Position numbers and translations under genes: made by a program. 42,520 nt of DNA from a bacterium (GTDB lineage: Bacteria > JAHJDO01): positions 1 through 42,520 of the forward strand of contig JAUWOV010000003.1 of NCBI GenBank assembly GCA_030611945.1, written 5' to 3'. The notes beneath the pieces were generated by a model, which saw only the letters and a program-made list of their open reading frames with translations, was not told where the DNA came from and did no database searches. Below are positions 1-42,520 of the stretch, piece by piece (the stretch's first letter is position 1; each line of letters starts with the position of its first letter).

Positions 1-153
1 GAGAAAGAGAGATTGATATATCCGTTAGCGCAATTGCCTCTGGAGATGGTGAAGGATGAAAACGGTTCCATAATCAGACCGTTCTTCAAGAGCAGGATAA
101 TGTGGTTGGGATTTGCCATTCCATTCACAATCAGTTCAATAGTAAGAGTTTAG
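1..153 (+). CDS. 3' end of a truncated membrane protein (…[22 protein letters not shown]…), possibly DUF6785-like
   Basis: Open frame from base 1 to TAG at 151-153; peptide [13 protein letters not shown] resembles large oligopeptide-transporter-like/DUF6785 proteins; no start inside window. Confidence 0.4.
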
Positions 154-511
154 TTACAAAAAGTAATGGGAAAATTTTAGGATGAGAAAATCGGACGATT
201 ATTATTTTGTTACTATTTGCGCTCATAGAGGCAGCCCTAATATCAGATAATATAGAGTTGATGCGTTCTTATGTCTACCCATTTTTATATGATTTTTGTT
301 TTTAATCTGGATGAAGAGAGGTTTCTCAGAAAAAGACTCCTGCAAAATAGGGAAATAGTGGAAGACAGGTAGGGAAACTGAGGGTAAAAAAGATAAAAAT
401 GCCAACGGAAGATAGAAAAGAAAGAATAAGAAGAATTTCAGAAGAAATTAGGCGAATTAAGGCATAGTTTGCCTGCTGTAGAATAAATTGTTCTTTGAAA
501 ATTAGTGTATG

Positions 512-1870
512 TCAAGCGGCTCTAGGCAAAACAGAATGGTTAGCAAAAGTGCGATAGCATCTGATTTTCTCAGGCTGTTTCAAGAGAAGCGCAGCAGCGT
601 ATGCAACCAGACTCAAAGAAAGATGAGCAATAGTCATCTGATTCTGAACAGAACGGAGTTTGTAATGAGTGGTTTGTTCAGCTTCTCTGTCACCAAGACG
701 AGCAAAGTATCGCTCAACTTCAGTGCGAAGATTATAAGTATCTTTAAACAGCTTTGTGTCACGCGGCACTTGAGAGCGAGCGTCGTCAGTCAAGTCTAAA
801 TATTTAGTGCATCCGTAAGCTTTGTCTTGAGAGAATTTAGAATGAGAGATTGGACAACCTTTCGGATATTTTTTGGCTACTTTAGGATTAGTTTTAATAG
901 GACAGCGGAACTTGATTCTTGTTCTGGGTCCCTCTGTCCAGATGCCGTCGGATTTCATTTCTAGTCCAGCATCACATAAAGGGCAGCCATGAGAACCAAA
1001 TGTTTTTGGTTCCTGCTGATTTCTGGGATTAATTGGGATAAAAGCTTGGCACTTTAATTCATTAACAATAAAGTTATAAAGCTCTCTTTGATCATATGCA
1101 GCGTCAGCAATAAAGATAGAACCTTTTTTAAAGCCAAAAACACGTTTGAGTTTTCTAATAAGTCTTTTTGCTACTTTTGCGTCTGGAACATTGTTGGGAA
1201 GAGTAAGTTCAACAAGAGAGATACCTTCTTTGGATACAATGACATGAGTGCGGTATCCCCAGAAAAAGACAAGGTTATCTTTCTTGCCATGGATTTCCTG
1301 ACAGGAATAATAACCTAGAGTTGCAGAAAGATTACGTTTAGGTTTTTTGCGCTTATTCCTTGTATTACGATTTGGATTTTTGAAATTATTTTCTCTGGTA
1401 GCAGCCATAACAGGTTTGGAATCAAGTATGAATTTATCAAGAGAAAGAACTTTTTCTTTGACAAGTCCACGATTGAGTTGGGTATAAGGATGTTCAAGTA
1501 TAGAATTAGGAGTTTTTCTAAGAAAGCGATAGAACTGTGTTTCATCAGGAAGGTTATGCATGTTGAAGCCGCACATTTCAATAAGGGTTGGATGGGAATC
1601 AAGAAATTCAATAAGACCTGGAATAGTTTCAATTCGTTCAAGATGTTTGACAATAAAGGCTCTGAGCATGGCATGACGAGAATAGCCTGTACGGCCAACA
1701 CCGTAATTTTTATCAGGCATATTAGGTAGATCAAGAGCCTTAAAGAGCAGATAATATTTTCTGTAGAAGTTTGATGTTTGAATTAATAGTTGAAAATCAC
1801 AGAAGAGAGAAAGTTGAAAGTTTTGCATGACTTTTCCTTTTTGTTTTGATTGTAACTTATTATTTAACAA
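512..1870 (-). mobile_element. IS transposase (DDE type, IS1182/IS4-like)
   Basis: 452-aa ORF with N-terminal DUF772-like region (…GYSRHAMLRAFIVKHLERIETIPGLIEFL…) and DDE-type core (…FIADAAYDQRELYNF…, …RTEVERYFARLGDREAEQTT…). Confidence 0.85.
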
Positions 1871-1994
1871 CTGGTTACATTATATCAAGGCTGGAGGAAA
1901 AGTCAAGAAATTAATGTTTGCAACTTTCTGTGTAACAGTGAGTTGTGAATTTTGCAGTAGTCATATATGCTAATGCGAAAGGAGAAATAAAGAG

Positions 1995-3155
1995 ATGGGT
2001 ATGTGGATTGGGAGAGGAAGAAAAGCGCGAAGATCCTATGGATTTGATGAAATAGCGCTTGTGCCGGGAAATTTAACTGTTAATCCAAACGATGTGGATA
2101 TTAATTGTGAGATAGGAAATATAAAACTGAGTATTCCTATCATGGCAGCTGCAATGGATGGTGTAGTTGATCCAAAGCTTGCAATTGAGATGTCCAGACT
2201 CGGCGGACTTGCTGTCATGAATCTGGAAGGCATTCAGACAAGATATGACAATCCTGAATCAATCCTAAAGGATATTGCAAAAGCAACACCCGAAAAAGCC
2301 ACAAAACTCGTTCAGGGCATTTATGACAAACCTATAAAAGAAGATTTAATCGTTAAAAGAATAAAAGAAATAAAAAAAGCAAAAGCATTATGCGCAGTAT
2401 CATCTATTCCCCAGAAAGCCGAACGCTTTGGAAAGCTGGCAGAAGAAGCAGGAGCAGATATGTTTGTTGTGCAGGCAACAGTTATATCAATAAAACATAT
2501 ATCCAGTGAATATAAAACAGTTGATTTCACGCGGCTCTGCAGGAATATGAAAATCCCCGTAATAATAGGCAATTGTGTTACTTACTCTATGGCTCTTGAA
2601 CTTATGGCTACGGGCGCAGCAGGAATCTTTGTTGGAATAGGCCCGGGAGCGGCATGTACTACACGAGGAGTGCTGGGAATAGGCGTTCCTCAGGTTACTG
2701 CTACATGCGACTGTGCTGCCGCAAGAGACTTTTATTATAAGCAGACAGGAAAATATGTTTCTATTATCACTGACGGAGGCATGTCTTTAGGCGGAGATAT
2801 TGCTAAGGCATTTGCATGCGGCGCAGACGCGGTGATGATCGGTTCTGCCATGGCGCGCGCAAAAGAAGCCCCGGGAGGAGGATTTCACTGGGGTATGGCA
2901 ACTCCTCATGCTAATCTGCCAAGAGGCACAAGAATAAAAGTAGGAACAGCAGGTTCCCTCAAACAGATACTTCTTGGTCCTGCAGAACTGGATGATGGCT
3001 CACAAAATCTTGCAGGCGCCCTAAAGACTTCAATGGGTAATCTCGGCGCAAGAAATATAAAAGAAATGCAGTTAACAGAAATCATTATCGCTCCTTCCAT
3101 AAAGACTGAAGGAAAAGTCTTTCAGGTTGCTCAGAAAATAGGTATGGGGAAATAA
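1995..3155 (+). CDS. guaB3: GuaB3-like IMP dehydrogenase family protein
   Basis: 386 aa; YGFDEIALVPG, MAAAMDGVVDPKLAIEMSRLGGLAVMNLEG, GIGPGAACTTRGVLGIGVPQVTA and ITDGGMSLGGDIAKAFACGADAVMIG motifs. Confidence 0.85.
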   Translation: MGMWIGRGRKARRSYGFDEIALVPGNLTVNPNDVDINCEIGNIKLSIPIMAAAMDGVVDPKLAIEMSRLGGLAVMNLEGIQTRYDNPESILKDIAKATPEKATKLVQGIYDKPIKEDLIVKRIKEIKKAKALCAVSSIPQKAERFGKLAEEAGADMFVVQATVISIKHISSEYKTVDFTRLCRNMKIPVIIGNCVTYSMALELMATGAAGIFVGIGPGAACTTRGVLGIGVPQVTATCDCAAARDFYYKQTGKYVSIITDGGMSLGGDIAKAFACGADAVMIGSAMARAKEAPGGGFHWGMATPHANLPRGTRIKVGTAGSLKQILLGPAELDDGSQNLAGALKTSMGNLGARNIKEMQLTEIIIAPSIKTEGKVFQVAQKIGMGK

Positions 3156-3164
3156 ACTAATTAA

Positions 3165-3237
3165 AAAAATCCGAAGCACTAAATCCGAAATCCTAAACAA
3201 TATCAAATTGCCAAAATACAAATGACAAAAATAGTGT
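3165..3237. repeat. Intergenic repeat of the 'ccgaa…aaatccgaaatcctaaacaa…ccaaaatacaaatgacaaaa' type
   Basis: Sequence resembles a dispersed intergenic repeat seen in many environmental bacterial genomes; single copy here, recognised from memory only. Confidence 0.35.
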
Positions 3238-6193
<2,956 letters not shown>

Positions 6194-6430
6194 AATCTTA
6201 CTATACGGAATTATACATCTATGTCAAGTTTTTTCTTTTTGAAGCAAATATTGCGCTAAAAACATTTTTGATAAAGTTTCTATCCCTTTATAAAAAGAAT
6301 TTCTTGCTTCTTCCAGTTCTACTTCTGTTAATCCTTGTTCCTGAAGTATTATTTCTAATGCTTCCCAACCGCGCTTATTCTTTCTGTTTTCTTTCTTTTC
6401 CAATCATAGGCACCGCCCTCTTTGCAAAAT

Positions 6431-6625
6431 TCAGCTCTTGCCTGCCCTTTCCTTTAGTAATTCTCTTACCTTGCCCTCTGCCCCGCTTATACCCATCTCA
6501 TCAAGAATTAATTTTCTTAAAGGTCTAAATCTTTCTGGAGGAACAGATGCCTCTATATAAAGCAATATGCGATTTTTTGCCTCGTTATATACTTTGAAGA
6601 TTTTTTCCGGCAGATTATTCTCCAT
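6431..6625 (-). CDS. Small hypothetical protein
   Basis: 64-aa ORF in operon orientation. Confidence 0.4.
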   Translation of the reverse strand: MENNLPEKIFKVYNEAKNRILLYIEASVPPERFRPLRKLILDEMGISGAEGKVRELLKERAGKS

Positions 6626-6709
6626 TATCTTTGCCTTTAAGCTAAATTAATTTTTAAATACTTATTGCTATTTTCCCTTATAACTGACTGTTGATCTTAG
6701 GTGTTTCAT

Positions 6710-7420
6710 CTATTTCTCTTCTTCTTCACTTTCACATTCATCTTTATTGTTTCCAAAAGGCAATTCTGAAGCATTTATATATTTCCATAACTCATCATGT
6801 GCTGCTAAAGCCATTGTGTCATCAAACTTTTTTCCGATATCGCCAAGTTTGTCATAGGTAATGCCTACGCCTCCAAGCCCGGATGCTGTAGATAACCTGG
6901 CTTTTTTTCTAAGCAGCGACAACCTGTCAAGTTCCGCTACTTCCGGAGATTTTCTCTTTTTTTCCACTTGCCTGTCTATCCACCCTTCCTCTGACTTTAA
7001 ATTTTCATACCTATCGTGGATTTTCCTGGCATTATCCGGAGGAGTAAGGTAACCAGCCAGAAATCTTTCCTCTTCCCATGACTCACTTTCCCCTTTTTTA
7101 ATTCTATTGGTAGCTCTTGTCATAGCCTCTCTGCTGCCCTTGATAATCTCGTGACTAGGATCATTTTCATCATAAGCTTCTGTCTCTGTTTTCTGTTTAT
7201 TGTAGACTGCATATATTCGCGGTAGATATTGCTCCAGTTCTTCATCAGACACTTCTTTTTTTTCTCTTTCTTTTTTAGCCTCTTCTGTCCATCTTACATC
7301 TGCATCATCGGCTTCAAGAGAAGATGTTGCTTCTAAATCAGTTTCTTCTTCAGACTCTGTAAATTCCTTTTCGTTTTCTTCCCGGCACTCATCAAAGCTA
7401 TCACTTTCTTCTTCTATCAC
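6710..7420 (-). CDS. Highly acidic hypothetical protein
   Basis: 236 aa, Glu/Asp-rich at both ends; same strand and spacing as neighbouring operon genes. Confidence 0.6.
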   Translation of the reverse strand: MIEEESDSFDECREENEKEFTESEEETDLEATSSLEADDADVRWTEEAKKEREKKEVSDEELEQYLPRIYAVYNKQKTETEAYDENDPSHEIIKGSREAMTRATNRIKKGESESWEEERFLAGYLTPPDNARKIHDRYENLKSEEGWIDRQVEKKRKSPEVAELDRLSLLRKKARLSTASGLGGVGITYDKLGDIGKKFDDTMALAAHDELWKYINASELPFGNNKDECESEEEEK

Positions 7421-7456
7421 TTTTTCAGCCCCTTTTAATCCAATATTTTCGCATTT

Positions 7457-7987
7457 TTACATCTCAGCTTTTTTAAATAATCGTATGACTTCCGGAGTGA
7501 ATATATATGGGTCTATTTCCTTTTCCTTAACACCGAGCCTTTTTGCTCTCTTAAACATAGCTTTTGCATCTCTGTCTAAATTTCCAGTGAGATATAAAAT
7601 TGAGCCTAAATAGAGACAAGCGTTTCCTGCTTCTATTCTTTTTAAATCCCCTGAAGTGATAGATTTTATTAAATAATCTTTTGAGCTTTTATAATCAAAA
7701 CCCCTGTATGCTGTTAGCCCTCTTTCCAGATAAACATGCCCATTAATTCTTGGAATGGTATTTGCATAATTTTTAACCTGTCTGGGCTTAGTTGATGGGC
7801 TTTCAACGGGTTTCATATTAACTACATCGTCCAGGATGTCAAAAACGGTTTCTGGTATAGTAAAAACAACTTCAGCAAAGTCATACAGTCCACGGGCAAA
7901 ATCACCTGAAGAGAATCTCGTATGAGCGCAGCCTGTGCTGCTGACAATAATCATGCTCAGCAGAATAATATTGATTTTTTTCTTCAT
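7457..7987 (-). CDS. Predicted lipoprotein with TPR-like helices
   Basis: MKKKINIILLSMIIVSSTGCAH lipobox; C-terminal helical repeat GNACLYLGSILYLTGNLDRDAKAMFKRAKRLG. Confidence 0.65.
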   Translation of the reverse strand: MKKKINIILLSMIIVSSTGCAHTRFSSGDFARGLYDFAEVVFTIPETVFDILDDVVNMKPVESPSTKPRQVKNYANTIPRINGHVYLERGLTAYRGFDYKSSKDYLIKSITSGDLKRIEAGNACLYLGSILYLTGNLDRDAKAMFKRAKRLGVKEKEIDPYIFTPEVIRLFKKAEM

Positions 7988-8000
7988 AATAATCTCACCA

Positions 8001-8570
8001 CTAATTTAGCTTTTTAATTTGGTATTTACCTGTTTCACAATTAGCCATGACTTGATATTTTGTTCCACCAGTAAAATCATAGACAATTTCTACTTTTCTT
8101 AGCTGTGGATTAATAGGAGCAACTACTATTCTTCGCTTACCTGGCCTGACTTTTATTATATCTCGGGCTGGAGTATTAATTTTTCTTCTGCCAATCTTGG
8201 TAGAGCCAGCAGGATAGCTTCTTAAAACAAGATAAGAATAACGTGAACTCATATTAGATACATTGTTTCTGGAGGGAACAGTTTCTGCAATAGACCTGAC
8301 TCCCTGGCGATGATGTTTTCTTGCTCGACTTTCCGCTGAACCATAGCACTTAAGCACCATCATTATTGCAAAAATTATGGCTACTACCTTAACTGGCACA
8401 GGAACATTTTCAAGCCCATTATATGCCGGTGCTGGCTGCCTATGAACATGGTAATGCGGTTGCTCATATTGTATATCTGCGTCCCTATAACCAGCATCAT
8501 GTCTTCTTGCGCCTCTAGGATTTACAGGAATTGGATCTGGTATGGCCATTATCACTCCTATCAACTCCAT
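8001..8570 (-). CDS. Single-TM protein with PEGA-like domain (likely true start at 8549)
   Basis: TM VPVKVVAIIFAIMMVLKCYG; PEGA-like SYLVLRSYPAGSTKIGRRKINTPARDIIKVRPGKRRIVV. Confidence 0.55.
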   Translation of the reverse strand: MELIGVIMAIPDPIPVNPRGARRHDAGYRDADIQYEQPHYHVHRQPAPAYNGLENVPVPVKVVAIIFAIMMVLKCYGSAESRARKHHRQGVRSIAETVPSRNNVSNMSSRYSYLVLRSYPAGSTKIGRRKINTPARDIIKVRPGKRRIVVAPINPQLRKVEIVYDFTGGTKYQVMANCETGKYQIKKLN

Positions 8571-9987
8571 CTATATCAGGAATTTTCTCTTTAATCTTAC
8601 TCATTAAAGGGGCCGCATTACCCAACCCTAAAAGACCATCTTGTGAGCAAATTGGGCACTCCATATTTTCATCAGATTGATCTATCTCCACAGCATCAAG
8701 TTTCCAATCTTTAAGCTCAGTATAAATTTTAACTGGCTGGCAACCAATGCTGGAACAAAATCTCATCATCATCCAGACAGCTAAAGAAGCTACATTCATA
8801 TTAAGAAAATATACTGCTGGCCGTGGTATATCAGCGCCATGAACATAGCCAGCTTGTGATAGAGCTTCTCTGCGTTTTTCCTGCAAAAGGTCTGTAACTG
8901 CATCCCAACTAGAAAATGAGCCCATACAACTTAAACAGTATTCAGCTCCCGGGATAATTTTGAAAATTTGTCCTGATATATATTCAGTTTTATTATTTTT
9001 AACCTGTATACCAGAGCCGCAGTCAAAATATGGAATTCCATGGGCTATAGCCAGTCTATTCATAATTAATCTTGGCCCAATTCTATCAACAGAACCAAAC
9101 AAAATATCTGCCTGTTTAACAGTTTCCTGGGCTTCAGGTTGGGATATATCAGACTGAATAGCTATGACATTAAGGTCAGGATTTACATTCCATAAATACC
9201 TTTTGAGGCAGTTGACCTTTGGAGTATGGTTAAGTGCGTCAAATCTCGTTGTCCCAGGCAATCTGTTCATATTTGAAAATTCAACAATATCAGGGTCAAC
9301 TATGATTAAAGTGGAGACCGGCAATCTAGCTAGCAGCTTACAAATAACAGCTCCCAATCCTCCGACACCAACCACGGCAACTGTTAGATTGTTATATATT
9401 TTCTGAGCTTTTTCCCCAAATGCCAGAATAGTCCTTGAATAAACATCTGCGTCAAAAGTAGTATTTTTAAGTGGAGAAGATGCCGGAATAATCATGTGCA
9501 TTTGTTCAGAGCTAAGCACCTTAATAATATCTACAGGCTGAACACCCTTGCAATTACTGGAGCAAATTCTGGCATCAAGTTTAGTAAAATCAGTGTTAGT
9601 TACAATACTAACAGCAGTTAATCCCTTAAATGTGCGCATGAGATAAGGGAATAATTTTTCTAGGTCATTCCCATCATCAATAAAACTGAAACAAGGAGAG
9701 ATGCTATTTACATGAGAATGGATCTTTATAAGATCTCTCTGTTCTGCAAGGCATTTAAGATAAATTTTTGTCATGAAATCTTTTGTTGGAGAGACAATAT
9801 ATGGGGAGCGTTTTCTGTAATCTTTTGGACCAGCTATCATAAGGTCTTTAACAATCAATCGATTATGATATGAGCTTGAGCTTCTTTCGGCAAATGCAAA
9901 AGCAAGGCTCTCTAAAGAAGATTCAGTTGAAAAAGCTTCCCGAAGTTTTTTGCATTCCTTTTCAAAAAATAAGATTTCTTTTTTCAT
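8515..9987 (-). CDS. JAMM(Mov34)-E1/ThiF fusion protein
   Basis: N-terminal JAMM-like HSHVNSISPCFSFIDD; E1 motifs VVGVGGLGAVICKLLARL, IVDPDIVEFSNMNRLPG, TPKVNCLKRYL, DILFGSVD…RLIMNRLAIAHGIPYFDCG; zinc pairs CLSC and CPIC. Confidence 0.85.
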   Translation of the reverse strand: MKKEILFFEKECKKLREAFSTESSLESLAFAFAERSSSSYHNRLIVKDLMIAGPKDYRKRSPYIVSPTKDFMTKIYLKCLAEQRDLIKIHSHVNSISPCFSFIDDGNDLEKLFPYLMRTFKGLTAVSIVTNTDFTKLDARICSSNCKGVQPVDIIKVLSSEQMHMIIPASSPLKNTTFDADVYSRTILAFGEKAQKIYNNLTVAVVGVGGLGAVICKLLARLPVSTLIIVDPDIVEFSNMNRLPGTTRFDALNHTPKVNCLKRYLWNVNPDLNVIAIQSDISQPEAQETVKQADILFGSVDRIGPRLIMNRLAIAHGIPYFDCGSGIQVKNNKTEYISGQIFKIIPGAEYCLSCMGSFSSWDAVTDLLQEKRREALSQAGYVHGADIPRPAVYFLNMNVASLAVWMMMRFCSSIGCQPVKIYTELKDWKLDAVEIDQSDENMECPICSQDGLLGLGNAAPLMSKIKEKIPDIDGVDRSDNGHTRSNSCKS

Positions 9988-9996
9988 TTTGTCACC

Positions 9997-10425
9997 TCAT
10001 TTTGCAAAACGATTCATTCGCTGGTAAATAATATCAATCACTGTTAGTAAATTATCTCCAGAAATTACGTCCCTTCTGGGGTTCCATGTCTTAATATGAA
10101 TAGAAAGGTAAGCATAATTCTTATCTTCAAGATCATTAACACCGTCAGATTCAAAATAGTGTTCAGGTGTTCTCCCTGATGTAGTTCTTAACCGTTTGTC
10201 CACATAAAAACCATATGGCGCGGTCTCAAATCCGCTATCCAGCCCGGGCATTCTTATTAAAAGGTTGGAATAGGAAGGACGCCACCCTTTTGGCAAATTA
10301 AAATCCTTGATAAAAACCCAGGTATAAGTACTCTTGTCATATTTAATAAACTTGTCAGAAAAAACTCTTTGGACAAGTTCAATATTCTCGTGATACCACT
10401 TTCTTATAATATTATACGTAGCCAT
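9997..10425 (-). CDS. E2/UBC-like protein (Prok-E2_E type)
   Basis: LPKGWRPSYSNLLIRMPGLDSGFETAPYGFYVD and YAYLSIHIKTWNPRRDVISGDNLLTVIDIIYQRM resemble Prok-E2_E; lies between Ubl-like and E1 genes. Confidence 0.7.
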   Translation of the reverse strand: MATYNIIRKWYHENIELVQRVFSDKFIKYDKSTYTWVFIKDFNLPKGWRPSYSNLLIRMPGLDSGFETAPYGFYVDKRLRTTSGRTPEHYFESDGVNDLEDKNYAYLSIHIKTWNPRRDVISGDNLLTVIDIIYQRMNRFAK

Positions 10426-10487
10426 TTTATGCCCTCCTTTAGAAAGGGAGAGAAGACATACTCTCTCCCTTCCTCTATAAATTGAAA

Positions 10488-10715
10488 TTATCTACCGTCT
10501 TCCACAACTGGCTGGGTTTCAAATCTTTCTCCTGGTTGGACTTGGATTCTCGCATTTTTGTAAATAAGTTTGTTAGTGCCGTCAGGATTTACCCGAACCA
10601 AATCTTTACCAGAACCCTGATTTATGGCGTTTAAGATTCCTCCCCCAGTTATTGTAGAAGGTACTGTGACTGAACGACCAGCAACATTGATGGTTCTTGT
10701 AACGTCTTTTCCCAT
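10488..10715 (-). CDS. Single-domain ubiquitin-like (beta-grasp) protein, C-terminus …VEDGR
   Basis: 75 aa; TRTINVAGRSVTVPSTITGGGILNAIN…VRVNPDGTNKLIYKNARIQVQPGERFETQP resembles the multi-ubiquitin domain pattern; adjacent E2 and E1. Confidence 0.7.
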   Translation of the reverse strand: MGKDVTRTINVAGRSVTVPSTITGGGILNAINQGSGKDLVRVNPDGTNKLIYKNARIQVQPGERFETQPVVEDGR

Positions 10716-10822
10716 TTTTACTCACCTCTCTTTCCGCAGCCAAGATGTTTTGTTTTAAACATCTTTCACTACTTGCCTTTTAGATAAGGCCTTTTTATAT
10801 AACTTAATAGCTCTTTGAAATC

Positions 10823-10906
10823 CTATCTCTTTAGAAGCTTAATAACCCCTACAAGAGCGATTAACAGCAAAGCAAGCTTTGTAATCTGAAAAATTTCAGG
10901 ACTCAT
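10823..10906 (-). CDS. 27-aa single-TM microprotein MSPEIFQITKLALLLIALVGVIKLLKR
   Basis: ATG at 10906-10904 preceded by GAGG-type SD (AGAGGATAAAGATATG); stop TAG at 10823-10825; hydrophobic core with basic tail; absent from ORF track. Confidence 0.55.
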   Translation of the reverse strand: MSPEIFQITKLALLLIALVGVIKLLKR

Positions 10907-10922
10907 ATCTTTATCCTCTATA

Positions 10923-11945
10923 TTAAACGATGCTGCCATCTTCTTTACTCTTCCCTTCTAAGCGATCTCTCCATTTAGAAGGCGATAAACTAATGGAATG
11001 TTTTCGCCAAGAACTCGCAATGCCGATGTCGTATCCATAAGTTACCGTTATCTTGATAATATCTTTATCTCTAAATTGTGGATATCCATTCAAAATAACC
11101 CTAGCAACCTGTTCTGCTTTTGTTTCAAGAACAACAGGTTCCTGTTTGTAGAAAACATTAGCGCTGATATAACTACTAATACCTTTTGGGGTAATAGCTT
11201 TGTCAACAATTACATAAGCGAATGACACATTCTCCATTTTATACAGATGTCTTTGAAGGTTTTGAGGAATAAAGGTCTCTGTGAACGCTTTTTTTGATAT
11301 CAATCTAGGAACTATATCTACACAAAATGCTAGAACACATATAAGAGTTATTGCAAGAAAACCCAGTGAGCGATCAATCGGATTAACTGTAATAGGATCC
11401 ACTGTATCTGTTTTCACAACATATGTCTTACAAACTACATCATGAAGAAATTGTCTAGTGCTACCGGAATAAAAACTGATAATAATTAAACCAATACCAA
11501 AAGCGAATAATTGAATAGCTGTTCTTATTAGTGTTATCAATGATGATGGTGGTAACATAATTCCGGTAAGAAAGAATGGCAGTGTTAATATAGTAGTGCG
11601 GAGTAATGAGGTTCTAAAGGGAATATACTCACCAGTATAGCCTACGACACAAATTTTGGTTATTTTTTTGCCAATGCTTTGACCTTTCCCAAAGCGACTG
11701 TTTAAAAGCCCAAAATAACCTAAACTAATTGCAAATCCGAACAAGCGTCCCCACCCACCTATCTGAGCCAACTGTTTACCAAACAAAAATCCAAGGAATA
11801 TTCCCACAACACCTAAAAATATCCCATCAAGAAATAAAGCTAATATACGCTTCCAAAACCCGCAAATTGGAGAATCTCTTTTCACTCTTTTAACTTTTAA
11901 AGGGGCACCCGATGCTATCTGGCTTAATTGAATATTATTTGTCAT
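10923..11945 (-). CDS. RDD family membrane protein
   Basis: FWKRILALFLDGIFLGVVGIFLGF…GQSIGKKITKICVVGYTGEYIPFRTSLLRT, several TM segments. Confidence 0.8.
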   Translation of the reverse strand: MTNNIQLSQIASGAPLKVKRVKRDSPICGFWKRILALFLDGIFLGVVGIFLGFLFGKQLAQIGGWGRLFGFAISLGYFGLLNSRFGKGQSIGKKITKICVVGYTGEYIPFRTSLLRTTILTLPFFLTGIMLPPSSLITLIRTAIQLFAFGIGLIIISFYSGSTRQFLHDVVCKTYVVKTDTVDPITVNPIDRSLGFLAITLICVLAFCVDIVPRLISKKAFTETFIPQNLQRHLYKMENVSFAYVIVDKAITPKGISSYISANVFYKQEPVVLETKAEQVARVILNGYPQFRDKDIIKITVTYGYDIGIASSWRKHSISLSPSKWRDRLEGKSKEDGSIV

Positions 11946-11947
11946 TG

Positions 11948-12784
11948 TTAAAATCCTTTCTTTTTATTATCTTCATAAACAAGGTTTTTATATTCATATA
12001 TTTCTTTGAAATCACATTGCATTACATGCCACAAAAGACAGATTGTGATTCTATGGTCAGGATTTTTATCAATATTATCTGAAAAGTTTTTCTGAACTAA
12101 TTTTAAAGATTTAGTATCAAGACATACAATTACAACCCGTTCATACCCTGCGAATAAATTTTTAATTGCCTGCATGTATTCAGTGTTCTCCGTAGAAAGC
12201 ATAACCTCAATTGAGACCTTTCTATTATTTTCAGGATCTATTACCTTAACATCCACCTTTTTGCCATTTATATCTCCCTCTACGGTTGTATTGAAGTTTC
12301 TGTCCTGAAGTCTTTTAGCTATTAAATTCTGAATAAAGCGATGCTGTAAGCTTCTTCCTCCTCTGCCAGAATCAGTAGCAGGTAGAAGCTGGGCTTTAAT
12401 GCGACCTTTTGCAGTTAGAAAGTAAAATTTGGTCTTTCTACCGCGAGCAGATAGCTGCAAATCAAGGTTTTTAGTAAATCCATCAGCTACGAGTTTTTCA
12501 AAGATAACAATACCACGATCCATGCTAAGAGTCTCAATCCCAGCCAGTGTAATTGATTTACATCTTTCAGCTACCCCAAAGAAAGGCCTTTGATTGAAAT
12601 CTTTTAGAACAGCTTTTTCTAAATCGCTTTCAACCTCAACTATTCTTGGAGCGCGAACACTCCACGCCTGCCTTGGCACAATTGGTGATAGTTTTTTAAG
12701 TATTTCTTTATTATTTTTTATCATTTCTTCTTTGCTAATTTTAGGCAATGGAAACAAGTTAACTTTCAATTGGATATCCCCCAA
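11948..12784 (-). CDS. wHTH protein with restriction-endonuclease-like C-terminal domain (Replic_Relax-like partner of the ATPase)
   Basis: C-terminal HRFIQNLIAKRL…KKVDVKVIDPENNRKVSIEVMLS…RVVIVCLD; overlaps the ATPase gene. Confidence 0.5.
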   Translation of the reverse strand: MGDIQLKVNLFPLPKISKEEMIKNNKEILKKLSPIVPRQAWSVRAPRIVEVESDLEKAVLKDFNQRPFFGVAERCKSITLAGIETLSMDRGIVIFEKLVADGFTKNLDLQLSARGRKTKFYFLTAKGRIKAQLLPATDSGRGGRSLQHRFIQNLIAKRLQDRNFNTTVEGDINGKKVDVKVIDPENNRKVSIEVMLSTENTEYMQAIKNLFAGYERVVIVCLDTKSLKLVQKNFSDNIDKNPDHRITICLLWHVMQCDFKEIYEYKNLVYEDNKKKGF

Positions 12785-14126
12785 CTTTCATTAAAAACGG
12801 CTTCGTATATCTGTCTGCGAGCTTTGTAACACACACGAATTGAGGTAGATGTGCTAAGCTAATAGTTTGTTCTGATGTTAAAAACATCGATTGTTTAACA
12901 GCCCAGATATCCTCAGTATTAAATAAGTGAAATGCAAAATATGAAAAAACGTTTGACTGGTATGAATTTGCAAGAGCAGATGGGTTTGTTGTTCCTACCA
13001 TGCATCCGATGCCTGAAAAACGGACCTGGCTCTGCAATTCAAGAATTGGTTTAGTTGCCTTGTCATTTGTAAATATATGTCCGCCTTCATCAAAAACAAA
13101 TACTTGTCTTAGTTCATCAATATAATTAAAAGCATCGCTTTGAAGGTCTGTATATGCCTGATTTAAAGATTGCGTTTCTATTAATAACTCATGTTTATTT
13201 GATACAGAAAAAGTTTCAATTATAAGGCTTATGCCTTTTCGGGCTAATTCTCCTGGTATAATTCCTTTGCAGCAATCAAATGAAACAGCCAAGGGAGACT
13301 CTAGAATTCCATTTGAGATAGAAAGTTGCGAACTCTTTAAATCCTTTCGTATTGATAATCCTGGAGGCATTTTCATAAACTGAAGTTCTTTATTGATTTC
13401 ATATTCCGAAAAATAGATATCCTTTTTTGGATCACACAATGACAAAAGGTTGTTTATAGCTTGATTGAACAAAATCTGTGAATCATGCCTTTCAAAAATC
13501 CTTGCTCTATAGTCAGACCTGCGTGATAGATATGCCATTCTGTTGCAGTTTTTTGGCCATCCATTAAAATTTAAAAATTTATCAATCCCAATTTTCATAA
13601 TTAGAACCCTGTCTGGAAACAGCTTTTGTAATCCAGAGAACTGGCCGCCTTTACGGTCAAATATAACTACAGAAATGGATTTTTGAATCAGTTTTTCTAA
13701 TATAGAGATCAGAAGGCTTGTCTTGCCACATCCTGTAATCCCTGCAACGCAAAAATGTTTTGTGAACTCTGAAAGCTTGAGCATTACAGGAATATTGCCC
13801 TCAAGAGTTCTGCCAACTTCAATATCGCCCTCAGAGATTCCGCTATTTGCGTCAGGTTCAGGCCTATAAGGCTTTCTGTAATCATATTCATTTTTATTCT
13901 CTTTTCGCTTATCAAGAAAATAATTTACCCTGGCTTTACAATTAATATAAATATTTCTGTCTACTCCTGGAAAATTCGGATTTTTCAAAATTAATGCCAT
14001 TCTGCGGATGCCATCATCCTTGTGCTCAAGCCCTTCCTCTTCAATTTGTTTTAGCAAGTTATCTCTCATTTTCGGAGTGATAGTTATTTCGTTTCTGTTA
14101 TAGAGCGCCATTTTCGTAATCCTCAT
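12759..14126 (-). CDS. HerA/FtsK/TraD-like DNA-translocase ATPase (DUF87-like)
   Basis: Walker A AGITGCGKTSLL, VVIFDRKGGQF, Walker B-like RQVFVFDEGGHIF, sensor-like GTTNPSA. Confidence 0.8.
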   Translation of the reverse strand: MRITKMALYNRNEITITPKMRDNLLKQIEEEGLEHKDDGIRRMALILKNPNFPGVDRNIYINCKARVNYFLDKRKENKNEYDYRKPYRPEPDANSGISEGDIEVGRTLEGNIPVMLKLSEFTKHFCVAGITGCGKTSLLISILEKLIQKSISVVIFDRKGGQFSGLQKLFPDRVLIMKIGIDKFLNFNGWPKNCNRMAYLSRRSDYRARIFERHDSQILFNQAINNLLSLCDPKKDIYFSEYEINKELQFMKMPPGLSIRKDLKSSQLSISNGILESPLAVSFDCCKGIIPGELARKGISLIIETFSVSNKHELLIETQSLNQAYTDLQSDAFNYIDELRQVFVFDEGGHIFTNDKATKPILELQSQVRFSGIGCMVGTTNPSALANSYQSNVFSYFAFHLFNTEDIWAVKQSMFLTSEQTISLAHLPQFVCVTKLADRYTKPFLMKVGGYPIES

Positions 14127-14676
14127 TATGTTGGTTAAAATCGTTAACTTCCTGTGTATTATGTCCCAGTGGAGACGCTAACATATTAAATGCCCAGCAG
14201 AATGGTGCAGTAAGAACTCGTTTAGAAAGCTCAATAAGCCAACAATGACGGCAATACCGCACTTTTTCATGTACTTGAGACGATTGAGTTGTGCCATTTC
14301 TAAGAGTTTTCTCAACCGTTCTAATTCTTCCAGTTTCCTCTTCATATCCCAAATGACCTATATAATAGAGGTGCTTGCACCGCGAACACTGGAATCCATC
14401 TTTTAAACGATTAATTTGTTTGTCCATGTGACAGAAAAAAATCTTTTCACCGGCTTCTAGCTCGACACCAGACTCTGTAATAGTTGAATCTATAGTCTGA
14501 TAATTCTCTATACCATTATCTGAGTTGGCTTTTTTTGAAATATCTTCTCGGCGGTAAGTCACGCCTGAGTCTAAATCAAAGCCTTTTATTCTTTTTTCTC
14601 TAATGTTTGAGCTAATAATGTCTTCAGAATTAGACATATTTGTTGACCGAGTCATTTTTATTCTCCTCCTCTCCAT
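14098..14676 (-). CDS. Zinc-binding treble-clef/RING-like protein
   Basis: FFCHMDKQINRLKDGFQCSRCKHLYYIGHLG…VRYCRHCWL cysteine/histidine spacing. Confidence 0.5.
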   Translation of the reverse strand: MERRRIKMTRSTNMSNSEDIISSNIREKRIKGFDLDSGVTYRREDISKKANSDNGIENYQTIDSTITESGVELEAGEKIFFCHMDKQINRLKDGFQCSRCKHLYYIGHLGYEEETGRIRTVEKTLRNGTTQSSQVHEKVRYCRHCWLIELSKRVLTAPFCWAFNMLASPLGHNTQEVNDFNQHNEDYENGAL

Positions 14677-14981
14677 ATTATTCTATAAATAATGAGTACG
14701 ATTATGGTATTTACAATAATACCCATGACTAAAATGAGCGATGTGATTTCATTAGATACCCGGAATATAGAATCAAAGGAATTGGCGTACAATGCTGCGA
14801 AAAAAATCCCAAGCATAATTCCAAACAGAGAACCTATAATAGAACTGGTTATTGTAACTCTTCTGATAAATCCAGTTAAAATACCAATTACAAAGGCGAA
14901 TGCACCTAAGAAAGCCAGTAGATGTATTAGGTAATTTAATATTTGGGATACAATTTTTGTTCCCGGAAAATCAAAAAACAT
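14658..14981 (-). CDS. Small multi-TM membrane protein
   Basis: 107 aa with hydrophobic stretches (LLAFLGAFAFVIGILTGFI; ITSLILVMGIIVNTIIVLIIYRII). Confidence 0.6.
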   Translation of the reverse strand: MFFDFPGTKIVSQILNYLIHLLAFLGAFAFVIGILTGFIRRVTITSSIIGSLFGIMLGIFFAALYANSFDSIFRVSNEITSLILVMGIIVNTIIVLIIYRIIWRGGE

Positions 14982-15054
14982 ATTTCTCCTTTCCTTTCAA
15001 TTAAGGCAGTCTCAGAGGCCAGAGCCAGAAAACTCCAGCCCCTGACTGCTGTAC

Positions 15055-15423
15055 CTACTTTACTCGTAGAAACCGGGAAATTTTTAGTCTCTCTTCCCCT
15101 TCAAACGTATCCAGTTTTGTGCGAACGCGCAGCTGGCTTCCTATTAGTTTCGTTGCGATTTTTACATCACTCTTGTTGCAAGCTTCAAGGAATTCCTTGT
15201 ACCGCCATTTGCTGTTTTTCAACAAAGAAATGGTGGCTATTATCAATTTGCCTGCACTAACTCCATCCATGACGCGGAGTGTGTATACATGTACAGGTTC
15301 TTTCTGTGCAGAAGTACGGCATTTTATATTAACAACTTCTACATGATAGTTTCCTGCTATAACAACAAGCTGGCTAGATGACTCTACTCCCTCTAGGTTC
15401 GGAATCGCATACTGTTTATTCAT
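15055..15423 (-). CDS. DUF669-like phage/plasmid protein, possible ssDNA-binding role
   Basis: VIAGNYHVEVVNIKCRTSAQKEPVHVYTLRVMDGVSAGKLIIATISL…FLEACN resembles DUF669. Confidence 0.5.
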   Translation of the reverse strand: MNKQYAIPNLEGVESSSQLVVIAGNYHVEVVNIKCRTSAQKEPVHVYTLRVMDGVSAGKLIIATISLLKNSKWRYKEFLEACNKSDVKIATKLIGSQLRVRTKLDTFEGEERLKISRFLRVK

Positions 15424-15451
15424 TTTTTTCTCACCTCCTCTTTTTTTGGTT

Positions 15452-15778
15452 TTATAGTGCTTTTAGCTTTAAAGGACTCTTAAAAAGTAAAAGTTGATTA
15501 AGTTCGTCTTTTTTAAACATCCTTTGTCTTTTACGTTGCTTCTTGTCAGGTTTTTTGATAGATGGTTTATTTTCTTGGCATCTGTTTAATTTATCTGATT
15601 GTAATGAGATCTTTTCAAAACACTGTGAGCAAAGGGCTTTTTCTTTATCAATATAAATTCCCAGGTTCTTTCCGCACAGAAAACAATAAGAACAGGCTTT
15701 ACCATCAGTGATTTTAATAACTTTAGCATTAAAGAAATTTTTAATCATCTCAACAGAGTCAGCAGGAGAAATATTCAT
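15452..15778 (-). CDS. Small zinc-finger protein
   Basis: ACSYCFLCGKNLGIYIDKEKALCSQCFEK. Confidence 0.55.
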   Translation of the reverse strand: MNISPADSVEMIKNFFNAKVIKITDGKACSYCFLCGKNLGIYIDKEKALCSQCFEKISLQSDKLNRCQENKPSIKKPDKKQRKRQRMFKKDELNQLLLFKSPLKLKAL

Positions 15779-16645
15779 TTAAAACCCTCCACTAAACGGT
15801 TCTGTCATTTCAGGTGGTTCTTCAGGAAAAGGCTGTTCAAATCCTGGTTCATCCGCCATAATAGATTCAAGATTTTGTCCATGAGGGGTTAAATTCCCAG
15901 AATCCTGAAACTCCATATCAGTATTACCTATTTCTCCTGCTAAATTATTCTCTTCTCTGTTATTTACATCTGGTTCTTCTATTTCATGTTCTTTTAAGGA
16001 TTCTCCCTCTAAAGTTTCATTACTGTCTTTTTCAATAGGACAATCCAGCTGCTGATGCAATTCATCGCTATAAAGATTTGTACCTTTGGTATAATTTTTT
16101 TCTTTATTGACAGCCTGCTCAGTTGTCTCTCTGTCATCAACTTGTCTGACTGCTTCTTCCAGCGCTTGTTCTTCACTAGCATATACAATGTCTTCAATCG
16201 CTTTTCTTATTTCCTTCTCTTCTCCGCTATATATAATCTGTTCAATTAGCTCTTTTATCTCTCTTTTTTCCGGTTCATACTGGATATTATCAACCGCTTT
16301 GAATAACTTCTTTTTAATTTCGCTTACTTGTAATTTTTTATCCTCTGGGTATGCTTCATTCTCGTTTCCTTTGTTGATAAAATCTTCTCGCTCAGTCCTT
16401 TGTTTAATAATTTCCTTTAATTTAGCAAGAGTTTTTTCTGCAAAAAAAGCACTCCAATTTGAAGAGTACTTTGGGGGATACTCCACATCCTTATCTCTAA
16501 TAACAGGAGGACATCTCCTTGGTAAAGGTGTTTTTATTACCCTAAAATTATCTCTGCTGATATGTGATTTATTTCTATAAGGGCTTTTTTGAGATGTTTC
16601 CTGGTCGTAGAGGCTTGCATTATAGTTTTCACTGTATGGATACAT
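15779..16645 (-). CDS. Acidic, coiled-coil-rich hypothetical protein
   Basis: 288 aa, repeated I-E-I/Y-x-S/G-E-E helices, first gene of the minus operon. Confidence 0.5.
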   Translation of the reverse strand: MYPYSENYNASLYDQETSQKSPYRNKSHISRDNFRVIKTPLPRRCPPVIRDKDVEYPPKYSSNWSAFFAEKTLAKLKEIIKQRTEREDFINKGNENEAYPEDKKLQVSEIKKKLFKAVDNIQYEPEKREIKELIEQIIYSGEEKEIRKAIEDIVYASEEQALEEAVRQVDDRETTEQAVNKEKNYTKGTNLYSDELHQQLDCPIEKDSNETLEGESLKEHEIEEPDVNNREENNLAGEIGNTDMEFQDSGNLTPHGQNLESIMADEPGFEQPFPEEPPEMTEPFSGGF

Positions 16646-16684
16646 GGCTATAGTCTCCTTTTATTTTCACAACAGAATCGTTTC

Positions 16685-17482
16685 CTAAACATCCATTCCT
16701 ATCTCAGTTAGGCTTTCAATTTCCAATATCTTTTTGAACGAATCTTTCCATCTAATCAACGGTTCATCTTTTAATATCTTATAGTAATACCGCACACTAT
16801 CTGGATGTTTTGCCTTCATAGCTTTCTTAAGAAATTTATATTCAACAGTACCCCATCCATCTTTATTTACTCTCTGTTTATGTTTATTTAGTGCTCCAAG
16901 CCATATACTATCTGTCGCATATGGCTTAAGCAGGTTAAATAATTTTACAGCGTGGATATCTAACAACGGTTCACAAGAAACAGATGTTTTATATCCTTTG
17001 GAATAGGCAAGCATTAGCGAAGTGTACCTTTCCTGAAAATTTGGAGCTCCTGGTTCCCAAAATTTCAATACATTATTGCTGTAAGAGCCAATGGTAAACC
17101 TAAATAGTATCTGTTCTTTGTAATCCTTCAATTTTCCGCAGAGACTAGCAATACATTCAAGATGGGGCTTACTTACAATGAGAACTTTATTGCCAGGCTT
17201 GAGAATTTTATCAAGAAAGACAATACTTTTATCAAGGATTGAGGGTGTGATATCATGTGTGGTGGGGAACATTATAGTTCCATTTTTATTGCTATAATGT
17301 TTAGGAACGCAATCATGTTTTAGTTCCATGTTTAACCAGTCATCGGCAGTCTTAATTCTTTTGAAGCGTAAAGCCATATGTTTGGCATAACAGTACCTGC
17401 AATTATGTTCACATCCGCGAGCGATATTTGCATTAATTGATGTCCATTCTTTTGTTCCTGTGGGTTTTGGTTTATTTTCCAT
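16685..17482 (-). CDS. Radical SAM protein (SplB/Rv2578c-like)
   Basis: NIARGCEHNCRYCYAKHMALRF CxxxCxxC cluster motif; SVSCEPLLD. Confidence 0.8.
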   Translation of the reverse strand: MENKPKPTGTKEWTSINANIARGCEHNCRYCYAKHMALRFKRIKTADDWLNMELKHDCVPKHYSNKNGTIMFPTTHDITPSILDKSIVFLDKILKPGNKVLIVSKPHLECIASLCGKLKDYKEQILFRFTIGSYSNNVLKFWEPGAPNFQERYTSLMLAYSKGYKTSVSCEPLLDIHAVKLFNLLKPYATDSIWLGALNKHKQRVNKDGWGTVEYKFLKKAMKAKHPDSVRYYYKILKDEPLIRWKDSFKKILEIESLTEIGMDV

Positions 17483-17860
17483 TTCTTTCTCCTAAAGGAG
17501 CTCAATAACTTTTATGAGTTCCTGTTATTTTTTTTATTTACTTTCTTAACTATATTTTGACATTTTGGACATCTCTTCATTGCGAGCTCCTTTTTTATTG
17601 GCATTTTTTTATCTATTATTTTTTCTAATTCTTATAAGCAGCAATTTCTATACCAAGGTTGAAAACTTTTTTTTGTAATTCTTCATAACTATGTCGTTGA
17701 TAAGGGATTACGAAATCTTTATTAGGTTAAAAACTTTAAAAAAGCCAATCAAACTAATCAATTAAATATCTAATTTTTTAGATAAAATTAAAGTAAAAGT
17801 CCAATTTTTTGGAGTCACTGATAGAAAGATTTAAAACATCCAGAAAAACTCTTATTCCTT

Positions 17861-18553
17861 ATGGAACTTGAGATTAAACTTAAACAAAAGCACAAAGAAG
17901 ATTTTTTAAAAGAAGGTTTACCTAGACTACTTTATACTGGAACTTGTGAAGAATATTTTCAACAGAAGATATTAAAGGAAAAATTTGATAACCAATCAGG
18001 CAGACACAGTGGTATCGTTTATATGAGTGATTCCTTTGTTTCGGCTACGGGCTATGCGATAAAGAGAGCTGCTTTTTACAAAGATCTTCCCTTGCTGTTA
18101 ATCATTGATACTAAAAAATTGGATGAAAAAGTTGAATATAGTGGTGAATATAGTACATCGTCTTTGAATGCAAATTGTTTTTTAACTTATGCGCTTTCTT
18201 TGGGTATTGATTCTTATGAAGGATTAAAAGTGCGTTTTAAAGACAATTTACAGAAAGATATTAAGTGTATTAAAGATACAGTCTCACGTCTGTCTAAAAA
18301 AGAAATTGAAAGTTATTGGAAAGATTATAGTTATGGTTTAAAAGAAGGAACTTATTTGCCTCAAAGTTATGCTCCTTGTTTTTTTGCTGTCGCTAATAAA
18401 AGGATTCTATATTCAAATAATCAACGAGAACTTATTAATGGAGTTCAAATATTAAAAGGCAAAAAGGTTATAACTCCATTCTTTTTATTGGACAAGTTTG
18501 ATGATAAAGTTATTGTTATGAATATGGACTATACTAAAGTCTTTAAGTCTTAA
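17861..18553 (+). CDS. Hypothetical protein with possible ADP-ribosyltransferase-like fold
   Basis: LLYTGTCEEYFQQKILKEKF…GIVYMSDSFVSATGYAIKRAAFYKDLPLLLIID resembles LYHGT…vYlT…A..yA pattern of KptA/ART proteins. Confidence 0.4.
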   Translation: MELEIKLKQKHKEDFLKEGLPRLLYTGTCEEYFQQKILKEKFDNQSGRHSGIVYMSDSFVSATGYAIKRAAFYKDLPLLLIIDTKKLDEKVEYSGEYSTSSLNANCFLTYALSLGIDSYEGLKVRFKDNLQKDIKCIKDTVSRLSKKEIESYWKDYSYGLKEGTYLPQSYAPCFFAVANKRILYSNNQRELINGVQILKGKKVITPFFLLDKFDDKVIVMNMDYTKVFKS

Positions 18554-20330
18554 TTTTGGGAAACAAATTCTTTATGTCTTCCTGTAAATTATACTTTCTT
18601 AAATTATTGTAAAATGTATTTTGCTTCATATCTAATAATTTCGCCGCAGCTGTTCTATTTCCCTTAGTTTGTCGTAAAGCATTTAATATCGTATTTTTGA
18701 CTGCGTCCTTTATGCTTATTTGTTCTCTATTAGAGATCGTATCTTTACAATGTTCTAACATTAGGTCTTCCTCTCTAATAATCCTTCCTTCTGCAAGAAT
18801 AACTGCCCTTTCAATAGTATTCTCCAGTTCTCTTGTATTCCCATTCCAATCATGTAGTAATAATTTATTTTTGGCTTCTTGTGCTAAAGCTTCTTCCCAA
18901 TAATAGGATTTATTACCGTACTTTTCTAAAAAATGGTTTACTAAGAAATAAATATCTTCCCTTTGCTCACGCAATGGTGGAATTTTAATTGGAAATTTAT
19001 TTAATCGATAAAATAAATCTGGTCGAAAAGTTCCTGTTTTAATAGCATCTTTTAAATCTATATTTGTAGCTGCGATGACTCTAACATCTATCTCTATGGT
19101 ATCCTCTCCTCCCACTCTTTTAAACTCTTTTTCCTGAAGAATTCTCAAAAGCATTGCTTGGGCTGGTAGACTCATATCTCCTATTTCATCTAAGAATATT
19201 GTTCCTCCATCTGCCAATTCAAACATGCCTTTTCTTCTCGACGCAGCATCAGTAAAAGCCCCTTTTTCATGTCCAAATAATTCGCTCTCAATTAACGTTT
19301 CTGGGATTGCTGCACAGTTAACTCCGATAAATTGTCCTTCCTTTTTTACGCTATTATAATGGATAGCTTTTGCTATAGATTCTTTACCTGTTCCGCTCTC
19401 GCCTTGAATGAATACAGCTATATCTTCTTTTTCAAGAGTTCTAAGTAAAACAATTATTTCCTTAATAGCATCACTCTCGCCAATAATATTGATAACTTTA
19501 TTCTTTCCAATAATAATATGTTTATACTTATCGCTTCTTTTAGGTTCTTTTTTTAAATTTTCTATTTTCATATATATTCTATCTAATTCTCTATCTTTAT
19601 TAAGTTCTTTTTTACGCTCTATTTCTTCTATGTTTTTTTGAGTCGTACTTTCACTACTTTTTTTATCTTGCTCAACATCTACGGCTAAGCGAGGAGCTTT
19701 TTCTAAATGTATTTTTTCGCTTTTTCTCTCCTTTTTGCCATAAGGCACAACCATAGGATAACATCCTTCTGAAGTTTTTGTCGGGTCACTATCAGAAACT
19801 GCTTTAAGAACAAGCTGATATTCACCTTCAGGGATTAAAGTTCTCTCTTCTGGCAGGTTACATATCACTTCAATATCTACTTCATCCTGAATGCCCGTTG
19901 GATAGATTTTCAGTGAATTCTTAATATTATGAATTGTACTATCGCGTGATATTGGTCTTGTTATATCTATATCAGGCCATTTGTCAGTAACATTTTCTTT
20001 CCGCTTCCCGGCAATAACATTGTAAACTTTTGCATACACGCTAAACGAATCTTTCTCTTTTCCTGTATTTTTTATAGTAAACCTGTATTTCCATCTTTTA
20101 TTATGTGTATTATTATCGTCGAATACTTCTGGGCCTTTACCAGTAAATTGAGGGACAATGACAGCTACTGAAAATTCTGTACCTGCTCGTTCTATTTTTT
20201 CTTCACATAATTTTATCTTTTCTTCTAGCTCTCTTTGCACGTTCTCAGGATTTTCAGGATTTAAAAGTTCTGTGAAGAGTTCTTTAGCAATCTTGTATCT
20301 TTTTATCTTTTGCTCTTTTGTTTCTTGCAT
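18543..20330 (-). CDS. Sigma54-type AAA+ enhancer-binding protein with N-terminal beta-sandwich-like domain
   Basis: GESGTGKESIAKAIHYNS, ELFGHEKGAFTDAASRRKG, GGTIFLDEIGDMS, C-terminal Fis-type HTH NRTAAAKLLDMKQNTFYNNLRKY. Confidence 0.9.
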   Translation of the reverse strand: MQETKEQKIKRYKIAKELFTELLNPENPENVQRELEEKIKLCEEKIERAGTEFSVAVIVPQFTGKGPEVFDDNNTHNKRWKYRFTIKNTGKEKDSFSVYAKVYNVIAGKRKENVTDKWPDIDITRPISRDSTIHNIKNSLKIYPTGIQDEVDIEVICNLPEERTLIPEGEYQLVLKAVSDSDPTKTSEGCYPMVVPYGKKERKSEKIHLEKAPRLAVDVEQDKKSSESTTQKNIEEIERKKELNKDRELDRIYMKIENLKKEPKRSDKYKHIIIGKNKVINIIGESDAIKEIIVLLRTLEKEDIAVFIQGESGTGKESIAKAIHYNSVKKEGQFIGVNCAAIPETLIESELFGHEKGAFTDAASRRKGMFELADGGTIFLDEIGDMSLPAQAMLLRILQEKEFKRVGGEDTIEIDVRVIAATNIDLKDAIKTGTFRPDLFYRLNKFPIKIPPLREQREDIYFLVNHFLEKYGNKSYYWEEALAQEAKNKLLLHDWNGNTRELENTIERAVILAEGRIIREEDLMLEHCKDTISNREQISIKDAVKNTILNALRQTKGNRTAAAKLLDMKQNTFYNNLRKYNLQEDIKNLFPKIKT

Positions 20331-20392
20331 CTTTATTTCTCCATTTCTCCTGCAACTGTTTTTGATTTTACCACATTTCTTTAAAAAATCAA

Positions 20393-20422
20393 TTGACTAA
20401 GATGGATAAAGCAGGATAATCT
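20393..20422 (+). promoter_or_regulatory. Candidate sigma70-type promoter for the NACHT gene
   Basis: TTGACT (20393-20398), 18-bp spacer, TAATCT (20417-20422) upstream of ATG 20449. Confidence 0.4.
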
Positions 20423-20448
20423 ATATGAGAGCAAAAAGGCCAATATAG

Positions 20449-21939
20449 ATGGATAACAATATTAAGTCATTATTAGATGAGTTGTCTTATGGTTCTGTCC
20501 AGAAGATTATAGATCAATATCCAAGCAGTTTAAAAGAAGCTACTTCTTTTAAAAAGTATATTATAGCGACCTGTTGTCTGATTGAAGATTTAAGAAAGCA
20601 TGAAGATGTAAAGATAGCTATTGAGAGTGCAAAAAGACAAGTAGGATATAAGTATTTCTTAAGCCAATATTACATAGATAATTATCTTAATAGTATCTTA
20701 AATAAAGAAAGTTATACTGTTTTTGATAATCTATATGTAGAGCCTAGTGTTGAGAAAATAAAAGATAAACAAACGGCAGAAAGGGCTCCTCTCCCTTATG
20801 AATTTAATGGAACTACTCTTCAAGATTTTCCGACTAATAGTCCTAAGCAAAATTCCAAGCCAAAAGAAAAAGAAGTTCCAATTATTACTGCAATAGAAAA
20901 CAATCCTAATTTAGTAATTGTTGGTGAACAGGGTGCTGGCAAAACATCCACTTTAAAGCATTTATGTGTATATTTTGCAAAAAACGCTAAAAATAAAGCA
21001 AAGATAATTCCTGTATTTGTTGCTCTTGATGCTTATGGTATCAATCATTCAAAGCTTGAATATGTTATCCGTGATTCCATAGACCCTTCTATAGATATCT
21101 CTCTATCGGATTTATTAAAAAATTATAAGTGTATTATTTTCCTTGATGGTTACAATGAAATTCCTAAAAAATATAGAGGTACAGCTTTAAACCAGATTCA
21201 GAACTTTTTCAAAGGTAAAACATATAACTGTGTTTTGACTTCCAGACGTGAAGGTTACCACGGGGAAATTGATTCTAAAACTATGGAGGTTGAACCTTTT
21301 GGCTATGAAAAAATAAAAGAGTTGACAAAGAAATATCTAAAGCATTTTAAGGGCAAAAAAACTGTCGATGGTATGTTAGATACGTTAGAATCAAACTCAA
21401 AACTGATGGACTTGGCTAAAAATCCATTTTATCTTGTAATTATGGTTCTTATATACAATGAAAAAGGGACAATTCCTCCACAATTAGGTTTAATTTTTGA
21501 ACATCTTATGACTGTTATATATGAGGGAGATAACAATTGGGAAGATAAAAAAAATAAAAACAAATTCCAAAAAATAAAGACAGAAATTCTTGCTGATTTG
21601 GCTTATAAAATAATTGAGCAAGGCAATGTAGCTATAAGTATTTATGATTGCGAAGATATTATGGGTAAGAAAAGGGCTGACTTGATTAGCAAAGGGAAAT
21701 TTTTACAGGACGAAGGCACAGTTTATGACATTCTTTCAGAATTAAAGGATAATAACTTATTAGATGAAATTAGTGGTATAGTGAAGTTTGTGCATCAAAG
21801 TTATGGTTCGTATTTTGCTGCTTGTTATCTTAAGAGAATGTCTCCAGAAAAGTTATTACGTAAAATTCGAGATGAACTATTAGAATACATGAGATGGGAT
21901 GAAACAATCTCGCTATTACTAGGTATAGTAGATGTCTAA
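20449..21939 (+). CDS. NACHT-family STAND NTPase
   Basis: VIVGEQGAGKTSTLKHL Walker A; CIIFLDGYNEIP Walker B; NCVLTSRREGY sensor; NPFYLVIMVLIY…LPPQLG-like NACHT helices. Confidence 0.85.
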   Translation: MDNNIKSLLDELSYGSVQKIIDQYPSSLKEATSFKKYIIATCCLIEDLRKHEDVKIAIESAKRQVGYKYFLSQYYIDNYLNSILNKESYTVFDNLYVEPSVEKIKDKQTAERAPLPYEFNGTTLQDFPTNSPKQNSKPKEKEVPIITAIENNPNLVIVGEQGAGKTSTLKHLCVYFAKNAKNKAKIIPVFVALDAYGINHSKLEYVIRDSIDPSIDISLSDLLKNYKCIIFLDGYNEIPKKYRGTALNQIQNFFKGKTYNCVLTSRREGYHGEIDSKTMEVEPFGYEKIKELTKKYLKHFKGKKTVDGMLDTLESNSKLMDLAKNPFYLVIMVLIYNEKGTIPPQLGLIFEHLMTVIYEGDNNWEDKKNKNKFQKIKTEILADLAYKIIEQGNVAISIYDCEDIMGKKRADLISKGKFLQDEGTVYDILSELKDNNLLDEISGIVKFVHQSYGSYFAACYLKRMSPEKLLRKIRDELLEYMRWDETISLLLGIVDV

Positions 21940-23635
21940 TACTTTAGATAAAATTATAAATCTTCTTATTGACTTAGATCCATTTTTTGCTGCCCAATGT
22001 TTTCCAATGGCAAAAAACGCAACTTCTGAAACAGAAGACAAGTTAATAAAAATATTATCAGATAAAGCTAAAGATGACACTTATTTAGGATTAAGTGCTA
22101 TCTATAGTTTAGGTATAATAAAATCAGAAAAAGCTGTAGAACCCCTTCTTGCATTGTTAGAGAATGGCGGCGACCTTTGGTATGTGGTACATGCGTTAAG
22201 TGCAATAAAATCAGAAAGAGCTGTAGAAGCGCTTCTTGCGCTACTAGAGAAAACAAAAGATAATAACTTTGGGTGGATTGCACATGCGTTAGGTGCAACA
22301 GAATCAGAAAGAGCTGTAGAAGCACTTCTTGCATTGTTAGAGAAAAGTAAAGATAATGATATTATCGAGAGTATAGCAGATGCGTTAGGTGCAACGAAAT
22401 CAGAGAAGGCAGTAGAGCCTCTTCTTGTATTGTTAAAGAAAAGTAAAGATAATGATGTTATTGAGAAGATAGCAGAGGCATTAGCTGAGATAAAATCAGA
22501 GAAGGCAGTAGAGCCTCTTCTTGCGCTACTAGAGAAAAGTAAAAATAATAGTGTTCTTTGGTATGTGGTATGTGTATTAGGTGAAATAAAATCAGAAAAA
22601 ACTATAAAACCTCTTCTTGTGCTGTTAGAGAAAAGCAAAGATAATAGTGTCCTTTGGTATGTGGCAAGTGTATTAGCATGTGTGTTAGGTATAACAAAAT
22701 CAGAAAAGGTAGTGGAGCCTCTTCTTGCATTATTAGAGAAAAGTAAAAATAATAGTGTTCTCAGCAGTATAGCACGTGTATTAGGTGAAATAAAATCAGA
22801 AAAGGCAGTAGAACCTCTTCTTGCACTACTAGAGAAAACTAAAGATGATAGTGTTCTTATAAGTATAGCACGTGCATTAGGTGAGATAAGATCAGAGAAG
22901 GCAGTAGTCCCTCTTTTTGCACTCCTACAGAAAACTAAAGATGATAGTGTTATTGAATATGCAATATATGCATTAGGTGAGATGAAATCAGAGAAGGCAG
23001 TAGAGCCGCTTCTTGCATTGTTAGAGAAAAGCAAAAATAATAATATTCTCAGGCGTATAGCAGATGCACTAGGTGAAATAAAATCAGAAAAAGCAGTAGA
23101 ACCTCTTCTTGCGCTGCTAGAGAAAACTAAAAATGATAGTGTTCGTTGGGGTGTGGAACGTGCATTAGGTGGAATAAAATCAGAAAAGGCAGTAGAACCT
23201 CTTCTTGCATTGTTAGAGAAAAGTAAAGATGATAATGTTATTAAGAGTATAGGAGATGCATTAGGTGGAATAAAATCAGAAAAAGCAGTAGAACCTCTTC
23301 TTGCATTGTTAGAGAAAAGTAAAAATAATAATGTTCTCAGCAGTATAGCACGTGCATTAGGTGGAATAAAATCAGAAAAGGCAGTAGAACCTCTTCTTAC
23401 GCTACTAGAGAAAACTAAAGATGATAATGTTATTAGTGGTACAGCATATGCTTTGCGTGAAATATCTTCTGTATGTTCAGAAACAAGGAATAAAAAGACA
23501 ATAATTTCTTTGGTTAAGATGCGTAAAACATTTAATAGAGAAAATTTGAAGAACGATATTTATGTATCTGTTGAAGATTTAAAAAAGAACTCACGTAGAA
23601 GATTTTTAAATAAGTTAAAAGGATTTTATGAATGA
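21932..23635 (+). CDS. HEAT (PBS-lyase-like) repeat protein, about 14 repeats
   Basis: Repeats of IKSEKAVEPLLALLEKSKDNxVLxxIAxALGE, mostly 32 aa; start overlaps NACHT stop (ATGTCTAA). Confidence 0.9.
   Translation: MSNTLDKIINLLIDLDPFFAAQCFPMAKNATSETEDKLIKILSDKAKDDTYLGLSAIYSLGIIKSEKAVEPLLALLENGGDLWYVVHALSAIKSERAVEALLALLEKTKDNNFGWIAHALGATESERAVEALLALLEKSKDNDIIESIADALGATKSEKAVEPLLVLLKKSKDNDVIEKIAEALAEIKSEKAVEPLLALLEKSKNNSVLWYVVCVLGEIKSEKTIKPLLVLLEKSKDNSVLWYVASVLACVLGITKSEKVVEPLLALLEKSKNNSVLSSIARVLGEIKSEKAVEPLLALLEKTKDDSVLISIARALGEIRSEKAVVPLFALLQKTKDDSVIEYAIYALGEMKSEKAVEPLLALLEKSKNNNILRRIADALGEIKSEKAVEPLLALLEKTKNDSVRWGVERALGGIKSEKAVEPLLALLEKSKDDNVIKSIGDALGGIKSEKAVEPLLALLEKSKNNNVLSSIARALGGIKSEKAVEPLLTLLEKTKDDNVISGTAYALREISSVCSETRNKKTIISLVKMRKTFNRENLKNDIYVSVEDLKKNSRRRFLNKLKGFYE
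22118..23461 (+). repeat. Tandem ~96-bp repeat array encoding HEAT repeats
   Basis: 14 successive units; many contain near-identical aaatcagaaaaggcagtagaacctcttcttgcattgttagagaaaa. Confidence 0.9.
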
Positions 23636-23724
23636 ATAAAAAACCTGCTATCACACCGGGCAACTAGAAGTTCTTTGGTTGCCTTTCTTTGTGTGCCCCT
23701 GGCGCGAGTGGCAGACTGTACTAT

Positions 23725-23755
23725 ATACTATCTACAAGGCAGGATTAGATAGTAT
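23725..23755. repeat. Perfect 10-bp inverted repeat ATACTATCTA-N11-TAGATAGTAT
   Basis: Arms 23725-23734 and 23746-23755. Confidence 0.8.
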
Positions 23756-24012
23756 TTAAACTTTTCGCAATAGCTTAACTGCTCAATGCCAACACGCCCA
23801 CCCTCCGCCCTTTTTTCTTAAATAACATTCCAAAGCCCCAAGGTCAATGGTAGATGTGGATCAAAAACAATTATTAAAATATCTATAAATCAGCTATAAC
23901 CTCTGCTTGTTTTTTCACTTTACGGAAAAAACAATCATTGAGTCAGATAAGGCTTGAGAGGTGATTAAAAATGGGGCAATACTTTAAAATTCTTAATCTG
24001 GATAAAAAAAGT

Positions 24013-24297
24013 TTAAGTACTAGGCAAATTATGCTTTATTCTTTCTTCTTCTGCTATCACAATAATAGCTTCAAAAAGGATTCTCATACCATCTAATGAA
24101 ATATATGCTTTTGAATCAACGCCTTGTTTAGTTATCGCATTTACACATGATGTTACTAAATCGCGAAAGGCAGGTATTTCATCTGCTCTTCTCTTGAGAT
24201 CTTTTTTAGCCTTTCCCTTTTTTGCATACATAATTTCTTTAACACAAGCACTCAATTCTTCTGATGTGATTTGTTTTAAATACTCTAACAAGTTCAT
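24013..24297 (-). CDS. Hypothetical protein
   Basis: 94-aa ORF, coding-like composition. Confidence 0.4.
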   Translation of the reverse strand: MNLLEYLKQITSEELSACVKEIMYAKKGKAKKDLKRRADEIPAFRDLVTSCVNAITKQGVDSKAYISLDGMRILFEAIIVIAEEERIKHNLPST

Positions 24298-24510
24298 AAG
24301 AACCTCTTGGCAACAAATAGGGTTAACTCATCTATTGTGATTTTATCTCAATACATTATATTTGCAACAACAAAAAAGTCAGAAGGTGGACTAAAAGACA
24401 ATTCTTTTTTTATTAAATTAAGTAAATTTCTCTTTAAAATGCGAGAAATTTACTCTTAGTGTCTAAAAGCAAAATAAGAGAATATCTTTATTGTATAAGG
24501 TGACTAAGTT

Positions 24511-24702
24511 ATGGGAATTATAAGAAATCGCGTAGAAGGGGCTTATAGAGGGTACATGAAGGATAAAAACCTGCCAAAGCTTTTAAGAAAATTGGTTGAT
24601 ATTGCTGACCATTTAGTTCATTACCAGCATCATAGAGACTGCCTGGATAGAGCAATGGACGAATTCTTTCCTATGAAAGAAAAACAACAAAGAGATGTTT
24701 AA
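24511..24702 (+). CDS. Small hypothetical protein
   Basis: 63 aa, preceded by AAGGTGAC SD. Confidence 0.5.
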   Translation: MGIIRNRVEGAYRGYMKDKNLPKLLRKLVDIADHLVHYQHHRDCLDRAMDEFFPMKEKQQRDV

Positions 24703-24726
24703 AGAGCTTAAAAATAATCATTAGAG

Positions 24727-25137
24727 GTGGACATAATGCCAGAAAACAGCTTAATCATAAACAAGGCATTCTTTGGCGGCAGGTCTGGCGCAAAGAATGT
24801 GCTGAAGATAACCCTGAATAAAAACAAAGAGTGTTATTTTAATTTCGGGATAGAGCAGCAAAACAGCAAATACCTGTGGATACCCTGTAAAATGAATGCT
24901 TCAGAGTTAGGAGATATAATAAACGTTTTGGCAGGAAAGATATCATCGATAGCCTTTTTCCATAAGTTTAATGGGAAAAAAGGAGAAACAACAAGGCAGA
25001 TATGGATTAACAGAAGCAATGATAATAAGGCTGTTTTTATAAAAATTAAGGAATTAACAAAGCCTCTAAGCCTGGGAGAGCAAAAGGTTCTCGAGCTTTT
25101 ACTTTCGCAGATTATAGTGAGGATGAGTTTATCTTAG
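24727..25137 (+). CDS. Hypothetical protein (likely start ATG 24736)
   Basis: AGAGGTGG SD upstream; GGRSGAKNVLKITLNKNKECYFNFGIEQQ beta-rich, possible nucleic-acid binding. Confidence 0.5.
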   Translation: MDIMPENSLIINKAFFGGRSGAKNVLKITLNKNKECYFNFGIEQQNSKYLWIPCKMNASELGDIINVLAGKISSIAFFHKFNGKKGETTRQIWINRSNDNKAVFIKIKELTKPLSLGEQKVLELLLSQIIVRMSLS

Positions 25138-25150
25138 TAAAAGAGGGAAA

Positions 25151-26209
25151 ATGGCAATAAAAACACCTGATTTAATTACACAGGCTAAAAGGTTTGATGA
25201 GAATACCCTAAGAAAGTTTCTGCAATTTCTTAACCATAAAATCCCATTCAAATATCAGGTATTTAAGCCAAACATTAATGGAAAACCACAGGGAAGCGGG
25301 AGATGTATATTTGTGGGGGATATAAACGAATTTATTAAGTTTTCAAAGCAGGACAATGGAACAGGCATGGTCTGCGTTGGAATAAATGAGTTAAGGAATA
25401 CCAATGATATTACCGGCATTACAAAATTACAGGCATTGGTGTTTGATATTGATGCAAATAAAAAAACAAAGTTTGTAAGCTCTATTAAAGACCATAATTA
25501 CGCTATAAGCCTGGCTAAAACCAGGGCAAGGGAAAGATTAGAAAGACTGGGATTTAAGGTTGGTTGCATAGTGGACTCTGGAAATGGAGCTCATATCTAT
25601 ATCAAGGTTAATATTCCGCTAAAAAGAGTGAAATCCAGAGAAGAATGGTTTAGTACAGATGTCTATAAAAAACTGGCTGTAATTGAAAAAAAGATGCAAA
25701 AGCTTAATGATGGCATAGTGCATATTGACTGTCTAACCAAAGACCCTGTAAGAAGGATGAAAGTGCCTGGAACATTAAACTATAAAGATACTCAAGAGGC
25801 AGAACACAGAATGTGCAGAATAGTCTGTCTTTTAGATGATCCTGCTGAAAAAGAAAATACAAAAGCATTTTACAGGATAAACCCAGCTGAATCAGACAGT
25901 ACTTTTGAAAATGCTGATGTGAAATCACTAACTAAAGAGCAAATTAGAAATATGTTTAGACAAGACAAGAAAATGAAGGACTTATATTTTGGGGACTGGC
26001 AGAAATATGGCTATAGGTCAAGATCAGAAGCAGAAATAGCTCTAATATCAAAAATGGTGCACTATCATTTTTCAAATAAAAACATTTACGAGCTTATGGA
26101 CAATTGCAAGATAGGCAAGTGGCAGGATGAAATAATAAGTAATAATTACAAAAGAAGAACAATAGCCAGTGCAAGGAATTTTATTAAAGCAGCAGAGTAT
26201 AACCAGTAA
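25151..26209 (+). CDS. Archaeo-eukaryotic-type primase/prim-pol with PriCT-like C-terminus
   Basis: LVFDIDANKK, CIVDSGNGAHIYIKV, RRMKVPGTLNYK; SRSEAEIALISKMVHYHFSNKNIYELMDNCKIGKWQDEIISNNYKRRTIASA. Confidence 0.75.
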   Translation: MAIKTPDLITQAKRFDENTLRKFLQFLNHKIPFKYQVFKPNINGKPQGSGRCIFVGDINEFIKFSKQDNGTGMVCVGINELRNTNDITGITKLQALVFDIDANKKTKFVSSIKDHNYAISLAKTRARERLERLGFKVGCIVDSGNGAHIYIKVNIPLKRVKSREEWFSTDVYKKLAVIEKKMQKLNDGIVHIDCLTKDPVRRMKVPGTLNYKDTQEAEHRMCRIVCLLDDPAEKENTKAFYRINPAESDSTFENADVKSLTKEQIRNMFRQDKKMKDLYFGDWQKYGYRSRSEAEIALISKMVHYHFSNKNIYELMDNCKIGKWQDEIISNNYKRRTIASARNFIKAAEYNQ

Positions 26210-26368
26210 GGTTCAGGATAAGACTTCCACAAACATCTAATTCCCCCTTCCCTCTCCCCTAAAACAAAAAATGGATTCTTAAATTTTTTCTAATAATTGA
26301 GAAAAAATTCAGATAAAAAGGTCATTCATTGAATAAGATTATTCCAAGCAAAAGGAAAAGAGGTAAAA

Positions 26369-26623
26369 ATGGAAATAAAAAGAACAATAAGTTTAGGCTT
26401 GAGCAGGAAGGGAAAGTGCATAGTATGCAGCGACTTAAACACCTTGATTTTAGTAATGGGAACATCATCAATATCAGGAAACCTGCATTATTACGGAATT
26501 AAAAAAGAAAAAAACAGATGGATAGTGAGCATTGAAAAAATAAAGCAGAGAATAGCAGAGCTTGAGAACAGAAAAAATAAAATAGAACAAAAATTAGAGA
26601 TAATGAAACAGGTAGTTAAGTAA
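26369..26623 (+). CDS. Small hypothetical protein with C-terminal coiled coil
   Basis: 84 aa; GAGGTAAAAATGG SD/start. Confidence 0.5.
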   Translation: MEIKRTISLGLSRKGKCIVCSDLNTLILVMGTSSISGNLHYYGIKKEKNRWIVSIEKIKQRIAELENRKNKIEQKLEIMKQVVK

Positions 26624-26722
26624 AAAATGGACTGAAATCCCCTTTTTTCTGCATGTAAACCTTAAAGCATTCATACCCGATTCTATTACAAAAGTTTTCT
26701 TCTTTTCAATAAAAATTCAGAG

Positions 26723-27502
26723 GTGATTAAAATAGTAGGACCACTAACCAGAATGAGGCTGAAAGGTGAAAAGATACCATATAGAGGCAAAGAGTATCCT
26801 ATTAAGCATAAATACAACAAATTTAGATTTGTCTGCGATAAATGCGGCAGGTGCTGCTGTGATATTGATATTATGCTTAACCCTTATGACATTATAAGAA
26901 TCTGTAATAGGCTGAAGATTACTTCAGTCCGGTTTCTTAAAGATTATGCCAGTATAACATTAGGCGCGGATTCAAGGGTTCCTATTGTGCTTTTGAATAC
27001 AAGACCCCGCTGCGTATTTAACAAAAAGATATGCACCATATATGAAGACAGGCCGACAAATTGCAGAGGCTATCCTGTAGGCAGAATCACAATGACAGAT
27101 AAAGATACAGGAGAAGAGGAAGCGGGATATATAGTAAATGATAACTGCTCGGCAATACAGACGAAAAAAAGGCAGACAATAGAGGAATGGCTTAGAAAGG
27201 AAAAAGCAGATGAATATTTTAATATCTCAACAAGATGGAACAGATTTATTACAAAGCTTATCCAAAAAGGGTTTCCAAAAAATAATGAGATGTTTAATTT
27301 TCTCTTTATCAAGGCCTGCTATGATTTTGATAATAACCTATATAATAAGCTGATGGCTGCAAAAGGAATAAGCCAGTTCAAAACAGCAGAGGATAAGTTC
27401 AATTTCATTCTTGATAATGCAGAACCTCTTATACTGAATATAGCATCCAAAGTTAATTTTGACAAAGTAAGAGAAATGTTAGAGAAAAATAAAGACAAAT
27501 GA
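26723..27502 (+). CDS. YkgJ-family cysteine-cluster protein
   Basis: CDKCGRCCCDIDIMLNPYDI…RPRCVFNKKICTIYEDRPTNCRGYP. Confidence 0.85.
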   Translation: MIKIVGPLTRMRLKGEKIPYRGKEYPIKHKYNKFRFVCDKCGRCCCDIDIMLNPYDIIRICNRLKITSVRFLKDYASITLGADSRVPIVLLNTRPRCVFNKKICTIYEDRPTNCRGYPVGRITMTDKDTGEEEAGYIVNDNCSAIQTKKRQTIEEWLRKEKADEYFNISTRWNRFITKLIQKGFPKNNEMFNFLFIKACYDFDNNLYNKLMAAKGISQFKTAEDKFNFILDNAEPLILNIASKVNFDKVREMLEKNKDK

Positions 27503-27633
27503 AATGCGAAATCCCAAGGTGCAGAAATGAGGCAGACCTAATTTATTATGGACACGGGGTCTGTCAAAAGCATTATGATATGGATTGCGATGGTGCTATC
27601 TGCCTAAAAGAAAAGTTTGGAATAAAAAAATAG
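27499..27633 (+). CDS. 44-aa zinc-finger-like microprotein
   Basis: MKCEIPRCRNEADLIYYGHGVCQKHYDMDCDGAICLKEKFGIKK; ATGA overlap with upstream gene. Confidence 0.5.
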   Translation: MKCEIPRCRNEADLIYYGHGVCQKHYDMDCDGAICLKEKFGIKK

Positions 27634-27640
27634 GCTTGAT

Positions 27641-27823
27641 GTGAATAAAATGGAAGATATGGCAATTGAAAAAATAGTTGGCGATAAGGCAATCTTTACT
27701 CACAAATACTACAAAAAGCTATGCGAAGAAGCAAAGAAGAGAGGAATTACACCTGAAAAACTGTTCAATAAAATAGTGGCAGATTATTTAAGAAAGGTAA
27801 AGAATCAAAAAAGAGATGATTAA
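27641..27823 (+). CDS. Small hypothetical protein, possible RHH-like DNA-binding
   Basis: 60 aa; HKYYKKLCEEAKKRGITPEKLFNKIVADYLRK. Confidence 0.45.
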   Translation: MNKMEDMAIEKIVGDKAIFTHKYYKKLCEEAKKRGITPEKLFNKIVADYLRKVKNQKRDD

Positions 27824-27825
27824 AA

Positions 27826-27996
27826 ATGTTATTAATGCTTATTAATAAAGCGACTCACAGCAATAGCAAATGTTTCCTTTGTGGCAAAAGAATTCTTAAA
27901 GGACAAGAGGAGTATATTTGGGATTGTGGACGATATAAATCCCACAAAAAATGTGAAGAACAAAGAGAAAAAGAATTAGTTCAAAAGGTGACATAA
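27826..27996 (+). CDS. 56-aa zinc-finger-like protein
   Basis: SKCFLCGKRILKGQEEYIWDCGRYKSHKKCEEQ. Confidence 0.5.
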   Translation: MLLMLINKATHSNSKCFLCGKRILKGQEEYIWDCGRYKSHKKCEEQREKELVQKVT

Positions 27997-28330
27997 AAGA
28001 TTTCTAATAAATGAGAAATCTTATTAAAATGTTAAGGATAAATATATTCTTCAAAAGCGGAAAGATGCAGTCTCTGGAAACTCCAATCATAACAGAGAAA
28101 ATATCCAGCCAGATAAACGAGAAATTAAGAAGCAGCATTATTCTAAAAACAGACTTGTTTATCTTTCAAAATAGAAAATGGGTGAAGTTAGAATGAAATC
28201 ACCTAATAACCGGATAAAGAAATATAAGTGATAAAAAAGATATATCCTATTAGGTATATTTTGTATAAGTTTCCTTTATCTTTTGTCCTAAATAGACAGA
28301 TTTATATAGTAGTAGAGGTGTAATATAACC

Positions 28331-29566
28331 ATGGTAACCAAATATGATGTTTTTCTATATCTGGCTGATAAAGGCACTGCAATAAAAACGCCAGAGGTTA
28401 TGAAGAACTTTAAAAGAATAAAGCATGAATATCAGAATATCTATCACATACTTTCTGGTTTAGTGAAAGAGGATTTAGCTACAAGGTCAGGAAAAGGATT
28501 TCAGGTAAAGCTATCACTAAAATCCCGGCTGTTGCACAGGCTGATAACATACTGCATTAATAATGGCATAAATTATAATCATTTAATTGATGTAAACCTT
28601 GCAGATTTTGTTGCAAAGGCATTGTTAAAAACAGAGTTCACTTTAAAGGATTTTAAAATTAACCCAAAGACATTTAAAAAATATACAGAGATACTAAAAA
28701 GATACGGCTTAATTATTATAATTTCAACCAAGCCATTTAAGGCAAGGATTACATGGAACCACCTTTTAAGCAATATTCTCCAGTACTTTGACATGCCTGT
28801 TTTTGTAAGAAAGGAAAACAAGATTGACTTTTTGGACAGGATTGAAAAGGAATTAAAAATATTCAACAGAAAAATAAAACAGAACGAAACAGCCTATAAT
28901 GCTTTAACCGAGGATTTTGAAACTAGGTTTATTCATTCAAACCTTTCGATAGAAGGGAATCCTGTGACCTTGCCAAATACAATTAAAATTTTAAAGGATA
29001 AAATCATGCCAAAAGATCTCAGGGATTCTGATATCAAAGAGATACAAAATTACCAGATTGCTCTGAGAGCAATGATGAAGGATTCCAGAAGCGGAAATGC
29101 CTTAAATAAGGGAAAAATTCTCAATTACCATTTTCTGGCAATGCAGCATAATGAAGAAATTGCGGGAAAGCTCAGAAAAATCAGTGTGCGTATAAAAGGC
29201 AATCCTAACTTTAAAGTAGCTCCTGTAGATAAAATTGGATTCTGTTTTGACCAGCTTATGAAAAGATATGATATTTTTACAGCAAAGAGGCATACCATTA
29301 AAGAGATAATTGATTTTGCCTCTTATTTCCATAACCAGTTTCAGTATATTCATCCATTTGCTGATGGAAACAGCAGAGTAGCCCGCTTAATAACTTTTCA
29401 TCTTCTTCAGTACTTTAAAATACCCATTCTTGACATCCCTCTCGGCATACTAGATCAATATCTAACCAATACTAAAAGCTATATAAAGCGTGATGATAGG
29501 GATTTAAGCAAAACATTGCAGCTAATTATTCTTTACAATCTGAAAATTATTAATGATAAGCTGTAA
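28331..29566 (+). CDS. Fic-family protein (predicted AMPylase)
   Basis: HPFADGNSRVARL Fic motif; NLSIEGNPVTLPNT; N-terminal winged-helix-like region. Confidence 0.88.
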   Translation: MVTKYDVFLYLADKGTAIKTPEVMKNFKRIKHEYQNIYHILSGLVKEDLATRSGKGFQVKLSLKSRLLHRLITYCINNGINYNHLIDVNLADFVAKALLKTEFTLKDFKINPKTFKKYTEILKRYGLIIIISTKPFKARITWNHLLSNILQYFDMPVFVRKENKIDFLDRIEKELKIFNRKIKQNETAYNALTEDFETRFIHSNLSIEGNPVTLPNTIKILKDKIMPKDLRDSDIKEIQNYQIALRAMMKDSRSGNALNKGKILNYHFLAMQHNEEIAGKLRKISVRIKGNPNFKVAPVDKIGFCFDQLMKRYDIFTAKRHTIKEIIDFASYFHNQFQYIHPFADGNSRVARLITFHLLQYFKIPILDIPLGILDQYLTNTKSYIKRDDRDLSKTLQLIILYNLKIINDKL

Positions 29567-29668
29567 TATTTTTTAAGAGATACTGATAGCAATAAAGCCA
29601 TAAAAACTCTGATTCTAAAAAAACAAATTTTTTCTTATTGCATAGAGAAAAAAATTTCTTAAAACGAG

Positions 29669-30532
29669 GTGGTAAAACTGAAACAAGAACTAAATATGGC
29701 TGAGTTAAAAAATAAAGCTCTGAATTTTGATAAGGCAGAGACGAGAGATGTGCATGTTATTAAGGATGAAAACAACTATCTCTGCAAAAGGACAATGGCT
29801 GTATGGAACATTAGCAAGAATGTATTAGCGTGCCTTGCTCCAAAAAATTATGCAGTTATTCAGCATAAGCATGCAACAGAATCTATTATAGGAGCAATAA
29901 CCAGCCTAAATATCAAGGCAGCAGCAAAACTAAAAACATCAAAGCACGGCATACATATTGACTTTGATTTCCCGGAGTCTAAGTTTGAGTTAAAAACTGT
30001 GGGGGAATCATACACAACAGGTATACGCATTGTAAGCGATTATTCAAAAGTAGCTGGCCTTGTAATCAGCCCAAGGGTAACCAGACTGGCATGCTCAAAT
30101 GGAATGATAGTTACAGACATAGTGAAATCCCAGAGAATAAAATATACAGAACAGCTGACAATAACAGTAGAAGGTCTAATTGACAAGATGGTAAAGGATA
30201 TAATCACAAATGATGAGAAACTAGCCAATATGGTAAGTATTTGTATGGAAGACAGCACAGAATGGAACGCTGTAAAGTTATTGTTAAAAATGATGTTTAA
30301 AAAGAAGAAATATGCCAAAGAGATTTTTAATAACTTAGATATCAGTAAAAAAAGAGTTACCAGGTGGGATCTTTATAATGCAGTAACTAATTTTGCGACA
30401 CACGGGGAAAGATTAAAACCGCATATGGAAGCATGGCTGCAAAATAAGGCAAATGAGATAATGAAGACTTCTTTTAACGAGCTGTCGGAAATCAACAAGC
30501 CTGTGAAAAAGACTGTTGCTCAGACAGCCTGA
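29669..30532 (+). CDS. DUF932-like plasmid/phage protein (likely start ATG 29696)
   Basis: NYAVIQHKH, TRLACSNGMIV, RVTRWDLYNAVTNFATHGE. Confidence 0.6.
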   Translation: MVKLKQELNMAELKNKALNFDKAETRDVHVIKDENNYLCKRTMAVWNISKNVLACLAPKNYAVIQHKHATESIIGAITSLNIKAAAKLKTSKHGIHIDFDFPESKFELKTVGESYTTGIRIVSDYSKVAGLVISPRVTRLACSNGMIVTDIVKSQRIKYTEQLTITVEGLIDKMVKDIITNDEKLANMVSICMEDSTEWNAVKLLLKMMFKKKKYAKEIFNNLDISKKRVTRWDLYNAVTNFATHGERLKPHMEAWLQNKANEIMKTSFNELSEINKPVKKTVAQTA

Positions 30533-30552
30533 TTTTTTATTTTTTCCTTAAA

Positions 30553-31242
30553 ATGGTAACAGATATTACAACTCCTGGTTGTCAAACACAGCTTTTTGAT
30601 TTTGAGAAGCACTATGTTACCCCATCAAAATCCCTGCCCTCTTCTTTTCAGATAAAAGTTGAACCAAAGCATGATATGGCAAAAAGCCAAAGTTGTGTAA
30701 AGGAACTGGCAAAATACCTAAGGAAAGTTAACTATAGCTTTACAAGATTTCTTGATATTTCCTTAGCAGCAATTGAAGGCAAGGAAGAAGATTATATGAA
30801 ATTAATAAATGGCTTAGAAAAAGATGAATTACATGATTACACAAAGGCATTGGGAGTTTTAATGGGGTTTTTCATGGAAGGATATTATGATGATATTTTA
30901 GGGATGTATTATCCTTCTTATGAAGGAAAACTCGGCAATGGTTATTTTTCAACGCCCTTTCATATTTCTTGTTGCATGGCAGAAATTTCAGATATCAAAC
31001 CGACAGATACTCTCAATGATCCATGTTGCGGAAGCGGAAGTTTCCTGCTTGCAGCTAAGTTTGTGATTCACAAAAAATATGGATGGAAAGAAAGCTGTTA
31101 TTATATTTCAAAGATGACTGCAATTGATATCGGAGCAACACAGGTTAAGATGTGCAAATTGCAGCTTTTACTTTCAAATTACTTATACATGATATCACGC
31201 GCTTATGATGTTGTTATGAAAGCTAAATCTTTGGTTAAATAG
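30553..31242 (+). CDS. N-6 DNA methylase-like protein lacking an obvious NPPY motif
   Basis: GNGYFSTPFHISCCMAE, motif I TLNDPCCGSGSFLLAA, AIDIGATQVKMCKLQLLLSN. Confidence 0.7.
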   Translation: MVTDITTPGCQTQLFDFEKHYVTPSKSLPSSFQIKVEPKHDMAKSQSCVKELAKYLRKVNYSFTRFLDISLAAIEGKEEDYMKLINGLEKDELHDYTKALGVLMGFFMEGYYDDILGMYYPSYEGKLGNGYFSTPFHISCCMAEISDIKPTDTLNDPCCGSGSFLLAAKFVIHKKYGWKESCYYISKMTAIDIGATQVKMCKLQLLLSNYLYMISRAYDVVMKAKSLVK

Positions 31243-31292
31243 ATTTTTTTCTTATTATATACAGAAAAAAATTATCATTGAGGTGATATAAA

Positions 31293-31478
31293 ATGAAAGG
31301 ATACATCGCCTGGGACCAAAAAGGAAATCCCCTGTTTGCTATTATAGATATAAATGCAGATACTGACAAGCATACAGCAATCAACAAAGGAAATTTAACT
31401 ATTAGCAATTTAGATGTTGATAATACAAGTGAAGAGGAACTTATTATAGAAAATGACAAAATAAGAGAAGTGATATAA
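31293..31478 (+). CDS. Small hypothetical protein
   Basis: 61 aa; GAGGTGATATAAAATG SD/start. Confidence 0.5.
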   Translation: MKGYIAWDQKGNPLFAIIDINADTDKHTAINKGNLTISNLDVDNTSEEELIIENDKIREVI

Positions 31479-31649
31479 ATGGCTTTTACAGATAAAGATA
31501 AAAACAGAATGGCTGAATTAGAAACAAAAGCCAAGGAGAAATATATAGAGAATACTGACTGGGATGCAGTTATTGAGATGTTGGATGAAGGCGAGCAAAA
31601 GGAATACTGGAAATTAAAGAAAAAGATGGATAAAGAATATAATCTATAA
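31479..31649 (+). CDS. Small hypothetical protein (56 aa)
   Basis: MAFTDKDKNRMAELETKAKEKYIENTDWDAVIEMLDEGEQKEYWKLKKKMDKEYNL; AGTGATATAAATG. Confidence 0.45.
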   Translation: MAFTDKDKNRMAELETKAKEKYIENTDWDAVIEMLDEGEQKEYWKLKKKMDKEYNL

Positions 31650-31666
31650 AAAGAGGCGCATATAAA

Positions 31667-33535
31667 ATGGACAATATAGACAAGCAGATTGAAACGCTTA
31701 AAGTTCTAAACAAGGTAGACAATCTGAATTTAACTGATGAGCATTACGGCATATTAAAAGAAAAGGCAGTAAAATTCTACAATGATTACAAAGAGACTGG
31801 CGTGAACATAACAATTAATGTTTCACTGGATAATAAGCATGTATTCAGGATTTCCATATATGATAAAAAATCCATTTCAATAAGATATAACCGGCAACAA
31901 GAGGGATGCTCAGAAGAAATATATTCTATAAGGAATGTTGACTTGCTGTTTAAGCCAACACCCATGGAATTAAAGCATATTTCAAATCTTAGTTCTGATA
32001 TAACTTACCGGGATAAAAAAACATATAAAAATACAGTTCATTTTGTAAACAGCAGGCTAAAACATATAGTGGAATTAAGAGTAGACGAAAATCAAATCGA
32101 TTCTCTGTTCTGGCTGTTTAGAGAGGAAAAAGCAGATATAATAAAAATAGATGACGAAAGCAGATTGAATGTAATTACGCACGTGTTTGAAAAGAAGAAT
32201 AAGAGGTATTATCTTGCTAAAGACTATTCTTACTATAAAGTGCATGTAATAACCCCTGAAGATGAAAAATACAATTACATAGATAAAGGCAGGTTGTTTC
32301 ATCGTGACATTTTCTTTGAAGGCATGGAGCTTTACGAAATAGAGGATGATGTTCTAACTAAAATAATAAATGAAACCAATAATTTTGCAATTATAACCCC
32401 TCAAAGATACAGTACATATAAAGCAATGGTTGAAGAGGAGAAAAGGCAGAAGGAAATAAACGAGCATTATGTTGATGCCATAAAAAACCGATTAGACCAG
32501 GGGTTTGAACAGGATGGAATAAAGTTTAGAAAACACTCAATAGAGTATGCCGGATTAAGGATTGAAAGCGAAGCTCTGGATATAGAGGAATTAGTAAACA
32601 GCATAAACTTTGACCAGAATCTTGACTTTAATAATATCTTCAATCAAGTATGTTCAATAATAACTGATAGATTATTCCCCGACAAATATAAAAACATGGT
32701 TATTCACCTTGGCTCTTTTCCTGTAAGGCTGGATGTTGAAACAAAAAGAAACGGGAAATCAGTTCAAAGACTAATCAATAATGCTGAACAAAAACAGGTT
32801 AAAACAACAATAACCAATAAATATCTTGTTGACAACATAAGAATAAACAAGTCAGAGATAAAGGAAGTCATCAGGAGAGCGATCTGCTTCAGAAAAAGGT
32901 ATGATTATGATGTTTTTCTTAAGTCAGTCAGCACTATGTCTATAAAGCTGCATTACTTTCTCGCCAATGGTGTAAAGATATCTTACACTAAAAATGATAA
33001 ACTTTTAACAATGAAATTGAATCTTGTTAGAAGAGACAATAAAAATTATGTTGCTGTAAAAGATAAATTCCACAAGGTTAAGAACAGCAACCAGCTGTTT
33101 GCAGCAAGTTGTGATCCATTATATTCAAGAGGCTACAGGAATCATAACTTCCAGGCTCTTGTAAAAATGCTTATAGATTTTTTTGAAATCAAGGCAGATG
33201 ATGTCATAACCATGATGGAAGAGAGCTTAAAGGCCTACAAAGAGGCAGAAGAAAGGGCAAAGAAATTGCTAAATGAAACTATGAAGAAACTGGATATCAA
33301 AGAGGTTACAATTAAAGATAAAGAAGGATTTAAAATAAAGGGGAAATCCGGCAAAGAGTATTTTGTGGAGAGAAAAACAAATGGTGTTTACGAGCTTCCT
33401 GCCATGAAATATATCTGTATCGTGGAAACCAGCATGGACAACAATTTCAAGTCAGATAAGCTGGTAACATATTTCTATGCTTTAAAAAATGATTCCTATC
33501 TGGCAAGCGATATCTACACTCTGAATGTCAATTAA
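31667..33535 (+). CDS. Large hypothetical protein (622 aa) upstream of second Ubl cassette
   Basis: Long ORF with SD; no family recognised. Confidence 0.7.
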   Translation: MDNIDKQIETLKVLNKVDNLNLTDEHYGILKEKAVKFYNDYKETGVNITINVSLDNKHVFRISIYDKKSISIRYNRQQEGCSEEIYSIRNVDLLFKPTPMELKHISNLSSDITYRDKKTYKNTVHFVNSRLKHIVELRVDENQIDSLFWLFREEKADIIKIDDESRLNVITHVFEKKNKRYYLAKDYSYYKVHVITPEDEKYNYIDKGRLFHRDIFFEGMELYEIEDDVLTKIINETNNFAIITPQRYSTYKAMVEEEKRQKEINEHYVDAIKNRLDQGFEQDGIKFRKHSIEYAGLRIESEALDIEELVNSINFDQNLDFNNIFNQVCSIITDRLFPDKYKNMVIHLGSFPVRLDVETKRNGKSVQRLINNAEQKQVKTTITNKYLVDNIRINKSEIKEVIRRAICFRKRYDYDVFLKSVSTMSIKLHYFLANGVKISYTKNDKLLTMKLNLVRRDNKNYVAVKDKFHKVKNSNQLFAASCDPLYSRGYRNHNFQALVKMLIDFFEIKADDVITMMEESLKAYKEAEERAKKLLNETMKKLDIKEVTIKDKEGFKIKGKSGKEYFVERKTNGVYELPAMKYICIVETSMDNNFKSDKLVTYFYALKNDSYLASDIYTLNVN

Positions 33536-33593
33536 GATTTTTTCTTTTTTTGGGAAAAAATCTTTTCTCTATAAATATGTGAGGTGTACTAAA

Positions 33594-33806
33594 ATGGTAA
33601 AATTTAGAATTTTAGATGACAAAGGCGATACTGTGTTGGAACTGCAACCAGAGGAAACAATGGAAAAGATGAGGCAGGAGGCAGAAAGAGGCAGATGGCT
33701 CTATCTTAACGGCGAGGTTGTGAATATAGACCACGTTACTATGGAAGACATTAATAAAGCAAATGAAATAGTTTCAACACCAATGCTGAAAGGGGGTTCT
33801 TTATAG
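33594..33806 (+). CDS. 70-aa ubiquitin-like protein ending …MLKGGSL
   Basis: MVKFRILDDKGDTVLELQPEETMEKMRQEAERGRWLYLNGEVVNIDHVTMEDINKANEIVSTPMLKGGSL; GAGGTG SD; directly followed by JAMM and E1 genes. Confidence 0.65.
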   Translation: MVKFRILDDKGDTVLELQPEETMEKMRQEAERGRWLYLNGEVVNIDHVTMEDINKANEIVSTPMLKGGSL

Positions 33807-33819
33807 AACCCTTTTAAAA

Positions 33820-34185
33820 ATGATAAATATCCTGAAAGAGATAGAAAGGATTTCAGAAACAAGCGATAAGGAAGTGTGCGGAATAGTAACAGAGGAAGAC
33901 GGCAGAGCAAAGGTAACAGAGTTGAAGAATGTTTCAGACAACGAAGAGATTTGCTTTATAGCTGACCAAAGGCAGTTTTTTGATGCAATAAAAAAAACCT
34001 CTTTTTATGATAAAAGCAGGAGAAGCAATATAGTGTGTTTTTTCCATTCTCATATTCATAAGAATGAAACGCCTTCCGCAACTGACATGAAATACAGGTT
34101 GAAAAATATTCTTCATATCATATACAGCCTGACAACAAAAAGATTCTTTTTGCTGTATCCAGAAGGTGGTAGAAATGCTGAATAA
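33820..34185 (+). CDS. Stand-alone JAMM/Prok-JAB metalloprotease
   Basis: EVCGIV … FHSHIHKNETPSATDM: complete E…HxH-x7-S-x2-D motif. Confidence 0.85.
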   Translation: MINILKEIERISETSDKEVCGIVTEEDGRAKVTELKNVSDNEEICFIADQRQFFDAIKKTSFYDKSRRSNIVCFFHSHIHKNETPSATDMKYRLKNILHIIYSLTTKRFFLLYPEGGRNAE

Positions 34186-34423
34186 TTCAGTTACAACCAA
34201 AATCAAGGACAAAGGCAATGATGCTTCTAATATTTCCATTTATTTAAACAATAATGCAGCTTATCCTAACATTGAGATAGAGATTGAAAGGAGAAAGGTA
34301 TTTGAAACACTCGCTAATAAAGATTTAATTGTTGCTTCCTTAAACAAAAAATTAACTGAAATGATTCAGATGTATTTGGAAGCTCAGGCAAAAAAAGAAA
34401 AAGAGGTGCGGGAAAATGTATAA
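34175..34423 (+). CDS. Small helical protein between JAMM and E1
   Basis: ATG 34175 with AAGGTGG SD (track start at 34166 is GTG); overlaps both neighbours. Confidence 0.6.
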   Translation: MLNNSVTTKIKDKGNDASNISIYLNNNAAYPNIEIEIERRKVFETLANKDLIVASLNKKLTEMIQMYLEAQAKKEKEVRENV

Positions 34424-35015
34424 GAAAATTCTGATTTTAGGAGCAGGAGGCATTGGCTCTATGTTTAGTTCAAGGATATATGATTTAGTTATTAAAAGAC
34501 AGATAAACATTAATGACAGCGAGTTTTTTATTGCTGATAATGATAATGTAAAGCTGGAGAATATACAAAATAACCAGAAATTTGACAAAGAGGATTTGAT
34601 GATGAATAAGGCAGAAGCAATAGCGAAAAAGCACGGCTTTGTTGCTATAAAAAAGAAAATAGAAACAGAGGAAGAGTTAAAAGATTATGATGTCTTTGTA
34701 ATCTGCGTTGATAATAAAAAGGCAAGAGAGCTTATTTTCAATTACTGCAATAAAAATCCTGATAAATATTTTATTGATCTGCGTGCTGAAGGCAGGGGAG
34801 TAGCTGCATTTACAACATGCAAAGAAAACACTATAGAAAAATTATTAAAAACATTGCCGGATGATGATGAAAGCGGCTCTTGCCAAAGAAAGGCTGATAA
34901 AGAGCAAGGCATTTTCCAGTTAGGCAGCGTTATTATTGCAGAGATAGGCGCTCAACTCTTGCTTAATAATTTAAGAGAAGAAATAAACCCGCCAAAATTT
35001 ATCCAGATGTTTTAA
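34416..35015 (+). CDS. E1-like/ThiF family adenylating enzyme (PRTRC-ThiF-like)
   Basis: KILILGAGGIGSMFSSRI, FFIADNDNVKLENIQNNQKF, VFVICVDNKKARELI, DLRAEGR, GSCQ candidate catalytic Cys. Confidence 0.82.
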   Translation: MYKKILILGAGGIGSMFSSRIYDLVIKRQININDSEFFIADNDNVKLENIQNNQKFDKEDLMMNKAEAIAKKHGFVAIKKKIETEEELKDYDVFVICVDNKKARELIFNYCNKNPDKYFIDLRAEGRGVAAFTTCKENTIEKLLKTLPDDDESGSCQRKADKEQGIFQLGSVIIAEIGAQLLLNNLREEINPPKFIQMF

Positions 35016-35056
35016 AGGCTAAAGAGCAGGAAAGTAATTCTAAAAGAGGTGCTCCC

Positions 35057-35218
35057 ATGAAAATACCATCATTAAAAGAGCAGGTTTTTGGAAATGATCT
35101 GAATGAAAGGCTGAACAAAAGCAGGGGAAACCTTAATAATGAAATCAGGCAGAAATGCATGGAATTATTGAAAAAGAAAAGGGAAGGCAAGCCAATAGAA
35201 AATAAAATTATGGTTTAA
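35057..35218 (+). CDS. Small hypothetical protein (53 aa)
   Basis: MKIPSLKEQVFGNDLNERLNKSRGNLNNEIRQKCMELLKKKREGKPIENKIMV; AAGAGGTG SD. Confidence 0.5.
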   Translation: MKIPSLKEQVFGNDLNERLNKSRGNLNNEIRQKCMELLKKKREGKPIENKIMV

Positions 35219-35411
35219 AACTAAAATATTAAGGCAGTTAAAATGGCATCACAGACTGGAGTTGATAATATAACACCTGCCCTTTGCCACCCAGGATAAT
35301 CTTCTATTTCAGCGAGTATGAACTCATCTCCCATAAGATGAATAAGTTTACCAGCTATTTTACTTAATTTAATTGGTAATTCTATAAGTATATTCTCAAA
35401 TTATTGTCTTT

Positions 35412-36510
35412 TTACCTACTACAATATCGGTCTTTTTTAAAACGAATTTCTTTGATTAATTTTTCTAATTCTTTATTTCTATTGTTGATATTACGCATAT
35501 CTAAAGCTTTTCTATCTTTTAAACGTAAAGGAAGTATTTTTTTCATATTTCCTTCAATAACAATAGGAATTATTCTATCTTTATCTTTAGAAGATAAATT
35601 TGAAAGAGCTTGTTCAACTTCTTGTCTTACCCAATCTGACTTTCTTATATTATTTGAAACAATAACTAAAGTTAACAGACTATTTTTAATAGCTTTTATA
35701 ATTGAGGATTCTAGTATTTCACCCAAATGAAGGTCATTAACATCCAACCAACAATCAATTCCTGCTTTTAAAAGACCATCTCTCATCCAAGTTGCTATGT
35801 AATTATCTTTTGATGAATGACTTATAAATACATCATATTTATATTTAGACGAAAATAAATTGTTTTGCTTTGAATTAAAAAGTACAATCTCACTATTTCC
35901 ATAGTCATTGTCTTTAAATGATCTATTAAAAATAACTTCTGCAATTCTTAAATCTGCTTTATTATTTTTAAACTCATTAACAGCTTCATAACCCTTAAAT
36001 CCACAAATTTGGTCATTATCAGTTTTTAACTCAAAAGAAATTTCTTCTTTTTCATATTTTATTTGAAAAACATAGAAATAATATGTAATTCCTTTAACAA
36101 TGTTTTTTACAACACCTATAAAATTAATTGATGAGGGTTTTTATACCGCATTTAACTTCATCGTAATAATATTGTAGAATATCTTCGAAATTGTGAGGGT
36201 AAATTTTTCTATTTGGCACATAAAATGGCGAAAGAGATTGTAATATACTAAACCCTTTTGTAATTAAATGTGTATCCTTTCTTTCAATTAGAAGAACATC
36301 ATTATTTTTATTAGTTATAACAAAGCTAAATTGAATAATGTCTAGATTTCTTTTTTCTTTATCGCTTAATCTCTTACAATCTGTTGACTTAAATAGTTGA
36401 GATAGTGAAATAATTTTTTCTCTTTCGAAAAATTGAGCTATCTTTTTAGAAAATAATCGATTGTTGATTTTATGAATATATCTTTTGGGATCTGCTATTG
36501 ATTTTCTCAT
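35412..36510 (-). pseudogene. Nudix-like/TIR-domain protein split by a frameshift
   Basis: ORF 36124-36510 and an ATG-less open frame 35412-36140 join at an A5 run; downstream frame reads …KYKYDVFISHSSKDNYIATWMRDGLLKAGIDCWLDVNDL…SNNIRKSDWVRQEVEQAL (TIR). Confidence 0.7.
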
Positions 36511-36547
36511 AGTTCTACTTCTTTTATATATAAAAGACCAACACTAA

Positions 36548-36748
36548 TTATTGTATACTCACTTCCATTTTAATATTACCACCATACCTCAAATTGCTTA
36601 AAACCTCAACAAAAATAGACACAAAAAGCCAATCAGATGAAACCCCTTTGGTTTCAAGCTTCCCGCAATTAGGACAAGATGCCAAAACTCCTTCACTCTG
36701 TTCACTGGCAGGCTTTTGTAAACGTTTGTATAACTTATATAGTTGCAA
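36548..36748 (-). CDS. Zinc-ribbon-like fragment
   Basis: KPASEQSEGVLASCPNCGKLETKG. Confidence 0.35.
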   Translation of the reverse strand: MQLYKLYKRLQKPASEQSEGVLASCPNCGKLETKGVSSDWLFVSIFVEVLSNLRYGGNIKMEVSIQ

Positions 36749-36952
36749 AATCTGAGCAGTTCACGAGTTCAGCAAGTTTTGCTCGAGGGGGCGCGAACAG
36801 GGAACTCTTCCTTTATAAAATTTCCCCCTTTTCCTATTATTTAGAGTTATTTATAACGGAAAAGGGTCGGGGACGATACCCCTAAAACTTTATAAATCCA
36901 GCCTCCCCCGTTCCTCCCCGCTCTGAGTCTTGTCTATACTTCTATTCTCAGC

Positions 36953-36978
36953 CACTTCACAAGAATGAGAAGTGGCTT
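36953..36978. repeat. Hairpin gccacttc-N10-gaagtggc
   Basis: 8-bp perfect inverted repeat upstream of the 37014 gene. Confidence 0.6.
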
Positions 36979-37013
36979 TCAACAATTAGATTGAGAGGCG
37001 CGAGGTAAATAAA

Positions 37014-37706
37014 ATGATAGGTAGAATGGAATGGACAGATTGGGATAAATTGGAAACATCAGAAGATAGGATGCAGCAGGATGAGCTGGAAAATAACTTA
37101 GAAACATTTGACAGGGATGAGCTTCCTGTAAGCCCTACAATAAAGGTTATAAAAAAATACTCTGAGGATTCAACACTTCCAGACTTAAGTCCGGAGGAAT
37201 TGCTTGACTGGCAGGAAATGGCATATCAGTTGTTTAAAAAGGATTATGAGGCAGTAGCTGATTTGGGCAGGATAAAAACAAAGGCAAGGTTAATAGTAAA
37301 AAGTCTCAAAATAGAAGAAACAGAATACATTGATTCACACAATGAAAAAAGGACAAAATTCAGATACATCGGCGACATTAAGTATAAAATTTACACAGTA
37401 AAGCAGGAGCAAAAAGCGCCGGATTACAGAAACTTTGAAAAAATAAATGGAGTCGAGGTTGATATATCAGCATTCAATACAATTGATTTCAAAAGGCAGA
37501 TGCAGATGCCAAGATTCAACAAATTCGGCTACAAGATAGGAAAGCTAAAAGAAAAGCTACTGGACGCAGTAATAGCATACTCTGTCTTTGTTGAAAGCAG
37601 CACGCCAAATCCAGAAAGCATAGAAAGAGCCAAGCAGAAGCTTTTAGCAATATATGATATCTGTAGAGAGGCAATACAAGACTATTATAGAAAATCTCCT
37701 TTCTGA
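37014..37706 (+). CDS. Hypothetical protein (plasmid module)
   Basis: 230-aa ORF with GAGGCGCGAGG upstream. Confidence 0.6.
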   Translation: MIGRMEWTDWDKLETSEDRMQQDELENNLETFDRDELPVSPTIKVIKKYSEDSTLPDLSPEELLDWQEMAYQLFKKDYEAVADLGRIKTKARLIVKSLKIEETEYIDSHNEKRTKFRYIGDIKYKIYTVKQEQKAPDYRNFEKINGVEVDISAFNTIDFKRQMQMPRFNKFGYKIGKLKEKLLDAVIAYSVFVESSTPNPESIERAKQKLLAIYDICREAIQDYYRKSPF

Positions 37707-37788
37707 TTTTTTATTATAAAAAACTTCTTCAACATAGATGTATCAGAAGTTTTCCACACTTAGATGGATTACTTCAGAGGATATAAAA

Positions 37789-38097
37789 ATGACAGATGGA
37801 AACAAGCCAATAAAGAAGTTTAGAGCAGCAGGTGTATTAAGCGTTGCAGTATGGGAAAATACAGGAACCAGCAAGAGAACAGGAGAACCAGTGAAATTCC
37901 ACACAATATCAACAGATAGAAGATACAAAAACAAAGATGGAGAATGGAAATCAACAGGAACATTAAGGATAAACGATATACCAAAGATGGTTTTATTGTT
38001 GCAGAAAGCCTATGAATACTTTGTTTTGAAAGACACTAATAATGGAAATGGCAACAGCGAAACTATACCAGTTAATGAGGAAGAAATAGTTGTGTAA
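37789..38097 (+). CDS. Putative ssDNA-binding/PC4-like protein
   Basis: KKFRAAGVLSVAVWENTGTSKRTGEPVKFHTISTDRRYKNKDGEWKSTGTLRINDIPKMVLLLQKAYEY. Confidence 0.55.
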   Translation: MTDGNKPIKKFRAAGVLSVAVWENTGTSKRTGEPVKFHTISTDRRYKNKDGEWKSTGTLRINDIPKMVLLLQKAYEYFVLKDTNNGNGNSETIPVNEEEIVV

Positions 38098-38107
38098 GCT
38101 ATTTCTT
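38081..38107 (+). terminator. Candidate intrinsic terminator AAGAAATAG-N9-CTATTTCTT followed by T-run
   Basis: 9-bp perfect stem overlapping the stop codon, then tttttatttttttg. Confidence 0.55.
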
Positions 38108-38118
38108 TTTTTATTTTT

Positions 38119-38418
38119 TTGCTTTCTCTGAATCCCAATATAATAACTAATATTGAGGTGGTAAAAATCAATACAAACACACCAATAAAACAGGCAAATG
38201 AAGAAACAAATAAGGTTTATTGCAGGAAATGCGGAATAGAAATAGAGCTGGATATAACAAATCCCTATGATATATGTAATGGATGCTGGGAAGAAAAAAT
38301 AACCAGACCAGTAATAGAAGCAATTGAAGAGGTGGAGAAAAAGTTTAATGTGCAAATATGGGCTGAATGGGTTAATAATAAAGATAAGGAGCCTAAAAAA
38401 GTGCATAAAAATTATTAA
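38119..38418 (+). CDS. Zinc-ribbon protein
   Basis: VYCRKCGIEIELDITNPYDICNGCWEEK. Confidence 0.55.
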   Translation: MLSLNPNIITNIEVVKINTNTPIKQANEETNKVYCRKCGIEIELDITNPYDICNGCWEEKITRPVIEAIEEVEKKFNVQIWAEWVNNKDKEPKKVHKNY

Positions 38419-38542
38419 GAATCAATAATATCTTAAAAACTAATTAAGCCCATTAGTGTTTCTCAGGTGTTTGAATGGGCTTTAGAAGTAAAAATAGAAT
38501 CAATAAAAATCAATCTAAAATAATTTAGACAGGTGATTCAAA

Positions 38543-38857
38543 ATGTGGAAGGCATTTAACACAAAAAAAGGCAGATGGGTTGAGGGATGGATAAACTATC
38601 ATATCAGGGTTGACGCCTATATGTTTGACAAGGTAATGGTTGATAAATGGGGAAATAAAATTAAAAGGGCTTTTCCATTTGAGGAAATATCTTATAGAGT
38701 AAAAACAGGAAAGCAGTTTGTATGGCTTAACAAAGAGCAGGTTAATGATATTGTAAAGGCAGTCAATGAGCTTGAGCAGTCAGTAAAATCAAGAATGACA
38801 GAAAAAGAGGAAATTGAACTTGCAGTCAGAGAAGCGCAGAAAGGCAAGATAAGATAA
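38543..38857 (+). CDS. Hypothetical protein
   Basis: 104 aa; AGGTGATTCAAAATG SD/start. Confidence 0.55.
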   Translation: MWKAFNTKKGRWVEGWINYHIRVDAYMFDKVMVDKWGNKIKRAFPFEEISYRVKTGKQFVWLNKEQVNDIVKAVNELEQSVKSRMTEKEEIELAVREAQKGKIR

Positions 38858-38895
38858 AAATTCCATATTTATGTTGTATAAAGAGGTGGTGTTAA

Positions 38896-39057
38896 ATGCT
38901 AAGAGAACTAAAAAAGGTGAAACTAAAAGGCAAATTATACTATTCGGATGCAAGACTCAAAGAATTGAGAAATATTAATAATCCAAATGACAGAATAGAG
39001 TTAAATGACTTTGAAGTTTATTTTTTTGAGAATATCTATAAAGGAGAAGATTTGTAG
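38896..39057 (+). CDS. Small hypothetical protein (53 aa)
   Basis: AGAGGTGGTGTTAAATG SD/start; MLRELKKVKLKGKLYYSDARLKELRNINNPNDRIELNDFEVYFFENIYKGEDL. Confidence 0.5.
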   Translation: MLRELKKVKLKGKLYYSDARLKELRNINNPNDRIELNDFEVYFFENIYKGEDL

Positions 39058-39110
39058 GAACTATAAATTGGAATAACAAATAATACTATATTTATAACGT
39101 TTATATTGTG

Positions 39111-39195
39111 CTGTTACACAGCTAAAGGTTTAAAAGGCGCTTGCTCATCGCAAGCTAACCATTTAAACCTTTCCCCTTTCAGGGTCGCTTACAGC
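39111..39195. repeat. Nested inverted-repeat element
   Basis: gctgt/acagc outer, aaaggtttaaa/tttaaaccttt middle, gcttgc/gcaagc inner. Confidence 0.6.
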
Positions 39196-39325
39196 AGAGC
39201 TATAAAAAAGAAGTCCATCTAGTTCTAGCTAATTCCAATGTTTCTTTTTCTAAAATTGCAAAAGAAATCTTGTCTATCAAGGGATAAAACATAAGGCAAA
39301 AGACAGGATTTCAGAGGTTCAAAAA

Positions 39326-39697
39326 ATGATTAAAGACTTAAAAAGCTTTAGATATACTGATAGAGAAAGACTGGAAATAAATGAAGAAAATGAAATAGAT
39401 AAAGAAGATGAGGTAAGAGAAGCAGAAGAAATAATCGGTCAGATTGCTTATGATGAGCGCAAAAAAAGGAAACAGATTATTGATGCTGAAGAAGGAGACT
39501 GGTTCAGGCCAATGCCTAAAAAGTTAGACTATGGTCATGGTATAAAAGTAATACCACATCTGCCATGGATGAGGTATCAATATACATGCCAGAAGTGCAA
39601 GTGCCATGTGGTCTCAACGCCGGGCATAAGTGATGCCATAGAAGGCTGGGAACTGGTTGTATGTAGAAATTGCGGGTACGCGTGGAAAGTGCCATAG
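39326..39697 (+). CDS. Zinc-ribbon hypothetical protein
   Basis: YTCQKCKCHVV…VVCRNCGYAWKVP. Confidence 0.55.
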   Translation: MIKDLKSFRYTDRERLEINEENEIDKEDEVREAEEIIGQIAYDERKKRKQIIDAEEGDWFRPMPKKLDYGHGIKVIPHLPWMRYQYTCQKCKCHVVSTPGISDAIEGWELVVCRNCGYAWKVP

Positions 39698-39975
39698 CAA
39701 TAGCAGATAAAGCGATAGCAGGCAGGTAGATAAATAGAGAGCATAATAGAGCATATAAGAATCTTAGATGCATATAGCAGGATACTAAGCAGGATAGAAT
39801 AGTGAGAGGAAATAACTAAGCGTATAAAGCATAAAGCAGGCCAATGCTGACAGTTTATAGCTTGTAGTTTTTATTTAACAAATAAAATTGAGGATAAAAC
39901 AAAATTGATGGTGGAGATATTAATAAATAATATAATAGTGATAGTAATAATAATATAAAAAATTAATTATAAAAA

Positions 39976-40015
39976 GGGCTGTTAATCACAGCCCGCCTGC
40001 TTCGCAGCCGGGCTG
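39976..40015. repeat. Two mutually exclusive GC-rich hairpins
   Basis: gggctgt-taatc-acagccc overlaps cagcccg…cgggctg (inner ctgc-ttc-gcag). Confidence 0.65.
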
Positions 40016-40320
40016 AAGGTGCTGGTAAAGGTAAGTGTGTAGAAAATAGGTGAGTAAAGGGAGTGAAGTTTTCGGTTTACGGGTTTAATATATAAACTGG
40101 AACGGTAAATCGAAAGCGAAATAACGATAAATAAACGTATTTGATTATAGTGTGTAAGTTAAGATAATATAAGGAGTTAGATTTGATTCGGAAGGGATAA
40201 TAAGTAAAATGAAATCCCCGAATTAAATCAATTATCCACACTACCTTAAAAAGGCAAAAATGTGGTAGGAAATCTAAAAATATACAAATTGGGCTATTTC
40301 TAAAAAAGGGGGATAATGGA

Positions 40321-40575
40321 TTAAGAATAGGTTTCTTTAGTTTTAATCGTATTTCTGATTATATTATCAATTGGAGGTATATCAGGCACGTCTTCCTTTC
40401 TAATCATTTTTTCCAATGTTCCACTATAAACTCTTATAATGGCTGGAGCATCCGGACAAGTTCCACACAGGAAAACATTATACAGCTCAACATTGCCCCT
40501 GCCAGTATGCGGGCTTTCCTGATTGAAATACTTTTCTTCTTTTATGTAAGTAAAGTTATGTTGGTGTTTTTCCAT
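40321..40575 (-). CDS. Hypothetical protein
   Basis: 84-aa ORF. Confidence 0.4.
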   Translation of the reverse strand: MEKHQHNFTYIKEEKYFNQESPHTGRGNVELYNVFLCGTCPDAPAIIRVYSGTLEKMIRKEDVPDIPPIDNIIRNTIKTKETYS

Positions 40576-40599
40576 TCTTGTTCCATAGCTTCTTAATTT

Positions 40600-40869
40600 T
40601 TATTGCATTAAATTACGAACTGACTCGGGAATATGCGGGGATTTATTTATATCGCTGGTATTGCAGATAGTGTCTATAACGCTGTAGTCTGCAAAAAATT
40701 CTTCTAAGCCATAGATCGGATAAAAACCGCAGAATTCTTTTTTACCGCATTGATTATACCCGATATTAATCTTGCCATCTCTTATCCCTGCAATAAGATA
40801 ATTAGGCTTTTTGGGCGTAATATATGGACATTTGCCCATTTTAAAAAGATAACATACAGTTTTCCACAA
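40600..40869 (-). CDS. Hypothetical protein (Cys-containing)
   Basis: ORF; likely starts at internal ATG MGKCPYITPKKPNYL. Confidence 0.4.
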   Translation of the reverse strand: MWKTVCYLFKMGKCPYITPKKPNYLIAGIRDGKINIGYNQCGKKEFCGFYPIYGLEEFFADYSVIDTICNTSDINKSPHIPESVRNLMQ

Positions 40870-40899
40870 AAAAAACCCTGCATGCTGTAGAGGGAACGG

Positions 40900-41970
40900 T
40901 CAACACATCATTACCCCCCTTGGCAGAAAAAGACTGATCTAATCTGATCGCAACATCAAGGTCCAGAGGTGGAATCGTAAGCAGTCGTTTGTCCAAATCA
41001 GGCACCTTCTCTCTAGCTAACTGCCATGGCGTTTTATTCTCTTTGTAAGTATTGGGTCTATGAAGATTAAAGAATAGCTGGTAAGATTAAGCTTTTTGCA
41101 TAAAGTCTAACCTGTTTTTTGGAGATTCTATCTCATAGAATTCTATCTCAATGAGATTATGGACAGTTTCAACATCGGCCTGCATTCTATGCGCTCCGGG
41201 AAATATGGTTCTGTGCACTTGCCCCGGCATAGATTCTATGGCTAATGTGTAGGCGGAAGGGGATTTGGACTGCCAGCTGCCGCAGTATTCCGATCCATTG
41301 TCCGTTTGTCTTATGGAATCAGCAGGCAGGACATTAAATTTATCCAACCAGTAGTTTATGTAGTTAGCGAATATGGTGGAATGAGTTAAGCTTCTTTCGT
41401 CGGCAAATCCTAAAAACTGGATACCACAGCTTATTTCTCTGTAGGTATACTGAACTTTTGGCAGTTTAAGCTGAGTCATTTGAGTCCAGTATTCGGGGAT
41501 ATCGATTAAGTCTTTGGTATCCTCACAAGCGCGTTCAAACAAAGCGAACCGTTTCTTAACTTCGCGAAGGTTGTTTTTGGTCTTATACTTTTTAATCCTT
41601 CTTCTTGAATGGACGTTGGCTTCCCGCCAAATCTTACGCATTGTTTTAGGAGACAAATTAATATCTTCCAACGCTTTTATTTGTTCGGCTCCCAGCCGTT
41701 TGTATTTCTTCTTTAATTTAATAGCCTGCTGTTTAATTTCAGGCGGTGTTTCCCTTGGTGAAGTATGAGGTCTTCTCGAACGGTCTGCTAAACCAGCATA
41801 ACCATTCTCCGTAAGACGCATTATCCACTTACGCACAACACGGGACTGGTATTATATGTCCTGGCAGCAGGCTTACAGCCATGCTTTAAGGCATATTGTA
41901 CCATCTGGTAACGGTGAGCCCTTTTATCTTTACAATTTCTCATAATTTGATAGTATCGCACTGGGCACAT
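40900..41970 (-). pseudogene. Decayed IS481-family transposase
   Basis: MCPVRYYQIMRNCKDKRAHRYQMVQYALKHGCKPAARTYNTS / frameshift / RKWIMRLTENGYAGLADRSRRPH…RQTDNGSEY…QKA* then SYQLFFNLHRPNTYKENKTPWQLAREK in the same frame. Confidence 0.75.
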
Positions 41971-42023
41971 AATGATATCCTCCTCTTTATTTGGGGAAAA
42001 TTTAAGGAAGATACCTTAATATA

Positions 42024-42410
42024 TTATGTGCCCTTTTTAATTACCATTTTATCCATAGGATCGTTAATGTAGTTATCCCATTCTTTAACCCTTTGCCATT
42101 TCCGGGAGTAACTGTCCCGCGCAGGCCAAACAGTAACCGGCGCGTATTGCTCGTAATATGCGATTTCATTAGTTTGGATAGCAAGAATTTTGTCATCTAT
42201 CTGTTTCTTTCTTGGTTTTCGCTCTCTTGGAACCAGTTCAGCAAACCATCTTTTAAAAAGTCTGGACTCTGTACTTATCTCCCTAAACAGATTACCGTTA
42301 ACTATCAATATTTTCCTGACCCCATCCCGAAAGCTTTCGGGATGGGGTCTCTTGTCTCCTCCACCTAGGGGGTAAGGATGTATCTTACTATTTCCATATT
42401 TTCGCAACAT
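42024..42410 (-). CDS. Hypothetical ORF containing an inserted palindrome
   Basis: 128 aa; includes DKRPHPESFRDGVRK encoded by the palindrome at 42318-42349. Confidence 0.35.
   Translation of the reverse strand: MLRKYGNSKIHPYPLGGGDKRPHPESFRDGVRKILIVNGNLFREISTESRLFKRWFAELVPRERKPRKKQIDDKILAIQTNEIAYYEQYAPVTVWPARDSYSRKWQRVKEWDNYINDPMDKMVIKKGT
42318..42349. repeat. Perfect 32-bp palindrome gaccccatcccgaaagctttcgggatggggtc
   Basis: 16+16 bp self-complementary. Confidence 0.95.
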
Positions 42411-42520
42411 ATGCCTTGCTTTAGATTTTGTTTTATGATTTAATAAGTAATGAAGAGAATGTAATTACTCGAAAGGACGAGAAGATAGTCAAACAAAAAA
42501 ACAAAACAAGGAGGGAAAAG

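Follow-up and report, generated by a model that had tools for sequence, protein, structure and literature searches.

A divergent Bub-type ubiquitin-like operon beside a HerA–nuclease module in a bacterial serine-recombinase element

The trio among bacterial ubiquitin-like systems

The bacterial Bil system (BilABCD) has an E2 with a catalytic cysteine and a separate DUB. The Bub system, known from the Citrobacter structures 9ea4, 9ea5, 9ea8, 9eae and 9eav, consists of a JAMM–E1 fusion, an E2-fold partner and a beta-grasp ubiquitin-like protein (Ubl), and operons of the canonical Bub kind have the gene order Ubl–E2–JAMM-E1. Operon type 6e of Iyer (2006) comprises an N-terminal JAB–E1 fusion, one to three Ubl repeats of 70–75 aa and a Cys-less RWD/E2-like protein; a C-x3-C-x35-38-H-x2-C Zn-finger protein is ‘also seen’ in this type and is not strictly defining (PMC1779556). 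The purpose of the Bub pathway is unsettled, and the locus described here offers a concrete alternative, in which such a pathway controls the DNA machinery of the mobile element that carries it.

The window analysed, 42,520 nucleotides long, is an entire contig (C15); the draft genome of the uncultured bacterium from which it comes (G000) measures 1.66 Mb, and its phylum is represented in our comparison set by only five genomes, all of one genus. The trio and the gene that follows it are:

10488–10715, minus strand: Ubl, 75 aa, one beta-grasp domain (BubA-like)
9997–10425, minus strand: E2/UBC-fold protein, 142 aa, BubB-like, PF14462, no cysteines
8515–9987, minus strand: JAMM–E1 fusion, 490 aa, BubCD-like
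8001–8549, minus strand: protein with one transmembrane segment (one-TM protein), no Pfam match, likely start ATG at 8549

As the first-pass annotation had it, the Ubl, E2 and JAMM–E1 genes are consecutive and co-directional; each ORF is preceded by a clear ribosome-binding site (GAGGTGAG, AAAGGAGG and TGAGGTGA), with 62 nt separating the Ubl and E2 genes and 9 nt separating the E2 and JAMM–E1 genes. When profiles were built with the window left out, JAMM–E1 scored 3e-97, E2 1.1e-16 and Ubl 1.2e-3, each ranking first among the 170 ORFs of the window. The range 8001–10715 does contain these three genes, but the one-TM gene lies inside it as well, its start overlapping the 3′ end of the E1 gene by about 35 nt. 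Because the likely start codon falls within the end of the E1 gene, this fourth gene is probably translationally coupled to it. A PEGA-like character had been suggested among the neighbours; a Pfam search of the one-TM protein found no PEGA match.

Because all three proteins match solved Bub components, the trio can be assigned with high confidence to the core of a Bub-type Ubl pathway. Within that class it is a divergent Bub core of Iyer operon type 6e. With type 6e it shares the JAB–E1 fusion, a Ubl of one to three domains and a Cys-less E2-like protein; the 6e Zn-finger protein, apparently the same as the DUF6527 protein, is missing. Unlike the Bub operons, the trio is strongly diverged, has a single Ubl domain instead of tandem repeats and is set in the operon of a HerA/recombinase element; no DUF6527 or C-x3-C...H-x2-C protein was found beside it, and none of the usual defence-type Bub regulators lies directly upstream.

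The comparison with canonical Bub operons covered plasmid relatives and 80 genome loci, with DUF6527 counted across every locus. The usual order in these relatives is multiubiquitin, E2, JAMM–E1 and DUF6527, often with XRE/ImmA-type regulators first. DUF6527 is present in most fused JAMM–E1 loci with enough flank and in three of seven further loci (a second small sample with short flanks); it is absent from the window, from L002/L125, from a Natrinema plasmid (L021) and from L027. The trio indicates that some members can do without DUF6527 and tandem Ubl repeats, which narrows the core chemistry. The nearest E2s, at 29–32% identity, belong to unfused Ubl–E2–JAB–E1 clusters of Omnitrophota, Nitrospinota and Planctomycetota. 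Such clusters (L055, L052, L047 and L037) resemble the window in having a similar Ubl and no DUF6527, whereas their JAMM and E1 are separate genes, and no HerA–nuclease module or related recombinase was found nearby.

The initial description of a compact operon of the Iyer/Burroughs/Aravind kind, placed within an element operon, holds; its references to Bil and type II CBASS give way to the Bub/6e kind. Bil was rejected on an E2 without cysteine and a JAMM fused to the E1. Type II CBASS (Iyer 6b) has an E2–E1 fusion together with a pol-beta-type nucleotidyltransferase, whereas in the window the E2 has a gene of its own, and none of the trio's neighbours was recognised as a nucleotidyltransferase. 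PRTRC was rejected too, the E1 scoring 15 bits against TIGR03736 (PRTRC_ThiF), for which the cut-off is 144.75.

Folds and catalytic residues of the three proteins

The JAMM–E1 fusion matches PF00899 (6.6e-35) and, among PDB sequences, Citrobacter BubCD (3e-25, residues 42–461), with eukaryotic E1s, ThiF and MoeB far behind. In a 13-sequence family alignment, E26, H90, H92 and D104 of the JAMM are invariant and S101 nearly so, and the zinc-binding Asp aligns with the residue that is changed in the D104A entries deposited for BubCD. G207, G210, G212, D231, R242, K257 and D301 are likewise invariant, and the GVGGLG motif is kept. These residues bear out both the N-terminal JAMM and the intact-looking adenylation site that had been read from the sequence at the outset. 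None of the E1 cysteines is invariant; the sole nearly invariant one, C444, is part of a CPxC pair resembling one half of a zinc site, the putative Zn cysteines being C351, C354, C444 and C447. Identity to relatives is 23–27%. A scan with the single protein found no close relatives in viral contigs or genome contigs, and a profile scan, which gave the 80 genome loci, was required to find them. In an E1 tree the window protein has a long branch and an uncertain position, and we draw no phylogenetic conclusion from it.

The E2-like protein exceeds the cut-off of PF14462 (Prok-E2_E, 2e-6), and the only significant PDB match of its AlphaFold2 model (pLDDT 91, from a small input alignment) is BubB in the BubCD–BubB complex (9eae_C, 3.4e-5), which agrees with the UBC fold first proposed for it. 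Column counts for the family reveal no conserved cysteine, and a protein that, like this one, has no cysteine at all cannot form a thioester. W114 is invariant in the family, S108 and H110 are nearly invariant and D124 is conserved, all four being present in the window protein; measured relative to the Trp, the conserved Ser sits near the usual position of the E2 Cys. Ser108/His110 would be an attractive substitute nucleophile, but the E2 of the related locus L125 has neither residue; consequently they are not required in all members, and this candidate was rejected.

By sequence, the Ubl has no match in Pfam, PF14452 (Multi_ubiq type) included. Its AlphaFold2 model (pLDDT 85, again from a small input alignment) has beta-grasp topology, and in a Foldseek search of the PDB the best eight matches are all bacterial multi-ubiquitin domain proteins, headed by 9d5a, 9d59, 8u38 and 9cd2 with a TM of about 0.75. 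The beta-grasp-like fold suggested for 10488–10715 is thus upheld by prediction; the evidence from sequence alone is modest, and fold and context carry the assignment. The family-invariant Gly is residue 74 of 75, with Arg75 as the one residue after it. Several relatives have one to a few residues past this Gly, in tails as variable as EDGR, FGGGV, FGHGTY, SPGVR and TEGGA; many others stop at the Gly. Since the invariant Gly carries short variable tails in several members, trimming of the Ubl by the JAMM is suggested.

The resemblance of the E1 domain to ThiF/MoeB allows speculation that the E1/Ubl pair performs sulfur transfer or small-molecule adenylation, with no protein conjugation. This is very improbable in view of the fused JAMM with its intact active site, the adjacent E2-fold partner, and best structural matches that are Bub proteins, not ThiS/MoaD.

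The integrative element and its relatives

The neighbours of the trio, from the left end of the element, are:

4322–4341, minus strand: left junction; from about here the sequence is that of miaB, uninterrupted in the sibling G001
4323–6011, minus strand: large serine recombinase, at the left end of the element
7457–7987, minus strand: putative lipoprotein with a lipobox-like SSTGC and a weak TPR match (0.1)
10923–11945, minus strand: membrane protein of the RDD family, lying between the Ubl and the HerA/nuclease module
11948–12784, minus strand: nuclease-like protein, wHTH and PD-(D/E)XK-like by inspection
12759–14126, minus strand: HerA/TraD-like ATPase
14098–14676, minus strand: putative Zn protein rich in Cys and His, placed like the Cys-rich proteins beside HerA in L125 and L126

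The recombinase gene of the window directly adjoins miaB, the first codons of which are replaced. In the sibling G001 an rRNA-methylase-like gene stands directly before miaB and the site is empty; in the sibling species G002 a remnant of the same recombinase type (L184, 13947–14519) abuts miaB at the same site. Occupation in G000 and, by a remnant, in G002, against the empty site in G001, speaks for site-specific insertion, by recombinases of this type, at the 5′ end of miaB; judged from these junctions, the site is re-used among siblings. Neither a second copy of the miaB junction nor the right end of the element was found within the window.

A sister element lies on an 18.8 kb contig (L125) of G041, an unrelated genome of another, candidate phylum with two genomes in the comparison set. 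On one strand, and in the order seen in the window, its genes encode a Zn-type protein rich in Cys, a HerA ATPase whose fused C-terminus is nuclease-like, a pair of one-TM proteins, Ubl, E2, JAMM–E1, two small proteins and a serine recombinase. HerA and nuclease are two genes in the window and one fused gene in L125, the window nuclease-like protein being homologous to the C-terminal part of the L125 HerA protein. Between the two elements the recombinases match at 27% (2e-40), HerA and nuclease at 5e-6 and 3e-13, and the JAMM–E1 proteins at 26% (2e-21). Conservation of the trio elsewhere, on which the first-pass annotation had staked its reading, is therefore found; because the genes recur in the same order, their chance association is excluded, and the trio of Ubl, Cys-free E2-like protein and JAMM–E1 is real. 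A Cdc6/Orc-like ATPase (9e-109) is encoded both in the sister element (L125, 16197–17297) and in an unfused Ubl–E2–JAB–E1 cluster of Planctomycetota (L037, 8874–10004).

The RDD, one-TM and putative lipoprotein genes do flank the trio, as stated when a membrane-linked version of the system was first suggested, and membrane genes also lie between HerA and Ubl in L125. A Ubl system that modifies envelope proteins (RDD, one-TM protein, lipoprotein) would account for this. However, the trio is soluble, with no TM segment, and neither the RDD nor the one-TM gene has a homologue in the sister element. Modification of envelope proteins is, consequently, improbable.

A search of 382 genomes with the HerA–nuclease proteins gave matches in 13. 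In two of these, G228 (L153) and G136 (L154), the HerA–nuclease gene adjoins JAMM and E1 genes that are of another type, as well as a related serine recombinase; this JAMM type occurs only in these two of the 382 genomes. An ORF at 6621–7379 of L153 was considered as a Ubl–E2 fusion and gained no support from hhalign. Of the roughly nine fused Bub-type JAMM–E1 loci in the 382 genomes, two (those of the window and G041) have a HerA–nuclease gene within 10 kb. Rough arithmetic, with some 20 HerA–nuclease loci in roughly 1.2 Gb (taking about 3 Mb as the mean genome size), gives a chance expectation of about 0.003 such pairs; as the window itself was ascertained, one independent case is left, in addition to the two pairs of the other type. 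The exact arrangement of trio and HerA–nuclease has two examples in these data.

No Ubl operon was detected in the examined flanks of the HerA–nuclease relatives in G267, G297, G277, G281, contig C77 of G000 or the same-genus G002. The partnership is thus recurrent and not obligatory. Contig C77 (L147) carries two more HerA-family ATPase genes and could represent a second element. Viral contigs and plasmids yielded no useful HerA relatives.

Because the same order recurs in G041, and other JAMM/E1 pairs stand beside the module in two genomes, the trio looks like part of the backbone of an integrative-element family, not random defence cargo. The main rival is that it is a Bub anti-phage or stress cassette carried as cargo, which tags phage or host proteins and sits by chance in a defence-rich element. 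Bub operons have indeed been placed among immune pathways and have regulators in common with immune operons, although protection against phage by Bub is as yet undemonstrated (PMC13373217). Most of them adjoin XRE/ImmA-type regulators in plasmids and islands, as defence genes do, and the window element has TIR, NACHT-like and HEAT genes. Yet the trio has no such regulator types directly upstream, and its neighbours are element genes whose order is kept in a second, unrelated host. We consider a cargo cassette rather unlikely.

Possible role of the operon and other genes of the window

In the mechanism that we propose, the JAMM would mature the Ubl by cutting off Arg75, and the E1 domain would adenylate the exposed Gly74. 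The E2-fold protein may then act as E1 partner and substrate platform, with a transfer chemistry that we infer to proceed without a cysteine thioester, and the JAMM would later take the Ubl off its targets. The operon could be a working part of the integrative element, placed as it is between the HerA-like ATPase/nuclease module and the serine recombinase. The position of the trio next to a DNA-translocation module in unrelated hosts names candidate substrates: the likeliest would be proteins of the DNA-processing module of the element, with attachment of the Ubl and its removal by the JAMM as the switch.

In Sulfolobales, too, a Ubl gene neighbours the gene of a HerA-like ATPase, and this ATPase has been proposed as a possible Ubl target; that neighbourhood is on an archaeal chromosome, its Ubl is URM1-like, and no such E2/JAMM–E1 operon is described there (PMC2948915). 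By analogy it may serve as a useful parallel; it is not evidence.

The reading as a whole, non-thioester Bub-type conjugation with JAMM maturation and removal that serves the element's own DNA-processing module, seems to us evenly balanced. The role of the trio in element control, taken by itself, we put forward tentatively. More speculatively, Ubl operons of at least two JAMM/E1 types might be a conserved backbone partner of HerA and nuclease in serine-recombinase elements of several phyla, regulating DNA processing or transfer of the element and not host defence. Some mobile elements may use Ubl tagging to steer their own DNA handling.

The window also holds a second, separate Ubl-pathway-like gene set (33594–35015, plus strand). 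It encodes a 70-aa protein ending in KGGSL, a Prok-JAB JAMM (33820–34185; PF14464, 9e-9), an 85-aa protein and a short ThiF E1 (34416–35015; PF00899, 3e-13) that stays below the PRTRC ThiF cut-off. The ORF at 33594–33806 was considered as a homologous second Ubl, and the comparison gave no support. Directly upstream of this JAMM/ThiF set lies a gene for a 622-aa protein (31667–33535, plus strand), for which there was no Pfam match and no relative in viral contigs. A NACHT-like ATPase gene followed by a gene for a HEAT-repeat protein of near-identical units (20449–23635, plus strand) is a possible defence pair, and a short TIR-domain ORF (35412–35786, minus strand; PF13676, 9e-19) is perhaps a truncated gene. 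Genes for a Fic-domain protein, a DUF932 protein and a short N6 DNA methylase stand in a row (28331–31242, plus strand), a plasmid-like content, and transposase-like ORFs lie near both contig ends (512–1870 and 41087–42410).
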